This document shows positions 1 to 64,000 of a DNA stretch of 64,000 nucleotides, piece after piece; position 1 is the first letter of the stretch, and each line of letters begins with the position of its first letter. The stretch comes from Halorussus marinus (lineage in GTDB: Archaea; Halobacteriota; Halobacteria; Halobacteriales; Haladaptataceae): contig NZ_SBIV01000002.1 in assembly GCF_004765795.1 (NCBI RefSeq), positions 124,001 through 188,000 on the forward strand. The letters are read 5' to 3'. The translations under genes and the position numbers were made by a program. A model generated the notes under the pieces. That model was given only the letters and a program-made list of their open reading frames with translations, was not told where the DNA came from and made no database searches.

Positions 1-2
1 GC

Positions 3-473
3 GTCGATCACGTCGCGGACCGCGAGGAGGGTCACCTCTTCGAGGCGACGCTGGGCGCCGAGAGCTTCCTCGCGTCGCTGCTCGATTACGGCGTGCGGCC
101 CACGGAGCTGATAGCCACCCCGTCGGGGACGGAGCTGACCGTCGAGCTCCCACAGAGCGGCGACGTTCAGGCGTTCCTCCGGATGCTTCTCGACACCTAC
201 GAGGGCGTCTCGCTCCGGACGCGCCGCGAACTCGATCGGCCGGTCCGGTCGGACGCGGAGTTTCGGGCCCACTACCGCGAGCGGCTGACCGACCGCGAGG
301 CCGAGGTGCTCCAGACCGCCTACTACGCCGGCTTCTTCGAGTCGCCGCGCCGGAGCTCCGGCAGCGAGGTCGCCGAGATGCTCGGGGTTTCCCAGCCGAC
401 GGTGAACCGCCACCTGCGCCGGGGCGAGCGCAAGCTCCTCGCGATGGTGTTCGACGAGCGGGCCGACGAGTGA
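3..473 (+). CDS. Bacterio-opsin-activator-type HTH regulator, C-terminal part (5' end outside window)
   Basis: The reading frame is open to the left edge of the window, so only the C-terminal ~156 residues are present; the GTG at 93 is internal. The last ~55 residues, from LTDREAEVL through SEVAEMLGVSQPTVNRHLR, form the HTH_10 helix-turn-helix typical of haloarchaeal Bat-like regulators. The part before it resembles the domain that precedes the HTH in this family. Such proteins are cytoplasmic transcription regulators, often with sensor domains upstream, which cannot be seen here. Target genes are unknown. Confidence 0.85.
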   Translation, partial: VDHVADREEGHLFEATLGAESFLASLLDYGVRPTELIATPSGTELTVELPQSGDVQAFLRMLLDTYEGVSLRTRRELDRPVRSDAEFRAHYRERLTDREAEVLQTAYYAGFFESPRRSSGSEVAEMLGVSQPTVNRHLRRGERKLLAMVFDERADE

Positions 474-562
474 AGCTGTATTCACGCCGCCACCCCTGCG
501 GGCGTATACACTGACGCCCCAGAAATAGGGAGGTAGCGCCCCTCGTATCGGATAGAATCACC

Positions 563-868
563 ATGAACGAGCCCATCCACGACACCGCCGCCGACTCGGT
601 CCCCGTCCGAATCGTGAACGCCGTCGCCGACGCGACCGGCCGCGACCCGAACGCACTGCCGCCGCTCTACGACACGGTCGACCCCGACGCGCTGGCGGCG
701 ATCGTGGCACGCGCTCCGAACCACGCACGCGGCGGCGACGAGATCGAGGTCTCGTTCGCGTTCGCCGACTGCGACGTAACCGTCTCCCCGACCCGCGGCG
801 TCGAGGTCGCGGTCGCGGTCGGCGGCGACGCGCGGCGTCCGGACGCCCCGGCGCCGGTCGATGAGTGA
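563..868 (+). CDS. HalOD1 output-domain protein
   Basis: A 101-residue acidic protein. The block VRIVNAVADATGRDPNALPPLYDTVDPDAL followed by a short beta-rich tail (FAFADCDVTV) matches the haloarchaeal HalOD1 output domain, a small domain usually found alone or fused to sensor and response-regulator modules. Its biochemical role is not established. It lies 89 bp after the Bat-like gene, and its stop overlaps the start of the next gene by 8 bp, so the two are probably translated from one mRNA. Confidence 0.8.
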   Translation: MNEPIHDTAADSVPVRIVNAVADATGRDPNALPPLYDTVDPDALAAIVARAPNHARGGDEIEVSFAFADCDVTVSPTRGVEVAVAVGGDARRPDAPAPVDE

Positions 869-1070
869 CGAGTCGATCGCGGAGGCCTGTCGCCGCGAGG
901 CGCCGGCCCCCGACGCCGATCGCGCCCACGTCTGTGCTGTCTGTGACGAGCCGATCGACGACGCCGAGCGCCATCCGGTCGCGACGCGGATCGGCGAGTC
1001 GGGAGCGGTGGTCCTCTACCTCTTCTGCTCGCCCGCCTGCCGGACCCGCTGGGACGAATCGAGCGACTGA
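861..1070 (+). CDS. Small zinc-finger protein (DUF7576-like)
   Basis: 69 residues. Two CxxC-type pairs are visible, CAVC near residue 25 and FCSPAC near residue 57, suggesting one structural zinc site of the treble-clef/TRASH kind often seen in haloarchaeal small zinc fingers. The start ATG overlaps the HalOD1 gene by 8 bp, which supports co-translation. I recognise the type but know no function; a nucleic-acid or protein-interaction role is inference only. Confidence 0.75.
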   Translation: MSDESIAEACRREAPAPDADRAHVCAVCDEPIDDAERHPVATRIGESGAVVLYLFCSPACRTRWDESSD

Positions 1071-1097
1071 CCGTCGAGCGCGCCCTACCGATACTCG

Positions 1098-1283
1098 ATG
1101 AACGACACCACCCAGAAGTACACGACGCCGAACCGCTGGGGTCGCTACAACGACCGCCACGAGACGAACTACACCGCCTACACCGACTACGATCCGGACG
1201 CGGGCCCGGTCTACGTGATCGAGGCCGAGGACGGGGCCGACGCGTGGCTACAGTCGACGCGGCCCGTCGACGTCGAGCCGTGA
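1098..1283 (+). CDS. Small hypothetical haloarchaeal protein
   Basis: 61 residues, Tyr/Asp/Thr-rich (YNDRHETNYTAYTDYDPD), ending in a short beta-like segment (GPVYVIEAEDGADAWLQS). It resembles small conserved haloarchaeal proteins of unknown function (DUF7331-like). It follows the zinc-finger gene by 27 bp on the same strand, so it is probably the last gene of that small operon. No catalytic motif or membrane segment is visible. Confidence 0.6.
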   Translation: MNDTTQKYTTPNRWGRYNDRHETNYTAYTDYDPDAGPVYVIEAEDGADAWLQSTRPVDVEP

Positions 1284-1373
1284 GCGACGCGCCAGGAGAC
1301 GAGCGGTAGCGACGCCGCGCCGGACGGGACGATAGCGACACCCCACCGGACGTCCTGCGTCGACGCCGCGCGA

Positions 1374-1877
1374 CTACTCGCCGTCGGGACGGTCCGCGAC
1401 GGCGAACGGGCTCTCGGCGGCGGTCCAGTTCCATCCCGGGAGCCGCGTCTGGAACCCCGCCGCGAGGGCGGCGTCGAGGTCGTCGAGGCCGGCGGCTTCC
1501 GCGTCGGGGTCGCGGTGGACGAGCACGTCGGCGACGTGGAACGTCGCCTCGCCGAGCAGGCCGAGCGGCTGGGCCCCGGCGATCGTTCCGGCGAGCCGCC
1601 GGCCGAGAAACTCGTCGACCACGAACCCCGGGTAGTCGCCCTCGACGTCGAGGGCCCGGAGGATCGCGACCAGAGCCGCGACGTTGACCGCGAGGTCGCC
1701 GTCGGCGAAGACGGCGTCGACCTCTCGGCGGTAGGTCCCGGCGGTCACCTCGCCGACGTCGGCGTCGAAGCGGTCGGCGAGGTCGGCCCGCACCTCGTTC
1801 ACCAGCGGGACCACGACGGCGGCCCGCTCGCGCACCCAGCGGTACTCGTCGGCGACGGTCTCCGGAGTGAGTCGCAT
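1374..1877 (-). CDS. Hypothetical protein, 167 aa
   Basis: An alpha-helical acidic protein with a central hydrophobic stretch (LAVNVAALVAILRAL) and an aromatic C-terminal patch (LPGWNWTA). I do not recognise the family. Codon usage and third-position GC are those of a real gene, and the antisense frame is poor. It converges on the preceding small operon. Its promoter is probably the symmetric TATA element at 1926-1935, leaving a leader of roughly 20 nt. Confidence 0.65.
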   Translation of the reverse strand: MRLTPETVADEYRWVRERAAVVVPLVNEVRADLADRFDADVGEVTAGTYRREVDAVFADGDLAVNVAALVAILRALDVEGDYPGFVVDEFLGRRLAGTIAGAQPLGLLGEATFHVADVLVHRDPDAEAAGLDDLDAALAAGFQTRLPGWNWTAAESPFAVADRPDGE

Positions 1878-2243
1878 ACCGGGCGGACGCGCTCGCGGGC
1901 CTTGGGCGTGTGCGTTTTGAGAAGGCTTTTATAACATCGGCGACTAATACCGACTAAGCGGGTTTTCCTGCGTCCCCGAATGAGCGTCCGGTCCGCGGCA
2001 GTCCCGCCGGGGACGCGAACGCTCGCGCACTCGCGCGAGCTTCACCCCGCGGAGAAGCGAGATCTATGCTTCGCTGTACTCTACGTCGTAGTCGTCACGG
2101 TTTTGCGACCGTATCGACACGGGCATTACAACCGATAGCCCGCTCGGGACCGACACCGGTCGGTCGCCGGGACCGTAGACGCCGGACTCGGCCGCGCGCC
2201 GAGCGCCGACACCGCACCACCGACGAAGCCGACTTTTGCCACT
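1878..2243. other. 366-bp intergenic region: divergent promoter and putative long aCPSF1 leader
   Basis: No convincing gene. It holds a symmetric TATA element (1926-1935), two CGACTAA direct repeats 10 bp apart (1941-1947, 1951-1957), and three T4 tracts on the plus strand (1963-1966, 2101-2104, 2234-2237). There is no good TATA box about 27 bp before the aCPSF1 ATG, so the nuclease mRNA probably starts near 1955 and carries a ~290-nt leader. A 20-codon antisense frame (2064-2126) is of doubtful status. Confidence 0.6.
1926..1935. promoter_or_regulatory. TATA element cttttataac, possibly bidirectional
   Basis: The strongest TATA sequence between the 1374-1877 gene and aCPSF1. TTTTATAA reads similarly on both strands, so it could drive either or both divergent genes. 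Confidence 0.6.
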
Positions 2244-4178
2244 ATGAGTAACGTAGACCAGCAACTCGAAGAACTGCGAGAAGAGATAAAGAGCGAGCTA
2301 CCGAGCGACATCTCGGTCTCGGACGTGAAGTACGAGGGGCCAGAGCTGGTCGTCTACACCCGCGATCCCAAGAAGTTCGCGCGGAACGGCGACCTCATCC
2401 GACAGCTCGCGAGCCAGCTCCGCAAGCGAATCACCGTCCGGCCGGACCCGGACGTGCTCTCGCGGCCCGACCGAGCCCGCGACGACGTGCTCGACGTCAT
2501 CCCCGACGAGGCCGGCGTGACCGACCTCGACTTCCACGTCGACACGGGCGAGGTCGTCATCGAGGCCGAAAAGCCCGGGATGGTCATCGGCAAGCACGGC
2601 TCGACGCTCCGGGAGATCACCCAGGAGGTCGGGTGGACGCCCGAGGTCGTCCGGACGCCGCCGATCGAGTCCTCGACGGTCTCGAACGTCCGGAACTTCC
2701 TGAAACAGGAGCGCGACGAGCGGCGCGACATCCTGGAGAAGGTGGGCCGACAGATCCACCGCGAGGAGATGTCCGACGACGAGTACGTCCGCGTGACCAC
2801 CCTCGGGTGCTGTCGGGAAGTCGGACGCGCCTCGTTCATCCTCTCGACGCCCGAGACCCGCATCCTCGTCGACTGCGGCGACAAGCCCGGCGCCGAGGGC
2901 GAGGTGCCCTACCTTCAGGTCGAGGAGGCGCTCGGGGCGGGCGCAAACACCATCGACGCCGTCGTGCTCACCCACGCCCACCTCGACCACTCGGCGCTCA
3001 TCCCCCTCCTGTTCAAGTACGGGTACGACGGCCCGATCTACACCACCGAGCCCACCCGGGACCTGATGGGACTGCTCCAGTTGGACTACCTCGACGTCGC
3101 GGCCAAGGAAGGCCGCGCGCCGCCCTACGAGTCCGAGATGGTCCGGGAGGCGATCAAACACACCATCCCGCTGGAGTACGGCGACGTGACCGACATCGCG
3201 CCCGACGTGAAGCTCACCCTCCACAACGCCGGTCACATCCTCGGGAGCGCGGTGTGTCACTTCCACATCGGCGACGGCCTCTACAACGTCGCGTTCTCGG
3301 GTGACATCCACTACGACGACACCCGGCTGTTCAACGGCGCGGTCAACGACTTCCCGCGGGTCGAGGCGCTCATCTTCGAGTCGACCTACGGCGGCCGCAA
3401 CGACTACCAGACCGACCAGGAGGACTCCGAGCGCCGGCTCAAGGAAGTCATCAACGAGACCTACGAGCGCGGCGGGAAGGTCGTCATCCCGGCGTTCGCT
3501 GTCGGGCGGTCCCAGGAGATGATGCTCGTACTCGAAGAGGCGATGCGGACCGGCGACATCCCCGAGATGCCGGTCCACCTCGACGGCATGATCTGGGAGG
3601 CGACCGCGATCCACACCACCTATCCCGAGTACCTCCGGGACGACCTGCGAGACCGGATCTTCCACGAGGACGAGAACCCGTTCCTCGCCGACCAGTTCAA
3701 CCACATCGACGGCGGCGAGGAGGAGCGCCGCGAGGTCGCCGACGGCGATCAGTGCATCGTCCTCTCGACGTCCGGGATGGTCACCGGCGGCCCGATCATG
3801 TCGTGGCTCGACCACCTCGGCGGCGACCCCGACAACCGCATGGTGTTCGTCGGCTACCAGGCTCAGGGGACGCTGGGCCGGCGGATCCAGAACGGGTGGG
3901 ACGAGATTCCGATGAACCGGAGCGGCGGTCGCGGTCGGGGCGGCCGGAACGGGTCCCTGAAACTCGAACTCGACGTCGAGACCGTCGACGGCTTCTCGGG
4001 CCACGCCGACCGACAGGGCCTGATGAACTTCGTGAAGACGATGAGCCCCCGCCCGGAGAAAGTGCTGTGTGTCCACGGCGACGAGTCGTCGACCCAGGAC
4101 CTCTCGTCGGCGCTGTACCACGAGTTCAACATGCGGACGTTCGCGCCCAAGAACTTAGAGACGTTCCGGTTCAAGTAG
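2244..4178 (+). CDS. aCPSF1: Archaeal beta-CASP ribonuclease aCPSF1/FttA (transcription termination factor)
   Basis: 644 residues, the usual family length. Domains in order: two KH domains (about 1-145, with GKHGS near 113-118), a metallo-beta-lactamase core with the HxHxDH metal motif at H244-H249, the beta-CASP insertion, then IVLSTSGMVTGGP, GFSGHADRQ and VLCVHGDE as later motifs. The family is known to cut nascent RNA at U-rich sites and to act as the archaeal general termination and 3'-end factor. The first residues MSNVDQQLEELREEIKSELP match the conserved N-terminus, which supports this ATG. Monocistronic, with a probable long leader. Confidence 0.96.
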   Translation: MSNVDQQLEELREEIKSELPSDISVSDVKYEGPELVVYTRDPKKFARNGDLIRQLASQLRKRITVRPDPDVLSRPDRARDDVLDVIPDEAGVTDLDFHVDTGEVVIEAEKPGMVIGKHGSTLREITQEVGWTPEVVRTPPIESSTVSNVRNFLKQERDERRDILEKVGRQIHREEMSDDEYVRVTTLGCCREVGRASFILSTPETRILVDCGDKPGAEGEVPYLQVEEALGAGANTIDAVVLTHAHLDHSALIPLLFKYGYDGPIYTTEPTRDLMGLLQLDYLDVAAKEGRAPPYESEMVREAIKHTIPLEYGDVTDIAPDVKLTLHNAGHILGSAVCHFHIGDGLYNVAFSGDIHYDDTRLFNGAVNDFPRVEALIFESTYGGRNDYQTDQEDSERRLKEVINETYERGGKVVIPAFAVGRSQEMMLVLEEAMRTGDIPEMPVHLDGMIWEATAIHTTYPEYLRDDLRDRIFHEDENPFLADQFNHIDGGEEERREVADGDQCIVLSTSGMVTGGPIMSWLDHLGGDPDNRMVFVGYQAQGTLGRRIQNGWDEIPMNRSGGRGRGGRNGSLKLELDVETVDGFSGHADRQGLMNFVKTMSPRPEKVLCVHGDESSTQDLSSALYHEFNMRTFAPKNLETFRFK

Positions 4179-4202
4179 CGCGATCGGTGGTTCGACGACC
4201 GC

Positions 4203-4207
4203 TTTTT
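4203..4207 (+). terminator. T5 tract after aCPSF1
   Basis: TTTTT in an otherwise GC-rich stretch, 25 bp after the stop, the typical archaeal U-tract termination signal. Confidence 0.6.
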
Positions 4208-4328
4208 CGCGTACTCGACGGCGTGACCGCCGGGACGGCCGCGGTCCGGACGGTCACGGATGTCGGTGACGATCGGTAGCAGTTCAGAGTCCAGTACGCC
4301 GATCTCGTAGCCAATGGACTTATACTGT

Positions 4329-4360
4329 CGTCTGAAGTACACTGCAAAGAACGTCAGACG
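4329..4360. promoter_or_regulatory. 7-bp inverted repeat CGTCTGA...TCAGACG before the wHTH gene
   Basis: Perfect arms at 4329-4335 and 4354-4360 with an 18-bp spacer, in the AT-richer segment 4310-4400 upstream of the GTG at 4419. It could be an operator or a leader hairpin; the function is not shown. Confidence 0.4.
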
Positions 4361-4418
4361 TTTCCATCTGCATGATTAACTTGGAAATAATTCCTGCGGC
4401 CGAAACGGGGGACCGCCA

Positions 4419-4787
4419 GTGAACGGACCGTCGCTCGACGACCTGCTGAGACTGCTCGCGAACCGCCGGTGTCGGTACGTGCTCTACTGTCTCGACGAGG
4501 CCGACCGGACCGTCCTCGGCCTCGACGAGCTGGCCGATCGGGTCGTCTGCCGGGAGTGCGAGTGGGACGACGCGGCCGGAACCGACACGTCCGCTCACCG
4601 CCGGACCGTCACCATCGAACTCCACCACAACCACCTCCCCAGACTCGCAGCCGCCGGCGCGATCGACTACGACGCCCGGACCCGGACGGTCCGGAACCGG
4701 CGCCACGCCTCGCTGGCCGAGTGGATCGACGGGGACGCAAACGAGCTCCCGCACCTCCGGTCGCTGCTCGCGCCCTCGCGAGCCTGA
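4419..4787 (+). CDS. DUF7344-like winged-helix protein
   Basis: 122 residues from a GTG start. The segment SLDDLLRLLANRRCRYVLYCL, then DELADRVV and a HRRTVTIELHHNHLPRLAAAGAIDYD segment, is the haloarchaeal winged-helix fold in which a 'His-Asn-His-Leu-Pro-Arg-Leu' helix precedes the wing. Such small wHTH proteins are presumed transcription regulators. An inserted CRECEWDDAAGTD segment sits between the two halves and carries two cysteines. It converges on sppA with a 19-bp gap. The upstream region holds an inverted repeat that may be its own operator. Confidence 0.75.
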   Translation: MNGPSLDDLLRLLANRRCRYVLYCLDEADRTVLGLDELADRVVCRECEWDDAAGTDTSAHRRTVTIELHHNHLPRLAAAGAIDYDARTRTVRNRRHASLAEWIDGDANELPHLRSLLAPSRA

Positions 4788-4806
4788 CCGCCAGCCGCCG
4801 GGGCAG

Positions 4807-5826
4807 TCACCGGAGTTCGAACTCGAAGCCGTCCACCCGAGAGCCGTCCTCGCCCGCGAGCGCGCTCGCGACGCCCGCCCCGAGCGCGTACGCCACCGCC
4901 TGCGAGCCGCCCCGGAGCCGCTCCATCACGTTCTTCTCGGGCTCGAACGCCCGGACCTCGATCTCGTCTTCGTCGAGCCGATCCGCGAGTCGGTCTTTCA
5001 CCTCGCGTTTCGTGCCGAGTTCGTCGACCAGCCCGATGCTCAGCGCGTCCTCGCCCAGATACACCCGGGCCTCGGTGTCACGGACCTGCTCGTCGCTGAG
5101 CTGCCGGCCGTCGGTCACCCGATCGACGAACTCCTCGTAGTAGCCGTCGATGAGCCCCTGGAGGTACTCGCGCTCGTCGTCGGTCATCTCCTTGAGCGAC
5201 GTGCCGGCGTCCTTGTACTCGCCGGCGGCGAGCCGCTCGTACTCCAGCCCGAGCTTGTCGGCCATCCCGGCGGCGTTGATCCGCGAGCCGATGACGCCGA
5301 TGCTCCCGACGACGCTTCCCTCCCGGGCGTAGATCTCGTCGCACCCGCTGGCGATCCAGTAGCCGCCGCTGGCGCAGGTGTCGGTGGCGTAGGCGACCGT
5401 CGGCCCGTCGAAGCGCTCGGCCGCGATCCGGATGTCGTCGCTCGGGACGACCTCGCCGCCGGGGGTGTTGAGCTTCAGGACGAGCGCGCGGGCCGCCTCG
5501 TCGTCGTCGGCGGCCTCGATCTGGTCGACGATGTCGTCGGCGGGCGTCCCGCCGGGCGTCGTCGGGAGCCGGCCGCCCCCGCCGTCGCGGGTGATCGGCC
5601 CCTCGACGGCCACCTCCGCCACGTCGTAGTCGGCGAACGCGCTGGCGGCCAAGCCGCTCGCGGCCCGCGCGCCGAGGACGCCCGCGAGGACCGCGAACAC
5701 GACCCCGAGGAGCCTCGCGAGGTTCCCGTCGGGGACGAACACGAACAGGACCCACCCGATCCCCACCGCGACCGCCAGCCCGGCAAGAACCACGAGCGTC
5801 TGCAGGATTCGCGCGCTATCGGCCAC
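4807..5826 (-). CDS. sppA: Signal peptide peptidase SppA-like S49 serine protease
   Basis: 339 residues. Two hydrophobic segments at about 9-30 and 34-60 anchor it in the membrane. The S49/ClpP-like domain follows: LNTPGGEVVPSDDIRIAAERF, the nucleophile Ser in DTCASGGYWIA, the VVGSIGVIG motif, and the general-base Lys in AAGEYKDAGTSLKEM. Known role of the family: cleavage of residual signal peptides and membrane protein quality control. The length fits the short archaeal/bacillary form rather than the double-domain E. coli protein. Confidence 0.92.
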   Translation of the reverse strand: MADSARILQTLVVLAGLAVAVGIGWVLFVFVPDGNLARLLGVVFAVLAGVLGARAASGLAASAFADYDVAEVAVEGPITRDGGGGRLPTTPGGTPADDIVDQIEAADDDEAARALVLKLNTPGGEVVPSDDIRIAAERFDGPTVAYATDTCASGGYWIASGCDEIYAREGSVVGSIGVIGSRINAAGMADKLGLEYERLAAGEYKDAGTSLKEMTDDEREYLQGLIDGYYEEFVDRVTDGRQLSDEQVRDTEARVYLGEDALSIGLVDELGTKREVKDRLADRLDEDEIEVRAFEPEKNVMERLRGGSQAVAYALGAGVASALAGEDGSRVDGFEFELR

Positions 5827-5907
5827 GACCGCTCACCTCGGTGCGCTGCATACCGGCGAGTGAGGCCGCACGGCGGTTAAGCCTTGGCTCTCCGGGGGCG
5901 AAGATCG

Positions 5908-5912
5908 AAAAA
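5908..5912 (-). terminator. U5 tract after korB
   Basis: AAAAA on the plus strand gives a U5 run about 33 nt after the korB stop. Confidence 0.45.
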
Positions 5913-5944
5913 CGCGACGCCGGGCGAGAACGAGACGGGAACGC

Positions 5945-6808
5945 TCAGTAGAACTCGCGGACGAGGTCGGTCGCGCCGTCGGGCGCGCCGTCGGGGATCT
6001 CGGACATGTTGCTGTCGAGGCCGTGGAGTTCCGAGTAGGGGACGCTCTGTTCGTTCTGGTAGAGGATGCCCTGATACTCCTTGTCGGCGTCGAGGATCTT
6101 GTCCTTGGCCGCGTCGCGGTCGGTCGGGTCGTGGTCGGTCTCGTCGAGGTCCACGATGGAGTCTCTGAAGTAGTCGTAGGTGTCGACGTCGTTGAACGTC
6201 ACGCACGGGCTGAAGACGTTCACGAAGCCGAACCCGTCGTGCTCGATGGCCTGCTTGACGATCTCGGTGTGTCGCTGGGCGTCGGTCGAGAACGACTGGG
6301 CGATGAAGCTCCCGCCCGCCGACAGCGCCAGCGCGAGGGGGTTGACCGGCGGCTGTTTGGGGCCCTCGGGGGTCGTCGAGGTCTCGAAGTCCTCGCGGGA
6401 GGTCGGCGACGCCTGACCCTTGGTCAGGCCGTAGATGCGGTTGTCCATCACCACGTAGGTCATGTCGACGTTCCGGCGGACCGCGTGGATGAAGTGGCCC
6501 GCGCCGATGGAGTAGCCGTCGCCGTCGCCGCCCGCGACCATCACTTCGAGGTCGGGGTTGGCGAGTTTGACGCCCGTCCCCACCGGAAGCGCCCGCCCGT
6601 GGACGCCGTGGAGCGCGTAGCTGTGCATGAAGGTGCCGATCTTGCCGGAACAGCCGATGCCCGCCACGACGAACGTGTCGTCGGGGCTGTTGCCGGTCTC
6701 GGCCAGCGCCTTCATCATGCCGTTCATCGTGCCGAAGTCCCCGCACCCGGGGCACCACGTCGGCTGCTTGTCGGATTTGAAGTCGGTGAAGCGTACGTCT
6801 GAGCTCAT
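5945..6808 (-). CDS. korB: 2-oxoacid:ferredoxin oxidoreductase, beta subunit
   Basis: 287 residues. Cysteines in WCPGCG (C19, C22), GIGCSGK and FSPCVTF are the ligands of the single 4Fe-4S cluster of this family. The thiamine diphosphate motif GDGDGYSIGAG...NRIYGLTKGQ is intact. With KorA it oxidatively decarboxylates a 2-oxoacid, most likely 2-oxoglutarate, to the acyl-CoA and reduces ferredoxin, in the place of an NAD-linked dehydrogenase in the TCA cycle. The ATG overlaps the korA stop by 4 bp, indicating coupled translation. Confidence 0.95.
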   Translation of the reverse strand: MSSDVRFTDFKSDKQPTWCPGCGDFGTMNGMMKALAETGNSPDDTFVVAGIGCSGKIGTFMHSYALHGVHGRALPVGTGVKLANPDLEVMVAGGDGDGYSIGAGHFIHAVRRNVDMTYVVMDNRIYGLTKGQASPTSREDFETSTTPEGPKQPPVNPLALALSAGGSFIAQSFSTDAQRHTEIVKQAIEHDGFGFVNVFSPCVTFNDVDTYDYFRDSIVDLDETDHDPTDRDAAKDKILDADKEYQGILYQNEQSVPYSELHGLDSNMSEIPDGAPDGATDLVREFY

Positions 6809-8565
6809 GCTGTAACCTCCTCCGCGCTGAGTTTCGCTCTGATCTCGTCTGCGAGTTCGTCGGCCTTGAACCTGACGCCGTTGTACTTGTTGACCCGCTT
6901 GAGCCGGGTCAGCGCGTCGTGTTCGAGCACGTCGGCGAACTGGCCGGTCTCGTTACACTCGACGACGATGACCTCGTCGGCGGCCTCGATGTCCTCGGTC
7001 AGGTCGGGCCGCGGGAAGATGTACGGCACGGAGATGAATCGCACGTCGATGTCCTCTTCGTCGAGGAATTCGAGGGCCTCGCGCAACGCGCCCTCGTTCG
7101 ACCCCCACGAGATGACGAGGTTGTCGGCGTCGGGGTCGCCGAACTCCCGGACGTCCCAGTCCTCGCGCTCGCGGGCGGTCTCGACCTTCCGGTTGCGCTT
7201 GTCGACCTGTTCGACCCGGACATCGGTGTCCTCGGTCCGGCGGCCAAGCGAGTTGTGTTCGAGACCCGTCGACATGTGGGCGGCGCCGTCGGTGCCGGGG
7301 AACGCCCGCGGGCTGATGCCGTCGGCGGTCGAGAAGTGGGGCTGGAACCGGTCTTGCTCGTCGGTCCAGGCCTCGATTTCGTCCTCGTCGACGACCTTCC
7401 CGCGGTCGATCTCGACGGCGTCCATGTCGAACTCGTCGGGCTCGAACGTCTGCTCGGTGACCGCCATCGAGAGGTCGGCGATCAGGAAGACGGGCGTCTG
7501 ATACTTCTCGGCGAGGTTGAACGCCTCGACCGTCTTGTGGAAACACTCCGCGATGTTGGTCGGCGCGACCACGAACCGCGGGATCTCGCCGTGGCCCCCG
7601 TAGAGGGCCATGTTGAGGTCGCCCTGCTCTTGCTTTGTCGGCATCCCGGTCGAGGGACCCGACCGCATCACGTCACAGATGACAAGCGGCGTCTCGCTCT
7701 GGGCGACGAGTCCGAACGTCTCGGTCATCAGGTCGATGCCCGGACCGGACGTGGCGGTCATCGAGCGCGCGCCCGCTCGGGCCGCGCCGAGCGCCATGTT
7801 GATCGCCGACAGTTCGTCCTCGGCCTGGACGACCTCGCCGCCGAACTGGTTGATGCGGCCGGTCAGATACTCCATCACGTCGGTCGCGGGCGTGATCGGG
7901 TAGCCGGCGTAGAACCGACAGCCCGCCGCGATCGCGCCCATGCCGATGGCCTCGTCGCCGTTCAGCAGGACGTAGTCGTTGTCGGTGGTGTCGAGGTCGT
8001 AGTCGAACTCGTGGTCGTACTCGTCGGCCACGAACTCCTGACCCTTCCGGGCGGCCTCCTTGTTGTTGTCCACGATGGACTCGCCCTTGCTCCCGAACTT
8101 CTTCTCGAGGGCGGAGTCGAGGTTCTCGATCGGGAAGTTCGTCACCTCGCAGGCCGCCCCGAGCGCGACGATGTTCTGCATGATCGCGCCGCCGGCCTCC
8201 TCGGCGAGGCGCTGGAGCGGCACGTCGAGTCCGATCATGCCCTCGGGCACCTCGACGTCCTGCATCTCGGTGCGCTCGCCGTCGTAGATGATGACGCTTC
8301 CCTCGTGGAGTTCGTCGAGGTTCTCGTCGATGGTGCGCTCGGTCAGCGCGACGAGAATGTCGAGGCGGTCCACGACGCTCTCGACGCGGTCGGTCGAACT
8401 CCGGATTTTGTACGCGGTGTACCCCCCACGGATGCGGGACGCGAAGTCTTTCGATGTGAAGACGTGTCGGCCCGCTCGCGAGAGCGCTTGCGCGAAGATT
8501 TTCCCCGTCGAGTCGATGCCATCGCCAGCCTCGCCGCCGATGGCCCAGTTCAGGTCGTCTGGCAT
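6805..8565 (-). CDS. korA: 2-oxoacid:ferredoxin oxidoreductase, fused gamma-alpha subunit
   Basis: 586 residues. The N-terminal ~190 residues are the gamma domain (GGEAGDGIDSTGKIFAQAL, SRIRGGYTAYKIR). The alpha (pyrimidine-binding) domain follows (GNEAIGMGAIAAG-type start, YPITPATDVMEYL, TATSGPGIDLMTETFGL). The N-terminal sequence matches halobacterial KorA rather than PorA, so 2-oxoglutarate is the likely substrate. It forms an operon with korB. A TATA-like cttttgattt at about 8593-8602 (minus strand) implies an mRNA starting only a few bases before the ATG, at a double CTAG site. Confidence 0.93.
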   Translation of the reverse strand: MPDDLNWAIGGEAGDGIDSTGKIFAQALSRAGRHVFTSKDFASRIRGGYTAYKIRSSTDRVESVVDRLDILVALTERTIDENLDELHEGSVIIYDGERTEMQDVEVPEGMIGLDVPLQRLAEEAGGAIMQNIVALGAACEVTNFPIENLDSALEKKFGSKGESIVDNNKEAARKGQEFVADEYDHEFDYDLDTTDNDYVLLNGDEAIGMGAIAAGCRFYAGYPITPATDVMEYLTGRINQFGGEVVQAEDELSAINMALGAARAGARSMTATSGPGIDLMTETFGLVAQSETPLVICDVMRSGPSTGMPTKQEQGDLNMALYGGHGEIPRFVVAPTNIAECFHKTVEAFNLAEKYQTPVFLIADLSMAVTEQTFEPDEFDMDAVEIDRGKVVDEDEIEAWTDEQDRFQPHFSTADGISPRAFPGTDGAAHMSTGLEHNSLGRRTEDTDVRVEQVDKRNRKVETAREREDWDVREFGDPDADNLVISWGSNEGALREALEFLDEEDIDVRFISVPYIFPRPDLTEDIEAADEVIVVECNETGQFADVLEHDALTRLKRVNKYNGVRFKADELADEIRAKLSAEEVTA

Positions 8566-8566
8566 T

Positions 8567-8576
8567 CCTAGCTAGG
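8567..8576. promoter_or_regulatory. CCTAGCTAGG palindrome at the korAB transcription start
   Basis: A 10-bp palindrome with two abutting CTAG sites (8568-8571, 8572-8575), immediately 5' of the korA ATG and about 27 bp from the TATA-like element. CTAG is otherwise very rare in this window. Confidence 0.5.
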
Positions 8577-8760
8577 CCGTAACCCACCCCAAATCAAAAG
8601 CCTTCTGAAGCGCCCGTCGTCGTTCTACCGGGCTGTCGGTCGTGCGAGGCGTCGAGATTCCGGCGACGCGTTCCGGTATCTCCCGGTGTTGTCGGCTCGC
8701 CCGCACGTTTCGCCGATCGCGCCGCCGCGCCGCCCGGCCCCGAATCCGCGGGTCGCAGGG

Positions 8761-8769
8761 CCTTTAGTC
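8761..8769 (+). promoter_or_regulatory. TATA box for the 8790 gene (leaderless)
   Basis: cctttagtc is centred about 26 bp before the ATG at 8790, which supports that start and a leaderless mRNA. Confidence 0.5.
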
Positions 8770-8789
8770 GTCCCCGCGCAACCACGACC

Positions 8790-9452
8790 ATGGACGGCAC
8801 AGCAGTCGCGGTTCGGTCGGTCGAGTCGGTCGGCTCGGACACGGTCGCGCTGACGATCGAAACCCCCGACGGCTTCGCGGCTCACCCGGGCCAGTTCGTG
8901 CAGGTCGGCGCGACCGTCGACGGCGAGCAGGTCGCGCGCCACTACACGCTCTCCTCGCCCGGGAGCGCCGCGGGCGAAGCGGGCGCCGACGACACCTTCG
9001 AGGTGACCGTCGAGGTCGACCCCGAGGGGACACTCGGGCCCCACCTCGCGGGCCTCGACGCCGGCGCGACGATCGAGATCGCCGGCCCGTTCGGCGACGC
9101 CTACTACGAGGGCGAACAGCGCGTCGTGGTCCTCGCCGGCGGGCCCGGCATCGGCCCGGCGGTCGGGATCGGCGAGCGCGCGACCGCCGAGGGCGGCGAG
9201 GTGGTCGTGGTCTACCAGGACGACGACCCGGTCCACGAGGCGCGACTCGCCGGCCTCTCGGCGGCCGGCGCGACGGTCGCGATCACCGACGACGTCTCGG
9301 GCGAGGAGGTCGTCGGCCTGCTCGCAAACAGCGTCGGACAGGTGTTCGTCTACGGGTTCGCGGACTTCCTCGACGAGGCGACCGCCGCGCTCGACGCCGC
9401 GGGCCGCTCGACCGAGGGCGCCAAGACCGAGAACTTCGGACCCGCGCCCTGA
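8790..9452 (+). CDS. Ferredoxin-NADP reductase-like FAD-dependent oxidoreductase
   Basis: 220 residues. An FAD-binding beta barrel covers about 1-105, with the flavin motif RHYTLSSPG. A Rossmann-like NAD(P) domain follows, with GGPGIGPAVGIGE. This is the minimal two-domain FNR/flavodoxin-reductase fold without a fused ferredoxin, so it should pass electrons between a nicotinamide and a separate carrier. Its divergent neighbour KorAB makes reduced ferredoxin, which suggests but does not prove a link. Substrate unknown. Confidence 0.85.
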   Translation: MDGTAVAVRSVESVGSDTVALTIETPDGFAAHPGQFVQVGATVDGEQVARHYTLSSPGSAAGEAGADDTFEVTVEVDPEGTLGPHLAGLDAGATIEIAGPFGDAYYEGEQRVVVLAGGPGIGPAVGIGERATAEGGEVVVVYQDDDPVHEARLAGLSAAGATVAITDDVSGEEVVGLLANSVGQVFVYGFADFLDEATAALDAAGRSTEGAKTENFGPAP

Positions 9453-9494
9453 GCCCGGGCGGCGGGCGTGGGGACGCCACGGGCCGTCTCTCGA

Positions 9495-10250
9495 TCAGTC
9501 CAGATCGCGCGCGGCCTCGATCTGGTCGGCGTAGGCGCTCGCCATCCGCTCGACGATCGCCTCGCCCGCCTCGGCGGTCCCCTCGCGGGGGTCGCCGAGG
9601 ACGCCGTTCTCGGTGACCGCCTCGAACCCCCCGTTGATCATCCGGGCCGCCGAGATCTCGCCCTCCGCGCCGGGTTCGAGGGCGTCGGTTCGCACCAGTC
9701 CCTCCTCGACCGCCAGCACGACCGCGGTCTCGGCCGCGCCGGCGTGGATCGACGGCTCCTCGTAGTCGACGCCCGCCTCGGCCATCCCCTCGTTCATCAG
9801 CGCCATGTTCTCCTCGAGGTCCGCGAGCGTCACGATCGTCGCGTCGAGTTCGCGGGCGAGTTCTGGCGCGACGGTGTTGACCGGCCCGAAGTTCCCGCCG
9901 TGGGTCGGCACGAGCGCGATGCACTCGAAGCCGTGCTCGTCGAGCGACCGGCAGTACGACTCGATCAGGTCCATCAGCGTCTCGGGCGGGATCGTGATCG
10001 TGCCGGGAAACGACATGTGGTGGCCCGAACAGCCGGGCTGGATCGGGGGCGCGGCGAGCGCGTCGCCGAGCTTCGCGGCGATGCGCTCGGTGACGGCCTC
10101 GCCCGCGATGGTGTCCATCCGGAGGGGCAGGTGCGGGCCGTGTTGCTCGATGGAGCCGACCGCCACGACAGCGGTCCGGGTCCCGTCTTCGAGCGCCGCC
10201 TCGACTTCCGTCCACGTCATGTCGTCTAACCGCAGTGTTTCGTCGGTCAT
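9495..10250 (-). CDS. Creatininase-family amidohydrolase
   Basis: 251 residues. The metal-binding motifs are intact: GSIEQHGPHLPLRMDTI (Glu, His, Asp ligands) and VPTHGGNFGP. The family includes creatininase, the riboflavin-pathway FAPy deformylase ArfB of archaea, and mycofactocin-type peptidases. In haloarchaea the riboflavin deformylase role is possible, but nothing here proves it. Normal length, and no flavin biosynthesis neighbours. Probably a cytoplasmic metal-dependent hydrolase. Confidence 0.87.
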   Translation of the reverse strand: MTDETLRLDDMTWTEVEAALEDGTRTAVVAVGSIEQHGPHLPLRMDTIAGEAVTERIAAKLGDALAAPPIQPGCSGHHMSFPGTITIPPETLMDLIESYCRSLDEHGFECIALVPTHGGNFGPVNTVAPELARELDATIVTLADLEENMALMNEGMAEAGVDYEEPSIHAGAAETAVVLAVEEGLVRTDALEPGAEGEISAARMINGGFEAVTENGVLGDPREGTAEAGEAIVERMASAYADQIEAARDLD

Positions 10251-10343
10251 CTACCCTCTCGGTCCCGGTCGGAGCAGTTAAGACTATGGGAGCCACTCGC
10301 AGGGGAGCCGACGCGTCGGGGCGGCGCGCGCGTCGGGGGACTC

Positions 10344-10727
10344 TCAGTGCTCGACGAACTCGATCAGCGCCCCCCCGGTCGACTTCGGGTGGAGGAACGC
10401 GACGTCGTGGCCCCACGCGCCGGGGCGGGGCTCCTCGTCGATCAGGTCGACGCCGTGGTCGCGGGCGGCGTCGAGCGCGGCCGCGACGTCCTCGGTGGCG
10501 AGCGCGAGGTGGTGGAGCCCCGGCCCGTTCGCGTCGAGGTAGCGCGCGATAGTGCCGTCCTCGATCGGTTCGAGCAACTCGAAGTAGCCCTCGCCGAGTT
10601 CGAGGAAGACGACCCGAAGCCCGTCGAACTTCTCCTCGTGGGCCACCGGCGCGTCGAACAGGTCGGCGTACAGTTCGGCGAGCCCGGCCGCGTCGTCGGT
10701 CGCGATGCCGGCGTGGTCAAAGCGCAT
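10344..10727 (-). CDS. mce: Methylmalonyl-CoA epimerase
   Basis: 127 residues, a vicinal-oxygen-chelate fold protein. Likely metal ligands are H5 (MRFDHAGIATDD), the His in GPGLHHLALATED and the Glu in LIEFVEH at the C-terminus. It interconverts (S)- and (R)-methylmalonyl-CoA, so that propionyl-CoA carboxylation products can enter the mutase. The mutase large subunit lies 1.3 kb away (11993-13675), beyond one unrelated gene, which supports the assignment. Confidence 0.92.
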   Translation of the reverse strand: MRFDHAGIATDDAAGLAELYADLFDAPVAHEEKFDGLRVVFLELGEGYFELLEPIEDGTIARYLDANGPGLHHLALATEDVAAALDAARDHGVDLIDEEPRPGAWGHDVAFLHPKSTGGALIEFVEH

Positions 10728-10796
10728 GGCCGATGGCTCGGCTCGCTCGGAGATAACTCCGGTGATCCGGGGCGCCCGCAGTTGTCGCTTCGACAG

Positions 10797-10804
10797 TCTT
10801 TATC
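10797..10804 (+). promoter_or_regulatory. TATA box for the 10829 gene
   Basis: tctttatc is centred about 28 bp before the ATG at 10829. It selects this ATG over the in-frame GTG at 10817. Confidence 0.55.
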
Positions 10805-10828
10805 AGACCGTCGGCCGTGCCGACGACC

Positions 10829-11950
10829 ATGGAGCCGACCGATCTCCGCGCTGACATCCCCGCGCTCGACCGAACGATCTACATGAACACGGGGGCGGCG
10901 AGCCCGAGCCCCGCCCGGGTTGTCGACGCCGTCGAGGACTGTCTCGAACATCAGGAGTACGAGGCGCCCGCCGCGGAGGGCGCCTACCCCGCGGCTTTCG
11001 AGGTGTTAGACGAGACTCGCGAGGTCGTCGCCGACCACCTCGGCGCGACCGTCGAGGAGATCGCGCTCACCCAGAGCACGACCGACGGGATCAATCGGAT
11101 CGCGGCCGCGCTCGACTGGGAGCCCGGCGACACGGTGGTCCGGACCGACCTCGAACACTCCTCGGGCATCCTGCCGTGGAAGCGACTCGCGCGCCGGGGC
11201 GTCGAAGTCGAGGTGCTCGACAGCGAGGCCGGACGGATCGACCTCGACGCGGCCGCCGACGCGATCGCGGACGCCGACCTCGTCTGTCTGAGTTCGCTGA
11301 CCTGGACCCACGGCACGCTCCTGCCGGTCGAGGAGATCGTCGAACTCGCCCACGACGCCGGCGCGCTCGTGCTCGTCGACGCCGTCCAGTGTCCGGGCCA
11401 GATGGAGACCGACGTGACCGAGTGGGGCGCGGACTTCGTGGCGGGCGCGGGCCACAAGTGGTTGCTCGGCCCGTTCGGCGCGGGCTTTCTCTACGTTCGG
11501 GAGGGCGCCGAGCGCCACCTCGACCCCGCACACATCGGGTATCGGAGCGTCGAGGACCCCAACGCCGAGGCGTACGCCTACGAACCGGGCGCGAACCGAC
11601 TCGAAGTCGGGACGGTCTCGCCCGCGCCGTACGCCGGGCTCGCCGAGTCGATCGAGATCGTCGAGGAGATCGGCTACGACACCATAGAGGCCCGCATCGA
11701 GGAGCTCACCGACCGGCTGAAGGCGGGGATCGTCGACGCCGACGGCGTCGAACTGCTGAGCCCCCGCGAGTACGAGTCGGGGCTCGTCACCTTCCGGGTC
11801 GACGGCGCCGACGCCGAGGCGCTGGTCGAGGAGTACGCCGACGACGGGGTGCGGATTCGGGACCTGCCGTACCCCGACGGGGCGGTCCGGGCGTCGACCC
11901 ACGTCTTCAACACGGCCGAGGACGTCGACGCGCTGGTCGAACTGCTCTGA
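10829..11950 (+). CDS. Class V (cysteine desulfurase-like) aminotransferase
   Basis: 373 residues from the ATG at 10829. Motifs of the PLP fold type I, class V group: MNTGAASPSP near the N-terminus, LVDAVQCPGQ (the Asp that pairs with the pyridine nitrogen), and GAGHKWLLGPFGAGFLY with the Schiff-base Lys. The short loop and lack of a SufS/IscS active-site cysteine motif (the region near LPYPDGAVRASTHVFNT) argue against a simple cysteine desulfurase; isopenicillin-epimerase or kynureninase-like relatives are possible. Substrate unknown. It lies between mce and mutA on the opposite strand. Confidence 0.85.
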   Translation: MEPTDLRADIPALDRTIYMNTGAASPSPARVVDAVEDCLEHQEYEAPAAEGAYPAAFEVLDETREVVADHLGATVEEIALTQSTTDGINRIAAALDWEPGDTVVRTDLEHSSGILPWKRLARRGVEVEVLDSEAGRIDLDAAADAIADADLVCLSSLTWTHGTLLPVEEIVELAHDAGALVLVDAVQCPGQMETDVTEWGADFVAGAGHKWLLGPFGAGFLYVREGAERHLDPAHIGYRSVEDPNAEAYAYEPGANRLEVGTVSPAPYAGLAESIEIVEEIGYDTIEARIEELTDRLKAGIVDADGVELLSPREYESGLVTFRVDGADAEALVEEYADDGVRIRDLPYPDGAVRASTHVFNTAEDVDALVELL

Positions 11951-11992
11951 GACGGGGCCTCGCGGTCGGTCGGCCGCACCGATCGGCCCGGA

Positions 11993-13675
11993 TCAGATCG
12001 CGGCGCCGGGCTGGTACTCGCCGAACGTCTCCCGGAGCACGTTGCAGACCTCGCCGACGGTCGCGTACGCCTTGACCGCGTCGACGATGTACGGCATGAG
12101 GTTGTCCTCGCCCTCGGCGGCCTCGCGGAGCGCCGCGAGCGCGGCCTCGACCGCCTCGTCGTCGCGGTCGGCTTTCACCTCGTTCAGCCGGTCGATCTGC
12201 TTCTGTTCTTCCTCCTCGGTGACCTCCTGGATGTCGACCTCGGGCTCCTCGTCGACCTCGAACTCGTTGACGCCGACGATGACCCGCTCTTTCTCCTCGA
12301 TCTCGCGTTGGCGCTCGTAGGCGACGTCCTGGATCTGGCGCTGGACCCACTGGTCCTCGATCGCCCGGCGCATCCCGCCTTTCTGGTCGACGGTGTCGAG
12401 GATGTCGAACGCCTCGGCCTCGACGTCGTCGGTCAGGCTCTCGACGTAGTAGCTCCCCGCCAGCGGGTCGATGGTGTCGGCCGCCCCCGACTCGTGGGCG
12501 AGGATCTGTTGGGTCCGCAAGGCGGTCCGGACGCTCTCTTCGGTCGGGAGCGCGAGCGCCTCGTCTTTGCCGTTGGTGTGGAGGCTCTGGGTCCCCCCGA
12601 GCACCGCCGCCAGCGCCTGATAGGCCACCCGGACGATGTTGTTGTCGACCTGCTGGGCGGTCAGGGTCGAGCCCGCGGTCTGGGTGTGGAACTTGAGCTG
12701 TTTGGACTTGGGGTTCTGGGCGTCGAAGCGCTCGTCCATGATCGTCGCCCACATCCGCCGGGCCGCCCGGAACTTCGCGACCTCTTCGAGGATGTTGTTG
12801 TGGGCGTTGAAGAAAAAGGAGAGCTGGGGGGCGAACTCGTCGACGTCGAGTCCGGCGTCGAGGGCCGCCTCGACGTACTCGATGCCGTTGCCGAGGGTGA
12901 ACGCGAGCTCCTGGGCGGCGGTCGCGCCCGCCTCCCGGACGTGGTAGCCCGAGATCGAGATAGTGTTGAACTTCGGGGTCTCGGCCGCGCAGAACTCGAA
13001 GATGTCGGTGATGATCCGCATCGAGGGCTCGGGCGGGTAGATGTAGGTGTTGCGCGCGATGTACTCTTTCAGGAGGTCGTTCTGGATCGTGCCCCGAAGC
13101 TCCTCGCGGTCGACGCCCTGCTTGTCGCCGACCGCGATGTACATCGCCAGCAGGACCGACGCGGGCGCGTTGATCGTCATCGACGTCGAGACCTCGTCGA
13201 GCGGGATGCCGTCGAAGACGGTCTCCATGTCCCGGAGCGAGTCGATCGCGACCCCGGACTTGCCGACCTCGCCGGCCGCCATGTCGGCGTCCGAGTCGTA
13301 CCCCATCTGGGTCGGCAGGTCGAACGCCATCGACAGCCCCGACGAGCCGTTCTCGATGAGGTACTCGAAGCGCTCGTTGGTCTCCTCGGGCGTGCCGAAC
13401 CCGGCGTACTGGCGCATGGTCCAGAGCCGGCCGCGGTGCATCGTCGAGTACGGACCGCGGGTGTACGGCTCCTCGCCGGGGAAGCCAAGATCCTCCTCGT
13501 AGTCGAGCTCGGCGACGTCGTCGGGCGTGTACAGCCGTTTCACGTCTTGGCCGCCGGTGTCGGTGGTGAACTCCGCTTTGCGCTCGCCGAACCGCTCGAC
13601 CGTGGGCCCGACGGTCTCGTCTTCCCAGTCCTCGCGGGCCTCGCGGATCTCCGCGAGGTCGTCGGCGTCGAACAT
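11993..13675 (-). CDS. mutA: Methylmalonyl-CoA mutase, large (substrate-binding) subunit
   Basis: 560 residues. The longer open frame upstream is not used: [18 protein letters not shown] is the normal N-terminus, and the TATA box at 13700-13707 sits 27-30 bp before this ATG. Conserved TIM-barrel motifs are [40 protein letters not shown] and [15 protein letters not shown]. There is no B12-binding domain, so it must pair with a separate small subunit encoded elsewhere. With the epimerase it converts methylmalonyl-CoA to succinyl-CoA in propionate and amino-acid breakdown. Confidence 0.95.
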
Positions 13676-13699
13676 TATCTGAACCGACGGCCGGGCCGG

Positions 13700-13707
13700 T
13701 CTTAACC
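13700..13707 (-). promoter_or_regulatory. mutA: TATA box for mutA (leaderless)
   Basis: ggttaaga on the minus strand, about 27-30 bp before the ATG at 13675; it fixes the start. Confidence 0.5.
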
Positions 13708-13791
13708 CTTGGCGGATCGGAGTCGTCGCGGTCTCGGGGGCCGACCGGCGGGCTCGCGCGCCGAATTCGCCCGCCGACGCCCCCACCACGA

Positions 13792-13800
13792 GCTTTATGC
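13792..13800 (+). promoter_or_regulatory. TATA box for the HAD gene (leaderless)
   Basis: gctttatgc is centred 27 bp before the ATG at 13823. Confidence 0.6.
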
Positions 13801-13822
13801 CCGACAGCGACCCAGTTCGGGC

Positions 13823-15091
13823 ATGGAGCGCTACGACCAGCTCTACCGGCTCTACGACGAGTTCGACGCGGCGACCCTGCGCGCGCTACAGGACTTCGTC
13901 GACCTCTTTCCGCCGGTCGACTCGCGGGTCGCCCTCGAACACTGGCAGGAGGCCAGCGACGACCTCGCCGACCGCAAAGAGACCGTCCGGTCGGCGTTCC
14001 CGGACGCCGGCGAGACGTTCTGTGATCTGGCGGCCCACGCCACCCGCGATCAGGCGTTCACCGGCCTCGACCTCCACGCCAAGTACGACCGGGGGATCAA
14101 CGTCCTCGTACTCGACGTCGACGAGACCCTGCGGTCGGCCGGCGGCACCGACAACGAGATCCCCCGCGAGACGCTCCACCTCCTGACGGAGTTCCACGAG
14201 GGCGGGGTCCCGATCGTGGTCTGTACCGGCCAGACCCTCGAGAACGTCAAGGGGTTCTTGATCCAGGGGCTCGGCAACGAACTCGTCCACTCCGGGGACC
14301 TGAGCGTGGTGTACGAGGCCGGGACCGGGGTGTTCACCCCCGGCCACGGCGCGGACACCAAGCGCCTGCTCTACGAGGACCTCGACGAGGACATCCGGTC
14401 GATCTTCGACGACGTGCGCGCCCGCGTCCTCTCGGACGCCCCCGAGGCGCTCCGGCGGGGGTGTCACCTCCAGGGCAACGAGTTCAACGTCACGCTGAAA
14501 CCCAACTTCGAGACGGGGAGCCCGGAGGCCGCCGAGGTCATCGACCGAGCGCTCGTCTACGAACTCGACCTGCTGGGCGAGGCGGTCGTTCGGCGGGTCG
14601 GCACCGACGCCGCCGACCCGGAGGCGAACGCCCCTGCCAGCGAGTGGGCCCGCGCCTACTACGCCGATCAGGACCCCGAGATCCGGGCGGTCCTCGAAGT
14701 CGAGGGCCGAACGCCAGACTGCGCGCCCGACGACGCGCCCGAGCCGGTCCGGTCGGTGTTCGAGCGCATCGACGTGGCGTACTACGAGGCCGACGCCGCC
14801 GAGATCGGGAGTCTCGAACTCAACAAGGTCGCGGGCGTGCAGGCGGCCTTCGACGTGCTCGGCATCGAAGATCCCTTCACCGCGGTGATGGGCGACAGCA
14901 AGAGCGACCTCAGAGTGATGGAGTGGGTCGCGGAGAACGACTGCGGGGTGGCGGCCGCGCCCGAGCACGCCTCCCGGGACGTGCTCGACCACGTCATCAG
15001 GACCGACGAGCTCGTCTTCGACCGGGGGAAGGCCGGGGACGTGCTCCGGACGGTGTACGCGCTGAACCGGCTGGCGAGTCTGGGAGCGTAG
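13823..15091 (+). CDS. HAD-superfamily hydrolase, 422 aa
   Basis: The start is set by a TATA box 27 bp upstream. HAD motif I is D98-V-D100-E-T, the nucleophile and acid/base pair; motif II resembles [12 protein letters not shown]; motif III/IV is [11 protein letters not shown]...[17 protein letters not shown] with conserved acidic residues. The N-terminal ~95 residues are a helical extension ([15 protein letters not shown]) not found in simple phosphatases. This suggests a haloarchaeal-specific phosphatase of the Cof/trehalose-phosphatase-like group. Substrate unknown. Confidence 0.82.
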
Positions 15092-15106
15092 CGACGAGCG
15101 ACCGGC

Positions 15107-15379
15107 TCAGACGTTGAGTTCGAACCGAACCGTATCGCCGTTTTCGAGCGAGCTCGCGGTCGAGAGCGTCTCGCCGGCGTCGACGGATTCGCGGACCACC
15201 ACGGTGTCCGAGCGCAGGCGCTCGCCGTCGAGGACGCCCGCCCGGACCTGCGGCCCGTAGGAGTCGGCGAGCTTCTCGACTACGTCCCGGAGAGTCGCGT
15301 CCTCGGGCACCGCGATGCGGGCCTCGCGGGTCCCGGTGCGGGCGACCAGCGTCCCCGTGAGCTTGACGGTCACGTTCAT
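15107..15379 (-). CDS. MoaD/ThiS-like ubiquitin-fold protein without a C-terminal GG
   Basis: 90 residues starting MNVTVKLTGTLVARTG (the upstream in-frame ATG is less likely because a TATA box lies 27 bp before 15379). The pattern EARIAVPEDATLRDVVEKLADSYGP...GDTVRF is a beta-grasp fold like MoaD, ThiS and SAMPs. Those sulfur carriers and protein modifiers end in Gly-Gly; this one ends FELNV, so it cannot be adenylated at a diglycine tail in the usual way. It is probably a non-conjugating relative. Confidence 0.72.
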   Translation of the reverse strand: MNVTVKLTGTLVARTGTREARIAVPEDATLRDVVEKLADSYGPQVRAGVLDGERLRSDTVVVRESVDAGETLSTASSLENGDTVRFELNV

Positions 15380-15403
15380 ACCACACCCTCCGGATCCCAC
15401 CGA

Positions 15404-15413
15404 CTAAAAGTTT
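15404..15413 (-). promoter_or_regulatory. TATA box for the MoaD-like gene
   Basis: aacttttagt on the minus strand, centred ~29 bp before the ATG at 15379. An ACTCTCG direct repeat (15418-15424, 15432-15438) lies between it and the divergent promoter at 15448. Confidence 0.5.
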
Positions 15414-15447
15414 ACTCACTCTCGAAAAAGTACTCTCGCACGGAACG

Positions 15448-15454
15448 GCTTAAG
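15448..15454 (+). promoter_or_regulatory. TATA box for the KDG-aldolase-like gene
   Basis: gcttaag lies 27-28 bp before the ATG at 15479; leaderless. Confidence 0.5.
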
Positions 15455-15478
15455 GACGCGGCTCCCGACGCGACGAAC

Positions 15479-16396
15479 ATGGGCAACGCACCACCACCGG
15501 GTTCGGACGACCCGCTCGACGTTCGCGGGGTCGTGCCGCCGACGATCACCGCATTCGACGAGGACGAATCGGTCGATTACGAGGCGACCGCGGCCCACGC
15601 GCGGTTCGTCGTCGACCGGGGCGCCCACGGGGTCTTCCCGCTGGGGACCAACGGCGAGTTCCCGCTACTGACCCCCGAGGAGCGCGACGACGTGGTCGAG
15701 GCGGTCGTCGAGACCGTCGGCGGCGACGTCCCCGTCATCGCGGGGGTCGGCGCGCCGAGCACCCGCCAGACGGTCGCTCACGCCGAGCGCGCCGAGATGG
15801 TCGGCGCCGACGGCGTGGTCGTGGTCACGCCGTACTACTACCCGCTCGACCGAGAGGCCGCGGTCGAGCACTACCGGCGGGTGGCCGAGTCGGTCGACCT
15901 TCCGGTGTACGTCTATCACATCCCGAGCAAGACCGGCAACTCGCTGTCGCTGGAGACCCTCGACGCGCTCGCCGACGTCGACAACCTCGTCGGACTCAAG
16001 GATTCGAGCAAGGACGTGCCGTGGCTCGGACAGGCGATCGACGCCCACCCCGAGTTGACGTTTCTCGCGGGGTCGGACTCGCTTCTGTTCCCGGGGCTCG
16101 AAGTCGGTTGTGCCGGCGTCGTCAGCGCGGTCGCCAACGCCTTCCCCGAACTCGTCGTCGACCTCTACGAGGCCTACGACGACGGCGACGAGGAGCGGGC
16201 CCGGACCCTCCAGAGCGAGGTGTACGAGGTTCGGTCGGCGCTGAAGCGCGGGCCGTACATGGCAGGGGTCAAGACCGCCCTCGACCTGCGCGCGGTCGAC
16301 TTCGAACCGGGGCCGCTCCGGAGCCCGCTTCGGAAGATGGACGACGCCGATCGCGACGCGCTGGGAGACGATCTCGCCGACCTCGACCTTCTGTAG
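15479..16396 (+). CDS. DHDPS-family aldolase, probable 2-keto-3-deoxygluconate (KDG) aldolase
   Basis: 305 residues of the DapA/N-acetylneuraminate lyase class I aldolase fold. The Schiff-base lysine is K174 in NLVGLKDSSKD; the proton-relay Tyr is in YVYHIPS; the carboxylate-binding loop is PLGTNGEFPLL, where GTNGE is typical of KDG aldolases. A gluconate-dehydratase-like gene follows 370 bp downstream, and KDG is the product of that enzyme, so the Entner-Doudoroff role fits better than lysine synthesis. True dihydrodipicolinate synthase activity is a less likely alternative. Confidence 0.85.
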   Translation: MGNAPPPGSDDPLDVRGVVPPTITAFDEDESVDYEATAAHARFVVDRGAHGVFPLGTNGEFPLLTPEERDDVVEAVVETVGGDVPVIAGVGAPSTRQTVAHAERAEMVGADGVVVVTPYYYPLDREAAVEHYRRVAESVDLPVYVYHIPSKTGNSLSLETLDALADVDNLVGLKDSSKDVPWLGQAIDAHPELTFLAGSDSLLFPGLEVGCAGVVSAVANAFPELVVDLYEAYDDGDEERARTLQSEVYEVRSALKRGPYMAGVKTALDLRAVDFEPGPLRSPLRKMDDADRDALGDDLADLDLL

Positions 16397-16417
16397 CGGT
16401 TTCGGGCCGCCGTCCCG

Positions 16418-16422
16418 TTTTT
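16418..16422 (+). terminator. T5 tract after the aldolase gene
   Basis: TTTTT 22 bp after the stop, directly before a palindrome; a likely U-tract 3' end. Confidence 0.5.
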
Positions 16423-16424
16423 AT

Positions 16425-16440
16425 CGACCGTAAACGGTCG
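16425..16440. promoter_or_regulatory. Perfect palindrome CGACCGT-AA-ACGGTCG
   Basis: Two 7-bp arms with a 2-bp centre, between the aldolase and gad genes. It could be an operator or the stem of the aldolase terminator. Confidence 0.45.
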
Positions 16441-16444
16441 CAAG

Positions 16445-16452
16445 GCTTAACA
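16445..16452 (+). promoter_or_regulatory. TATA-like gcttaaca upstream of the operator palindrome
   Basis: Placed so that transcription would begin near 16472, inside the palindrome at 16459-16475, and run through the 66-aa frame towards gad. Confidence 0.4.
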
Positions 16453-16458
16453 TTTTCA

Positions 16459-16475
16459 GTGCTAACATTTAGCAC
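16459..16475. promoter_or_regulatory. Operator-like palindrome GTGCTAA-CAT-TTAGCAC
   Basis: Perfect 7-bp arms with a 3-bp centre, overlapping the predicted transcription start downstream of gcttaaca. This geometry is typical of a dimeric repressor site. The regulator is unknown. Confidence 0.5.
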
Positions 16476-16559
16476 GGTGTCGGAGATCACGACTGATCGT
16501 CGACCCCGCTCGCGGAACCGCCCGACAGCTCGCCGCTCCGCCAGTCGATCCAACACATC

Positions 16560-16760
16560 ATGACACCGCTCCCATCCCGTCTCGACAAACGGACCGTCCT
16601 GGGGGGACAGTACCTGATCGTCGGTGGCGCCCTCGCCCTCCCGCCGGGCGAACCCGCGCTGGCGGCGCCGCTGGTCGCCGCCGGCGCGTACCTGCTTTTC
16701 GGCCGGCGGCGAGAGCCCGCCTGGACCGTACCCTCTAAATTTTTACTCCGTGCCAAGTAA
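16560..16760 (+). CDS. Possible small membrane protein, 66 aa
   Basis: MTPLPSRLDKRTVLGG then a hydrophobic stretch (YLIVGGALALPPGEPALAAPLVAAGAYLLF) ending in FGRRRE: one or two short membrane segments with a positive C-side. Codon choice is strongly GC3-biased through about codon 55, then becomes AT-rich where the frame runs through the gad TATA box. It sits behind the palindrome-controlled promoter. No known family; it may be a real leader protein or an accidental frame. Confidence 0.4.
   Translation: MTPLPSRLDKRTVLGGQYLIVGGALALPPGEPALAAPLVAAGAYLLFGRRREPAWTVPSKFLLRAK
16734..16745 (+). promoter_or_regulatory. gad: TATA box for gad
   Basis: tctaaattttta is centred about 29 bp before the ATG at 16769; a strong leaderless promoter. 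Confidence 0.6.
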
Positions 16761-16768
16761 GTCCCTTC

Positions 16769-18004
16769 ATGGTGCGCAACTACGCGGAGCTCCACGACCC
16801 GAACGCCGAGTACACGATGCGGGACCTCTCGTCGGCGTCGATGGGGCTGGACCGCGAGCGCGGCGACCGCGAGGTCGAGATCACGGACGTCCAGACCACG
16901 ATGATCGACGGGAACTTCCCGTGGACGCTCGTGCGCGTGTACACCGACGCGGGCGTGGTCGGGACCGGCGAGGCCTACTGGGGCGCGGGCGTCCCCGAAC
17001 TCGTCCAGCGGATGAGGCCGTTCCTCGTCGGCGAGAACCCCCTCGACATCGACCGACTGTACGAGCACCTCGTCCAGAAGATGTCGGGCGAGGGCTCGAT
17101 CGAGGGCGTCACCGTCACCGCGATCTCGGGGATCGAGGTCGCGCTCCACGACCTCGCCGGAAAGCTGCTGGGCGTGCCCGCCTACCAGCTACTCGGCGGG
17201 AAGTATCGCGACGAGGTGCGGGTGTACTGCGACTGTCACACCGCCGACGAAGCCGACCCCGAGGCCTGCGCCGACGAGGCCGAACGCGTCGTCGAGGAAC
17301 AGGGCTACGACGCGCTGAAGTTCGACCTCGACGTGCCCTCGGGCCACGAGAAGGATCGGGCGAACCGCCACCTCCGGAACCCCGAGATCGACCACAAGGT
17401 CGAGATCGTCGAGGCGGTCACCGAGCGCGTGGGCGACCGGGCGGACGTGGCCTTCGACTGCCACTGGACGTTCTCGGCCGGGAGCGCCAAGCGACTCGCG
17501 ACCGCGTTAGAGGCCTACGACGTCTGGTGGCTCGAAGACCCCGTTCCGCCGGAGAACCACGACGTCCAGAAGAACGTCACCCACTCGACGACCGTGCCGA
17601 TCGCGGCGGGCGAGAACGTCTACCGCAAGCACGGCCAGCGCCGCCTCCTCGAAGAGCAGGCGGTCGACATCGTCGCGCCCGACATGCCGAAGGTCGGCGG
17701 GATGCGCGAGACCCGCAAGATCGCCGACGTGGCCGACACCTACTACACGCCGGTCGCGATGCACAACGTCTCCTCGCCGGTCGCCACGATGGCCTCCGCC
17801 CACGTCGGCACCGCCATCCCGAACTCGCTTGCGGTCGAGTACCACAGCTACCAGCTCGGCTGGTGGGAGGACCTCGTCGAGGAGGACGTCATCGAGGACG
17901 GCTACATCGAGATTCCCGAGGAGCCGGGGCTCGGCGTGACCCTCGACATGGACGTCGTCGAGGAGAAGATGGTCGCCGGCGAGACGTTGTTCGACGAAGC
18001 GTAG
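16769..18004 (+). CDS. gad: D-gluconate dehydratase-like enolase-superfamily enzyme
   Basis: 411 residues, mandelate racemase/muconate lactonizing subgroup. Metal ligands visible are D230 (AFDCHW), the Glu of WLEDP and the Glu of AAGENVYR; a catalytic His is in MHNVSSP and a catalytic Lys region in DALKFDLD. The N-terminus MVRNYAELHDPNAEYTMRDLS matches haloarchaeal gluconate dehydratases. It dehydrates gluconate (possibly also galactonate) to 2-keto-3-deoxygluconate in the semi-phosphorylative Entner-Doudoroff pathway. The last codons and stop lie inside the first hairpin of the palindrome array. Confidence 0.87.
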   Translation: MVRNYAELHDPNAEYTMRDLSSASMGLDRERGDREVEITDVQTTMIDGNFPWTLVRVYTDAGVVGTGEAYWGAGVPELVQRMRPFLVGENPLDIDRLYEHLVQKMSGEGSIEGVTVTAISGIEVALHDLAGKLLGVPAYQLLGGKYRDEVRVYCDCHTADEADPEACADEAERVVEEQGYDALKFDLDVPSGHEKDRANRHLRNPEIDHKVEIVEAVTERVGDRADVAFDCHWTFSAGSAKRLATALEAYDVWWLEDPVPPENHDVQKNVTHSTTVPIAAGENVYRKHGQRRLLEEQAVDIVAPDMPKVGGMRETRKIADVADTYYTPVAMHNVSSPVATMASAHVGTAIPNSLAVEYHSYQLGWWEDLVEEDVIEDGYIEIPEEPGLGVTLDMDVVEEKMVAGETLFDEA

Positions 18005-18018
18005 CTTCGTCGGGCTCG
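17989..18018 (+). repeat. 30-bp direct repeat, copy 1 (over the gad stop codon)
   Basis: A 30-bp sequence identical to 18087-18116. It contains the palindrome CGACGAAGC-GTA-GCTTCGTCG (17992-18012); the gad stop codon (18002-18004) is in its loop and stem. The offset between copies is 98 bp. Confidence 0.9.
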
Positions 18019-18148
18019 CGGAGCTTGCTCCGCGGCGTTCGACCCGGCCTAAGCCGGGTCAAACCGGCGAATCTTCGATTCGACTCGTTCGACGAAGCGT
18101 AGCTTCGTCGGGCTCGAAAATCTCCGATCGGAGCCGTTCGACGGCTCC
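17992..18148. repeat. Array of seven palindromes (hairpin cluster)
   Basis: Consecutive perfect inverted repeats: 17992-18012 (9-bp arms, gta loop), 18017-18034 (8 bp, tt), 18041-18060 (8 bp, ctaa), 18068-18082 (6 bp, ttc), 18090-18110 (9 bp, gta, a copy of the first), 18122-18133 (CTCCGATCGGAG) and 18130-18148 (8 bp, tcg); the last two overlap and exclude each other. Linkers are similar: ggctcg, gcgttcg, actcgtt, ggctcg. It could end gad transcripts, encode a structured RNA, or be a haloarchaeal palindromic repeat element. It encodes no protein. Confidence 0.9.
18087..18116 (+). repeat. 30-bp direct repeat, copy 2
   Basis: Identical to 17989-18018, but outside any gene, with the same internal 9-bp hairpin at 18090-18110. 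Confidence 0.9.
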
Positions 18149-18220
18149 GTCTCGACCGTCTGAAAACACCGCGTGGGACGTGGGTCCCGAGATTCTTCGA
18201 CGGAGGAGACCGGATGCGCG

Positions 18221-18754
18221 CTACTGAACGAGCGATTCGAGGCGTTTGCGGAGGTCTTTTGCCGCGTTTGTGACCCGTCGCCGACGGCGGGATTTGGCAT
18301 CGACCGTCGTGTCGTGGCTCTCGATCCAACGGCGCATCGTACTGCTACCGGCTTCCCGGTCGATGCCGACCTGCCGGATGTGTTTGATCGGGTGGCGCAG
18401 CCAGTTGTACTCCTCGTGGGCGAACACGTCGAGATACTCCGGCGAGTGGGCGATGAGGATGACGTGGAGCTGTCTGTCGGCCAGCCGTGACTGTCGATAC
18501 GTCCAGCTACCGTTTGGCTCCGCTCCGACCGGCGGCCGGTGGTACCACGCCAGCGGGTCCCACTCGAACCCGTGTTCTCTGAGCGTCTCCGTGAACTCGT
18601 CCAGCGGTTGCTCGATGGTGCCGACGTATTCGGTGTCCAGAAGGCGGTACTCGGGCTGGCCGAAAGTGCGCGCGAGTCGGGTGAGCGAGGGCCCGAGTCG
18701 CTGTCTCACGAGGTAGGGAACGTCCGGTTCGAGAGTTTCGACGATGCTCCGCAT
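18221..18754 (-). CDS. Unrecognised haloarchaeal protein, 177 aa
   Basis: I recall similar uncharacterised haloarchaeal proteins but no function. Visible features: an N-terminal helical part (VRQRLGPSLTRLARTFG), a WDPLAWYHRP segment, GSWTYRQSRLADRQLHVILIAH, then HEEYNWLRHPIKHIRQ, and a strongly basic C-terminus (AKSRRRRRVTNAAKDLRKRL). It is much less acidic than its neighbours. No membrane segment. The hairpin array lies just 3' of it on one side, and a gene-free 230 bp on the other. The basic tail would suit nucleic-acid contact; this is inference. Confidence 0.65.
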   Translation of the reverse strand: MRSIVETLEPDVPYLVRQRLGPSLTRLARTFGQPEYRLLDTEYVGTIEQPLDEFTETLREHGFEWDPLAWYHRPPVGAEPNGSWTYRQSRLADRQLHVILIAHSPEYLDVFAHEEYNWLRHPIKHIRQVGIDREAGSSTMRRWIESHDTTVDAKSRRRRRVTNAAKDLRKRLESLVQ

Positions 18755-18958
18755 TTAGTACCCACTGGGTTTCCAGCACCTCAAAACTATTGCACGCCCC
18801 GAGAAACGCGAGCGTAGTGAGACGCCGCGACGGCCTGATCCGAACGGGCCCACGCCGTGCTGAGACTTTCCGCCGTATCCCGGGCGATTATTGTCATCCG
18901 CCAGTAGATTCTACAGGACCGTTCGATCCCGAAACAAGTTCGCCCGAGACGGCCGGTC

Positions 18959-18963
18959 AAAAA
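18959..18963 (-). terminator. U5 tract after the membrane-protein gene
   Basis: AAAAA on the plus strand, 22 nt past the stop at 18985; a minus-strand U-tract. Confidence 0.45.
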
Positions 18964-18984
18964 CGCGCTGAGAGCCCACCGGGG

Positions 18985-19596
18985 CTACTCAGACGGCACC
19001 TGAACCAACGCGGGATTCACCTGCCGACCCACCCACAGGAGACTCCCGACCAGCAACACCACCGCGGCGGGGACGAGCCACTGAAAGACGGTCACGACGG
19101 CAGTGGAGGCCTGAATTCCGAAGACGATGAGGACGATCGGCCCACAGCAGGCCGCCCCGGACGCCAGCGCCGGAACGCCGGCCAGCAGTCCCGAGGTCGA
19201 CGAGCCGATGCCACAGGCGGTCGGCTGGGTCCACGCGAGGTACGTCACGGCGAGATTGAGCCCGACGAGCACGGCGACCCCGAGCCCGACGACGGTGTTC
19301 AGCGAGAACAGATAGGTGGCGACCCCGAACTCGACGAGCGCGACCGGTTCGAACGAGAGAGCGCCGTTGGCCGGACGGAAGAGCTTCCCCATCGGGTCCG
19401 AGGCGACGAGGACTCCCACGTCGGTGCGCCCGAACGTCAGGAGATCGCCGAGCCAGAGGTACGCCACCAGATAGAGCGCCGTGACGCCGCCGAACACCGC
19501 GAATCCGTCGCGTCGGCCGAGGGCGGCGACGACCGCGTACCGAGTCCGGGAGACGGTCCGACGAATCGCCCCGCGCTCGCCGGTGTCGGTCGCCAT
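18985..19596 (-). CDS. Polytopic membrane protein, 203 aa
   Basis: Start MATDTGERGAIRRTVSRTRYAVV at 19596, with its ATG overlapping the stop of the DUF3179 gene (ATGA). About five hydrophobic segments: GFAVFGGVTALYLVAYLWL, FEPVALVEFGVATYLF, VGLGVAVLVGLNLAVTYLAW, GVPALASGAACCGPIVLIVFG and WLVPAAVVLLVGSLLWVG. The CC pair in ASGAACCGPIV recalls thiol-active or metal-handling membrane proteins, but I know no function. Coupling to the DUF3179 gene implies a joint role. Confidence 0.8.
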   Translation of the reverse strand: MATDTGERGAIRRTVSRTRYAVVAALGRRDGFAVFGGVTALYLVAYLWLGDLLTFGRTDVGVLVASDPMGKLFRPANGALSFEPVALVEFGVATYLFSLNTVVGLGVAVLVGLNLAVTYLAWTQPTACGIGSSTSGLLAGVPALASGAACCGPIVLIVFGIQASTAVVTVFQWLVPAAVVLLVGSLLWVGRQVNPALVQVPSE

Positions 19597-20705
19597 CAGC
19601 CCACCACCGCCGTGCTCGGGTAGAACCCAGACCACGCGAACCACATGGCGTCGAACGCGTACGCTCGGTCCAGCGGGAGCGCCGCCGGATCGTGGGCGGT
19701 GGCGTCGCCGGCGATCGCCCGCCCGTCCTCGTAGTCGAACGACGCGCCGTCCGGGTTCCGGTACACGTAGCCCGTCTCGAGTTCGGAGTCGTAGACCGCC
19801 AGATGCGGAGTGTCGCCCGCCGTCCCCGACAGGAGGCGGTCCTCGCGGAGCGCGTCCGCCTCGAACGCGATCCGCCCCTCGTCGGTCCGAGCGCCGATCA
19901 CGACGCGCTTGGCCGGGAACGTGTCGTCGTCGCCGAGCGCCGGGAACAGCGTCGAGTCCCGGTCGTAGTAGCCGCCCCGATTCGGGACGTAGGTGCCGTA
20001 CGGATCGGTCCCGTAGTCCCGGACGTGACCGGTCTCCTCGGTGAGGACCGCCGTCTCGGGGACGGCCGCCTTCCACCGGCCCCACCGAGTCCAGACCAGT
20101 CGGAACTCCCGGAGGGATTCGCCCTCGAGTGGGCCCGAGATAGCGGTGCCGAGGATCTGGGGCCACCGGCTGTCGGTCTCGCGGTCGTACATGATCAGGT
20201 TGTTGTTGACCAGATCGCCCGAGACGCCGAACTCAGTCTCGCCCCGGCGAAACCCCATCGCGGTGCCGGTCAGCGGGCAGTAGGTTATCGCCACCGGCTC
20301 GCCGCCGATCGCGTCGTTCGCGACCTCGTGGTGGACCAAAATTCGGCGGGGATAGGCCTTCGCCTCGCCGTTTCGAACGACACCGAACACAACTGCCCTG
20401 TCGTCGAGGTCCGCGTCGGCCGCCTCGGCCGGCCGGAACGTCGGCTCGTCGATCGACGGGATGCCGTCTTTCGGCGGGCCGCCGTTCTGGATCTCGCTCC
20501 GGAGCGCGTCGAACTCGTGCTCGACCGGGAGCGTCGACCGGGCGAGCGGAATCCCGGCCTCGACCCGGCTCGCGGTCGGCGACGCGGTGCCCGCTGTCGT
20601 CGATTCGGCCGCGTCGTCGACCGACGGACCGGCGCTGGTACACCCCGCGAGCGAGACCGCCGCCGCGACCGCCCCGAGAAACCGCCGCCGTGAAGTCGGA
20701 GTCAT
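19596..20705 (-). CDS. DUF3179-domain exported lipoprotein
   Basis: 369 residues starting MTPTSRRRFLGAVAAAVSLAGC: a twin-arginine motif (RRRFLG) and lipobox (LAGC), so exported folded and anchored by lipid. The body carries DUF3179 hallmarks: DGIPSIDEPTF, ITYCPLTGTAMGF with a cysteine, FGVSGDLVNNNLIMYDRETDS and FDYEDGRAIAGD near the end. DUF3179 proteins are extracytoplasmic and of unknown function. The ATGA overlap with the following membrane protein indicates translational coupling. Confidence 0.88.
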   Translation of the reverse strand: MTPTSRRRFLGAVAAAVSLAGCTSAGPSVDDAAESTTAGTASPTASRVEAGIPLARSTLPVEHEFDALRSEIQNGGPPKDGIPSIDEPTFRPAEAADADLDDRAVVFGVVRNGEAKAYPRRILVHHEVANDAIGGEPVAITYCPLTGTAMGFRRGETEFGVSGDLVNNNLIMYDRETDSRWPQILGTAISGPLEGESLREFRLVWTRWGRWKAAVPETAVLTEETGHVRDYGTDPYGTYVPNRGGYYDRDSTLFPALGDDDTFPAKRVVIGARTDEGRIAFEADALREDRLLSGTAGDTPHLAVYDSELETGYVYRNPDGASFDYEDGRAIAGDATAHDPAALPLDRAYAFDAMWFAWSGFYPSTAVVG

Positions 20706-20896
20706 GCCCGCCGGTAGCCCCCGAGTATAGTTAACGCTTCTACGACTGTGGCGTCGGGACGCACACCCGCCGGTATCCCGGCACGGCGCCCCCGAGACCA
20801 CAGCCACAAACGCCAAACCGGAGAGTCTCGATTACACCCTGCGGGTCGTTCGCAGTCCGTCGCGGGCGTTCGAGAACCTACGGAGGCACACATTCG

Positions 20897-21637
20897 ATGA
20901 CGACACCATCACGAGACACGGAGCGTACTCGGCGAGCGTCCAGTTCCGACAGATCCGACCGCCCGATCGCCGACCGGGCCAAGCGCGCCGCGTCGGCCGC
21001 CGTCGGCGGCGCGCTCGTCGTCGGCGGTCTGCGGCGCCGCTCGCTCTCGGGAGCGGGGGCGGCGCTGGTCGGCGGCTGGCTGATGTCCCGAGCCCTCGGG
21101 TCCCGACCCGACCCGGACGGGCAAGACGTCCCCACCCGACCGACCGGCCCGGTGACGTTCAGCCGGTCGAAGACCGTCGGCGCGTCCGCCGACGAGTGCT
21201 ACGAGACCTGGCGGGATCCCGATCAGCTCTCCCGGATCATGGCGGAGTTCGCAGACGTGACCCGGTCGGGCGACGATCGCTTTCGGTGGACCGTCCACGG
21301 CCCGCTCGGCCGAGACGTCTCCTGGGAGACCCGGATCGCGGAGGCCGAACCGGGCGAAGTGCTCCGCTGGGAGACGCCGCCGGACGCGACGCTCCCCAAC
21401 GAGGGCGAGGTCCGCTTTCGGCCGGCGGCCGGCGACCGGGGGACGGTCGTGACGCTGTCGCTCAGCTTCGACCCGCCGGGCGGCGCGGTCGGTGGGACCG
21501 CGCTCGATCGGCTCGGTGTCGTCCCCGAGACCCTCGCGGGCGAGGCGCTGGGGCGGTTCAAGAGCCTCGTCGAGAGCGGCGAGATTCCGACGACGGAGGC
21601 GAACCCGTCGGCCCGCGGGAGCGGGGATCTGATATGA
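20897..21637 (+). CDS. SRPBCC-family protein with N-terminal hydrophobic segment
   Basis: 246 residues. A Gly/Ala-rich amphipathic stretch (AASAAVGGALVVGGLRRRSL...AALVGGWLMSRAL, about 32-70) precedes an SRPBCC/START-type ligand-binding domain (VTFSRSKTVGASADECYETWRDPDQLSRIM ... FKSLVESGEIPTTE). Such proteins often precede a zinc alcohol dehydrogenase; here the dehydrogenase starts 13 bp downstream, so they form an operon. The ligand is unknown. A membrane-associated lipid or aldehyde handling role is inference. Confidence 0.85.
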   Translation: MTTPSRDTERTRRASSSDRSDRPIADRAKRAASAAVGGALVVGGLRRRSLSGAGAALVGGWLMSRALGSRPDPDGQDVPTRPTGPVTFSRSKTVGASADECYETWRDPDQLSRIMAEFADVTRSGDDRFRWTVHGPLGRDVSWETRIAEAEPGEVLRWETPPDATLPNEGEVRFRPAAGDRGTVVTLSLSFDPPGGAVGGTALDRLGVVPETLAGEALGRFKSLVESGEIPTTEANPSARGSGDLI

Positions 21638-21650
21638 GAGGTGATCGCAC

Positions 21651-22820
21651 ATGAGAGCACTCACTTGGCACGGCGAACAGGACGTTCGGGTCGAGGAAGT
21701 CCCCAGACCCGAGATCGTGAATCCGACCGACGCGATCGTCGAGGTCACGGCCACCGCCATCTGTGGCTCGGACCTCCACCTCTACAACGGCCGGATGCCG
21801 ACGATGCGCGAGGGCGACGTCCTCGGCCACGAACCGATGGGCGAGGTGGTCGAGGTCGGGACCGACGTCGAGACCCTCGCGGAGGGCGACCGGGTCGTGG
21901 TCCCGTTCACGATCAGCTGTGGCTCGTGTTGGTTCTGCGAGAACGACATGTACTCGCTGTGTGACAACTCGAACCCGAACGCCGAGCTCGCCCGGGAGAT
22001 GATGGGCCAGTCGCCCGCGGGGCTGTTTGGCTACTCGCACCTGCTCGGGGGCTACGCCGGCGGGCAGGCGGAGTACCTGCGGGTGCCCTACGCCGACGTG
22101 GGGCCGGTGAAAGTCGACTCCGAGTTGCCCGACGAGCAGGTGTTGTTTCTCTCGGACGTCTTCCCGACCGGCTACATGGCCGCCGAGAACGCCGAGATCG
22201 AGGACGAGGACACGGTCGCGGTCTGGGGGTGTGGACCGGTCGGACAGTTCGCGATCCAGAGCGCCGAACTGCTCGGCGCCGACCGCGTGATCGCGATCGA
22301 CCGGGTCCCCGAACGCCTGGAGATGGCCCGGGAGTACGGCGGCGCCGAGACCATCCACTACGAGGACGAGGACGTCTACGACCGGCTGATGGAGATGACC
22401 GGCGACCGCGGGCCCGACCGGTGTATCGACGCGGTCGGGACCGACGCCCACGGCACGGGACTCGCCGCGGCGTCGGACCGGGCGAAACAGAAGGCGAAGT
22501 TAGAGGACGACCGCCCGTACGTGCTCCGGGAGGCGATCCGGTGCTGTCGGAAGGGCGGGACCCTCTCAGTCCCGGGCGTCTACGTCGGGCGGGTGGACAA
22601 CCTCCCGTTCGGGGCGGCGATGAACAAGGCGCTGACCATAAACACGGGCCAGACGCACGTCCAGCGCTACCTCGACCCGCTGTTGGAGACGATCGAGTCG
22701 GGCGAGATCGACCCCTCGTTCGTCGTCACCCACCGGGCGGATCTGGCGGACGGGCCGGAGCTCTACGAGACGTTCAACGACAAGGACGACGACTGCATCA
22801 AGGTGATACTGGAGCCGTAG
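21651..22820 (+). CDS. Zinc-dependent alcohol dehydrogenase (formaldehyde dehydrogenase-like)
   Basis: 389 residues of the MDR superfamily. Catalytic zinc ligands are Cys in [12 protein letters not shown] and His-Glu in LGHEPMGEV; four structural-zinc cysteines are in [15 protein letters not shown]. The nucleotide fold motif is [12 protein letters not shown] followed by an Asp ([10 protein letters not shown]), which favours NAD. The length and the long central insertion are like the glutathione-independent formaldehyde dehydrogenase group. It is co-transcribed with the SRPBCC gene. Substrate not determined. Confidence 0.9.
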
Positions 22821-22866
22821 GGGCGGCGGGAGCGAGTCCGGGCGCGCCGCGAGCGCCGCCGGGCCC

Positions 22867-23409
<543 letters not shown>

Positions 23410-23508
23410 GGGCGATCGTAGGGGCCCCGAACGGTTAGGTCTGCGGGAAACGGAAGGCGACGACTCGGCCCGGGTCGTCGGCGGACCGAGGCCGCGGCCG
23501 CCCGACCG

Positions 23509-24162
23509 CTACAACACGTCGAGGACCACGACCGAGAGGTAGAGCTGGCCGAGCCCCGCGAGGATCATCACCACCGCGGCCGCCCGTTCGAGCGTCCCGG
23601 CGTACCGGCCGAGGTCTCGCCACGCCTCGACGCCCGCGCTCGCGAGGAGAGTGACCCCGACCAGCGGCGCGGCGACCGCGCCGGCGTAGGCGCCGAGGAC
23701 CGCGACGCCCCGGACCGGCGGGAACGCGAGCGCCTGCGTGACCACCCCGAGGAAAAGCGGCGCGACACAGCCGGCGGCCGCGACGGCGTACGCCGCGCCG
23801 AAGGCTCCAAAGCCCGCGACCGACTCGGGGCGCGCCGGGAGCGCGACCCGGAGGTCGGGCGCGCGGCCGGTCAGCGTCAGGGCGCCGAACGCGACGAGGC
23901 CGACGCCGACGACGGGTTCGAACAGCGGCAGGAGCGTCGTGACGGTCCGACCGAGCGCGAACGCGAGCGCCGCGACCGCCGCGAGCGAGACCAGCGCGCC
24001 GGACGCGGCGGCGGCCGCCGCGGCGACCGCCGACTCGTCGCCGCTCTCGTTGACGTAGTAGCCGACGTACCCCGGAAGGAGCGGGAACGCGCACGGCGCG
24101 AAGAACGTCGTCACGCCCGTGCCGGCGGCGAACGCGAGTGCGCCGACGAACCCCGAGGTCAT
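23509..24162 (-). CDS. ccdA: CcdA-like thiol-disulfide transport membrane protein
   Basis: 217 residues from the ATG that overlaps the TlpA-like gene by 4 bp. Six hydrophobic segments. The two conserved half-cysteines are visible: TFFAPCAFPLLPGYVGYY in the first segment and AAAGCVAPLFLGV in the fourth. CcdA passes electrons from cytoplasmic thioredoxin to extracytoplasmic thiol proteins for cytochrome c or CuA maturation. Its partners upstream in the operon, TlpA-like and Sco-like, are the expected recipients. Confidence 0.9.
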   Translation of the reverse strand: MTSGFVGALAFAAGTGVTTFFAPCAFPLLPGYVGYYVNESGDESAVAAAAAAASGALVSLAAVAALAFALGRTVTTLLPLFEPVVGVGLVAFGALTLTGRAPDLRVALPARPESVAGFGAFGAAYAVAAAGCVAPLFLGVVTQALAFPPVRGVAVLGAYAGAVAAPLVGVTLLASAGVEAWRDLGRYAGTLERAAAVVMILAGLGQLYLSVVVLDVL

Positions 24163-24683
24163 GGCGTCGCGAGCGCGTCGTCGACCGCCCCGCGAAGGTC
24201 GGTCGCGTCCGTGAGGCCGGAGTCGGACCACCGGACCGCGCCCTCGGCGTCGAACACCGCGACGTACGGGAGGCCGCTCGCGCCGAGCGCGGACATGAGT
24301 TCGCTGTCCGGGTCGAGGCCGAGCGCCCACGCGCCGTCGTTCTCGCGCCACCACTCGCGCAGGTCCTCGCGCGAGAGCGACCCGCCGAGTCGCTCGTTGG
24401 TGACCGAGATCATCGCCACCTCCTCGCCGTACGACTCCCGGACGGTCGCGAGGGCATCCATCTGCTCTTTGCAGGGACTACACCACGTCGCGAAGAGGTC
24501 GACGACCGTCACGGCGTCCGCGGCGGGGACGCGGCGTTCGCCCGCCTCCGACCCGGGGGCGTCCATCGTCGTCACTTCGATCGGGAGTCCCGAACCTGAC
24601 GCGGCGTCGTTGCGAACCGCCCACGCGCTCGCGCCCGTCAGGCCGAGTCCCCCGAGCGCGAGCAGGACGCGTCGGCGGTTCAT
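24159..24683 (-). CDS. TlpA-like thioredoxin-fold protein, exported
   Basis: 174 residues starting MNRRRVLLALGGLGLTGASAWAV: twin-arginine-like signal or N-terminal anchor. The redox motif is FATWCSPCKEQM; LPYVAVFDAEGAV carries the cis-proline typical of thioredoxin folds. It should reduce specific extracytoplasmic disulfides, receiving electrons from CcdA. It overlaps the genes on both sides by 4 bp (Sco upstream, CcdA downstream), so the three proteins are made together. Confidence 0.88.
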   Translation of the reverse strand: MNRRRVLLALGGLGLTGASAWAVRNDAASGSGLPIEVTTMDAPGSEAGERRVPAADAVTVVDLFATWCSPCKEQMDALATVRESYGEEVAMISVTNERLGGSLSREDLREWWRENDGAWALGLDPDSELMSALGASGLPYVAVFDAEGAVRWSDSGLTDATDLRGAVDDALATP

Positions 24684-25345
24684 GACCGGACGGTTTCGAG
24701 GTCCGACAGTATCCGCTCGGCGTCGGGCGAGTCGGTCCGGTACGCCCGTTCGACGTACCCATCGGCGTTCACGAGCAGGGTCAGGGCCGTGTGGGTGAAC
24801 ATGTACATGTCCATGTCCTCGGGCTCGGTCCGCTCGAACATCACGCCGAACTGCTCTTGGACGACCTGCGTGGCTCGGTCTTCGGACGCCGGCCGGAGGA
24901 ACGCCCAGTTGTCGGCGTCGGTCGCGACGTTCATCTCGTCGGCGTACGTCCGGAGGCGGTCGGCGTCGTCGCGGGCCGGGTCGAACGTGGTCGGGAAGAA
25001 CGCCACCTCGTCGGCGTAGCCCTCGTTCAGCGTGTGGGTGTGGACGTTGCGCATCGTCGACAACAGCACCGGACACACCGTGTTGCAGTGGCTGTAGAAG
25101 AAAGTCAGGACGCTCGGTCTGTCGATCGCGCGGAGTTCGACCGTGCGGTCGTCGAGCGGCGCGGGGAGCGCCACGTCCGGTATCCGTTGGCCCCACGCCG
25201 GGTAGGGCGCGTCCTCGCTGTCGAACTCCCGGTCGGGTTCGCCGAGCGCGACGTTCGGGTTCGAGTCGAGGACGCTCGCACACCCCGCCGTCCCGCCCGC
25301 GAGGCCGACGGCGGCCGCGGTTCGGAGGTACTCTCGCCGGTCCAT
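24680..25345 (-). CDS. Sco1/SenC-like copper chaperone lipoprotein
   Basis: 221 residues starting MDRREYLRTAAAVGLAGGTAGC: twin-arginine and lipobox. The Sco motif is FFYSHCNTVCPVLL (CxxxC, the copper and redox cysteines), followed by FFPTTFDPARDDADRLRTYAD and a distal His in MYMFTHTALTLLV. Sco proteins deliver copper to the CuA site of haem-copper oxidases and keep its cysteines reduced. First gene of the Sco-TlpA-CcdA operon, which forms a plausible complete CuA-maturation relay. Confidence 0.9.
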   Translation of the reverse strand: MDRREYLRTAAAVGLAGGTAGCASVLDSNPNVALGEPDREFDSEDAPYPAWGQRIPDVALPAPLDDRTVELRAIDRPSVLTFFYSHCNTVCPVLLSTMRNVHTHTLNEGYADEVAFFPTTFDPARDDADRLRTYADEMNVATDADNWAFLRPASEDRATQVVQEQFGVMFERTEPEDMDMYMFTHTALTLLVNADGYVERAYRTDSPDAERILSDLETVRS

Positions 25346-25408
25346 ACTCCCGGGTAGCCGTCGCGCCCTGAAAGGTAGTCTGGTGCGATTCTCGAAAACC
25401 CGCGACGG

Positions 25409-26035
25409 TCAGCAGAGCGGCTTCGGGTCCAGCCCCATCCCGGTCAGCGTCTCGGCGTAGTCGTCGTACGCGACCTCGACGACCGACTCGGCGACCGCCA
25501 GCGCCCGGTCCCAGTCGCCCTCCTCACACCGGGCCGCGAGGAGGTCCGCGCCCGTCTCGACGCCGGCTTTCGTGTCGGCGCGCAGTTCCCGGAAGAGGTC
25601 GGCCCGGCGCTCGTCGGCCTCGTTGACGAAGAAGTTCACGACCTGCAGTTGGGTCCGGTCGCCGACGAGCGACCGACCCACCAGCCCCGCGGCGCGCTCG
25701 GCGGTGGTCTCCAGGTCCCGGAGTCGCTCGTGCATCGGGTCGAGACCGTCGGCGTGCTCGGCGTCTTCGAGTTCGGCGACGACCCGATCGTAGTGGTCGC
25801 GCTCCCGGTCGGCAAGCTCCGCGAACGTCCGGCTCGCGGCCTCGTCGGTCTCGGCCTCGGCCCACGCGGCGAACGTCTCGGCGGCGGTGCGCTCGCTCCG
25901 GGCGGCCGCCCGGAGGACCGACTCGGCGTCGAGGTCGGCGTCGGTGAGCGCCACCACCGCCTGCTGGGAGCCGAGCCGGTCGAGTTCGGTCGCCGTTCTG
26001 GCTTCGATCTCCTCGGGAAACGCGGCGGCGTCCAT
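25409..26035 (-). CDS. Ferritin-like/rubrerythrin-family protein
   Basis: 208 residues starting MDAAAFPEEIEARTATELD; the upstream in-frame codons cross the promoter and are unlikely to be used. An all-helical protein with the pattern SERTAAETFAAWAEAETDEAASRTFAELADRERDHYDRV, whose Glu...ExxH spacing resembles a ferritin-like four-helix bundle. Only part of the usual di-iron ligand set is obvious, so metal binding is uncertain. Convergent with the Sco operon by direction; monocistronic. Confidence 0.65.
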   Translation of the reverse strand: MDAAAFPEEIEARTATELDRLGSQQAVVALTDADLDAESVLRAAARSERTAAETFAAWAEAETDEAASRTFAELADRERDHYDRVVAELEDAEHADGLDPMHERLRDLETTAERAAGLVGRSLVGDRTQLQVVNFFVNEADERRADLFRELRADTKAGVETGADLLAARCEEGDWDRALAVAESVVEVAYDDYAETLTGMGLDPKPLC

Positions 26036-26112
26036 GCCCGACCGTACGGGGCCGGCTCGGATGAAGGTTTGCGCGCCCAAAGCAGACAGTTATCTGATAC
26101 GTGTCTGACGTG

Positions 26113-26121
26113 CGTTTTATG
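26113..26121 (+). promoter_or_regulatory. TATA box for the coiled-coil-smc-scpA operon
   Basis: cgttttatg is centred about 30 bp before the ATG at 26147; this supports the short N-terminus of that gene. Confidence 0.6.
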
Positions 26122-26146
26122 GTCCTACCGTGGGGGTTGGGACATA

Positions 26147-26440
26147 ATGAGCGACGCCGAACAGCGAGTCGAAGAACTCGAATCGAAGGTCGAACGCCTC
26201 GAAGCCACGATCCAGGGGCTGACCGAGGAGCTCGTGGAAGTAAACCAGCGGCTCGAAACCCTCGAAGAGGACGCCGAGTCGACGAGTCAGCCGCCGGCCC
26301 GAGCCGGCGGCGAGTCGGACGCGACGCGGGCCGAGCCCGACGAAACGCCCGAAAGCGACGACGCTAAAGGCGACGAGTCCCAGACTGAAGACGAGACGGA
26401 GGACGACTCCGGGTTGGGCGACGACATCATCGTCGCGTAA
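26147..26440 (+). CDS. Small coiled-coil protein (DUF7518-like) upstream of smc
   Basis: 97 residues from the ATG at 26147, chosen because a TATA box lies about 30 bp upstream. Residues 1-42 are a coiled coil (EQRVEELESKVERLEATIQGLTEELVEVNQRLETLEE). The rest is an acidic disordered tail ending GLGDDIIVA, a conserved-looking terminus. It lies 24 bp before smc on the same strand. I infer a structural or regulatory partner of SMC; the family has no proven function. Confidence 0.8.
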   Translation: MSDAEQRVEELESKVERLEATIQGLTEELVEVNQRLETLEEDAESTSQPPARAGGESDATRAEPDETPESDDAKGDESQTEDETEDDSGLGDDIIVA

Positions 26441-26464
26441 CGCGGTCCCTCCCACGAGCAACCC

Positions 26465-29400
26465 ATGCACATCAAAGCGCTCGTCTTGGACAACTTCAAG
26501 AGCTTCGGGCGGAAGACCGAGATCCCGTTTTACGAGGATTTCACGACAGTTAGCGGTCCGAACGGCTCCGGGAAGAGCAACATCATCGACAGCATCCTGT
26601 TCGCGCTCGGACTCGCTCGAACGCGGGGCATCCGAGCGGAGAAGCTCACCGACCTCATCTACAACCCCGGCCACGCCGATGGGGCCGCCGAACGCGAGGG
26701 CGCCCGCGAGGCCAGCGTCGAGGTCGTGCTCGACAACGCGGACGGGACGCTCGACCGGGCGCAGGTCGTGAACGCCGCCGGAACCGAGAGCGTCGGCGAC
26801 GTCGACGAGATCACCATCAAGCGCCGGGTCAAAGAGACCGACGACAACTACTACTCGTACTACTACCTCAACGGCCGGTCGGTCAACCTCTCGGACATCC
26901 AAGACCTGCTGGCCCAAGCCGGCGTCACGCCCGAGGGGTACAACGTCGTCATGCAGGGCGACGTGACCGAAATCATCAACATGACCCCGTACGAGCGCCG
27001 CGAGATCATCGACGAGATCGCGGGGGTCGCGGAGTTCGACGCCAAGAAAGAAGACGCCCTCGACGAGCTGGAGGTCGTCAAAGAGCGCATCGACGAGGCC
27101 GAACTCCGAATCGAGGAGAAACGCGACCGGCTCGAACAGCTCGAAGACGAGCGCGAGACCGCCCTCGAATACCAGGGGCTCCGCGACGAGAAAGAGGAGT
27201 ACGAGGGGTTCGTCCGGGCGGCGGAACTCGAAGAGAAGCGCGAGGACCTCGCCCACACCCGCGAGGACATCGAGCAACGGGAGGCCGAGCTCGCCGAACG
27301 CCAGGCCGAGCTCGACGAAAAGCAGGGGACGGTCATCCGGCTCGAAGACGAGCTGGAGGAGCTCAACGCCGAGATCGAGCGGAAGGGCGAGGACGAACAG
27401 CTCGAGATCAAAAGCGAGATCGAGGAGGTCAAAGGCGAGATCTCGCGGCTCGAAGACGCGATCGAGACCGCCGAAGAGAAGATCGCCGACGCGGAGGACA
27501 CCCGCCGGCAGGCGTTCGTGGAGATCGACCGCAAGCAGGAGACCGTCGACGACCTCAAAGCCGACATCCGGGACATCAAGATCGAGAAGTCCTCGGTGAA
27601 AGCCGACGTCCAGCAGAAGGAGGCCGAGCTCGCGGAGATCGAGGCCGAGATCGACGCCGTCGACACCGAGTACGACGAGGTCAAAGCCGAGCTCGCCGAG
27701 AAGAAAGACCGGCTGGAGGCCGAGAAAAGCGAGAAAAACGACCTCCAGCGCGAGAAAGACCGCCTGCTCGACGAGGCCCGGCGGCGCTCGAACGCCGAGA
27801 GCGAGAAGGAGGCCGAGCTCGACGAGGCCCGCGAGCGGATCCCGGCGCTCGAATCGAAGCTCGACGACCTCGAAGACGAGCTCGCGAAGGCCGAGCGCAA
27901 CCGCGCCCAGATCGACGACGTGGTCGCGGACCTCAAACAGGAGAAACGCGAGCTTCAGGACGACCTCGACGAGGTCGAAGACCGGCTCCAGGCCGAACAA
28001 AGCGAGTACGCCCAGCTCGAGGCGAAAGCCGACGAGAGCGGCGACTCCTCGTACGGCCGGGCGGTCTCGACGATCCTGAACGCGGACAAACCCGGCGTCC
28101 ACGGCACGGTCGCCCAGCTCGGGAGCGTCGCCGAGCAGTACGCCACCGCGGCCGAGACGGCCGCCGGCGGCCGGATGGCGCAGGTGGTCGTCGACGACGA
28201 CGGCGTCGGCCAAGAGTGCATCGAGTACCTGAAGTCCCGGAACGCCGGCCGGGCGACGTTCCTGCCGATGACCGAGATGCACGACCGGACCCTCCCGTCG
28301 GCGCCGTCGGCGCCCGGCGTGGTCGACTTCGCGTACAACCTCCTCGACTTCGACGCGGAGTACTCGGGGATCTTCTCGTACGTGCTCGGGGACACGCTCG
28401 TCGTCGAGAACATGGAGACCGCCCGGGACTTCATGGGCGACTACCGGCTGGTGACCCTCTCGGGCGAACTAGTCGAGAAGAGCGGCGCGATGACCGGCGG
28501 CTCGAAGTCGGGGTCCCGGTACTCGTTCTCGACGTCCGGGAAGGGCCAGCTCGAACGGGTCGCCCGCCGGATCAACGAGCTCGAAGACGAACGCCGGTCC
28601 ATCCGGGAGGACGTCCGGGACGTCGAGGAGCGACTCGACGACGCTCGCGACCGCAAGAGCGACGCCACCGATCAGGTGCGCTCGATCGAGTCCGACATCG
28701 AACGCACCGAGGGCGAAGTCGAGGCGGCCCGCGAGCGCATCGACGACCTCGAAGACGAGCTCGTCGCGATGGAGGCCGAGCGCGAGGCCGTCAACGAGCA
28801 GATGCAGGAGCTCGAAGACGACATCGACGACCGCGAGGCGGCCATCGCCGACCTCGAAGACGAGATCGCGACGCTCGAATCCGAACTGGCCGACTCGCGG
28901 ATTCCGGAGCTCACCGCGGAGGCCGAGGAGATCGAGACCGACATCGACGAACTCGAAGACCGAATCGACGATCTCGACGGCGAGCTCAACGAGCTCCAAC
29001 TGGAGAAAGAGTACGCCGAGGACGCGATCGAGGACCTCCACGACGACATCGAGGCCGCCCAGAACCGCAAGGCCGAGCAAGAAGAGCGGACCGCGGAGCT
29101 CGAAGCGAAGATCGAAGACCAACGGGCCCTGCTCGAACAGAAGCGCGAGGCCGTCGAGGAGCTCGAAGCCGAACTCGCCGAACTCAAAGACGAGCGGACC
29201 GAACTCAAAGACGAGCTTCGGGAGGCCCAGCGAGTCCGCGACGAGAAGCAGTCGGCGGTCGAGTCGGTCGAGAACCGCCTCGAAAGCCTCCGGCGGGCGG
29301 CCGACCGGCTCGAAGACGAGATCGCCGAGCTCCGCGAACAGGTCGGGGACTACGACGCCGACGAGATTCCCGACCTCGACGAGGTCGAGGAGAACATCTC

Positions 29401-30046
29401 GCGGCTCGAACGCCAGATGGAGGCTCTGGAGCCGGTCAACATGCTCGCGATCGAGGAGTACGACGACGTGAAGGCCGACCTCGACGACCTCGAAGAGCGC
29501 AAGGCGGTGCTGGTCGAGGAGCGCGACGGCATCCGCGAGCGCATCGACTCCTACGAGTCCCAGAAGAGAGCCACCTTCATGGAGGCCTTCGAGGCGATCG
29601 ACGACCAGTTTCAGGACATCTTCGAGCGGCTCTCGAACGGGACCGGCGACCTCCACCTCGAAGACGAGGCCGACCCCTTCGACGGCGGGCTCACGATGAA
29701 GGCCCAGCCGGGCGACAAGCCCATCCAGCGCCTCGACGCGATGTCGGGCGGCGAGAAGAGCCTCACCGCCCTCGCGTTCATCTTCGCGATCCAGCGGTAC
29801 AACCCCGCGCCGTTCTACGCCCTCGACGAGGTCGACGCGTTCCTCGACGCCGCCAACGCCGAGCGCGTCGGCGAGATGGTGGACGAACTCGCGGGCGAGG
29901 CCCAGTTCGTCGTGGTGAGCCACCGGTCGGCGATGATGGAGCGCTCCGAGCGCGCCATCGGCGTGACGATGCAGGGCGACAACGTCAGCACCGTCACCGG
30001 GATTCAGCTCGGCGACGGCGAAGAGGAGGTGCCCGCCGATGACTAG
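26465..30046 (+). CDS. smc: Chromosome segregation ATPase SMC
   Basis: 1193 residues, the normal SMC length. Walker A GPNGSGKSN is at 31-39; a long coiled coil spans about 170-510; the hinge is at about 525-680 (GVHGTVAQLGSV ... GAMTGGSKSGSRYSFS); a second coiled coil covers 690-1010; the ABC signature MSGGEKSL is at about 1094 and Walker B FYALDEVDAFLDAAN at about 1117. It compacts and segregates the chromosome with ScpA. The stop codon overlaps the scpA start region by 8 bp. Confidence 0.97.
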   Translation: MHIKALVLDNFKSFGRKTEIPFYEDFTTVSGPNGSGKSNIIDSILFALGLARTRGIRAEKLTDLIYNPGHADGAAEREGAREASVEVVLDNADGTLDRAQVVNAAGTESVGDVDEITIKRRVKETDDNYYSYYYLNGRSVNLSDIQDLLAQAGVTPEGYNVVMQGDVTEIINMTPYERREIIDEIAGVAEFDAKKEDALDELEVVKERIDEAELRIEEKRDRLEQLEDERETALEYQGLRDEKEEYEGFVRAAELEEKREDLAHTREDIEQREAELAERQAELDEKQGTVIRLEDELEELNAEIERKGEDEQLEIKSEIEEVKGEISRLEDAIETAEEKIADAEDTRRQAFVEIDRKQETVDDLKADIRDIKIEKSSVKADVQQKEAELAEIEAEIDAVDTEYDEVKAELAEKKDRLEAEKSEKNDLQREKDRLLDEARRRSNAESEKEAELDEARERIPALESKLDDLEDELAKAERNRAQIDDVVADLKQEKRELQDDLDEVEDRLQAEQSEYAQLEAKADESGDSSYGRAVSTILNADKPGVHGTVAQLGSVAEQYATAAETAAGGRMAQVVVDDDGVGQECIEYLKSRNAGRATFLPMTEMHDRTLPSAPSAPGVVDFAYNLLDFDAEYSGIFSYVLGDTLVVENMETARDFMGDYRLVTLSGELVEKSGAMTGGSKSGSRYSFSTSGKGQLERVARRINELEDERRSIREDVRDVEERLDDARDRKSDATDQVRSIESDIERTEGEVEAARERIDDLEDELVAMEAEREAVNEQMQELEDDIDDREAAIADLEDEIATLESELADSRIPELTAEAEEIETDIDELEDRIDDLDGELNELQLEKEYAEDAIEDLHDDIEAAQNRKAEQEERTAELEAKIEDQRALLEQKREAVEELEAELAELKDERTELKDELREAQRVRDEKQSAVESVENRLESLRRAADRLEDEIAELREQVGDYDADEIPDLDEVEENISRLERQMEALEPVNMLAIEEYDDVKADLDDLEERKAVLVEERDGIRERIDSYESQKRATFMEAFEAIDDQFQDIFERLSNGTGDLHLEDEADPFDGGLTMKAQPGDKPIQRLDAMSGGEKSLTALAFIFAIQRYNPAPFYALDEVDAFLDAANAERVGEMVDELAGEAQFVVVSHRSAMMERSERAIGVTMQGDNVSTVTGIQLGDGEEEVPADD

Positions 30047-31100
30047 CGATTCTCCCGAGGAGAATCGGAAAAGCGAGCGGGGAGCACAGCGACCCGCGAG
30101 CACCGCGACTCCCGAGGAGAATCCGAACGGCGAGCGGGGAGCCACCCCAGAGCTTCGGTCTGACGGGGGCGTCCCGCTCAACATCGCGAACCACGACGAG
30201 GAGGCCGGCGAGCGCGAGGGCGAAGGCGTCGACGGCGAGTCGACCATCCTCGACGAGGTCGCGCCCGACGCGCCCGAGTCCGGCGACGAGGAGGCCGAGC
30301 CGGTCGAGCTCCTCGTCCAGTTGGCCGAGGAGGGCGAGATCGAGCCGTGGGACATCGACATCGTCACCGTCACCGACAAGTTCCTCGACCGGCTCGACGA
30401 GGCCGACCTCCGGACCTCCGGCCGGGCGCTGTTCTACGCGAGCGTCCTGCTCCGGATGAAAAGCGACGCGATGCTCGCCGACGACGACGAGGACGAGCCC
30501 GAGGAGCCGGGGTGGGACGAGTGGGACGCCCCGACGGCCGGCGACGGGGAGTTCCCGGCCCACGACCCGATCGACCAGCTCGAAGACGAGATGGAGCGCC
30601 GGCTCGACCGGAAGACCGCCCGGGGAACACCCGAGACCCTCGACGAACTCGTCCGGGAGCTCCGCGAGCGCGAGCGGGGATCGTGGTGGAAAGAGTCCCG
30701 CAGCTACGACACCTCCGACTCCCCGCAGGGGTTCGAGCGCGGCACCCAGACGCTCGACTATCGCGCCGACGACGCGATGCGGGTCGACGAGGAGCCGTCG
30801 GCCGACGACGTGACCGGCACCGCCCACGCCGAGGACATCGAGGCGGTCATCGACGACGTCCGGGCCGAACTCGCCGACCGCTACGACGCGGGGCGCGACG
30901 AGGTGCTGTACGCCGAGATCGACACCGCCGGCGGGTCGGAGATCCAGACGTTCCTCGCCCTCCTCTTTCTCTCTCACCGCGAGGCGGTCGTGCTCGAACA
31001 GGACGATCTGTTCGGCGACCTCTGGGTCCGGAACCCCGAGGCGGTCGCCGACGCCGACTCAGACGACCCCGAGACCGAACCCGAGGCGATCGCGGACTGA
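30039..31100 (+). CDS. scpA: ScpA kleisin with a repeat-derived N-terminal insertion
   Basis: 353 residues. The kleisin N-domain is EPVELLVQLAEEGEIEPWDIDIVTVTDKFLDRL at about 87-120; the C-terminal winged helix is about 265-330 (GGSEIQTFLALLFLSHREAVVLEQDDLF). It bridges SMC heads. After MTSD, residues 5-44 (SPEENRKSERGA..., repeated as PEENPNGERGA) come from two palindromic DNA repeats; the usual haloarchaeal N-terminus, PLNIANHDEEAG, resumes at residue 46. So the insert is probably a captured repeat element. No ScpB gene follows. Confidence 0.9.
   Translation: MTSDSPEENRKSERGAQRPASTATPEENPNGERGATPELRSDGGVPLNIANHDEEAGEREGEGVDGESTILDEVAPDAPESGDEEAEPVELLVQLAEEGEIEPWDIDIVTVTDKFLDRLDEADLRTSGRALFYASVLLRMKSDAMLADDDEDEPEEPGWDEWDAPTAGDGEFPAHDPIDQLEDEMERRLDRKTARGTPETLDELVRELRERERGSWWKESRSYDTSDSPQGFERGTQTLDYRADDAMRVDEEPSADDVTGTAHAEDIEAVIDDVRAELADRYDAGRDEVLYAEIDTAGGSEIQTFLALLFLSHREAVVLEQDDLFGDLWVRNPEAVADADSDDPETEPEAIAD
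30047..30067. repeat. Perfect palindrome CGATTCTCC-CGA-GGAGAATCG inside scpA
   Basis: 9-bp arms with a 3-bp centre directly after the smc stop; part of repeat unit A. Confidence 0.85.
30052..30085 (+). repeat. In-frame 34-bp repeat unit A within scpA
   Basis: Matches unit B (30109-30142) at 31 of 34 positions by hand alignment. The 57-bp offset is 19 codons, so the frame is kept. It encodes the PEENRKSERGA-type segment. Confidence 0.8.
30109..30142 (+). repeat. In-frame 34-bp repeat unit B within scpA
   Basis: Second copy of unit A, encoding PEENPNGERGA. Its CTCCC...GGGGAG ends can also pair. Confidence 0.8.
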
Positions 31101-31145
31101 GCCGCGGTCCGCTCGCCACCGGACTTTGGAACACGTTGGCAATAC

Positions 31146-31152
31146 ACTTATC
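31146..31152 (+). promoter_or_regulatory. TATA-like acttatc before the 32-aa frame
   Basis: About 28 bp before the ATG at 31177, within the AT-richer stretch aatacacttatcac. It fits a leaderless mRNA. Confidence 0.45.
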
Positions 31153-31176
31153 ACTCCCCGAGACGTGTGGTAACAT

Positions 31177-31275
31177 ATGACGCCCGAACGGTTCCGCGAG
31201 CGGCTCGAAGAGACCGACGGTCGGGTCGATCCCTCGGAAGTCGCGGCGGCGCTCGAGTACGTCCGGGGACGTTAG
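31177..31275 (+). CDS. Possible 32-residue microprotein
   Basis: Reads MTPERFRERLEETDGRVDPS then EVAAALEYVRGR: a compact acidic, helix-favouring peptide with full GC3 codon bias and a TATA box at leaderless distance. Its TAG stop (31273-31275) overlaps the TAA stop of the convergent MTA phosphorylase gene (31272-31274). No known domain. It follows scpA by 76 bp but has its own promoter. Conservation in relatives would decide its reality. Confidence 0.5.
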   Translation: MTPERFRERLEETDGRVDPSEVAAALEYVRGR

Positions 31276-32126
31276 TCGAGGTACTCGCCGACGAACGCGT
31301 CGACCCGGTCGCGCGTCTCCTCGGGGATGGCCTCGGTCGGCGTGTTGATAGTGCCCTGCAGTGCCGACCCGCAGTCGCAGTCGCGCTCGTCGGGCATGTT
31401 CCGGATAGCGTGCTCGACGACCTCCTTGATCGCGTCCTCGTTCTCGGCGGCGTTTTCCAGCACCTCCTCGAGGGTGACCTCGCTGTCTTCCTTCCAGACG
31501 TCGTAGTCGGTGACCCCCGCGACCGTCGCGTAGCAGAGTTCGGCCTCGCGAGCCAGTTTCGCCTCCGGGATCGTCGTCATGCCGATGACGTCCCAGCCCT
31601 GCTCGCGGTAGAACTCGCTCTCGGCGCGGGTCGAGTACTGCGGGCCCTCGATGCAGACGTAGGTGCCGCCTTTCTCGTGGTCCGCGTCGGTCGCGCTCGC
31701 ACAGGAGTCAGCGAGGTGCTCGACCATGTGCGGGCAGTACGGCTCGGCAAACGGCATGTGGACCACGATGCCGTCGCCGAAGAACGTCGAATCGCGGTGT
31801 TTCGTCCGGTCGAACGTCTGGTCGGGGACCACCAGCGTCTGGGGGGGCAGGTCCTCGCGGAGGCTCCCGACCGCGTTGCTCGACAGCACGCGCTCGACGC
31901 CGACCTGCTTTAGCGCGTAGATGTTGGCCTTGTACGGCGCGTTCGTCGGCGTGTGCTGGTGGTCGGGGCCGTGGCGCGGGAGGAACGCGACCTCCTCGCC
32001 GGCGAGTTCGCCGATCGTGACCGGCGCACTCGGATCGCCGAACGGCGTGGTCACGTCCTCTTCGCGGGTGTTTTCGAGTGGCAGCGCGTCGTAGATGCCG
32101 CTTCCGCCGATGAAGCCGATCGTCAT
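31272..32126 (-). CDS. mtnP: S-methyl-5'-thioadenosine phosphorylase
   Basis: 284 residues. Motifs are GFIGGSGIYDAL (phosphate loop), RHGPDHQHTPTNAPYKANIYAL, SSNAVGSLRE and GMTTIPEAKLAREAELCYATVAGVTDYDVW. The Asp-Tyr-Asp near the C-terminal motif fits adenine-type (MTA) specificity over guanine. It splits methylthioadenosine into adenine and methylthioribose-1-phosphate for purine and methionine salvage. The N-terminus MTIGFIGGSGIY is the family start. Normal length. Confidence 0.93.
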   Translation of the reverse strand: MTIGFIGGSGIYDALPLENTREEDVTTPFGDPSAPVTIGELAGEEVAFLPRHGPDHQHTPTNAPYKANIYALKQVGVERVLSSNAVGSLREDLPPQTLVVPDQTFDRTKHRDSTFFGDGIVVHMPFAEPYCPHMVEHLADSCASATDADHEKGGTYVCIEGPQYSTRAESEFYREQGWDVIGMTTIPEAKLAREAELCYATVAGVTDYDVWKEDSEVTLEEVLENAAENEDAIKEVVEHAIRNMPDERDCDCGSALQGTINTPTEAIPEETRDRVDAFVGEYLD

Positions 32127-32218
32127 GGGCGTGACTCGCGCGGGTAGCTACTAAACGGCTGTTCTTTGAGTCCGCTCGGAGACGGCCCGCCCGTCGAACG
32201 CGTCGCGGCGAGCCCGAG

Positions 32219-32226
32219 TCTTATGG
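32219..32226 (+). promoter_or_regulatory. TATA box for the cupin gene
   Basis: tcttatgg about 27 bp before the ATG at 32250 selects that start over upstream in-frame codons. Confidence 0.5.
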
Positions 32227-32249
32227 TCGCGGGCGCCCGAGTCGCGGCC

Positions 32250-32744
32250 ATGACCGATCGCGAGTTCCGCAAAGTCGTCGTCGACGACCTGCCCGACGCG
32301 CCGAACCCAACCCGACGAAAGAAGGAAGTCGACGAGGCCGTCGGCGCGACCGAGTTCGGGTTCAACGTCTACGTCGCCGATCCGGGCGAGCAGTTGCCGT
32401 GGGCGCGACACCGCCACCCCGACCACGAGGAACTGCTGTACGTACTGGAGGGGACGGTCCGCGTCGAGACCTCCGACGGCGAGCACCGCGTCGGGGCAGG
32501 CGAGGCGTTGTTCGTCCCGCCGGACGCGACCCAGCGCGCGGTCGCGACGGGCGACGGTCCTGCGCGGGTGATCGCGGTCGGCGCGCCAAAGACCAGCGAC
32601 GGCGCGATCATCGAAGAGCCGTGTCCCGAGTGCGGGGCCGAGACCGACCGGGAGTACGAAGCCGTCGACGGCGGGGAGACCTACGTCCTCTCCTGTGCGG
32701 ACTGCGGCGCGGAGGTCGAGCGGCTGGTCGCGGGCCCGGAGTGA
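32250..32744 (+). CDS. Cupin-domain protein with C-terminal zinc ribbon
   Basis: 164 residues from the ATG at 32250. The cupin part (about 35-115) has GEQLPWARHRHPDHEELLYVLEGTVRVET, with the two His and Glu metal ligands of cupin motif 1, and GEALFVPPDATQRAV as motif 2. A CPEC...CADC pair at about 127-156 forms a small zinc ribbon. The function of this combination is unknown; metal-dependent isomerase/dioxygenase or sensor roles are possible. Monocistronic. Confidence 0.85.
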   Translation: MTDREFRKVVVDDLPDAPNPTRRKKEVDEAVGATEFGFNVYVADPGEQLPWARHRHPDHEELLYVLEGTVRVETSDGEHRVGAGEALFVPPDATQRAVATGDGPARVIAVGAPKTSDGAIIEEPCPECGAETDREYEAVDGGETYVLSCADCGAEVERLVAGPE

Positions 32745-32795
32745 GAGCGCCGCGGGCCGTCTACGGGAAGCCTCGGGGCTTGACCCCGAGGGGGT

Positions 32796-33503
32796 TCACG
32801 CGTCCCCGACGTTCTCGACCAGCCGCCACTCCTCGCCGGCGTCCGCGATCACGTCCCGGCGGACCATCTCCTCTAGGACCTCGTCCATCCGGTCGGGCTG
32901 GGCGATCTCCATCTCGATGCGCTCTACGTCGTGGTACTCGCCGAGGAGGTGGCGGATCTCCGCGGTCGTGAACGTCTCGCCGTCGGCTTTCTCCATCACG
33001 CCCGCGGTGAGGTCGATCATGTCCTCGATGAAGTTCCACGGGTAGACCACCCACGCCCACTCTTCGAGGCGCTCGCCGACGTAATCGGGATCGAACTCGC
33101 TCGTCTGGAGGAGCTGGAGGGTCGCGGTCCTGACCTCCCCGGCGTCCCGATCGGTGACGTACTCGTAGGCGCGCTCGATCGACCCGCCGGTGTCGGCGAT
33201 GTCGTCGATGATGAGCACGTCCTTGCCCTCGACGCTCCCCTCGGGCATCGGATACCGGACCTCCGGATCGCCGGTCTTCTCGGCGGTCCCGACGTAGTGT
33301 TCCATCTTGAGGCTGGTGAGGTCATCGAGCCCGAGGAAATCGCAGATACACCGCCCCGCGAACCACCCGCCGCGGGCCAGCGCGACCACCACGTCGGGCT
33401 CGAAGGCGTCGCCTTTGACCTGATCGCTGACGTCGCGACACAGCCCGTAGATGTACTCCCAGTTCGTGATCGTGCACTTGAACTCGTCGGGGAGGTCGCT
33501 CAT
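32796..33503 (-). CDS. Phosphoribosyltransferase-family protein (xanthine-guanine type)
   Basis: 235 residues from MSDLPDEFKCTITNWEYIYGL at 33503. The PRPP-binding motif VLIIDDIADTGGS is intact, with VVVALARGGWFAGRCICDFLGL upstream, as in archaeal hypoxanthine/xanthine-guanine phosphoribosyltransferases. The C-terminal ~80 residues (FTTAEIRHLLGEYHDVERIEMEI...) are a helical extension of wHTH-like character. Probably purine salvage; a regulatory PRT of the PurR kind is an alternative. Confidence 0.85.
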   Translation of the reverse strand: MSDLPDEFKCTITNWEYIYGLCRDVSDQVKGDAFEPDVVVALARGGWFAGRCICDFLGLDDLTSLKMEHYVGTAEKTGDPEVRYPMPEGSVEGKDVLIIDDIADTGGSIERAYEYVTDRDAGEVRTATLQLLQTSEFDPDYVGERLEEWAWVVYPWNFIEDMIDLTAGVMEKADGETFTTAEIRHLLGEYHDVERIEMEIAQPDRMDEVLEEMVRRDVIADAGEEWRLVENVGDA

Positions 33504-33634
33504 ACCACCTCGCCACTCGCATCCGTGCACACTTAACCGTTTTCAGGTGCGTTCTCGGGCGATACGGCGGGATCGGCGGACCGAGCGAACGCGGATGACC
33601 AAACGATATGAAGCCGGCGTCCGTGGGCCCGTGC

Positions 33635-34546
33635 ATGGAACCGGAACACCGACGCGCGCTCCTCGTCGACGCGTTCACCGACGCGCCGTTCGCCGGCAAC
33701 GCCGCCGGCGTGGTGCCGAACGCCGACGGCCTCGCCGACGACCAGATGCAGGCGATCGCCGACGAACTCGCGGTGAGCGAGACCGCCTTCTTCGCCGAGA
33801 CCGACGCCGCCGACCGGCGGGTCCGCTATTTCACCCCCACCACGGAGGTCGACCTCTGCGGGCACGCCACGATCGCCTCCCACGCCCACCTCCTCGACGA
33901 CGGCGTCATCGACCCCGGCACCCACACCCTCGAAACCAACGTCGGCGTCCTCGACATCGACGTCGAGGCCGACGGCACGGTGTGGATGACCCAGAACGAC
34001 CCCGAGATCCGCGAGGTCGACCTCGGCTACGAGCGGGTCGCCGACGCGCTCGGCATCGACCACGCCGCGCTCGAAGACGTCGGGGCCGACTTCCCGCTCG
34101 CGGTCGCCTCGACGGGTCTGGCCTTCCTCGTGGTGCCGGTGAACTTCCTCGAACACGTCAGCGCGATGGATCCCGACCACCGGAAGATCGAGGCGATCAG
34201 CGAGGACGTCGACGCCGCGGGCGTCTACGCGTTCACCTTCGACGCGCTCGAAGCCGACTCGACGCTCCACGGCCGGATGTTCGCGCCCGCCGCGGGCGTC
34301 CCCGAGGACCCGGTGACCGGCACCGCGAGCGGGGCGTGCGGGGCGTATCTGCGCGAGTACAGAGCCTTCGACGGGGAGTTTCCCGACGAGATGCGCTTCG
34401 AGCAGGGCCACTTCGTCGACCGGCCCGGGTACGTCCGGGTCCGAATCGGCGAGACGGTTCGGGTCGGCGGCCGGGCGGTGCCCGCGCTCGACGGCGAGCT
34501 CCGGGTGCCCGAGCCGGACGGCGACGACGAGATCATCGAGGCCTGA
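33635..34546 (+). CDS. PhzF-family isomerase/epimerase
   Basis: 303 residues from the ATG at 33635; an in-frame ATG at 33608 would add nine residues but overlaps the TATA-like gatatg. Family motifs: LLVDAFTDAPFAGNAAGV, SETAFFAETD with the catalytic-acid region, VDLCGHATIASHAHLL and EDPVTGTASGACGAYL. The fold is like diaminopimelate epimerase, made of two pseudo-repeats. PhzF-like proteins outside phenazine producers have unknown substrates. Monocistronic. Confidence 0.9.
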   Translation: MEPEHRRALLVDAFTDAPFAGNAAGVVPNADGLADDQMQAIADELAVSETAFFAETDAADRRVRYFTPTTEVDLCGHATIASHAHLLDDGVIDPGTHTLETNVGVLDIDVEADGTVWMTQNDPEIREVDLGYERVADALGIDHAALEDVGADFPLAVASTGLAFLVVPVNFLEHVSAMDPDHRKIEAISEDVDAAGVYAFTFDALEADSTLHGRMFAPAAGVPEDPVTGTASGACGAYLREYRAFDGEFPDEMRFEQGHFVDRPGYVRVRIGETVRVGGRAVPALDGELRVPEPDGDDEIIEA

Positions 34547-34586
34547 CTGTCTGGTCGCCCGACGACGCCGCCCGCGGACTGCAAAA

Positions 34587-34594
34587 CGTTAACC
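34587..34594 (+). promoter_or_regulatory. TATA box for the NfeD gene
   Basis: cgttaacc is centred about 27 bp before the ATG at 34618; leaderless. Confidence 0.5.
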
Positions 34595-34617
34595 AGCCGG
34601 GATTCTAACACACCCAC

Positions 34618-35157
34618 ATGGCACCGCTGTTGGACTCGCTTGCGCTGTTGCTCTTCGTCGCCGGCATCGCGCTGGCGATCGCCGAGGCGCTGATCCCCGG
34701 CGCGCACTTCATCGTCCTCGGCGTGGCGCTGATCCTCGCGGGGCTGGTCGGGCTGCTCGTTCCGCCGCTGGCGGGGCCGCTCGTGCTCGGGGCGCTCGTG
34801 CTCGGGTTCGGCGGGCTCGCGCTCTACGCCTACCGCGAACTCGATCTCTACGGGGGGAAGGGCGTCGCCCGGACCAGCGACTCGGACTCGCTGAAGGGCC
34901 AGACCGGCCGGGTGACCGAGCCGGTCACGCCCCAGGACGGCCAGATAAAGCTCCACGAGGGCGGCTTCAACCCCTTCTACGCCGCCCGGAGCATGGACGG
35001 CGAGATCCCAGAGGGGACAGAGGTGATGGTCGTCGATCCCGGCGGCGGCAACGTCGTCACGGTCGAGCCCGTCGAGGCCATCGAGGATCCGATCGACCGA
35101 CAGCTCCGCATGGAACGCGAGCGCACCGAGCGAGAGTCCGAGTCCGAGGAAGCGTGA
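34618..35157 (+). CDS. NfeD-family membrane protein
   Basis: 179 residues. Three hydrophobic segments within 1-70 (LDSLALLLFVAGIALAIAEAL, FIVLGVALILAGLVGLLV, PLVLGALVLGFGGLALYAY). A C-terminal soluble OB-like domain follows (GQTGRVTEPVTPQDGQIKLHEGG ... EGTEVMVVDPGGGNVVTVEPVE). NfeD proteins partner SPFH/stomatin-like proteins in membrane microdomains; two SPFH genes follow directly, so the context is classical. Confidence 0.9.
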   Translation: MAPLLDSLALLLFVAGIALAIAEALIPGAHFIVLGVALILAGLVGLLVPPLAGPLVLGALVLGFGGLALYAYRELDLYGGKGVARTSDSDSLKGQTGRVTEPVTPQDGQIKLHEGGFNPFYAARSMDGEIPEGTEVMVVDPGGGNVVTVEPVEAIEDPIDRQLRMERERTERESESEEA

Positions 35158-35176
35158 GCGTCGCCGGACGGCGATA

Positions 35177-35184
35177 CGTTTACC
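35177..35184 (+). promoter_or_regulatory. TATA box for the short SPFH gene
   Basis: cgtttacc about 29 bp before the ATG at 35210: this gene has its own promoter despite the operon-like spacing. Confidence 0.5.
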
Positions 35185-35209
35185 ACGCCGCCGTCCGAGC
35201 GTCCGACTG

Positions 35210-35710
35210 ATGGCGCTTGCCCCGTTGCAGTCGTTCGCGGACGGCACCCTCTCGGCCGGCCTTCTCGCGGCCGCGGTCGTGCTCGTGACCGTCGTCCAGT
35301 CGCTCGAATTCGTCGACGGCTACGAGACGCGGGCGCTGACCGTCCTCGGCGAGTACCGCGGACTCTTAGAGCCCGGCGTCCACCTCGTTCCGCCGTTCGT
35401 CAGCGGCACCCGGAGCTTCGACATGCGGGCCCAGAGCCTCGACGTCGCGAGCGCCACCGAAGGGGCGTCCGCGACCGTGTCGTTCACGATCGAGGACGCT
35501 GAGACCGCGTTTCTGGCGGCCGACGATTACAGAGCGTCGCTCGAAGCCGCGGCGCGCGAGGGCTTCGAACGGGCGGTCGGCGACAGGACGCCCGACCAAC
35601 TCCGCGCGGAACGGGATCGTCTCGCCGACCGACTCGCGGACGAACTCGGCGAGGCGGCCGACGAGTGGGGCGTCCGGATCGACGGAGTCGAGATCCGAAT
35701 CGACGACTGA
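35210..35710 (+). CDS. Truncated SPFH/Band 7 paralogue
   Basis: 166 residues. An N-terminal membrane anchor (LLAAAVVLVTVVQSLEF), then a Band 7 domain whose first half aligns closely with the next protein (ALTVLGEYRGLLEPGVHLVPPFVSGTRSFDMRAQSLDV against ALTVFGEYRKLLEPGINFVPPFVSATHRFDMRTQTLDV). The middle is shorter, losing the TRDNSPVTADAVVYIKV part, and the protein stops at EWGVRIDGVEIRIDD, with no coiled-coil tail. Likely a decayed or specialised duplicate that could cap or regulate the full-length oligomer. Confidence 0.85.
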   Translation: MALAPLQSFADGTLSAGLLAAAVVLVTVVQSLEFVDGYETRALTVLGEYRGLLEPGVHLVPPFVSGTRSFDMRAQSLDVASATEGASATVSFTIEDAETAFLAADDYRASLEAAAREGFERAVGDRTPDQLRAERDRLADRLADELGEAADEWGVRIDGVEIRIDD

Positions 35711-35773
35711 ATCGTCGCCGACCGGCCGCGGGAGGGATGTTTTCGCCCCCGTATCGGCGAGTACGAGCAGAAT

Positions 35774-35782
35774 GTTTAACAC
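35774..35782 (+). promoter_or_regulatory. TATA box for the full-length SPFH gene
   Basis: gtttaacac is centred 27 bp before the ATG at 35805, selecting it over the in-frame ATG at 35772, which lies upstream of this box. Confidence 0.55.
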
Positions 35783-35804
35783 TGGTTCTTTCTTACACCC
35801 AAGT

Positions 35805-36956
35805 ATGTTAGTTCCGCTACAAGCTACCTTCGGCGGGCTCACCGTCGTCGCGCTGCTGTTCCTCGCGTTAGTCGTCATTACCGTCTGGCAGTCGGTCGAG
35901 ATCGTCGACGCGACGGAGAAGCGCGCGCTGACCGTGTTCGGCGAGTACCGAAAGCTCCTCGAACCCGGCATCAACTTCGTCCCGCCGTTCGTGAGCGCGA
36001 CCCACCGCTTCGACATGCGGACCCAGACCCTCGACGTACCGCGACAGGAAGCGATCACCCGCGACAACTCGCCGGTGACCGCCGACGCCGTCGTCTACAT
36101 CAAGGTCATGGACGCCAAGAAGGCGTTCCTCGAAGTCGAAGACTACAAGCGAGCGGTCTCGAACCTCGCACAGACCACCCTCCGGGCGGTGCTGGGCGAC
36201 ATGGAACTCGACGACACGCTCAACAAGCGCCAGCAGATCAACGCCAAGATCCGCAAAGAGCTCGACGAGCCCACCGACGAGTGGGGCATCCGCGTCGAGA
36301 GCGTCGAGGTCCGGGAGGTCAACCCGAGCAAGGACGTCCAGCAGGCGATGGAGCAACAGACGTCCGCCGAGCGCAAGCGCCGGGCCATGATTCTGGAGGC
36401 CCAGGGTGAGCGCCGGAGCGCCATCGAGACCGCCGAGGGTGACAAGCAGTCGAACATCATCCGGGCGCAGGGCGAAAAGCAGAGCCAGATCCTCGAAGCG
36501 CAGGGTGACGCGGTCTCGACGGTCCTGCGAGCGAAGTCCGCCGAGTCGATGGGCGAGCGCGCGGTCATCGACAAGGGGATGGAGACGCTCGAATCCATCG
36601 GGCAGGGCGAGTCGACCACGTTCGTGCTCCCCCAGGAGCTGTCGTCGCTGGTCGGTCGCTACGGCAAGCACCTCACCGGCAGCGACGTCGAGACCGACGG
36701 CGACCAGCTCGACAGCCTCGACTTCGACGAGGAGACCCGCGAGCTGATCGGCCTCGACAACATCGAGGAGATCCTCGGCCAGATCGACGAGGAGGCCGAG
36801 ATGGACGTCGAAGCGATGGAGCAGGAGGCCGAGGCCATCAAGCAGGGCGAGGATCCGACCGACATCAAGAGCCCCGACGAGGTCATCCAGGAGATGGACG
36901 AGGAGAACCCCGTCGAGGACGTCGAGCCGGAGATGGACGCCGAAGTAGAGAAGTAA
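35805..36956 (+). CDS. SPFH/Band 7 (stomatin/prohibitin-like) membrane protein
   Basis: 383 residues from MLVPLQATFGGLTVVALLFLALVV at 35805. An N-terminal membrane hairpin is followed by the Band 7 domain (about 30-190, IVDATEKRALTVFGEYRKLLEPG ... EWGIRVESVEVREV), then a helical coiled region with AERKRRAMILEAQGERRSAIETAEGDKQSNIIRAQGEKQ, as in stomatins. A long acidic C-terminal tail ends at EPEMDAEVEK. It should oligomerise at the membrane with the NfeD protein two genes upstream. Confidence 0.93.
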   Translation: MLVPLQATFGGLTVVALLFLALVVITVWQSVEIVDATEKRALTVFGEYRKLLEPGINFVPPFVSATHRFDMRTQTLDVPRQEAITRDNSPVTADAVVYIKVMDAKKAFLEVEDYKRAVSNLAQTTLRAVLGDMELDDTLNKRQQINAKIRKELDEPTDEWGIRVESVEVREVNPSKDVQQAMEQQTSAERKRRAMILEAQGERRSAIETAEGDKQSNIIRAQGEKQSQILEAQGDAVSTVLRAKSAESMGERAVIDKGMETLESIGQGESTTFVLPQELSSLVGRYGKHLTGSDVETDGDQLDSLDFDEETRELIGLDNIEEILGQIDEEAEMDVEAMEQEAEAIKQGEDPTDIKSPDEVIQEMDEENPVEDVEPEMDAEVEK

Positions 36957-37153
36957 CCCCTACTCTTCGGACGCTTTCGTGTCTCGCGCTCGCCCGAGAG
37001 CCCCGCCGTTATCGGGCCGTCTTGGCGAGCAGATGAAACCAATTGTGACTGGGGTCCGAGAGGCCGCGACCGATCCCGGCGAGCGAGCGCCGAACGAGCC
37101 GGCTCGGCGCCGACGCCGACCCCTCTGGTGTGCGAGGGTTTGGCAAACGAAGA

Positions 37154-37162
37154 CGTTTTAAT
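37154..37162 (+). promoter_or_regulatory. TATA box for the 37188 gene
   Basis: cgttttaat is centred about 30 bp before the ATG. Confidence 0.6.
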
Positions 37163-37187
37163 CCTCCGTACCGAGAATCCCGTGTAG

Positions 37188-37796
37188 ATGAGTGAGCGTT
37201 CCGACGTGGACGAAAATAAGCGGGCGACGCTTCGGCGCTTCGCGGTGTTAGGCGCCGCGACGCCGCTTGCCACGCTCCGGGACGACGACGGCGACGAGAG
37301 CGAAGTCCGGGACGCCATCGCGGGCTACGTCGCGACCACGCCGGGCGCGCACTTCTCGAAGATCCGCGACGACCTGCAACTCGGGACCGGCGAGGCCCAA
37401 CACCACCTCCGAGAGCTCCTCGACGCAAAGACCCTCGAGAGCCGTCGCGACGGCGACTACCGCCGGTTCTACCCCACCGAGCAGTTCTCGGCGTTCGAGC
37501 AGGTCGCGCTCGGCTACCTCCGCCGGGAGACCCCGCGGGGGATGTTGATCGAACTGCTCAGAGACCCCGCGGCGACCGGTAGCGACCTCGCGGACGCCCT
37601 CGACGTCTCGCGACCGACCGTGAGCAAGTACGCCGCCAGCCTGGAGGAGGCCGGACTCCTCGACCGGGAGGACGGCTACGCGGTCCGCGAACCCGAGACG
37701 GTCATCACGCTCCTGGTGCGGTACGCCGACTCGTTCGGCGAACGCGCCGCGTCGTTCGCGGCCCAGGCCGACGGCTTCATCTCGTTCGACCCGTAG
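37188..37796 (+). CDS. Two-HTH transcription regulator (ArsR/MarR-like)
   Basis: 202 residues. A first winged helix at about 45-100 (VRDAIAGYVATTPGAHFSKIRDDLQLGTGEAQHHLRELLDAKTLESRRDGDYRRFYP) and a second at about 118-165 (TPRGMLIELLRDPAATGSDLADALDVSRPTVSKYAASLEEAGLL). This tandem arrangement is common in haloarchaeal and methanogen regulators with a truncated membrane part; here residues 17-29 are only weakly hydrophobic, so it is probably soluble. Target unknown. Confidence 0.85.
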   Translation: MSERSDVDENKRATLRRFAVLGAATPLATLRDDDGDESEVRDAIAGYVATTPGAHFSKIRDDLQLGTGEAQHHLRELLDAKTLESRRDGDYRRFYPTEQFSAFEQVALGYLRRETPRGMLIELLRDPAATGSDLADALDVSRPTVSKYAASLEEAGLLDREDGYAVREPETVITLLVRYADSFGERAASFAAQADGFISFDP

Positions 37797-37840
37797 CGGG
37801 CGCCTCGTTTTCCGGCGCCGCGAACCCAAAACGGACCGAT

Positions 37841-39679
37841 TCAGTCGTCGGTCGGTTCGGCGGCCTCGGCCTCGACGCGCTTGCTCTGCTCGACCGCCTC
37901 GGTCAGCGAGACGTTCAACACCAGCATCGAGCCGACGCCACCGATCAGCGTAACGACGTTTTTGACCGCGTGATCCAGGATGGCCGCCCCGAGCGCGACG
38001 CTCCAGCCGATGGGGGTCAGCCCCGCCACGAGGACCGTAAACGCCCCCTCGTAGAGGCCGATGCCGCCGGGCGACAGCGGCAACACCTTCGCGAGGTTGC
38101 CGACGCTGACCGCGAAGAAGCCGACCGCGACCATCGTGACCACCGGTAGCGAGACGTCGAACGCCGCGAGCACGAGCAAAGCGGTCGCCACGTCGAGCGT
38201 CCAGATGGCGAGGCTCGACGCCCCCACCGTGGCGAACGCGCCCCGGTCGCCCGCGACGGTCTGGACGTCGCCCGTGAACCGCTCGACGACGCCCGCGACG
38301 TACTCGGCGTACGAGTCCGAGCTGAGCCGCGAGACCGCCCCGCGGACGAAGTTGCGGTCCGACCGGGCGCTGGCGACGATGACCGCGACCGCGAGGATGG
38401 CCGCGAGGCCGACCCCGCCCGCGACGTACACCGCGGTCTGGCCGCTCGACCCGACGCCGCCCTCGGCCGGCCCGGGGCCGAGCACGGTCGACTGGAGGCC
38501 CGCGATCGAGGTCACGCCGGTGAGCGCGAGCCCGATCAGCACCGCGCCCGCGAGCACCGTGATCGTCAGCAGGTCGAAGACGCGCTCGACCGCCAGCGAC
38601 GCGAACCCGGTCGGGTACGGGATCGACCGGCGGGCCTTCACGACGTAGGCCCGGACCCCGTCGCCGAGCCGCGCCGGGAACACGAGGTTGCCGGTCTGGC
38701 TGATGAAGATCGCCCCCGTCAGGAACCCAGTCGTCTCGGTGTAGTCGAGTTCTTCGAGGATGTCCTTGTACCGGCGCCCGCGCAGGGGCCACGACAGCGC
38801 GTAGACGACCGCGGCGACCCCGACCAGCGTCGGGTCGGCCGCCCGCATCCGGGCGAGCACCTCCTCGACCGGGAGGTAGAGGGTCGTCAGCGCGATCGCG
38901 ATCACCGTCAACAGCAGACCCGCGACGATCGACACCCGACGGGTGATCCGAGGCTGGACCGAAAACTCCCACCAGCACCGCAGGATCTGGCTCCCCATGC
39001 CGAACACGTCCCGGACGATGTCGACCTTCGAGTCGCCTTTCGGGGTCCAGTCGACCGCGAACTCCTTGACGTCGTAGCCCCGCCGCTGGGCCCGGACCAG
39101 CACCTCGGTGTCCCAGAACCAGTGTTCGTCCTCGACGTCGGCCAGCACGTCGAACAGTGCCGCGCGATCGAACGCCTTGAACCCGCACTGGTGGTCCCGG
39201 AGCCCCGAGCCCAGGAACGTACGGGTCAGCCCGTTGAACCCCCGGCTGGCGACGTCGCGTTTCGCCGGCCGGTCGGCCTCGTCGCCGGGCATCCACCGCG
39301 AGCCGGTGGCGAACTCGTACCCGCCCGTCCGGACGCTCTCGACCAACTCTTCGAGGTGTCGCATGTCGGTCGCGAGGTCGGTGTCGAAGTACACCAGCGT
39401 CTCGCCGTCGGCGGCCTCGAACGCGCGGTTGAGCGCCCCGCCGCGGCCGAGTCGCTCGTCGCTGTGGAAGTGTCGGACCCGGTCGTCCTCGGCGGCCATC
39501 CGGTCGGCGATATCGGGCGTACGGTCGTCGCACCCGTCCTCGGCGACGATGACCTCGAAGGCTCCCGCGGGGAGAAACGACCCCAGCGTCGAGAGCGTGG
39601 TCTCGACCGTGTTCTCGATGGTCGCCTCCTCGTTGTAGGCCGGGAGGACGACGCTGACCTCGACTGCGCGGCCACTCAT
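37841..39679 (-). CDS. aglD: AglD-like glycosyltransferase/flippase-domain fusion
   Basis: 612 residues. Residues 1-240 are a GT2 transferase (VSVVLPAYNEEATIENTV, DXD in LVYFDTDLATD, GLRDHQCGFKAFDR, HWFWDTEVLVRAQRRGYDV). Residues 265-600 are about eight membrane segments of the UPF0104/LPG-synthase family (DPTLVGVAAVVYALSWPLRGRRYKDIL ... LPLSPGGIGLYEGAFTVLV). The layout is that of Haloferax AglD, which charges dolichol phosphate with mannose for the last sugar of the S-layer N-glycan. Other dolichol-phosphate sugars are possible. Confidence 0.85.
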   Translation of the reverse strand: MSGRAVEVSVVLPAYNEEATIENTVETTLSTLGSFLPAGAFEVIVAEDGCDDRTPDIADRMAAEDDRVRHFHSDERLGRGGALNRAFEAADGETLVYFDTDLATDMRHLEELVESVRTGGYEFATGSRWMPGDEADRPAKRDVASRGFNGLTRTFLGSGLRDHQCGFKAFDRAALFDVLADVEDEHWFWDTEVLVRAQRRGYDVKEFAVDWTPKGDSKVDIVRDVFGMGSQILRCWWEFSVQPRITRRVSIVAGLLLTVIAIALTTLYLPVEEVLARMRAADPTLVGVAAVVYALSWPLRGRRYKDILEELDYTETTGFLTGAIFISQTGNLVFPARLGDGVRAYVVKARRSIPYPTGFASLAVERVFDLLTITVLAGAVLIGLALTGVTSIAGLQSTVLGPGPAEGGVGSSGQTAVYVAGGVGLAAILAVAVIVASARSDRNFVRGAVSRLSSDSYAEYVAGVVERFTGDVQTVAGDRGAFATVGASSLAIWTLDVATALLVLAAFDVSLPVVTMVAVGFFAVSVGNLAKVLPLSPGGIGLYEGAFTVLVAGLTPIGWSVALGAAILDHAVKNVVTLIGGVGSMLVLNVSLTEAVEQSKRVEAEAAEPTDD

Positions 39680-39917
39680 TGTCGAACGGGACAGTCCGCC
39701 GGCCTAAGTACCTTCTGCTCCGTTCCGGGAGTCAGCGACGGGCTAAGCGGGCCTTCGACGCGCTCGGGAGCCGTCGGACGGCGATCGCGGCCGACGCGAC
39801 GAGACACCCGCCGGTAACTCGGCGTTACTCTCGTTCCACGCGACGTTTCCCGCCGTTTCGACCGTTTCGGTCGCCGGCCGAATCCGCCCGGGCGGGCGGC
39901 CCGGGCGAAACTCCGGA

Positions 39918-39934
39918 TTAACCAGCCGTACCAA
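39918..39934 (+). repeat. TTAACC-N4-GTACCAA motif, copy 1
   Basis: 13 fixed positions identical to copy 2 at 39997-40013; start-to-start distance 79 bp. Confidence 0.7.
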
Positions 39935-39956
39935 CACCCCGTCCCGGGGGTGTTTT
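39933..39956 (+). terminator. Hairpin AACACCCC...GGGGTGTT with T-run
   Basis: 8-bp perfect arms (39933-39940, 39947-39954), loop gtcccg, followed by ttgtt. It looks like an intrinsic terminator or attenuator, but no plus-strand gene ends just upstream. Confidence 0.45.
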
Positions 39957-39996
39957 GTTCGTTTCCCAGCTTGCGAAATCGCATGCGGGCGGCGTG

Positions 39997-40013
39997 TTAA
40001 CCGGGTGTACCAA
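39997..40013 (+). repeat. TTAACC-N4-GTACCAA motif, copy 2
   Basis: 39 bp before the DUF7123-type start codon, so copy 2 covers the BRE/TATA region of that gene. Confidence 0.7.
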
Positions 40014-40051
40014 ATCCCCTAAGGCGGACGCCGCGCTACGTAGAGATAGTC

Positions 40052-40291
40052 ATGAGCACGACCGCTGCTGGCACGACCACCCTCACCGACAAGCAACAGC
40101 GCATCCTCGGGTACCTCCGCGAGCACGGCGACACCAAGACGTACTTCAAGTCCCGGCTCATCGGCGACGAACTCGGCCTGACCGCCAAGGAGGTCGGCGC
40201 GAACATGACCGCCATCGCCGAGGGGAGCTTCGACGTCGACGTCGAGAAGTGGGGGTACTCCTCGTCGACGACGTGGAAGGTCACGGCCTGA
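40052..40291 (+). CDS. Small DUF7123-like protein, winged-helix type
   Basis: 79 residues: MSTTAAGTTTLTDKQQRILGYLREHGDTKTYFKSRLIGDELGLTAKEVGANMTAIAEG then a short hairpin ending YSSSTTWKVTA. The helix pattern is a small winged helix, conserved in haloarchaea. Function unknown; DNA binding is inferred from the fold. It is preceded by the unusual duplicated motif, which suggests tight control. Monocistronic; a T5 tract at 40373-40377 may end its mRNA. Confidence 0.78.
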   Translation: MSTTAAGTTTLTDKQQRILGYLREHGDTKTYFKSRLIGDELGLTAKEVGANMTAIAEGSFDVDVEKWGYSSSTTWKVTA

Positions 40292-40413
40292 AGCCGCCCG
40301 CCGAACCCCGTCCCCGGTCGTTCCGCTGCTGGCACGCGCTCGGGGGTTTCCGCGGTTCGATTCCGCTCTCGCTTTTTCCGCAGCGTGATCGAGACCACAG
40401 CCGCCCCGCCGCC

Positions 40414-40932
40414 TCACTCGTAGCGGTCGGTCACGAACGGGCCGAGCGCGCCCGCGAGCGCCGCGGCGAGCGCGCTCTCGCGGTCGATGACCTCGCCCGT
40501 CAACACCCCGGCCGCACCCTGCCGTTCCGCGACGTCGGCGGTGCCCAAGACGTCGTCCATCACCGGACCGAGTTCCTCGCCGGCCCTGACGCGGGCGGCG
40601 ACCGACTCGGGGAGGCCGAGTCGCGGGCCCGCGCCGAGCCCCGATCGCTCGCCGTCGGTGACCGCCGCCCACATGGTCAAAAACAGGCCGTCGGCGCCCT
40701 CGACCTCGGCGACCCCGCCTTCGAGGCCGACGCCGAGATCGAACGCGCCGGCGTCGAGGGCGTTCCGGGCGCGGGTCCGCGCGCCCTCGATCGTCTCCGA
40801 CGGGCCGAACGGCTGTTCGCTCACGCCCGACCGGACGTCGACGGCGTCGACCGACGCGTCTGTGACCCCCGAGAGCGCGGTCTCGGTCGCCCGCCGCTTC
40901 ACCGGGTTCGTGCTGCCGACGGCGACTCGCAT
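40414..40932 (-). CDS. Inosine/xanthosine triphosphatase (YjjX/DUF84 family)
   Basis: 172 residues from MRVAVGSTNPVKRRATETAL at 40932. The VGSTNPVK nucleotide motif, SEQPFGPSETIEGARTRARNAL, VGLEGGVAE and a C-terminal GAAGVLTGEVIDRESAL are the family signature. It hydrolyses non-canonical purine triphosphates (ITP, XTP), cleaning the nucleotide pool. Normal length. The neighbouring cobalamin-binding gene on the same strand ends 68 bp upstream, so they may share an mRNA. Confidence 0.9.
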   Translation of the reverse strand: MRVAVGSTNPVKRRATETALSGVTDASVDAVDVRSGVSEQPFGPSETIEGARTRARNALDAGAFDLGVGLEGGVAEVEGADGLFLTMWAAVTDGERSGLGAGPRLGLPESVAARVRAGEELGPVMDDVLGTADVAERQGAAGVLTGEVIDRESALAAALAGALGPFVTDRYE

Positions 40933-41000
40933 ACCCGAGCCGAGACGGGCGTCCGACTTGGCGGTTGCGCTCGCGGGCCGATCCCCCGACGCGAGCCGAC

Positions 41001-41798
41001 CTACGCCTCGATCGCCGCGGGGTGGAGGACGGCCGCGAGCGTCTCGACGCCCTCGATCAGCCGCGGACTCGGCTGGTTCAAAAGCGAGTCGTCGAGGACG
41101 TGGACGTTGTCCCGTTCGATCGCCGGGAGCTCCCAGCCCCGGTCGGCCACGACCGCGGGGTCGCTCCGCTCGCCGTGCCCGCAGACGTGGAGCACGACGT
41201 GTTCGGGGCCGGCGGCTTCGACGCTCGCGGCCGAGACCTCCCGAGAGCGTTCGCCCGGCGGGACGAACGGGTAGCGCCCGCCGGCGGTCTCGATGGCCTC
41301 GGGCACCCAGTTGCCCGCCGCCATCGGCGGGTCCGACCACTCCTCGGCGTAGACGACCGGGCGGTCGCGGCCCGCCACGAGCCCCCGGACGCGGTCGAGC
41401 CGGCTCCGGGCGCGCCACGCGAGGTCGTGGCCCGCCTTCGGGAGCCCGGCGGCCGCCCCGAACGCGGCGAACGACTCGACGACGTCCGCGAGCGTGGCCG
41501 GCGCCGCGTGGAACACCTCGTGGCCGCGCTCGCGGAGGTCGGCGGCGACCTCCGCCTGGAGGTCGTCGGACGTCACCACGAGGTCGGGGTCGAGGGCCGC
41601 GACCGCGTCGTAGTCGGGGTCGAGCCAGCCGCCGACCCGCGCGGCGTCGACATCCGAGCAATGGTGGGTCGCCCCCACGACCCGGTCCAGCCCGCCGAGC
41701 GCGCGCAGGGTCTCGGTCGCGCTCGGCGCCAGCGAGACGATTCGCTCGGGCCGCGAATCGGGGGCCGTCGGCTCCGGTCGGTCGGGTGCGGCGTCCAT
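41001..41798 (-). CDS. Cobalamin-binding, BtuF-like periplasmic-binding-fold protein without signal peptide
   Basis: 265 residues. The helical-backbone binding-protein fold is recognised by ERIVSLAPSATETLRALGGLDRVVGATHHCSD, LDPDLVVTSDDLQAEVAADLRERGHEVF and LLNQPSPRLIEGVETLAAVLHP. No twin-arginine or lipobox signal is present (it starts MDAAPDRPEPTAPDSRPERI), so it is probably cytoplasmic, unlike BtuF of ABC importers. A role in cobamide salvage or storage is inferred. No btuC/btuD nearby. Confidence 0.85.
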   Translation of the reverse strand: MDAAPDRPEPTAPDSRPERIVSLAPSATETLRALGGLDRVVGATHHCSDVDAARVGGWLDPDYDAVAALDPDLVVTSDDLQAEVAADLRERGHEVFHAAPATLADVVESFAAFGAAAGLPKAGHDLAWRARSRLDRVRGLVAGRDRPVVYAEEWSDPPMAAGNWVPEAIETAGGRYPFVPPGERSREVSAASVEAAGPEHVVLHVCGHGERSDPAVVADRGWELPAIERDNVHVLDDSLLNQPSPRLIEGVETLAAVLHPAAIEA

Positions 41799-41920
41799 CG
41801 CGTCCCACTCGGAGCCCCGGGGGATTAAATCGTCCGCTCGCGGGGCCCCGCGCCCAGTCCGAGAGACGCGCCGTCTCCGCGGCGACTTCGCGGACCGTGG
41901 TAGCCGTTCACGCGAACCGC

Positions 41921-41962
41921 GAAATATAATTCCGAAAATACTAAATACCTTTCGGAAGTATT
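41921..41962 (+). promoter_or_regulatory. tfb: tfb promoter with interleaved inverted repeats
   Basis: Holds TATA-like gaaatataa and cgaaaatactaaata, plus TTCCGAAA (41930-41937) with TTTCGGAA (41950-41957), and AATACT (41937-41942) with AGTATT (41957-41962). The repeats straddle the BRE/TATA, so a bound factor could block TBP/TFB. Confidence 0.55.
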
Positions 41963-42033
41963 GAGGTGTAAGAACTGAGGTCCGGGTTTCTCAGGTTTTC
42001 CCCCTGCCCGGTAGCCCACGGCCTCTCGCGTAA

Positions 42034-42047
42034 TTAGAGGAGCTAGC
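42034..42047 (+). promoter_or_regulatory. tfb: Ribosome binding site of tfb with an overlapping CTAG
   Basis: A gaggag Shine-Dalgarno sequence lies about 8 nt before the ATG and is followed by GCTAGC, with CTAG at 42043-42046. The gene thus has a leader of about 80 nt, unlike most genes here. Confidence 0.55.
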
Positions 42048-43013
42048 ATGACAGACACCCGAATCCAGACCAGAACTGCGAGCGAGAACGAAGTCGAAGA
42101 CGAACGAGAAGACGGAACCGCCTGCCCGGAGTGCAGCGGCCACCTCATCGCCGACGACGAGCGCGGCGAGACCGTCTGCGAGGACTGCGGCCTCGTCGTC
42201 GACGAAGACCAGGTCGACCGCGGCCCCGAGTGGCGCGCGTTCGACTCGAAGGAGAAAAACGAAAAGAGCCGGGTCGGCGCCCCGACCACCAACACGATGC
42301 ACGACAAGGGGCTGTCGACCAACATCGACTGGCGCAACAAGGACGCCTACGGCAACTCGCTCGGTTCGCGCCAGCGCGAGAAGATGCAACGGCTCCGCAA
42401 GTGGAACGAGCGGTTCCGGACCCGCGACTCCAAAGAGCGCAACCTCAAGCAGGCGCTCGGCGAGATCGACCGCATGGCTTCGGCGCTCGGGCTCCCGAAC
42501 AACGTCCGGGAGACCGCTTCGGTCATCTACCGGCGCGCGCTCGACGAGGACCTCCTGCCCGGCCGCTCGATCGAGGGCGTCTCGACGGCCTGCGTCTACG
42601 CCGCGGCCCGACAGGCCGGCGTCCCCCGGAGCCTCGACGAGATCGCGGACGTGAGCCGGGTCGAGAAGAGCGAGGTCGCCCGGACCTACCGGTACGTGGT
42701 CCGAGAGCTCAACCTCGAAGTCAAGCCCGCCGACCCCGAGAGCTACGTCCCGCGGTTCGCCTCCGGGCTCGACCTCTCAGACGAGGCCGAACACCGCGCC
42801 CGCGAACTCCTCCAGACCGCCAAAGAGCAGGGCGTCCACAGCGGGAAGTCGCCGGTCGGGCTCGCCGCGGCCGCCGTCTACGCCGCCGCGCTACTCACCA
42901 ACGAGAAGACCACGCAGGCCGAGGTCAGCGAGGTCGCCGACATCAGCGAGGTCACGATCCGCAACCGCTACCACGAACTGCTCGAAGCCGAGGAAGCGCC
43001 CGCAGTCCTGTAG
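42048..43013 (+). CDS. tfb: Transcription initiation factor TFB
   Basis: 321 residues. Zinc ribbon C26, C29, C44, C47 (CPEC...CEDC), the B-reader/linker segment (GPEWRAFDSKEKNEKSRVGAPTTNTMHDKGLST), then two cyclin repeats (about 115-205 and 215-310). It recruits RNA polymerase to TBP-bound promoters and contacts the BRE. Haloarchaea carry several TFBs; I cannot tell which paralogue this is. The leader with a Shine-Dalgarno and a palindromic promoter suggests regulated expression. Confidence 0.97.
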   Translation: MTDTRIQTRTASENEVEDEREDGTACPECSGHLIADDERGETVCEDCGLVVDEDQVDRGPEWRAFDSKEKNEKSRVGAPTTNTMHDKGLSTNIDWRNKDAYGNSLGSRQREKMQRLRKWNERFRTRDSKERNLKQALGEIDRMASALGLPNNVRETASVIYRRALDEDLLPGRSIEGVSTACVYAAARQAGVPRSLDEIADVSRVEKSEVARTYRYVVRELNLEVKPADPESYVPRFASGLDLSDEAEHRARELLQTAKEQGVHSGKSPVGLAAAAVYAAALLTNEKTTQAEVSEVADISEVTIRNRYHELLEAEEAPAVL

Positions 43014-43065
43014 TCTCCCGAACCGAAAGACCGTTCTGTCGCCCGCGTGAGATGCCACCAAGCGG

Positions 43066-44094
43066 ATGGAGACCGAACACCGGATCCACGTCGGCGACGC
43101 TCGCGAACTCGACGGAGTGAGCGACGGCTCCGTCGAACTGGTCGTCACCTCGCCGCCGTACCCCATGATCGAGATGTGGGACGATCTGTTCGGGGCGCTC
43201 GACCCCGCGATCGAGGACCGCCTCGCGGCGGGCGAGGCCGACGCCGCCTTCGAGGCGATGCACGACGCGCTCGACCCGGTGTGGGACGAACTAGCCCGCG
43301 TGCTCGTCGACGGCGGTATCGCCGCGATCAACGTCGGCGACGCGACCCGAAGCCTCGGCGGGGGCTTCCAGGTGTTCCCGAACCGGGCCGAACTGGTGGC
43401 CCGGCTCCGCGATCGGGGGTTCGCGCTGCTGCCCGAGATCGTCTGGCGCAAGCCCGCCAACGGCCACACCAAGTTCATGGGGTCGGGGATGGTGCCGCCC
43501 AACGCCTACCCGACGCTCGAACACGAGTACGTCCTCGTGTTCCGAAACGGGACCGAACCCCGGTCGTTCGAGCCGGGCGCCGACCGGCGCTACGAGGCCG
43601 CCTACTTCTGGGAGGAGCGAAACGAGTGGTTCTCGGACCTCTGGACCGACGTTCGGGGGACCGGCCAGTCGCTCGACGCCGAAGCCCTCCGCGATCGGTC
43701 GGCCGCCTACCCCTTCGAGATCCCCCATCGGCTCGTCCAGATGTACTCGGCGTACGGCGACACGGTGCTCGACCCCTTCTGGGGGACCGGCACCACGACG
43801 CTCGCGGCGATGGTCGCGGGCCGGGACTCGGTGGGCTACGAACTCGACCGGGAGTTCCGGGCGGTGTTCGACGACCGCGTCGCCGGCGTCGGGTCGCTGG
43901 CCGACCGCGTGGCCCGCGAGCGACTCGACGCCCACCGCGCGTTCGCGGCCGACGCCGACCTCGGCTACGACGCCGAACACTACGATTTCGGCGTGAAGAC
44001 GAAACAGGAGCGCCGGATACGGCTGTACACCGTCGACGGCTACGAGCGCGAGGGCGACCGGTACGTCGTCGCCCACGAGCCGGTCGAGGAGTGA
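43066..44094 (+). CDS. zim: DNA N4-cytosine/N6-adenine methyltransferase, probable CTAG methylase
   Basis: 342 residues. Class beta order: catalytic motif TSPPYPMIEMWDD (SPPY at 29-32) first, AdoMet motif DPFWGTGTT at 236-244 later. No restriction nuclease gene is adjacent, so it is an orphan enzyme. It resembles the haloarchaeal CTAG methylase (Zim), and as I recall that gene lies close to aroB in Haloferax, as here (aroB' 2 kb away). CTAG is strongly depleted in this window. Its specificity is inferred, not shown. Confidence 0.8.
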   Translation: METEHRIHVGDARELDGVSDGSVELVVTSPPYPMIEMWDDLFGALDPAIEDRLAAGEADAAFEAMHDALDPVWDELARVLVDGGIAAINVGDATRSLGGGFQVFPNRAELVARLRDRGFALLPEIVWRKPANGHTKFMGSGMVPPNAYPTLEHEYVLVFRNGTEPRSFEPGADRRYEAAYFWEERNEWFSDLWTDVRGTGQSLDAEALRDRSAAYPFEIPHRLVQMYSAYGDTVLDPFWGTGTTTLAAMVAGRDSVGYELDREFRAVFDDRVAGVGSLADRVARERLDAHRAFAADADLGYDAEHYDFGVKTKQERRIRLYTVDGYEREGDRYVVAHEPVEE

Positions 44095-44103
44095 GGCCCC
44101 GAG

Positions 44104-44760
44104 CTACCCCGTCTCGTCGGGAAGCGTCAGCGCCGACCGGACCAGCGCCTCCGAGCCCCGGCGGATCCGCTGGGAGGCGGCGTTGGCCGAGATGCCAAGC
44201 GCCTCGCCGATCTCCTCGGCGGACGCGGCCCGCGGGACCGCGAAGTACCCCGCCTCGGCCGCCGTGACCAGCGCCTCGTACTGCGCGGGCGTCAGCCCGA
44301 ACTCGCGCTGGCGCGGTTCGGCGGGGTGGGTGAGGTGGTTGACCTCGAACGAGTGGTCGGTCTCCCGGAAGTGGGTCTGGAACGACGACACCATCTCCTC
44401 CTCGGCGAACCGCAGTCGCAGGGTCCACCGGTCGGACCGCGCGGTCGCCTCGATGATCACCGCGTGGTGGTCGATCATGTCGTGGACCAGATCGCAGACC
44501 TCGTCGGTCCACACGACCCGGTACAGCACCTCCCCGTCGGCCTCCTCCGCGACGTCGACCTCGGCGACCGTCGGGTCGTCGGCCAGCGCTCGCCGGAACC
44601 GCTCGAAGTCGCCGCCGGTCGCCCAGAGAAACGGGAACACCTCCCTCGGGCTGTGAGTTGCCAATCGGTCGGCCTCGATCGTCATCTCGGGGACCGCCGA
44701 CAGCGCCTCCGCCAGCGCGAAGGCGCGTGCGGGGATGGTGAACTCGCCGACGATACTCAT
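44104..44760 (-). CDS. Bat-like HTH_10 regulator
   Basis: 218 residues. N-terminal ~150 residues form the halobacterial sensor-like domain that accompanies HTH_10 (EFTIPARAFALAEALSAVPEMTIEADRLATHS ... DRWTLRLRFAEEEMVSSFQTHF). The HTH is at about 160-215 (LTPAQYEALVTAAEAGYFAVPRAASAEEIGEALGISANAASQRIRRG). The domain pair is typical of small bacterio-opsin-activator-like regulators. It is divergent from aroD, with both promoters in an 84-bp gap. Target unknown. Confidence 0.9.
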   Translation of the reverse strand: MSIVGEFTIPARAFALAEALSAVPEMTIEADRLATHSPREVFPFLWATGGDFERFRRALADDPTVAEVDVAEEADGEVLYRVVWTDEVCDLVHDMIDHHAVIIEATARSDRWTLRLRFAEEEMVSSFQTHFRETDHSFEVNHLTHPAEPRQREFGLTPAQYEALVTAAEAGYFAVPRAASAEEIGEALGISANAASQRIRRGSEALVRSALTLPDETG

Positions 44761-44781
44761 GGCCCTACTCCGGGAGCCGGC

Positions 44782-44790
44782 GAAATAAGT
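44782..44790 (-). promoter_or_regulatory. TATA box for the Bat-like gene
   Basis: acttatttc on the minus strand, centred 26 bp before the ATG at 44760. Confidence 0.5.
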
Positions 44791-44812
44791 GCCCGGGCGG
44801 ACCCGACGGATA

Positions 44813-44821
44813 CGCTTTTAC
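44813..44821 (+). promoter_or_regulatory. aroD: TATA box for aroD
   Basis: cgcttttac is centred about 28 bp before the ATG at 44845; leaderless. Confidence 0.55.
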
Positions 44822-44844
44822 CGGTCGGTCCCACAGGGTCGGGC

Positions 44845-45516
44845 ATGGAGTTCGACGAGTTCGTCCTCGCGGCCGCCGTCGGCGACCTCGACGCCGAGCC
44901 CCGAGCGCGCCCGCACGCCGACGCGGTCGAGTTCCGGATGGACCTCGCCGACGACCCGCTCGCGGCGCTGGCCGACTACGACGGCGAGCTTCCGGTTATC
45001 GCCACCAACCGCGCGGCGTGGGAGGGCGGCGAGGCCGGCGACGACGAGGCCCGACTCGCCGCCCTCGCCGAGGCCGCCGAACTAGCCTGCGTCGGCGCGG
45101 TCGACGTGGAACTGAAGAGCCTGACCGACGGCGAGGGCGAGACGGTCGCCGAGCGCGCTCGCCGGACCGGGACCGCCGTGATCGCTTCCGTCCACGACTT
45201 CGGGGCCACGCCGCCGACGCCCGAACTGCGCGGCCTGCTCGAATCGGCCACCGACCGGGGCGACGTCGGGAAGCTCGCGGTGACCGCCGAGGACCGGGCC
45301 GACGTGCTCGACCTGCTCGGGGTCACCCACGAGTTCGGGACGGCGGGCGCGCGGGTCGCCACGATGGCGATGGGCGCGGCGGGTCGACACTCGCGGGCGG
45401 TCGCGCCGGTGTACGGGTCGAAGATCGGGTACGCGCCGGTCGACCCCGCCGAGGCGACCGCTCCGGGTCAGTACGACCTCCGGACGCTCGCGGGGCTGGT
45501 CGAGCAGTTGCGGTGA
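44845..45516 (+). CDS. aroD: 3-Dehydroquinate dehydratase, type I
   Basis: 223 residues from the ATG placed by its TATA box. Type I signatures: AVEFRMDLADDPL, VDVELKSL, the catalytic His in VIASVHDFGATPP and the Schiff-base Lys in GDVGKLAVTAED; the C-terminus has GAAGRHSRAVAPVYGSKIGYAPV. It converts 3-dehydroquinate to 3-dehydroshikimate. The enzyme for the preceding step, AroB', is encoded 0.5 kb away, so the two shikimate steps are clustered. Confidence 0.94.
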   Translation: MEFDEFVLAAAVGDLDAEPRARPHADAVEFRMDLADDPLAALADYDGELPVIATNRAAWEGGEAGDDEARLAALAEAAELACVGAVDVELKSLTDGEGETVAERARRTGTAVIASVHDFGATPPTPELRGLLESATDRGDVGKLAVTAEDRADVLDLLGVTHEFGTAGARVATMAMGAAGRHSRAVAPVYGSKIGYAPVDPAEATAPGQYDLRTLAGLVEQLR

Positions 45517-45527
45517 GCGGGGACAGC

Positions 45528-45536
45528 ATTTATATT
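45528..45536 (+). promoter_or_regulatory. TATA box for the 45560 gene
   Basis: catttatat about 28 bp before the GTG at 45560 supports the GTG start. Confidence 0.6.
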
Positions 45537-45559
45537 CGTCGGCCGGTAACCCCCGGACA

Positions 45560-46039
45560 GTGACTCGTACGAAATCCGGAAAGCGACCGTGGCTGGGCGC
45601 CCTACTGTCGTTTTTCCTGCCCGGTATCGGGCACGTCTATCTGAAGGAGTGGCTCCGGTCGGCGATGTGGTTCGCGCTCGCGGTCAGCGCGGTCTTGCTG
45701 TTCGTTCCGATGCCCGACTCGGTGATGGCGTCGGCCGAGGCCGGCGGGATGGAGTCGGCGTGGACCGCCGCGATGGAGGCCACCTCGGACCTGTCGCTGG
45801 AGGCGATGCTCCCCGTGCTCGTGGTTCGGATCTTCAGCGGGATCGACGCCTACTGGCTCGCGCTCCGGACCGACAGCGTCGGCGGCGACGACGGGAACGG
45901 CGGCGCGGAGTGTCCCTCGTGCGGTCGCACCGTCGACGAGGACCTCGACTTCTGTCAGTGGTGTACGGCGCCCCTTCCGGGTCGCGACGAGGGCTCGGAG
46001 GGGGAGGTCTCGGCCGAGAACGGCGCGGTCTCGCGGTAG
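45560..46039 (+). CDS. Membrane protein with C-terminal zinc ribbon
   Basis: 159 residues from a GTG start. Hydrophobic segments: WLGALLSFFLPGIGHVYL, typical of small TM2-like domain proteins, and SAMWFALAVSAVLLFVPM, then LEAMLPVLVVRIFSGIDAYWLAL. A zinc ribbon follows at about 116-137 (CPSCGRTVDEDLDFCQWC). The FLPGIGHVYLKEW pattern is that of TM2/DUF5683-like proteins of unknown function. Its stop abuts the convergent aroB' stop at 46040. Confidence 0.8.
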   Translation: MTRTKSGKRPWLGALLSFFLPGIGHVYLKEWLRSAMWFALAVSAVLLFVPMPDSVMASAEAGGMESAWTAAMEATSDLSLEAMLPVLVVRIFSGIDAYWLALRTDSVGGDDGNGGAECPSCGRTVDEDLDFCQWCTAPLPGRDEGSEGEVSAENGAVSR

Positions 46040-47224
46040 TTACTTCTCGATGATGCTCTCCTCGACGGTCTCGCCGAAGTGGCGAGCGCCGCCCTCGCGG
46101 TAGACCCGGAGTTCGTCGCCGACCGCGAGATCGGTGACGGCGGTCCGGCCCTCGCGGGTCGGGACCTTGATCGTCTCGGCGTTCTGGAGCAGCGTCTCCA
46201 CCCGGTCGCCGGGGCCGCTCGAACTCTCGTCGTCGAACTCCGCCTCGACGCGGAACATCGGACGCTTCTCGATCTTGACCCGGCCGACGGTCGCCTCCCT
46301 GGTGGTGCCGTCCAGATCGACGATCTGGACTTGATCGCCGGATTTCAGCTCCGAGAGGTACTTGGTACCGCCGTCGGGCGTCCGGACGTAGGCGTGGACC
46401 GCGCCCGCGTTCACCCGGAACGGCCGGGAGGCGACGTACGGCGACTCGGCGGTCTCGGCGTGGACGAAAAAGAGCCCGCGGGACATCGACCCGACCAACA
46501 TCCCCTCGTCGTGGTCCATCAGGCTCCCGGTGTCGATACAGACCCGGTCGGCGGTGCCGGTGCGCTCGACCGCGGTGACGGTCGCCCAGTCGAACTCGAG
46601 GGTCTCGCGTTCGGCCTCGTCGCGGACCGCGACCGTCTCGCGGATCTCGTCGGGGTCGTCGGTGTCGAGCAGGACCGCGTCGCTCCCGATTTCGAGGGTC
46701 TCGAACGCGGTCTGGGCCTCGGCGGCCGTGGTGACCCCCGCGACGAGTTCGGTCTCCTCGCCGATCCGGGCGATGAGATTTTCGAGGGGGATGATCGTCC
46801 AGTCCTCGCCGACGACGAGGGTGTAGTCGGCCTCGGTCGCGGCCGCCTCGGCGAACGCCTCGTAGTCCTCGTCGAAGATGCGAACGTACGCGCCGTCGGC
46901 CCGGTCGTCGTCGCGCCGGAGCGTCGAGAGGTCCGCCGACCCCGAGAAGTCCGAGGGGAGATCGACCGTCCCGTCGCCCTCGCCGTCCTTGCCGACGACG
47001 TAGGCGTCGGGTTGGGCCGCCGATCCGGCCTCGTCGATCACTTCGGCGTCGCCATCGGTGAACGCCGCGACGTTCACGTCCCCGAGCTCCCGGACGCGTC
47101 CGACGTCTTCGCGGTCGACGAGCACCCAGTCGACCCCGGATTCGAGTCCCGCGGTGATGCGTCGCCGACGCGCGTCCCAGTCGCCGACCGCGTCGTCGGC
47201 CTTCAGCCATACCGAGCGTGTCAT
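46040..47224 (-). CDS. aroB: 3-Dehydroquinate synthase II (archaeal AroB')
   Basis: 394 residues. N-terminal MTRSVWLKADDAVGDWDARRRRITAGLESGVDWVLV, then NLIARIGEETELVAGVTTAAEAQTAFETLEIGSDAVLL and SRGLFFVHAETAESPYVASRPFRVNAGAVHAYVRTPDGGTKYLSEL identify the archaeal type that oxidatively deaminates and cyclises 2-amino-3,7-dideoxy-D-threo-hept-6-ulosonate. This is unrelated to bacterial AroB. It makes 3-dehydroquinate for aromatic amino acids; AroD nearby takes the next step. Confidence 0.95.
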   Translation of the reverse strand: MTRSVWLKADDAVGDWDARRRRITAGLESGVDWVLVDREDVGRVRELGDVNVAAFTDGDAEVIDEAGSAAQPDAYVVGKDGEGDGTVDLPSDFSGSADLSTLRRDDDRADGAYVRIFDEDYEAFAEAAATEADYTLVVGEDWTIIPLENLIARIGEETELVAGVTTAAEAQTAFETLEIGSDAVLLDTDDPDEIRETVAVRDEAERETLEFDWATVTAVERTGTADRVCIDTGSLMDHDEGMLVGSMSRGLFFVHAETAESPYVASRPFRVNAGAVHAYVRTPDGGTKYLSELKSGDQVQIVDLDGTTREATVGRVKIEKRPMFRVEAEFDDESSSGPGDRVETLLQNAETIKVPTREGRTAVTDLAVGDELRVYREGGARHFGETVEESIIEK

Positions 47225-47300
47225 ACTCGGAGGCTTGCGTCCCGGTGGCTTGAACGTGGCGGATGCGGCGACCCCACGCCCGCGCGCGGTCGGAGCCGGG

Positions 47301-48173
47301 TCAGTCCGAACCCGGCGCCGTCGTGGGCGTTTCGGCCGTCGCGTTGGTCGACCTGAGCGCGGGCGCGACCCACTTCGGGCGCTCGACCGATCGCTCGTCG
47401 AGGTCGGCGAGTTCGAACTCGTAGTGGACCCGGGTGGTCGGTTCCTCGCCCTCGTAGCCCGCCGTCAGCGAGAGTTCGTGGACCCGGCCCTCGCGGTCGA
47501 CGACCGCGGTCGCGTCGAGGTCGGTGACGTTGGCCGCGCCGGCGGGCTCGGTCGCCCGGAGGACCGCGACCTCCCGGCCGTCGCGCTCCTCGATCCGGTC
47601 GATGTCGTAGTCGCCGGCCGCCAGCGCGAGTTCGACGAGCCACGCGTTGGTGACCTGCGAGTCGAGGTCGGCCCGCGGCAGGTGGGCCCACGACTCGTCG
47701 GGGACGCCGATCCCCTCGCCCGAGCGGTTGTACGCCCGGACCCGCGTCCAGTCCTCGCGATCGTACCGGACGACGCTCGCGGTGTGGTTCGCCCAGATGT
47801 CGGTGGCGACCGCCGTCGTCTCGTCGCCGAGGTCGCGCTCGCTCGTGGAGTTGACGACCAGCGGCGCCAGCCCGGTCTCGACCCGCCCGCGCTGGACGGT
47901 CCGCTGGCTCGCGGGCCCGACCGTGACGTTCGCGCGGAACGCGAACGCGAACCCGGTCTCGTTGAGCGCGGCCCGGTGGGCCGCCACCAGCGCGGCGGCG
48001 TCCGCGACGCCCGACTCGTTCAGTCCGGGTGCGAACGTCGCGTTCGCGCCCTCGTCGGTCACCGGCGGGGCGTCGGTCGTCGTCTCGGTCGCCGTGGGCG
48101 CGACCGTCCCGCCCGAACAGCCGGCCAGAAGCGTCGCCGCCGCCAGAACCAGCGCGGCCGTCGATGCACGCAT
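47301..48173 (-). CDS. DUF7537-like exported lipoprotein, copy 1
   Basis: 290 residues. The N-terminus MRASTAALVLAAATLLAGC is a Sec-type lipoprotein signal with lipobox LAGC. A Thr-rich linker follows (TATETTTDAPP), then a beta-rich domain with DAAALVAAHRAALNETGFAFAFRANVTVG and TDIWANHTASVVRY. The next gene upstream encodes a paralogue with the same architecture (SALVAAHRAALAETGYTYRVRT, SDIWANESVALYEY). The fold resembles outer-surface LolA/LppX-like lipid-binding proteins, but this is only inference. Confidence 0.8.
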   Translation of the reverse strand: MRASTAALVLAAATLLAGCSGGTVAPTATETTTDAPPVTDEGANATFAPGLNESGVADAAALVAAHRAALNETGFAFAFRANVTVGPASQRTVQRGRVETGLAPLVVNSTSERDLGDETTAVATDIWANHTASVVRYDREDWTRVRAYNRSGEGIGVPDESWAHLPRADLDSQVTNAWLVELALAAGDYDIDRIEERDGREVAVLRATEPAGAANVTDLDATAVVDREGRVHELSLTAGYEGEEPTTRVHYEFELADLDERSVERPKWVAPALRSTNATAETPTTAPGSD

Positions 48174-48267
48174 TTCCGGGACGTGGGCGCTCGTGCCTGT
48201 TAAACCGGCTCGATTGTACCGGCTCGTTTACTCGCGTAGCCGGTGCTTTAGAACGGCTAAGTCGCGG

Positions 48268-49434
48268 TTACCCGGCCGGCGTTTCGGTCTCGGACGCCGT
48301 CTCGAAGCCGAAGCTCGCGTTGACGAGCGGAGTCCCGGTCGGTCCCGCGACCACGAAACGGTACTCGCCGTCGAGCCGGTCGGCCTCGCCCTCGGCCGGC
48401 GGTTCGTCGCCGATCACGGGATCGGCGCCGTCGGCGGGGAAGTAGACGTACGCCGCCTCGCCGGGTGCGAGCGATCGGTTCAGTTCGAGCGTGACGTTCC
48501 TCGCCCCGCGACGGACGCGAACCGTCGACTCGGGCGCGAGCGTCTCGCCGCCCTCGTTCGAGACGACGAAGTGGTCGTCCGCGGAGTCGACGTCGATATC
48601 GGCGGCGACGGTCGCCAGCGCGCGGTCGGCCCACGCCGGGTACTCGACGACGACCCCGCCGAGCGTTTCGAGCGTGAACTCGTATCGGAAGCCGGTCCGG
48701 TCGGTTTCGACGGTCACGTCGAGCCGGTGGATTCGCCCGCGCTCGTCGGCGACGACCGTCGCATCGTACGTCGAGACGTTCCCGAACGCGGTCGAACTCC
48801 GGTTGGGCGCGGTCGCGCGGAGCGTGGTCAGCGTGGATCCGTCGGTCGACCCGACGTCTGCGACCTCGAACTCGCCGGCCCGGAGCGCGGTCTCGACGAG
48901 TCGCGCCAGCGAGGCCTGCTCGGTCACGTCGAACGCCGTCGAGCCGACGACCGGCTCGCCGTCGGGCGACAGCGACGCGTTGGATTTGTCGTACACCGTC
49001 CGGTTCCGGGTGCGGTACTCGTAGAGGGCGACCGACTCGTTCGCCCAGATGTCCGATCGGATCCGCCGGGTACCGTCGTCAGACTGGACGTCGGTGACCG
49101 ACCGGAGCCGGATCGGGGCGTGGTTCGTCCCGACCGCGGCGCGGGCGGTCCCCTGCTGGTCGAACGAGCCGTCGGCCGACCCCGCGGTCCGGACCCGGTA
49201 GGTGTAGCCCGTCTCGGCGAGCGCCGCCCGGTGGGCCGCCACCAGCGCGCTCGCGTTCGAGACGCCGTCGGGGCTCACTCCCGGCGGGAGGTCGGCGCTC
49301 GACGCGTCGGACCGGGCCGTCGTTTCGGTCGGCTCGCCCTCCGCGGCGGTCGTCGCCGTCTGGGCCGCGCTCCCCGCACACCCCGCGAGGACGACGAGCG
49401 CGAGTACCGCGGCTGTCGCCAATCGTGTCGACAT
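48268..49434 (-). CDS. DUF7537-like exported lipoprotein, copy 2
   Basis: 388 residues. Signal MSTRLATAAVLALVVLAGC with lipobox LAGC, a Thr/Ala/Glu-rich linker, then the domain shared with the protein encoded 95 bp downstream (HRAALAETGYTYRVRT..., DIWANESVAL). It has an extra C-terminal ~100 residues (FVVSNEGGETLAPESTVRVRRGARNVTLELNRSLAPGEAAYVYFPADG) that look like an Ig-like or carbohydrate-type beta domain. Tandem duplication with one copy extended. Surface function unknown. Confidence 0.8.
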   Translation of the reverse strand: MSTRLATAAVLALVVLAGCAGSAAQTATTAAEGEPTETTARSDASSADLPPGVSPDGVSNASALVAAHRAALAETGYTYRVRTAGSADGSFDQQGTARAAVGTNHAPIRLRSVTDVQSDDGTRRIRSDIWANESVALYEYRTRNRTVYDKSNASLSPDGEPVVGSTAFDVTEQASLARLVETALRAGEFEVADVGSTDGSTLTTLRATAPNRSSTAFGNVSTYDATVVADERGRIHRLDVTVETDRTGFRYEFTLETLGGVVVEYPAWADRALATVAADIDVDSADDHFVVSNEGGETLAPESTVRVRRGARNVTLELNRSLAPGEAAYVYFPADGADPVIGDEPPAEGEADRLDGEYRFVVAGPTGTPLVNASFGFETASETETPAG

Positions 49435-49528
49435 ACCGAACGGCTCCGGCGGGTGCGGAGATAAATCGACGGGACCGTCCGCGGTCCGACCCGGGAGAAA
49501 TCGAGGGTTCGACCGCGGTAAGTCGTCG

Positions 49529-51853
49529 TTAGCGCACCGAGTCGAGCACGAGCTTCTGTTCGACGCGCTTGACCTCGTGTTGGACGTCCCGGACCGCGTC
49601 GATGTTGGCCGAGATGGAGCTGACCCCTTCGTTGACGAGGTGCTGGACCATCCGGGGCTTCGAACCGGCCTGCCCGCAGATCGAGGTCGCGACGTCGTGC
49701 TCGCGGCAGGTCTCGATGGTCTGGGAGATGAGTTCGAGCACCGACGGGTGGAGCTCGTCGAACCGGTCGGCGACGTTCTCGTTGTTGCGGTCGACCGCGA
49801 GGGTGTACTGGGTGAGGTCGTTGGTCCCGAACGAGGCGAAGTCGATCCCCTGTTCGGCCATCGCCTCGATGCCGAGGGCCGAGGCGGGCGTCTCGATCAT
49901 CACGCCCCACGTCCGCTTGTCGGGGTCGATGCCCGCGTCCGCCATGAGGTTCCGGGCCCGAAGCACGTCCTCGGCGTCGTTGACCAGCGGGAACATGATC
50001 TCGACGTTGTCGTACCCCATCTCGTAGAGGCGGGCGAACGCCTCGAGCTCGTGGGCGAACACGTCGGGCCGGTCGAGGCTCCGTCGAATCCCCCGGTAGC
50101 CGAGCATGGGGTTGTGCTCGTCGGGCTCGTCCTCCCCGCCCTCGAGCTGGCGGAACTCGTCGGTCGGGGCGTCGAGGGTCCGCACCCGGACCGGCCGGGG
50201 GTAAAACTCCTCGGCGACGCCCCGGATGCCGTCGACGATCTCGGTGACGTAGGCGTCGACCCCGTGGTCGTCGAGGTACTTCGCGGGCGTCTTGTTGGTC
50301 GAGAGGATCATGTGCTCCATTCGGAGGAGCCCGACTCCGTCGGCGCCGGTCGCCGCCGCGCGCTCGGCGGCCTCCGGGATCGAGACGTTGACCTTGACCT
50401 CGGTGGCCGTCATCGGCTTGACCGGGGTCTTCGGGCGGGCGTCCTCGATCGGCTCGCGCTCCTCGTCGGTCTCCTGACGGCCCCGGACGACGGTTCCCTT
50501 GTCGCCGTCGATGGTGATGAGCTGGTCGTCTTCGAGCGCGGCGGTGGCGTCGCCCGACCCCACGACCGCGGGACAGCCAAGCTCCCGGGAGACGATGGCG
50601 GCGTGGCTGGTCATGCCGCCCTCGTCGGTGACGATGCCGGCCGCCCGCTTCATCGCGGGCACCATGTCGGGGGTCGTCATCTCGGTGACGATGACGTCGC
50701 CCTCCGCGACCTTGTCGAGCTGGTCGAGCTTCGTGACGATGCGGACCGGGCCGCTCGCGATGCCGGGGCTCGCGCCCAGCCCGGAGACGAGTACGTCGTC
50801 GCCGCTCGACTCGGCGCTGGCGTTCGCGCCCGCGGCCGACTCGACCGCGCCGCTCCCGTCGGCGATCCCCTCGGCGCTCCCGGCGCCGGCGTCTGTCTCG
50901 ATCTCGCTCTCGTCGTCGATCGTCGTGATCGGACGCGACTGGAGCATGAAAACCTCGCCGTCGACGACCGCCCACTCGACGTCCTGCGGGCCGCCGTAGT
51001 GGTCCTCGACGCGCTCGCCCAGTTCGACGAGCCGCGCGATGTCCGACTCGTCGAGGACCTGCGACTCGCGCAGGTCGTCGTCGACGGCGCGCTCGACGGT
51101 CTCGCCCGTCTCGTCGTCTTTCTCCATCATCGTCTTCTTGTCGGCGACGGTCACGTCGACGGTCTCGCCCGTCTCGCGGTCGACGACGTAGTTGTCGGGC
51201 GAGACCGATCCCGAGACGACCGCCTCACCGAGCCCCCACGCGGCCTCGATGATGAGCTTTGGCTCCCCGGTCGAGGGGTGGCTGGTGAACATCACGCCCG
51301 ACTTCTCGGCGTCGACCATCCGCTGGACCACGACAGCGATGTCGACTTTCGAGTGGTCGAACCCCTGCTCTTGGCGGTAGTAGATGGCCCGCTGGGTGAA
51401 AAGCGACGCCCAGCACTGCTTGACCCGGTCGACGAGGTCCTCGCGAGTGATGTTGAGGAAGGTCTCCTGCTGGCCCGCGAACGACGCGTCGGGCAGATCC
51501 TCGGCGGTCGCGGACGACCGGACCGCGACGAACGGATCGTCACCGAGGTCGTCGTAGGCGGCGAGCATCTCCTCGCGCATCCCCTCGGGGAACTCGGTGT
51601 CCAGAATGAGTTGTTCGGCCCGCGACTGGGCCTCGGCGAGCGCGGCGGAGTCCTCGGTGTCGACATCGACGGCCTCGAAGAGTTCCTCCTCGATGCCGGT
51701 CTCCTCCAGGAACCGGCGGTAGGTGCCAGCGGCGACGACGAACCCCGACGGGACGGGCAGGCCCGCGCCGGTGAGTTCCCCCAGCGACGCGCCCTTCCCG
51801 CCCACCGATTCGAGGTCGTCCGCAGTGACTTCGTCCAGCCAGAGTACAGCCAT
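49529..51853 (-). CDS. ppsA: Phosphoenolpyruvate synthase
   Basis: 774 residues from MAVLWLDEVTADDLESVGGKGASLGEL at 51853, set by a TATA box ~30 bp upstream. The N-terminal ATP-grasp domain is ~1-330 (VAVRSSATAEDLPDASFAGQQETFLN). The phosphohistidine domain has catalytic H417 in MTSHAAIVSRELGCPAV. The C-terminal PEP/pyruvate barrel has MLGYRGIRRSLDRPDVFAHELEA and a catalytic Cys in TSICGQAGSKP. It makes PEP from pyruvate and ATP for gluconeogenesis. Pyruvate kinase, the opposing enzyme, lies 1.7 kb upstream on the same strand. Confidence 0.96.
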   Translation of the reverse strand: MAVLWLDEVTADDLESVGGKGASLGELTGAGLPVPSGFVVAAGTYRRFLEETGIEEELFEAVDVDTEDSAALAEAQSRAEQLILDTEFPEGMREEMLAAYDDLGDDPFVAVRSSATAEDLPDASFAGQQETFLNITREDLVDRVKQCWASLFTQRAIYYRQEQGFDHSKVDIAVVVQRMVDAEKSGVMFTSHPSTGEPKLIIEAAWGLGEAVVSGSVSPDNYVVDRETGETVDVTVADKKTMMEKDDETGETVERAVDDDLRESQVLDESDIARLVELGERVEDHYGGPQDVEWAVVDGEVFMLQSRPITTIDDESEIETDAGAGSAEGIADGSGAVESAAGANASAESSGDDVLVSGLGASPGIASGPVRIVTKLDQLDKVAEGDVIVTEMTTPDMVPAMKRAAGIVTDEGGMTSHAAIVSRELGCPAVVGSGDATAALEDDQLITIDGDKGTVVRGRQETDEEREPIEDARPKTPVKPMTATEVKVNVSIPEAAERAAATGADGVGLLRMEHMILSTNKTPAKYLDDHGVDAYVTEIVDGIRGVAEEFYPRPVRVRTLDAPTDEFRQLEGGEDEPDEHNPMLGYRGIRRSLDRPDVFAHELEAFARLYEMGYDNVEIMFPLVNDAEDVLRARNLMADAGIDPDKRTWGVMIETPASALGIEAMAEQGIDFASFGTNDLTQYTLAVDRNNENVADRFDELHPSVLELISQTIETCREHDVATSICGQAGSKPRMVQHLVNEGVSSISANIDAVRDVQHEVKRVEQKLVLDSVR

Positions 51854-51880
51854 TGTGTCCGTGTAGTCGAACACGAAGGC

Positions 51881-51888
51881 GAATAAAG
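51881..51888 (-). promoter_or_regulatory. ppsA: TATA box for ppsA
   Basis: ctttattc on the minus strand, about 31 bp before the ATG at 51853, hence a leader of a few bases. Confidence 0.5.
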
Positions 51889-52020
51889 AATGTTCCGACC
51901 GTGTCGTCGCGGTAATATTTACTCGAAATCGGATACCGATACGGATTCGGAAATCGGACGACGGAGCCGCCCTCCCGGTCGGACGCGCGGTCGTGTTATT
52001 CGGCCGATACGAAACGCGTG

Positions 52021-52029
52021 GGTTTTATG
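52021..52029 (+). promoter_or_regulatory. TATA box for the 52053 gene
   Basis: ggttttatg is centred 28 bp before the ATG at 52053 and rules out the upstream in-frame starts, which lie in the promoter. Confidence 0.6.
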
Positions 52030-52052
52030 TTCCGGGGTTCGTGGCATCGCTC

Positions 52053-52481
52053 ATGGACGCGAAACGCTCGATTCGGTGGGCGCTCACCTACGTCGCGCTC
52101 TCGGCGGTCGCCGCCGTCCTCGGTGGCGGCCTCGTCGCCGCGGGCGCCGTGCTCGGACTCGGGACCGCCTACGAACAGCTCGCCGGCGGCGCCGCGCTCG
52201 GGTCGGTCGCCGCCACCGCCGCGCCCGGCCTCGCGCTCGCGGCGCTCGGCGCGGTCGTGTGGGCGGTCGGGTCGGTCGCCGCCTTCCTCAAGGTGTTCAC
52301 CGAGGCGGTCGACGAACAGATGCGCGAGCGCTTCGACAGCGAGAAGGTCAAAAGCGAGATCCTGAGCGTGCTCGACGACCGGCTCACGGACGTCGAACGC
52401 GACACCGAGGAGACTCGCCGGAAGGTCGCCGAACTCAAGCGCGAGGAGACCGCAAGCGAGTTCGAGTTCGGCGAGCAGTGA
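52053..52481 (+). CDS. Small membrane protein with coiled C-terminus
   Basis: 142 residues from MDAKRSIRWALTYVALSAVAAVLGGG. Two to three hydrophobic helices (LTYVALSAVAAVLGGGLVAAGAVLGLG, AATAAPGLALAALGAVVWAVGSVAAFLKVF). A soluble helical tail follows, AVDEQMRERFDSEKVKSEILSVLDDRLTDVERDTEETRRKVAELKREE, predicted coiled coil. No known family. It converges on the AIM24 gene with a 10-bp gap. Confidence 0.75.
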   Translation: MDAKRSIRWALTYVALSAVAAVLGGGLVAAGAVLGLGTAYEQLAGGAALGSVAATAAPGLALAALGAVVWAVGSVAAFLKVFTEAVDEQMRERFDSEKVKSEILSVLDDRLTDVERDTEETRRKVAELKREETASEFEFGEQ

Positions 52482-52491
52482 GGCCGCCGGC

Positions 52492-53193
52492 CTAGAACAC
52501 GTCGACGTCGACGCCGCCGTCGCCGTCGTCCGGAACCCCGCCGACGATAGCCTCGGTGAACGTGTCGAGCCCGCGGGTCTGGTACCACACCGTTCCCGGG
52601 CCGGTGAACTCCATCACGATCCCCTCCCCGCTCAGGAACGTCGACTTGAGGTCGCCGACCCGACGGGCGTCGAACTCGACGCCGCTCTCCCACGCGAGGA
52701 CGTGTTCGTTGTCGACGACGTACGACTCGCCGTGGTCGAGTTCGACGGTCTCGATGCCGCCGAACGCCTCGATGAACACGTCGCCGGTCCCTCTGAGCGC
52801 CAGCGGCGTGATGCTCGCGCCCGCCAGCATCGACTTGAGGCCGCCGAACTCCGAGTCGATGTCGAGGTCCGGGTTCGACGCGAGATACGCGCCGTCGACC
52901 GCATAGAGGGTCTCGTCGTTCAGCTCGTGGTGGTAGATGTCGCCCGGGGTGGGCGGTGAGAGGGTCACGGTGCCGGCCTCGCCCTCGGCGGTGAACTCGT
53001 TGGCGAACATCGACTCGCCGCCGAGCATCGACTTGGCGGAGCTGAGGAGGCCGTCCCGGGTCGAGGTTGTCTCGACTGACACCGACGGCGAGTGGCTGAC
53101 CATCGCGCCGGGTTCGGCGAGGACCGTCTCGCCTGCGCGGAGGTCGGCGACCAGATGAGCGTACGACGGGCGGTGGGTGAGTTCGAATTCCAT
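52492..53193 (-). CDS. AIM24/TIGR00266-family protein
   Basis: 233 residues, all-beta. Family hallmarks: RAGETVLAEPGAMVSHSPSVSVETTS, GGESMFANEFTAEGEAGTVTLSPPTPGDIYHHEL, YLASNPDLDIDSEFGGLKSMLAGAS and GGIETVELDHGESYVVDNEHVLAWES. AIM24-like proteins have a TRAP-RNA-binding-like fold; the mitochondrial member helps cristae organisation, but no prokaryotic function is proven. The stop codon lies in a CTAG (52492-52495). Confidence 0.92.
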   Translation of the reverse strand: MEFELTHRPSYAHLVADLRAGETVLAEPGAMVSHSPSVSVETTSTRDGLLSSAKSMLGGESMFANEFTAEGEAGTVTLSPPTPGDIYHHELNDETLYAVDGAYLASNPDLDIDSEFGGLKSMLAGASITPLALRGTGDVFIEAFGGIETVELDHGESYVVDNEHVLAWESGVEFDARRVGDLKSTFLSGEGIVMEFTGPGTVWYQTRGLDTFTEAIVGGVPDDGDGGVDVDVF

Positions 53194-53276
53194 GGGAATT
53201 ACCGGACGAGGAGTCTCGTCCGCGCGAAGCTATTCGTGATATCGTGTTAACGTTTTCCCACCGGAGCGCCGACGGA

Positions 53277-53471
53277 TCAGACCGCGAGCAGAACGAGCCG
53301 ACCGAACAGCGCGAGCATGGTGAGAGCGCCGAGCGCGACGAAAAAGGCGTTCTCCGCCGACGGCGACCCCGGGTGAACCGAGAGATCGAAGTCCTCGATC
53401 TCGGCCTCGGCTTCGGCGTCCTCGCCGACGTCGTCGAGTTCGTACTTCCACTCCGAGTCGGAGTCCGGCAT
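53277..53471 (-). CDS. Small acidic tail-anchored protein (DUF7312-like)
   Basis: 64 residues from MPDSDSEWKYELDDVGEDAEAEAEIEDF at 53471. A very acidic N-terminal half is followed by one membrane helix (AENAFFVALGALTMLALFGRLVLLAV) at the C-terminus, so it should be tail-anchored with the acidic part in the cytoplasm. It is a conserved haloarchaeal family of unknown function. It is followed by the AIM24 gene on the same strand, 83 bp away; pyruvate kinase ends 54 bp upstream. Confidence 0.72.
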   Translation of the reverse strand: MPDSDSEWKYELDDVGEDAEAEAEIEDFDLSVHPGSPSAENAFFVALGALTMLALFGRLVLLAV

Positions 53472-53525
53472 ACGACCCGATACGGCACCCACCGTCAAAG
53501 CCTTGGCGACCTCCTCACGCCCCGC

Positions 53526-55274
53526 TCACGGTCGGTCGACGAGGCTGATGTCGCCCTCGTAGACCACGCCCCGCTCGGCGTCGAGGGTCACGACGTCGCC
53601 GTCCCGGATCGCGGGGTCGAGGGGCGCGCCGCTGATCATCGGAACGTCGAGTTCGCGAGCCACCATCGCGGGGTAGCCCGTCATGCCCGGCCGGGCGTCC
53701 ACGATGCCGACCAGCTTCGCGGGATCGCCGGCGAACTCCCCGTCGAAGCCGGGTTCGAGCGCGAGCAACGATCCGTCGGGCGCCGCCGAGAGGTCCCCGT
53801 CCTCGGTCCGGAACACCGGCGCGGCGACCCGCCCGCGGACGACGCTCCGACCCGTGGCGATGGTCTCGGCCGCGACGTGGACTTTGAGCATGTTCGTGGT
53901 ACTGGTGTCTTCGAGCTGAGACATCATTCCCGAGAGCACGACCACGGTGTCGCCGCTCTCGGCGACCCCCGCGTCGAGTGCGGCCTGCACCGCGTCCTCG
54001 ATGATGTTGTCGACGCCCTCCGACATGGGCGTGTACTGGGCGTTGACCCCCCACGAGAGCGCGAGCTGGCGCCGGACCTCGTCGGTGGGCGTGCTGGCGA
54101 CGACCGGCATCGCGGGCCGGAACTTCGCCACCTTGAGCGCGGTGTACCCGGACTCGCTCGCGGCCACGATGGCCGAGGCGCCGATGTCGCGGGCGAGGAA
54201 CCGCGCCGACCGCGCCAGCGCGTCGGTCCGGGCGTCGTCGGCCGGCGGGACCCGCTGTTCGCGGCTCTCGTCGTACTCCGCGGAGTTCTCGACCTCCCGG
54301 ACGATGCGGTCCATCGTCTCGACGACCCGGACCGGGTCGTCGCCGATCGCGGTCTCGCCCGACAGCATCACCGCGTCGGTGCCGTCGAGCACGGCGTTTG
54401 CCACGTCCGAGGCCTCCGCGCGGGTCGGGCGGCGGGCGTGGACCATCGAGTCGAGCATCTCGGTCGCGGTGATGACCGGGACCCCCGCCCGCTGGCACGT
54501 CCGGATGATGCGTTTCTGGATCATCGGGACGTCTTCGAGCGGGCACTCGACACCGAGATCCCCGCGTGCGACCATCACGCCGTAGGCGGCGTCGACGATC
54601 TCGTCGAGGTTCTCGACCGCCCCGCGGCGTTCGATCTTGGCGACCACGGGGATGTCGGCGTCGTGGTCTTCGAGGTACTCGCTGACCTCGTAGACGTCGG
54701 CGGCGCTCCGGACGAAGCTCGCGGCGACGAAGTCGACGCCCTTCTCGGCGGCGAGATCGAGGTCTCGGCGGTCTTTCTCGGTCACGACGTCGAGGTCGAG
54801 TTCCACGCCGGGGACGTTGACGCCCTTCCGGCTCTGGAGCTCCCCGCCGCTGTCGACGCGGGCGTGGACGGCGTCGCCCTCGACCGATTCGACGGTGGTC
54901 TCGATCCGGCCGTCGTCGAGCAACACCGTGTCGCCGGGTTCGACGTTGGCGATGGCGTAGCTCAGTCCGACCTCCTCGGGCGTCGCGTCCTCGCCCTTCA
55001 CGAACCGGACCGTCGAGCCGGTTTCGAGGTGGACCGGCTCGTCGACGGGCGCGGTCCGAATCTCCGGCCCCTGGAGGTCGAGCATCACCGCCAGCGGGTT
55101 CTCGGTGGTCTCGTCGACCGCCCGGACGTGGTCGACGAGCTCGGCTCGGTCCTCGCGCGAGCCGTGGCTGGCGTTCAGCCGGGCCACCGTCATCCCGGCG
55201 TCCGCGAGCTCGCGAATCGTGCGCTGGGAGTCGGAGGCCGGCCCCAGCGTGCAGACGATCTTGGCGTTTCTCAT
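53526..55274 (-). CDS. pyk: Pyruvate kinase with extra C-terminal swivel domain
   Basis: 582 residues from MRNAKIVCTLGPASDSQRTI. The barrel has GMTVARLNASHGSREDRAELV, VVAKIERRGAVENLDEI (catalytic Lys), GVMVARGDLGVECP and VITATEMLDSMVHARRPTRAEASDVANAVLDGTDAVMLSGETA. Residues about 475-582 are an extra PEP-utiliser-like swivel domain (GRSVVRGRVAAPVF ... GMTGYPAMVARELDVPMISG) in which the usual phosphohistidine is Tyr (Y534). It makes pyruvate and ATP from PEP. The extra domain is known from some bacterial pyruvate kinases. Confidence 0.95.
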   Translation of the reverse strand: MRNAKIVCTLGPASDSQRTIRELADAGMTVARLNASHGSREDRAELVDHVRAVDETTENPLAVMLDLQGPEIRTAPVDEPVHLETGSTVRFVKGEDATPEEVGLSYAIANVEPGDTVLLDDGRIETTVESVEGDAVHARVDSGGELQSRKGVNVPGVELDLDVVTEKDRRDLDLAAEKGVDFVAASFVRSAADVYEVSEYLEDHDADIPVVAKIERRGAVENLDEIVDAAYGVMVARGDLGVECPLEDVPMIQKRIIRTCQRAGVPVITATEMLDSMVHARRPTRAEASDVANAVLDGTDAVMLSGETAIGDDPVRVVETMDRIVREVENSAEYDESREQRVPPADDARTDALARSARFLARDIGASAIVAASESGYTALKVAKFRPAMPVVASTPTDEVRRQLALSWGVNAQYTPMSEGVDNIIEDAVQAALDAGVAESGDTVVVLSGMMSQLEDTSTTNMLKVHVAAETIATGRSVVRGRVAAPVFRTEDGDLSAAPDGSLLALEPGFDGEFAGDPAKLVGIVDARPGMTGYPAMVARELDVPMISGAPLDPAIRDGDVVTLDAERGVVYEGDISLVDRP

Positions 55275-55310
55275 GGCCCCCGGTAAGCCGCCTCGGACAA
55301 AAAAGCTCGT

Positions 55311-55317
55311 GATTAAC
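55311..55317 (-). promoter_or_regulatory. pyk: TATA box for pyk
   Basis: gttaatc on the minus strand, about 40 bp before the ATG, so pyk has a short leader of roughly 13 nt. Confidence 0.4.
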
Positions 55318-55348
55318 TCGGGGTGTAGTAGTCGATCTACCCAAACCA

Positions 55349-55356
55349 CTTTATTG
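55349..55356 (+). promoter_or_regulatory. TATA box for the GYD gene
   Basis: ctttattg about 27 bp before the ATG at 55379; leaderless, divergent from pyk. Confidence 0.55.
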
Positions 55357-55378
55357 CGTTGCGAAGAATGAGACAGAT

Positions 55379-55663
55379 ATGCACACGTACGCGTCACTGG
55401 TCGACGTGAGCAAGGACGTCCAGAACCCCCAGGAACTCACGTCGGTCTGGGGCGACATCCGAAGCGATCTCGAAGATCGAGACGCGACGCTGAAAGACAC
55501 CTACGCCATCCTCGGAGAGTACGACTTCCTCGTGATCTTGAGCGCGCCCGACCGCGACGCGGCCTATCAGGCGGCGCTCGCGCTGGACCGCCACGGCCTC
55601 GACTCCCAGACGATGGAGATCATTCCCACCGACGAACTGGCACACGTCGTCGACGACGCGTAG
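55379..55663 (+). CDS. GYD-domain protein
   Basis: 94 residues: MHTYASLVDVSKDVQNPQEL, VWGDIRSDLEDRDATLKDTYAILGEYDFLVILSAPDRDAAYQAALALDRHGLDSQTMEIIPTDEL. The GEYDF segment corresponds to the GxYD motif, and the length and ferredoxin-like fold pattern fit GYD-domain proteins. These small proteins have no established function. It is divergent from pyruvate kinase, sharing a 104-bp promoter region, and its stop lies 15 bp from the convergent metG stop. Confidence 0.88.
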   Translation: MHTYASLVDVSKDVQNPQELTSVWGDIRSDLEDRDATLKDTYAILGEYDFLVILSAPDRDAAYQAALALDRHGLDSQTMEIIPTDELAHVVDDA

Positions 55664-55680
55664 CCCGACGGGCCCGAACG

Positions 55681-57813
55681 CTACCGGACTTTCGTTCCCG
55701 GCGCGCTGTCGCCGTGGGTCGTCAGGATGTCCGCGTCCTCGCCCGCCGCCAACAGCATGCCGTTGCTCTCGACGCCGAACAGCTCGGCCTTTTCGAGGTT
55801 CGCGACGATGACCGCACGGGTACCCGCCAGCTCGTCGAGGTCGTGGAGCTGTTTGATGCCCGCGACGATCTGGCGACGCTCGACGCCGATGTCGACTTCG
55901 AGGCGCGCCAGATCGTCGGCCCCCTCGATCGGCTCGGCCGCCTCGATCTCGCCGACGCGGATGTCGAGGTCCTGAAAGTCCTCGAAGCTGATGCGGTCGT
56001 CGGCGATCGGTTCGAGATCCGGTGCGGGCTCGTCCTCGGCGTCGTCGGCGCTCTCGCCGTCGGTCTCACCGTCGTCGGCCGGGCCGGCGCTCGCTTCCAT
56101 CTCGGCGCTGAGTTCCTCGACGCGGTCGTCTTCGATCTTCTCGAACAGCTCGTCGGGCTCGCCGAAGTCGCCGGGCGGCGATTCGAGACAGGCCTCGAGG
56201 TTCGCGTCGTGGACCGACCCGTCCTCGCCGAGTTGCTCCCAGAGCCGCTGGGCCTTGCCGGGCAGGATGGGCGCCGCGAGCACCGCGACCGCCTTCGCCA
56301 CCTGCACGCAGTCGTAGATGACCTGCTCGGCCCGGTCGGGGTCGTCGTCGGTGAGGTTCCACGGCTCGTTGCGCTGGATGTACTCGTTGCCGAACCCGGC
56401 GAGCGCGACCGCCGCGTCGCCGGCCCGCTTGAGCGAGTAGTCGTTGACGGCGGCCTCAAAGTCCTCGACGGCCTCCTCGATACGGGACGCGACCTCCTCG
56501 GAGGTGGTCGCGTCGGGGGTGCCGCCGTAGTTGCGGGCCGCAAAGAGCAGGCTCCGGTAGGCGAAGTTGCCCAGCGTCCCCACCAGTTCGCCGTTGACCC
56601 GCTCTTGGAACTTCTCCCACGAGAAGTCGACGTCCTGCTGGAAGCCGCCCGTCGTCGTCAGGTAGTACCGGACGAGATCCGGGTCGAACCCTTCGTCGAG
56701 GTACTCGTCGGCCCACACCGCGCGGTCGCGGCTGGTCGAGAACGCCGCGCCGTCGAGGTTGACGAAGCCGCTCGCCATCACCGCGCGCGGTTCGTTGTAC
56801 CCCGCCGCCCGGAGCATCGACGGCCAGAACACGGTGTGGTGCTGGATGATGTCCCGGCCGATGATGTGGACGATCTCGCCGGTGTCGCGACCGGCCCACG
56901 TCTCGGCGTCGGCGGCCGCCGGGTCGTCGGCGTCGGGCGCGTTCGCCTTCCAGACGGTCTCCCAGTCGAAGGTGTCGGCGCCGACCCGCTCGGTGTACTG
57001 CTTCGTGGACGCGACGTACTCGATGGGGGCGTCGACCCAGACGTAGAGGACCAGATCGTCGCCGTCCTCGCCGGGGTAGTCGATGCCCCAGTCCATGTCT
57101 CGGGTGATACACCAGTCCTGGAGGCCGTTCTCGATCCACTCGCGGGGCTGGTTTTTCGCGTTGCTCGTGCCTTCGAGCCGGTCGAGAAAGCCCGTGAGAT
57201 AGTCCTCGAACTCCGAGACCCGGAAGAACTTGTGGGTCCGCTCGCGGTACTCGGCGGGGTTGCCCGAGATGGCCGAGACCGGGTCCTCGATCTCGCCGGG
57301 TTCGAGGTGGCGGCCACACCCCTCGTCGCACTCGTCGCCGCGGGCCTGCTCCCCGCAGTAGGGGCAGGTGCCCTCGACATACCGGTCGGGGAGCCACTGG
57401 TCGTCGGTGGGGTCGTAGGCGACCTGTATCTCCTTCTCGTAGACGTGGCCCGCCTCGTCGAGCGTGCGGACGATCTCCCGGGTGAGTTCGGTGTTGGTCG
57501 GTTCGTGCGTGTGGCCGTAGTTGTCGAACTCGACGTTGAACTTCGGGAACGTCCCGGCGTACGTCTCGTGGTGGTCGAGGGCGAACTCCTCGGGGGAGAC
57601 GCCTTCCTTCTCGGCGTTGACCGCGACTGGGGTGCCGTGCATGTCCGATCCGGAGACGAACGCGGTCTCCTGACCGAGCGTCTCCAGCGCGCGGGCGTAC
57701 GCGTCGCCGCTGACGTACGTCCGGAGGTGGCCGATGTGCAGGTCGCCGTTGGCGTACGGCAGTCCGCAGGTCACCACCGCCGGCCGGTCCGTCGGGAAGT
57801 CGTCGTGGCTCAT
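55681..57813 (-). CDS. metG: Methionyl-tRNA synthetase
   Basis: 710 residues from MSHDDFPTDRPAVVTCGLPYANGDLHIGH, with HIGH at 26-29. A zinc knuckle (CPYCGEQARGDECDEGCGRH) follows, then the KMSKS-equivalent FSTSRDRAVW, the anticodon-binding helical domain to about 560, an acidic linker (DGETDGESADDAEDEPAPD), and a C-terminal EMAP/Trbp111-type tRNA-binding domain from about 600 (FEDFQDLDIRVGEIEAAEPIEGAD). Charges tRNA-Met. A TATA box at 57838-57846 fixes the start. Confidence 0.97.
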   Translation of the reverse strand: MSHDDFPTDRPAVVTCGLPYANGDLHIGHLRTYVSGDAYARALETLGQETAFVSGSDMHGTPVAVNAEKEGVSPEEFALDHHETYAGTFPKFNVEFDNYGHTHEPTNTELTREIVRTLDEAGHVYEKEIQVAYDPTDDQWLPDRYVEGTCPYCGEQARGDECDEGCGRHLEPGEIEDPVSAISGNPAEYRERTHKFFRVSEFEDYLTGFLDRLEGTSNAKNQPREWIENGLQDWCITRDMDWGIDYPGEDGDDLVLYVWVDAPIEYVASTKQYTERVGADTFDWETVWKANAPDADDPAAADAETWAGRDTGEIVHIIGRDIIQHHTVFWPSMLRAAGYNEPRAVMASGFVNLDGAAFSTSRDRAVWADEYLDEGFDPDLVRYYLTTTGGFQQDVDFSWEKFQERVNGELVGTLGNFAYRSLLFAARNYGGTPDATTSEEVASRIEEAVEDFEAAVNDYSLKRAGDAAVALAGFGNEYIQRNEPWNLTDDDPDRAEQVIYDCVQVAKAVAVLAAPILPGKAQRLWEQLGEDGSVHDANLEACLESPPGDFGEPDELFEKIEDDRVEELSAEMEASAGPADDGETDGESADDAEDEPAPDLEPIADDRISFEDFQDLDIRVGEIEAAEPIEGADDLARLEVDIGVERRQIVAGIKQLHDLDELAGTRAVIVANLEKAELFGVESNGMLLAAGEDADILTTHGDSAPGTKVR

Positions 57814-57837
57814 ACTGTTCGGTCCGTCGCGACGGGT

Positions 57838-57846
57838 GTAAAAGCC
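57838..57846 (-). promoter_or_regulatory. metG: TATA box for metG
   Basis: ggcttttac on the minus strand, centred 29 bp before the ATG at 57813; leaderless. Confidence 0.55.
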
Positions 57847-58038
57847 GCCGATTTCGGTGTTTCGTGCGCGGGTCGCGTCGCGTCGACCTCGCTGGATCGT
57901 ACTCCCCGGCCATCGTCTCTTATAAATGAGTTCCGAGTCGGGGCGAGCGGGCCTCAAACGACTTTTTGTGACCGACGCCCCCGCGTCGTGTCGTGACAGT
58001 GATATTGGAGGTATCGCCCGTTTCGAGCGTCGAGAGCG

Positions 58039-58076
58039 GATTTTTATATCTGATAATCCCGTCCAAATCTTTATTA
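58039..58076 (+). promoter_or_regulatory. Promoter of the chemotaxis pair
   Basis: tctttatta at 58068-58076 is centred about 27 bp before the ATG at 58100, giving a leaderless mRNA. A second TATA-like atttttatat at 58039-58048 lies 28 bp further upstream. Confidence 0.55.
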
Positions 58077-58099
58077 GGTGGTCTTTTCGACTCATCTCC

Positions 58100-59350
58100 A
58101 TGTCCACTGGGTACTCACGACGATCCGTCCTCAGGCGGGGCGGCGCCGCTCTCGTCGGCGCCGGCTCGCTCTCGGGCTGTCTCGGGGAGGTCCGGGGCTC
58201 GGAGTCCGCCGTGCGGTTCGGAACGATCTTCCCGCTGTCTGCGGAGGGGCCCCTCGAAGTCCTCGGCACGCACCACCGCCGGGCCGTCGAGCAGGCCGTC
58301 GAAGACGTCCGAGCCGGCGGCGGGCCGCTGGGGCGAGACGTCGAGCTACTGGCCCGCGACAGCGAGGTGAGCCCCGAGGCCGCGGTCGAACGGTGCGAGG
58401 CGCTCCAAGACGAGAACGCCGTCGGGTTCGTCGGCGGCCTCGTGAGCGGCGTCTCGCTCGCGCTCGCCGAACACATCGCCGACGACCCGATCGCGCAGGT
58501 GAGCCAGTCGAGCACGGCCCCGGGGCTCGCCGACCGGGGGTACCGCGAGGACACCAAGTACGTCGGTCGGACCGCGCCCAACGACATCCAGCAGGCGTCC
58601 GTGATGGCGAAGGTCCTCGACGATCCCAAGTACGTCGGCGCCGACGACGTCGCCGTCCTCTACCTCGACGACGCGTTCGGCAACAGTCTGGTCACCGAGG
58701 TCACGGCGGCCGTCGACGCCGACGTGATCGCGGAGGTCCCGTTCGAGTCGGGGGCGGCGTCGTACGACGACACCATCTCGACGCTACTGGCCGACGATCC
58801 GGACGGGGTCGCCGTGGTGGGGTCGCCCGGGAGCACGAAAGACGTGCTCACTCGCGGGCTCAACAGCGACTACGACGGCGAGTGGGTGCTGAGCGCCGGG
58901 CTGGTCCCCGACGCGCTCCCTAACCTCTACACGAACGTGTACGACGCGACGGTGATGTCCCAGCAGTCGAACGGCGCCCAGAAGCTCGCCCAGCGACTCG
59001 AAGACATCGCGCCGCTGGCGCCGTACACCCAACACGCATACGACGCGCTGTTCCTGCAGGCGCTCGCGATCGAGCGAGCCGGCGAGGCGACGCCCGAGGC
59101 GATCGCGAACAACCTCCAGGCGGTGTCGGGCGGTCGGGGCCACACCGTGACGGTCGGGGAGTTCGACCGCGCCCGAAAACTGCTCGACGCCGGCCGGGAG
59201 ATCAACTACGAGGGCGCTTCGGGGAGCGTCGATCTGAACGCCGACCTCGAACCGCTCAGTCCGTACCTGATCCGGGAGGTGTACCGCGGGTCCGTGAGGA
59301 ACCGCGAGCTCGTGAAGACCTCGTTCTTCGAGGGGGGAGACGATGAGTGA
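58100..59350 (+). CDS. Extracytoplasmic substrate-binding protein, Leu/Ile/Val-binding type, of a chemotaxis pair
   Basis: 416 residues. The N-terminus MSTGYSRRSVLRRGGAALVG has a twin-arginine motif, and lipobox LSGC follows, so it is an exported lipoprotein. The body is the periplasmic-binding type I fold (VRFGTIFPLSAEGPLEVLGTHHRRAVEQAVEDVRAGGGPLGR ... SQSSTAPGLADRGYREDTKYVGRTAPNDIQQASVMA). No permease or ATPase follows; instead the gene overlaps the transducer by 8 bp, as with the BasB/BasT and CosB/CosT pairs of Halobacterium. The ligand may be amino acids or osmolytes. Confidence 0.9.
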   Translation: MSTGYSRRSVLRRGGAALVGAGSLSGCLGEVRGSESAVRFGTIFPLSAEGPLEVLGTHHRRAVEQAVEDVRAGGGPLGRDVELLARDSEVSPEAAVERCEALQDENAVGFVGGLVSGVSLALAEHIADDPIAQVSQSSTAPGLADRGYREDTKYVGRTAPNDIQQASVMAKVLDDPKYVGADDVAVLYLDDAFGNSLVTEVTAAVDADVIAEVPFESGAASYDDTISTLLADDPDGVAVVGSPGSTKDVLTRGLNSDYDGEWVLSAGLVPDALPNLYTNVYDATVMSQQSNGAQKLAQRLEDIAPLAPYTQHAYDALFLQALAIERAGEATPEAIANNLQAVSGGRGHTVTVGEFDRARKLLDAGREINYEGASGSVDLNADLEPLSPYLIREVYRGSVRNRELVKTSFFEGGDDE

Positions 59351-61769
59351 CGACGACTCCGGGCTCCGCGAGCGGCTGGGTCGGGCGTCGGGCTGGCTCG
59401 AACGCCGGCTCCCCAGCGCGATCCGGCGGAGCTACGCCGCGAAGTTCAACCTCGTGTTGGTGCTCGTGATCGTGCTCGTCGGCGCCATCGGCGTCTTCAC
59501 CCACTTCGACACGCAGGGGCTCGTTCGAGACGACACCGAGGCCGAAATCACCGGTATCGCCCAGCGGGAGGCGACAGCGATCCAGAACTGGGTGAACAAC
59601 AGGAAGACGACCGCGTCGTTCATCGCGACGTCGATCACCGCGGGCGACACCGCCAAGATCCAGGCCAACCTCGAACGGAAACTTGTCGAGGTGCCCGCCG
59701 ACGTCGAGTCGATACACTACATCGGCCGAAACCGCGGGACGATCATGGCGAGCACCGACGACGGGAAGATCGAGACCAGCGTCGCGGGCGAGACTCCCTG
59801 GGCGAACAACCTCACCGACCTCGAACAGGGGACCGTTCGAATGTCCGAGCCCTACGAGACCGACGCCGGGCCGGTCGTGGCGTTCGTCACTCCGGTCAAC
59901 GCCGATCGGGCGATCGTGCTGACGACCTCTCTGGAGAAGCGCTCGCTCGGATTCAGCTCCCCGATCGCCACCGGCGACATCAAGGTGGTCGACGCCGACG
60001 GCACCATCGTCTTCGACAACCGGAACGCGAACATCCTCGACCCGTACGCCGACGGCGAACTCCCAGCGGCCGTCGCGACGGGGATGAACGGCGAGAGCGC
60101 GTTCGAGACGATCTCCGCACAGACCGGGATGGAGTCGGGCAGCTACGTGATGGCCTCGGCCCCGGTCGTCGGGACCGACTGGGTGCTGGCCTACCACGTC
60201 CCGAAACAGCAGGCCTACGGCCTCCAGACGCAGGTGACCCGGAACATCGGGGGTCTGCTGGTCGTGATGCTCGTCGGACTGGGGCTTGTCGGGCTCACCA
60301 TCGGTCGCCGGACCGGCCGGGAGCTCGACGTCCTCTCGGAGAAGGCCGACGCCATCGCACGCGGCGAGCTCGACGTCGACCTCCCCGAGACGCGCCGGGA
60401 GGACGAGCTCGGGTCGCTCATCCACGCGTTCGCGGCGATGCGGACGTATCTCAACACGGTGGCCGATCAGGCGGGCGCGCTCGCCGACCAGAACTTCGAC
60501 GATCCGGTGCTCGACGAGGACGTGCCCGGCACCTTCGGCGACGCGCTCGACCGGATGCAGGGGAACCTCGAAACGATGGTCACCGACATCGAACGCGCCC
60601 GCGACGAGGCCGAGGGCGCGAAACAGGAGGCCGAGGCGCTCAACGAGGCGCTGGTCCAGAAAGCCGGGGAGTTCGGCGAGGTGATGGAGGCGGCCGCCGA
60701 CGGCGACCTCACCCGGCGGATGGACACCGACAGCGACAGCGAGGCGATGGCCCAGATCGCTCGGGAGTTCAACGAGATGATGACCGAACTCGAGGCCACC
60801 GTCGAGGAGGTCCGGAGCTTCGCCGGGAGCGTCGCCAGCGCGAGCGAACAGGTGACAGCCCGGACCGAGGACATCGCCGACACCAGCCAGCAGGTCTCTC
60901 GGGCGAGCCAGCAGCTCTCGGAGGCCGCCCGCGAGCAACAGGAGAACCTCGACACCACGTCGAACGAGGTCAACACCCTCTCGGCCACTATCCAGGAGGT
61001 CGCCGCCTCCGCCGACGAGGTCGCCAAGGCCGCCGAGAACACCGAAGCGCTCGGCGAGGACGGCCGCGAGGCCGCCAACGAGGCGATCGAGATGATGAAC
61101 GAGATCGAGACCGAGACCGAAGCGACCGTCGAACAGATCGACGGGCTCCAGTCCGAGATGGACCAGATCGGCGAGATCGTCGATCTGATCCGGGACATCG
61201 CCGACCAGACCAACCTGCTCGCGTTGAACGCCAACATCGAGGCGGCGGCCGCCGACGGGTCGAGCGACGGCTTCGAAGTGGTCGCCAACGAGATCAAGGC
61301 GCTGGCCGAGGAGTCGAAGGAGGCCGTCGACCAGATCGAAGATCAGATCGCGGAGATTCAGGCCGAGACCGACGACGCGGTCGACGACATCCGCCAGACC
61401 CAATCGCAGGTCTCGGCCGGCGTCGAGACGGTCGACGAGGCCCAGGAGTCGCTGAAGGCCATCGTCGAGAACGTCGAGGAGACCGCGGTCGGCATCCAGC
61501 AGATCAACTCCGCGACCGACGAGCAGGCCAGTTCGACCGAGGAGGTCGTGAGCATGATGGACGACGTGACCCGGCTCAGCGAGGAGTCGGCCGACGAGGC
61601 CGAGCAGGTCGCGGCCGCGACCGAACAGCAGTCCGACGCGGTCTCGGAGGTCACCGACAGCGCCGACCACCTCGCGCGGCAGGCCGACGAACTGATGGAG
61701 ATGCTGGAGGACTTCCGGGTCGAGCGCGAGGAGCCGAGCGAGTCGTCGACGAGCGCGCCCGAGCAGTAG
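59343..61769 (+). CDS. Methyl-accepting chemotaxis transducer (Htr)
   Basis: 808 residues. TM1 is about 34-55 (FNLVLVLVIVLVGAIGVF), an external Cache-like sensor domain is about 60-295, TM2 is about 299-320 (NIGGLLVVMLVGLGLVGLTIG), and HAMP units extend to about 490. The signalling hairpin tip is IADQTNLLALNANIEAAAADGSSDGFEVVANEIKALAEES. The last residues end SSTSAPEQ. It signals to CheA/CheW to bias the archaellum. Its start overlaps the binding-protein gene, which probably supplies its ligand signal. Confidence 0.96.
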   Translation: MSDDDSGLRERLGRASGWLERRLPSAIRRSYAAKFNLVLVLVIVLVGAIGVFTHFDTQGLVRDDTEAEITGIAQREATAIQNWVNNRKTTASFIATSITAGDTAKIQANLERKLVEVPADVESIHYIGRNRGTIMASTDDGKIETSVAGETPWANNLTDLEQGTVRMSEPYETDAGPVVAFVTPVNADRAIVLTTSLEKRSLGFSSPIATGDIKVVDADGTIVFDNRNANILDPYADGELPAAVATGMNGESAFETISAQTGMESGSYVMASAPVVGTDWVLAYHVPKQQAYGLQTQVTRNIGGLLVVMLVGLGLVGLTIGRRTGRELDVLSEKADAIARGELDVDLPETRREDELGSLIHAFAAMRTYLNTVADQAGALADQNFDDPVLDEDVPGTFGDALDRMQGNLETMVTDIERARDEAEGAKQEAEALNEALVQKAGEFGEVMEAAADGDLTRRMDTDSDSEAMAQIAREFNEMMTELEATVEEVRSFAGSVASASEQVTARTEDIADTSQQVSRASQQLSEAAREQQENLDTTSNEVNTLSATIQEVAASADEVAKAAENTEALGEDGREAANEAIEMMNEIETETEATVEQIDGLQSEMDQIGEIVDLIRDIADQTNLLALNANIEAAAADGSSDGFEVVANEIKALAEESKEAVDQIEDQIAEIQAETDDAVDDIRQTQSQVSAGVETVDEAQESLKAIVENVEETAVGIQQINSATDEQASSTEEVVSMMDDVTRLSEESADEAEQVAAATEQQSDAVSEVTDSADHLARQADELMEMLEDFRVEREEPSESSTSAPEQ

Positions 61770-61797
61770 ACACCGAAGGTCACTCGACGGCGCGCGA

Positions 61798-62319
61798 TCA
61801 CTCGCCGTCGCGGTCGAACCGCTCGGCCGCCGATTCGAACGCGGTCTCGGACCGCTCGCGCGACCGGCGGCCCTCCTTCTCGGCGATCGCCTCGGGGTCG
61901 GGGTTCGCGTCGTCGTCGATCCGCGCCCACGAGTCGTGGACTTTGGCGTGACACCACCGACAGAGGTACACCGTGATCTCGTGGCTCAGGGTCCCGGCCT
62001 CGTCCGCGTACGAGAGGTGGTGTTCTTCGAGCAGGGGGCGCTCGTCGGAGTGGGCCATCCGGCGTTCTCCCAACCCACACCGGACGCACGCTCGATCGCG
62101 GTTCCGACACCGGTAGTGGGGACACGACTCCCAGTCGCCGTCGGGGACCGCCGGACACCGCAGGTCGTCCTCGCGGCGCTCGCGGGCGAACGCCGGATCC
62201 CGTTCGGGGTGTTCGAAGGCGTACCGGCACTTTCCCTCGTCGGTGAGATGGTCACAGAGCCCGGCGTGGTCGTAGGGATCGTCCACGCCGACGGGCGTCC
62301 CCGAGGGCGTCTCTTTCAC
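61798..62319 (-). CDS. HNH-like cysteine-rich protein (DUF7097-like)
   Basis: About 173 residues from GTG 62319 (MKETPSGTPVG); a TATA box at 62341-62351 is centred 27 bp upstream of it. GTG 62328 would add three residues but lies too close to the TATA. Cys/His clusters: CDHLTDEGKC, CPAVPDGDWESCPHYRC, CVRCGLGE, then LLEEHHLSYADE and LCRWCHAKVHDSW, the last two forming an HNH-nuclease-like motif. Multiple zinc sites are expected. The tail is basic/acidic mixed. Nuclease activity is inferred only. Confidence 0.75.
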   Translation of the reverse strand: MKETPSGTPVGVDDPYDHAGLCDHLTDEGKCRYAFEHPERDPAFARERREDDLRCPAVPDGDWESCPHYRCRNRDRACVRCGLGERRMAHSDERPLLEEHHLSYADEAGTLSHEITVYLCRWCHAKVHDSWARIDDDANPDPEAIAEKEGRRSRERSETAFESAAERFDRDGE

Positions 62320-62340
62320 GCCCGCCACTCGGGGGTCTAC

Positions 62341-62351
62341 GGATAAAAATG
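62341..62351 (-). promoter_or_regulatory. TATA box for the HNH-like gene
   Basis: catttttatcc on the minus strand; its distance favours translation from GTG 62319. Confidence 0.5.
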
Positions 62352-62371
62352 TGTAGCGACGCGCCAGCGCA

Positions 62372-62379
62372 ACGCTTTT
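62372..62379 (+). promoter_or_regulatory. TATA-like box for the DUF192 gene
   Basis: acgcttttg lies about 29 bp before GTG 62405 and favours that start over an in-frame TTG at 62378. Confidence 0.45.
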
Positions 62380-62404
62380 GCTCGCGCCGCGAACACCTCG
62401 GCCC

Positions 62405-62752
62405 GTGGAACTGATACACGAGTCGGGCGGCGAGCGACAGACCCTCGCTACCGACGTGGAGACGGCCGATTCGTTCCTCTCGCGGGCGAAGGGCCTGATG
62501 TTCAGGCGGTCGATTCCCGACGACTACGCGCTGGTCTTCCGGTTCGACGGCGTCGGGACCCGGGACGTCCACATGGTGTTCGTGCCGTTCGGGCTCGACG
62601 TGCTGTGGCTCCGGGACGGGGAAGTCCGGCACAAAGAGCGCCTCTCGGCGTGGACCGGGCTGGCCGAAGCCGAGGCCGACACGCTGGTCGAACTCCCGGC
62701 CGGCGCCGCCGACGGCGTGGCTGTCGGCGATGCGGTTGGGCTCGACTCGTAG
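62405..62752 (+). CDS. DUF192-family protein
   Basis: 115 residues from GTG 62405 (MELIHESGGERQTLATDVETA). The family core is visible: SFLSRAKGLMFRRSIPDDYALVFRFDGVGTRDVHMVFVPFGLDVLWLRDGEV...VELPAGAADGVAVGDAV. DUF192 proteins are small beta-barrel domains often exported; this one has no signal peptide. No function is established. Divergent from the HNH-like gene. Confidence 0.9.
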   Translation: MELIHESGGERQTLATDVETADSFLSRAKGLMFRRSIPDDYALVFRFDGVGTRDVHMVFVPFGLDVLWLRDGEVRHKERLSAWTGLAEAEADTLVELPAGAADGVAVGDAVGLDS

Positions 62753-62830
62753 GTCCGACAGACCCGCCTGTCACAAAGGCCCCCTTAAGCCGGTCGGGCT
62801 CCGAGCCCCTGTCGTGGTTTCGCATGACCC

Positions 62831-64000
62831 GTGAACGTTTTATTCGGGGGCTTCCCGAATAGCACACCTCTCTCAGACCGGGACGTACAGCTGTTAGATA
62901 CGACGCTTCGCGACGGCGAGCAGGCACCGGGCATCTCGCTGGCGCCCGAGGAGAAAGCCGAGATAGCCGCGGCGCTCGACGCGGCGGGCGTCTCGGTCAT
63001 CGAGGCCGGGAGCGCCTGCACCGGCGAGGGCGAGCGCGAGGCGATCCGTCGGGTGACCGACCGGGACCTCGACGCTAAGATCACCAGCTTCGCCCGCGGG
63101 GTCCGCGACGACGTCGACCTCGCGCTCGACTGCGACGTCGACGGGGTCGGCATCGTGGTGCCGGCCAGCGACCGCCACGTCGAGGGGAAGGTCGGGACGA
63201 CCCGCGAGGAGGTGGTCGAGACGACCGCCGACCTCGTGGCCTACGCCCGCGACCACGGCCTGTGGGTCGAGGTGCTCGGCGAGGACGGCTCGCGGGCCGA
63301 CCTCGACTTCCTCGAAACCCTGATGGCCGAAGCTCTGGACGCCGGCGCCGACCGGGTGTGTTTCTGCGACACGGTGGGCCACGCAGGTCCCGAGCGCACC
63401 TACGAGGCGGTCTCGCGGCTCGCCGAACTGGGCCCGACCAGCACCCACACCCACGACGACCTCGGGCTCGCGGTGACCAACGCCCTCGCGAGCCTCGCGG
63501 CGGGCGCCGACCTCGTCCACGCCACGGTCAACGGCGTCGGCGAGCGGGCGGGCAACGTCGCCCTCGAAGAGGTCGCGATCGCGCTCGACCACTGCTACGG
63601 AGTCGAGACCGCGGACACGACTCGACTCTACGACCTCGCGCGCGTGGTCGCGGACGCGACCGGCGTCGCGCTCGCGCCGAACAAGGCGGTCGTCGGCGAG
63701 AACGCGTTCGCCCACGAGTCGGGCATCCACACCGACGGCACGCTCAAAGACGAGCGGATGTACGAGCCGTACCCGCCCGAGAGGGTGGGCCGCGAGCGCC
63801 GGCTCGTGCTCGGCAAGCACACCGGTCGGGCGGGCGCGAAGGCCGCGCTCGCCGAGCACGGCGTCGAAGTCGACGACGACGAGCTCGGCGCGGTTGTCGC
63901 CCGGGTCCAGCGGCTCGCCGAGCGGGGCAAGCGCGTGACCGACGCCGACCTGCTCGCCATCGCCGAGGACGTGCAGGGACGGGACCGCGACCGGCGAATC
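62831..64000 (+). CDS. cimA: (R)-Citramalate synthase / 2-isopropylmalate synthase family (3' end outside window)
   Basis: At least 390 residues; the frame is open at the right edge. LLDTTLRDGEQAPGISLAPEEK (HMGL-like active site), VIEAGSACTGEGEREAI, HTHDDLGLAVTNALASLAAGADLVHATVNGVGERAGNVALEEVA and PNKAVVGENAFAHESGIHTDG are LeuA/CimA motifs. GKRVTDADLLAIAEDV near the edge resembles archaeal CimA. CimA joins pyruvate and acetyl-CoA for threonine-independent isoleucine synthesis; LeuA or homocitrate synthase are alternatives. GTG 62831 is the only ordinary start in frame. Confidence 0.88.
   Translation, partial: MNVLFGGFPNSTPLSDRDVQLLDTTLRDGEQAPGISLAPEEKAEIAAALDAAGVSVIEAGSACTGEGEREAIRRVTDRDLDAKITSFARGVRDDVDLALDCDVDGVGIVVPASDRHVEGKVGTTREEVVETTADLVAYARDHGLWVEVLGEDGSRADLDFLETLMAEALDAGADRVCFCDTVGHAGPERTYEAVSRLAELGPTSTHTHDDLGLAVTNALASLAAGADLVHATVNGVGERAGNVALEEVAIALDHCYGVETADTTRLYDLARVVADATGVALAPNKAVVGENAFAHESGIHTDGTLKDERMYEPYPPERVGRERRLVLGKHTGRAGAKAALAEHGVEVDDDELGAVVARVQRLAERGKRVTDADLLAIAEDVQGRDRDRRI
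62836..62845 (+). promoter_or_regulatory. cimA: TATA-like cgttttattc at the start of cimA
   Basis: It lies inside the first codons of the frame read from GTG 62831, which conflicts with a leaderless start there (see the findings). Confidence 0.35.

Follow-up and report, generated by a model that had tools for sequence, protein, structure and literature searches.

The window, by which we mean the whole stretch of 64,000 nucleotides of Halorussus marinus DNA that was analysed and whose closest relatives are Halorussus sequences, contains a gad-like gene whose 3' end runs into an array of hairpin-forming repeats. The best NCBIfam matches of the encoded protein are gluconate/galactonate dehydratases, below the equivalog cut-offs, and the last gad codons serve as the 5' arm of the first hairpin. 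The features are listed below, with bit scores from covariance model R1, which was built from 50 such units; asterisks in peptide endings mark stop codons.

16769..18004, + strand: gad-like gene for an enolase-superfamily sugar-acid dehydratase of 411 aa, ending LFDEA* (PF13378, 5e-65; PF02746)
18002..18004, + strand: gad stop codon TAG, in and beside the loop of hairpin A of unit 1
17989..18036, + strand: unit 1, 48 bp, with the gene end FDEA* in hairpin A (17992-18012), linker GGCTCG and hairpin B (18017-18034); R1 60.9 bits
18037..18086, + strand: unit 2, 50 bp, with the displaced end FDPA* (TAA 18050-18052), hairpin A (18041-18060) and hairpin B (18068-18082); R1 50.4 bits
18087..18135, + strand: unit 3, 49 bp, with the displaced end FDEA* (TAG 18100-18102) and hairpin A (18090-18110); R1 51.7 bits
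18136..18150, + strand: start only of a degenerate fourth unit (GTTCGACG..., in-frame stop lost)
18221..18754, - strand: convergent downstream gene for a 177-aa protein without family match, outside the array

The first-pass annotation had described seven tight palindromes within 157 bp behind gad, and all seven are present as perfect inverted repeats where it placed them.

17992-18012: palindrome 1, arm 9, loop 3
18017-18034: palindrome 2, arm 8, loop 2
18041-18060: palindrome 3, arm 8, loop 4
18068-18082: palindrome 4, arm 6, loop 3
18090-18110: palindrome 5, arm 9, loop 3
18122-18133: palindrome 6, arm 6, loop 0
18129-18149: palindrome 7, arm 9, loop 3, spanning the border of units 3 and 4

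Only 0.57 would be expected (mean of 3000 composition-matched shuffles of the segment; maximum 4), and the palindrome density is the highest anywhere in 464 kb of the window's genome, the sequence on which, along with pattern and model searches, our statements on the whole genome rest. The RNA folding z-score of the array is -7.0 for the + strand and -8.2 for the - strand. The motif GTTCGAC recurs at 17989, 18037, 18087 and 18136, so that three units of 48, 50 and 49 bp and a remnant lie in tandem. The seven palindromes are not independent of one another but supply the hairpins of this tandem, which holds about 3.3 units of ~49 bp; the likeness of the linkers, which had been noticed at first, is the register of this repeat. 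Each unit consists of hairpin A, which contains a copy of the gad end (FDEA or FDPA plus a stop codon), a linker, and hairpin B. Unit 1 overlaps the real gad stop codon, so that stem 1, contrary to the claim of no coding potential, is partly coding; nor do all arms differ, the stems of palindromes 1 and 5 being identical. Unit 3 matches unit 1 identically over 30 nt, only unit 2 departs from the host gene end, and no T tract follows the array.

The overlap of the last two stems had been taken for a possible RNA switch. Palindrome 6 has a zero loop, however, so that as RNA only 4 bp could pair, and in relatives the same slot holds an ordinary hairpin B (AAAATC..GATTTT). Compared with the units at L005, L006 and L092, the hairpin B slot of unit 3 (18117-18133) has decayed, its AAAATC arm being retained and the partner replaced. 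Palindrome 6 therefore looks like a decayed stem, not half of a switch, and the switch was rejected.

Within the window's genome the stem pattern occurs at this locus only, R1 matches outside gad are weak, and a search of 20 relatives found the module nowhere in Halorussus except behind gad. Among 80 gad loci of named species, units of ~49-53 bp lie behind gad in Halorussus, Haladaptatus, Halomicrococcus, Haloprofundus, Halorientalis, Halovivax, Halohasta, Halegenticoccus, Halogranum, Haloferax, Natrinema, Natronorubrum, Natronoglomus and others, and about half of the species have no array there. Strong R1 matches came from 51 of the 116 Halobacteriales genomes searched and from 21 of their 44 genera. 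All 57 top loci of the 13- and 116-genome searches lie directly behind a gad-family gene, paralogues at other places included; the model was trained on gad units, so part of this specificity is built in, but dispersed relatives did surface at lower scores. These sit behind a few other genes that likewise end in [LV]F[DE]..stop, namely those of Halovivax dockerin proteins, a 4Fe-4S subunit gene of the window's genome and one Haladaptatus gene. The earlier idea of a haloarchaeal palindromic repeat family that grows by modules holds for the family and for its modular growth, but the family is tied to the gad end and not dispersed. The orientation of the next gene is unlinked to array presence (+/- 24/15 with array, 22/12 without). 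Viral contigs and phages contained no copy of a unit, and two plasmid (megaplasmid) matches again lie behind MR/MLE genes.

Several observations were made beside this distribution. In the window's genome, a nitrate/DMSO-reductase beta-subunit-like gene that ends FDDA* has one two-hairpin unit (L164, about 1940-2040; G000:C8:115361-115412), and GTTCGACG is found again at the start codon of the gene next to it. In Halovivax and Natronoglomus (L162, L170, L219, L227, L233), gad-like units are found at genes for secreted dockerin-type proteins that end LFDSL*, LFESL* or LFNSL*, and one of these cases has a 9-bp stem formed from the gene end. Many dispersed A(A)ATC-NNN-GATT(T) hairpins resemble hairpin B alone, but they are part of other arrays and were rejected as copies of it. 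A second, dispersed family of hairpin arrays in Halorussus has constant linkers and variable stems, TCGAAAATC-nnn-GATTTTCGGGATGKGGCGAATC-nnn-GATTCGCAACAGCTCG-[variable stem]-CGGTGG (L113, L121, L115, L112 and others; 18 pattern matches in genome G002). Short hairpin pairs with constant flanks, CGTCACCGCCTC-[stem]-TCGACGGTTCCT and CTCGTCGTGATC-[stem]-TCATCA-[stem]-AACGACTACGCT, occur at several places of the window's genome (in the G000:C2 sample, ownA 41715 and 41778, ownB 264673-264756 and 289965-289992).

Genome-wide, stop-codon palindromes with arms of at least 7, counted at gene ends followed by a gap of at least 60 bp, are not enriched (5 of 218 gene ends against 3.4 in shuffled sequence for the window's genome; 2 against 2.4 for Natrinema). 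Nor is the echoing of gene ends enriched among protein genes (5/800 against 30/2400 controls, at most 2 mismatches); exact gene-end copies were found only for gad and one 6-phosphogluconate-dehydrogenase-like gene among the protein genes scanned. The latter, in the window's genome (ownB 231634-232540), has an exact ~60-nt copy of its 3' end region ~160 nt further on, without strong hairpins.

Selection for structure over sequence, the simplest reading at first sight, is borne out by the stems themselves. Two-sided changes are seen at 12 of the 18 pairs of the 50-unit alignment, and 91% of its cells pair, with a covariation score of 0.434 as compared to 0.177 for shuffled and 0.07-0.10 for slid controls, and when whole 3' arms were permuted between units, the observed pairing was reached in 0 of 500 trials for hairpins A and B, in first and later units alike. 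The 5' arm of first units is coding sequence, which the 3' arm tracks, as with FDAT in Halorientalis and FDES in Natronorubrum. Pairing was better in the first unit than in the last in 20 of 32 cases, which is not significant (p 0.11). Since G-U and A-C mismatches are about equally rare (42 and 31 over all units; 24 and 11 in later units), the pairing gives no clear pointer to a one-strand RNA. A poly-T tract follows the array at 16 of 45 loci and a poly-A tract at 1 of 45, and the arrays therefore probably lie inside the gad transcript.

A role of the hairpins in gad mRNA, for 3' end formation, exonuclease protection or regulation, with pairing selected while the sequence drifts, would account for the strong covariation and the stable fold, for T-tract terminators that lie beyond the arrays and not inside them, and for stop codons in GNRA-like loops. 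In Haloferax volcanii, moreover, many termination sites are preceded by hairpins, and one structure of this kind accounts for the termination of 59% of transcripts (PMC7237163). The structured RNA or mRNA 3' stabiliser proposed earlier keeps its compensatory changes, but an Rfam search of the array gave nothing at the gathering score (best E 0.31), G-U shows no clear preference over A-C, and the number of units is not constant even between close relatives. Together with the absence of an array from about half of the species, the lack of a T tract behind the window array, and the displaced in-frame stops, C-terminus swaps and aspS and tRNA arrays described below, which it leaves unexplained, this makes an mRNA function quite unlikely as the explanation of the array, although such a function need not conflict with an exchange of gene ends. 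Covarying hairpins after stop codons, it should be cautioned, need not be functional RNAs.

The content of the units is that of gene ends. An in-frame stop follows within six codons in 36 of 46 displaced units when read in the gad frame, as against 0 and 9 in the other frames and 13% in a chance model, and units farther from the gene have it less often, the fraction being 1.00 for first, 0.90 for middle and 0.69 for last units. The endings read in displaced units are FDEA*, FDEE*, FDAA*, FDPA* and FD*. Among these, FDEE*, FD* and FDAA* are the actual C-termini of gad or gad paralogues in other species, and units can carry ends unlike the host's own, such as FDEE* in FDEA genes.

An independent set of arrays follows aspS, which in 400 kb of Natrinema is the one further gene whose end is echoed and forms a strong stop-codon hairpin. 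Displaced copies of its end, DRQRLSP*, are present at 15 of the 31 loci inspected, in units that are mostly about 70-95 bp long and laid out as in gad. Relative to their own gene end the copies differ at 144 synonymous and 20 non-synonymous codons, AGY-TCN serine swaps included; the copy finder accepts synonymous variants in the main, with 3 other mismatches at most, and thereby favours synonymous counts. This divergence of coding type is plain in the copies, and such a ratio with so many changes would not be expected for neutral copies. The last 8 aspS codons are only 0.48 identical, at same-residue codons of close relatives, as compared to 0.60-0.96 in 102 windows of the gene body. The displaced copies have thus changed in the manner of genuine gene ends, and the simplest view is that they did so in other lineages and were stacked afterwards. 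Arrays of aspS with stop-codon hairpins were seen in many Natrialbaceae and other haloarchaea (Natrinema zhouii, L204:18243-19900; further loci L271-L273, L275, L277, L278, L280, L282, L283, L290, L293 and L298). Hairpin arrays in which the linkers are constant and the perfect stems variable also lie behind haloarchaeal tRNA genes (L215, L223 and L230, tRNA-Phe; L224, tRNA-Ala; L109), with one to three copies of the tRNA 3' end in L215, L223 and L224 and none detected behind L230. In Haloferax, tRNA 3' ends, the classical integrase targets, are echoed downstream.

A quasi-palindromic gene end (TTCGACGAA) could in principle be copied, and its hairpins perfected, by slippage and template switching, with neither function nor exchange. 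The gad end is itself palindromic, and the perfection of quasi-palindromes is a known mutation type (PMC3820800). Yet FDEE* units in FDEA genes, near-identical units in different genera, a hairpin B and conserved linkers that are not derivable from the gene end, and the predominance of synonymous change in aspS copies render such a by-product highly improbable, and we disfavour it.

Turnover of whole units can be followed in Haloferax, where genomes with 97-98% identical gad differ by exact units at the gene-proximal end and the gad C-terminus alternates between FDEA and FDEE; the species pairs in these comparisons are not independent. Locus L306 ends FDEA* and has zero units, whereas L307 has one 53-bp FDEE* unit followed by a displaced FDEA* end, and this unit is the only gap of at least 15 nt in a ~4-kb alignment. 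One 55-nt unit separates L300 from L303, and between L302 and L305 the difference is exactly 104 nt, or two units, in both cases adjoining the gene. The gad genes of H. gibbonsii and H. prahovense are 98% identical, with the 30 nt before the FD codons identical, and end FDEA* and FDEE*, respectively. Unit-precise gain or loss with a swap of the C-terminus is thus directly apparent at the gene-proximal side. At the far side, six volcanii-like genomes have an FDEA-type gene end or its remnant and then a T tract, the expected look of an ancestral end and terminator. The Haloferax differences could be losses instead of gains; L306 may have lost its unit, because L307 and L310 share a similar one, and deletion by ordinary recombination between repeats is easy. 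Among the genomes available, none was a sister of the window's with a homologous flank. Beyond the genus, one Halogranum unit is identical to a Haloferax unit at 48 of 50 positions, while gad third positions are 0.74 identical.

Haloarchaea recombine promiscuously and are polyploid, and homologous exchange of array DNA between species combined with tandem duplication is the main rival to a dedicated system. A gene-end array would have arisen by duplication, its units being shuffled by unequal crossing-over with foreign gad-array DNA with no dedicated recombinase, and unit variation would look coding-like because the units were once gene ends elsewhere. Near-identical tandem copies at the Haloprofundus locus L042 amount to plain tandem duplication, units recur across genera, their loss between direct repeats is expected, and interspecies recombination and gene conversion are reported for Haloferax. 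Changes that are unit-precise without donor flanks, the bias toward the gene-proximal end, and a single 53-bp unit common to two genera whose flanking units and gene bodies have diverged all speak against this process, which we consider unlikely, albeit by no means negligible.

The reading that we favour, at a little better than an even chance, is that the array is a stack of exchangeable gad 3' ends, resembling an attachment-site array without genes and transcribed as a 3' UTR. Each unit of ~49-53 bp opens with a copy of the last codons and stop (GTTYGACGARGCGTAR = FDEA*, or FDEE*, FD*, FDAA*, FDPA*), which folds as hairpin A and places the stop at the loop; a short linker and hairpin B come next. 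The unit nearest the gene is the one in use, for the C-terminus as well as the stop codon. On gain of a unit at the gene, the former gene end would be shifted downstream and persist as a non-coding copy; when one is lost, an older end would come back into use. Units would arrive from gene ends of other lineages through site-specific, attachment-site-like recombination at gene 3' ends that may recognise hairpin shape, not sequence, and the array would be transcribed as the gad 3' UTR with no role there required. Units may be mobilised by a site-specific recombinase or through homologous exchange; the viral contigs, phages, plasmids and gad and aspS loci examined yielded neither a recombinase nor a circular intermediate or free unit.

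Scars of ordinary integrative elements using tRNA or gene-end integrases, whose bodies were deleted and whose displaced attR copies were left behind, would share much of this behaviour, as an element that inserts at a gene 3' end rebuilds the gene and pushes its former end away, Haloferax tRNA 3' ends are echoed downstream, and archaeal att sites are 40-60 bp long and mostly in tRNA 3' ends (PMC8371274). For random deletion remnants, however, the units are too even in length (48-53 bp for gad) and too well conserved in hairpin B, and a full-length element is absent from every gad or aspS locus read; we judge such scars very unlikely.

Going further than stacked exchangeable ends, we speculate only tentatively, and at well under an even chance, that gene-less two-hairpin DNA units of ~50-75 nt, dumbbells if circular and single-stranded, may move freely and insert site-specifically at conserved gene ends (gad, aspS, tRNAs). 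They would be recognised by shape like integron attC, each would bring a replacement gene end, and they would build CRISPR-like ordered arrays that record past insertions. If the favoured reading of stacked exchangeable ends is right, conserved archaeal genes routinely have their protein C-termini and mRNA 3' ends swapped by tiny exchangeable units, the displaced ends are an ordered record of past exchanges beside the gene, and the units would be among the smallest mobile DNA units known and would link attachment sites, palindromic repeats and 3' UTR structure. Haloferax offers a direct test ground, since single units already separate species whose gad genes are 97-98% identical. No description of such arrays was found among open-access papers, and novelty is provisional.

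No known family tested fits the array, as the defining tests of REP elements, CRISPR, Rfam families and ordinary integrative elements failed. Bacterial hairpins directly after stop codons have been described (PMC8355165), and 3' UTR hairpin clusters and intrinsic terminators share this position and, where they are structured RNAs, the compensatory changes found here; unlike them, the window array consists of tandem homologous units with displaced stop codons and has no U tract. REP elements, BIMEs and REPINs (GTAG- or CGTC-tagged) are also short palindromes clustered 3' of genes, but they are defined by a conserved stem sequence and an unpaired terminal GTAG/CGTC tag (PMC3733652), whereas the stems here vary with compensatory changes, and GTAG, where present in units, is the stop-codon loop and not a terminal tag. 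Nor is the array high-copy or dispersed; it is bound to one gene family and holds a gene end with its stop codon, so that a REP family was rejected on both copy number and tagged stem. CRISPR and casposon target arrays show polarised growth beside a fixed gene end or leader and a repeat-plus-variable layout; here the variable part is a palindrome, not a spacer, and the repeated part diverges by synonymous codons, and a CRISPR array of near-identical repeats with unrelated spacers was likewise rejected. Integron attC sites resemble the units in that structure is conserved over sequence, in being palindromic and in forming arrays that grow from one end; the units are shorter, without cassette genes or any coding sequence of their own, and their hairpins have 3-4 nt loops and no bulged bases. 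Attachment sites (attL/attR) at tRNA and gene 3' ends differ in that the array units are ~50 bp, gene-less, many in tandem and built of two structure-conserved hairpins; between the att-like copies, which are 48-55 bp apart, there is only hairpin B and no recombinase-bearing element. What the array has in common with them is a gene 3' end replaced by an incoming copy with the old end displaced downstream, which appears here in the in-frame displaced stops, the Haloferax C-terminus swap and the comparison of empty and occupied loci, whether by gain or by loss, as well as tandem occupation and the echoing of tRNA genes, the classical targets.
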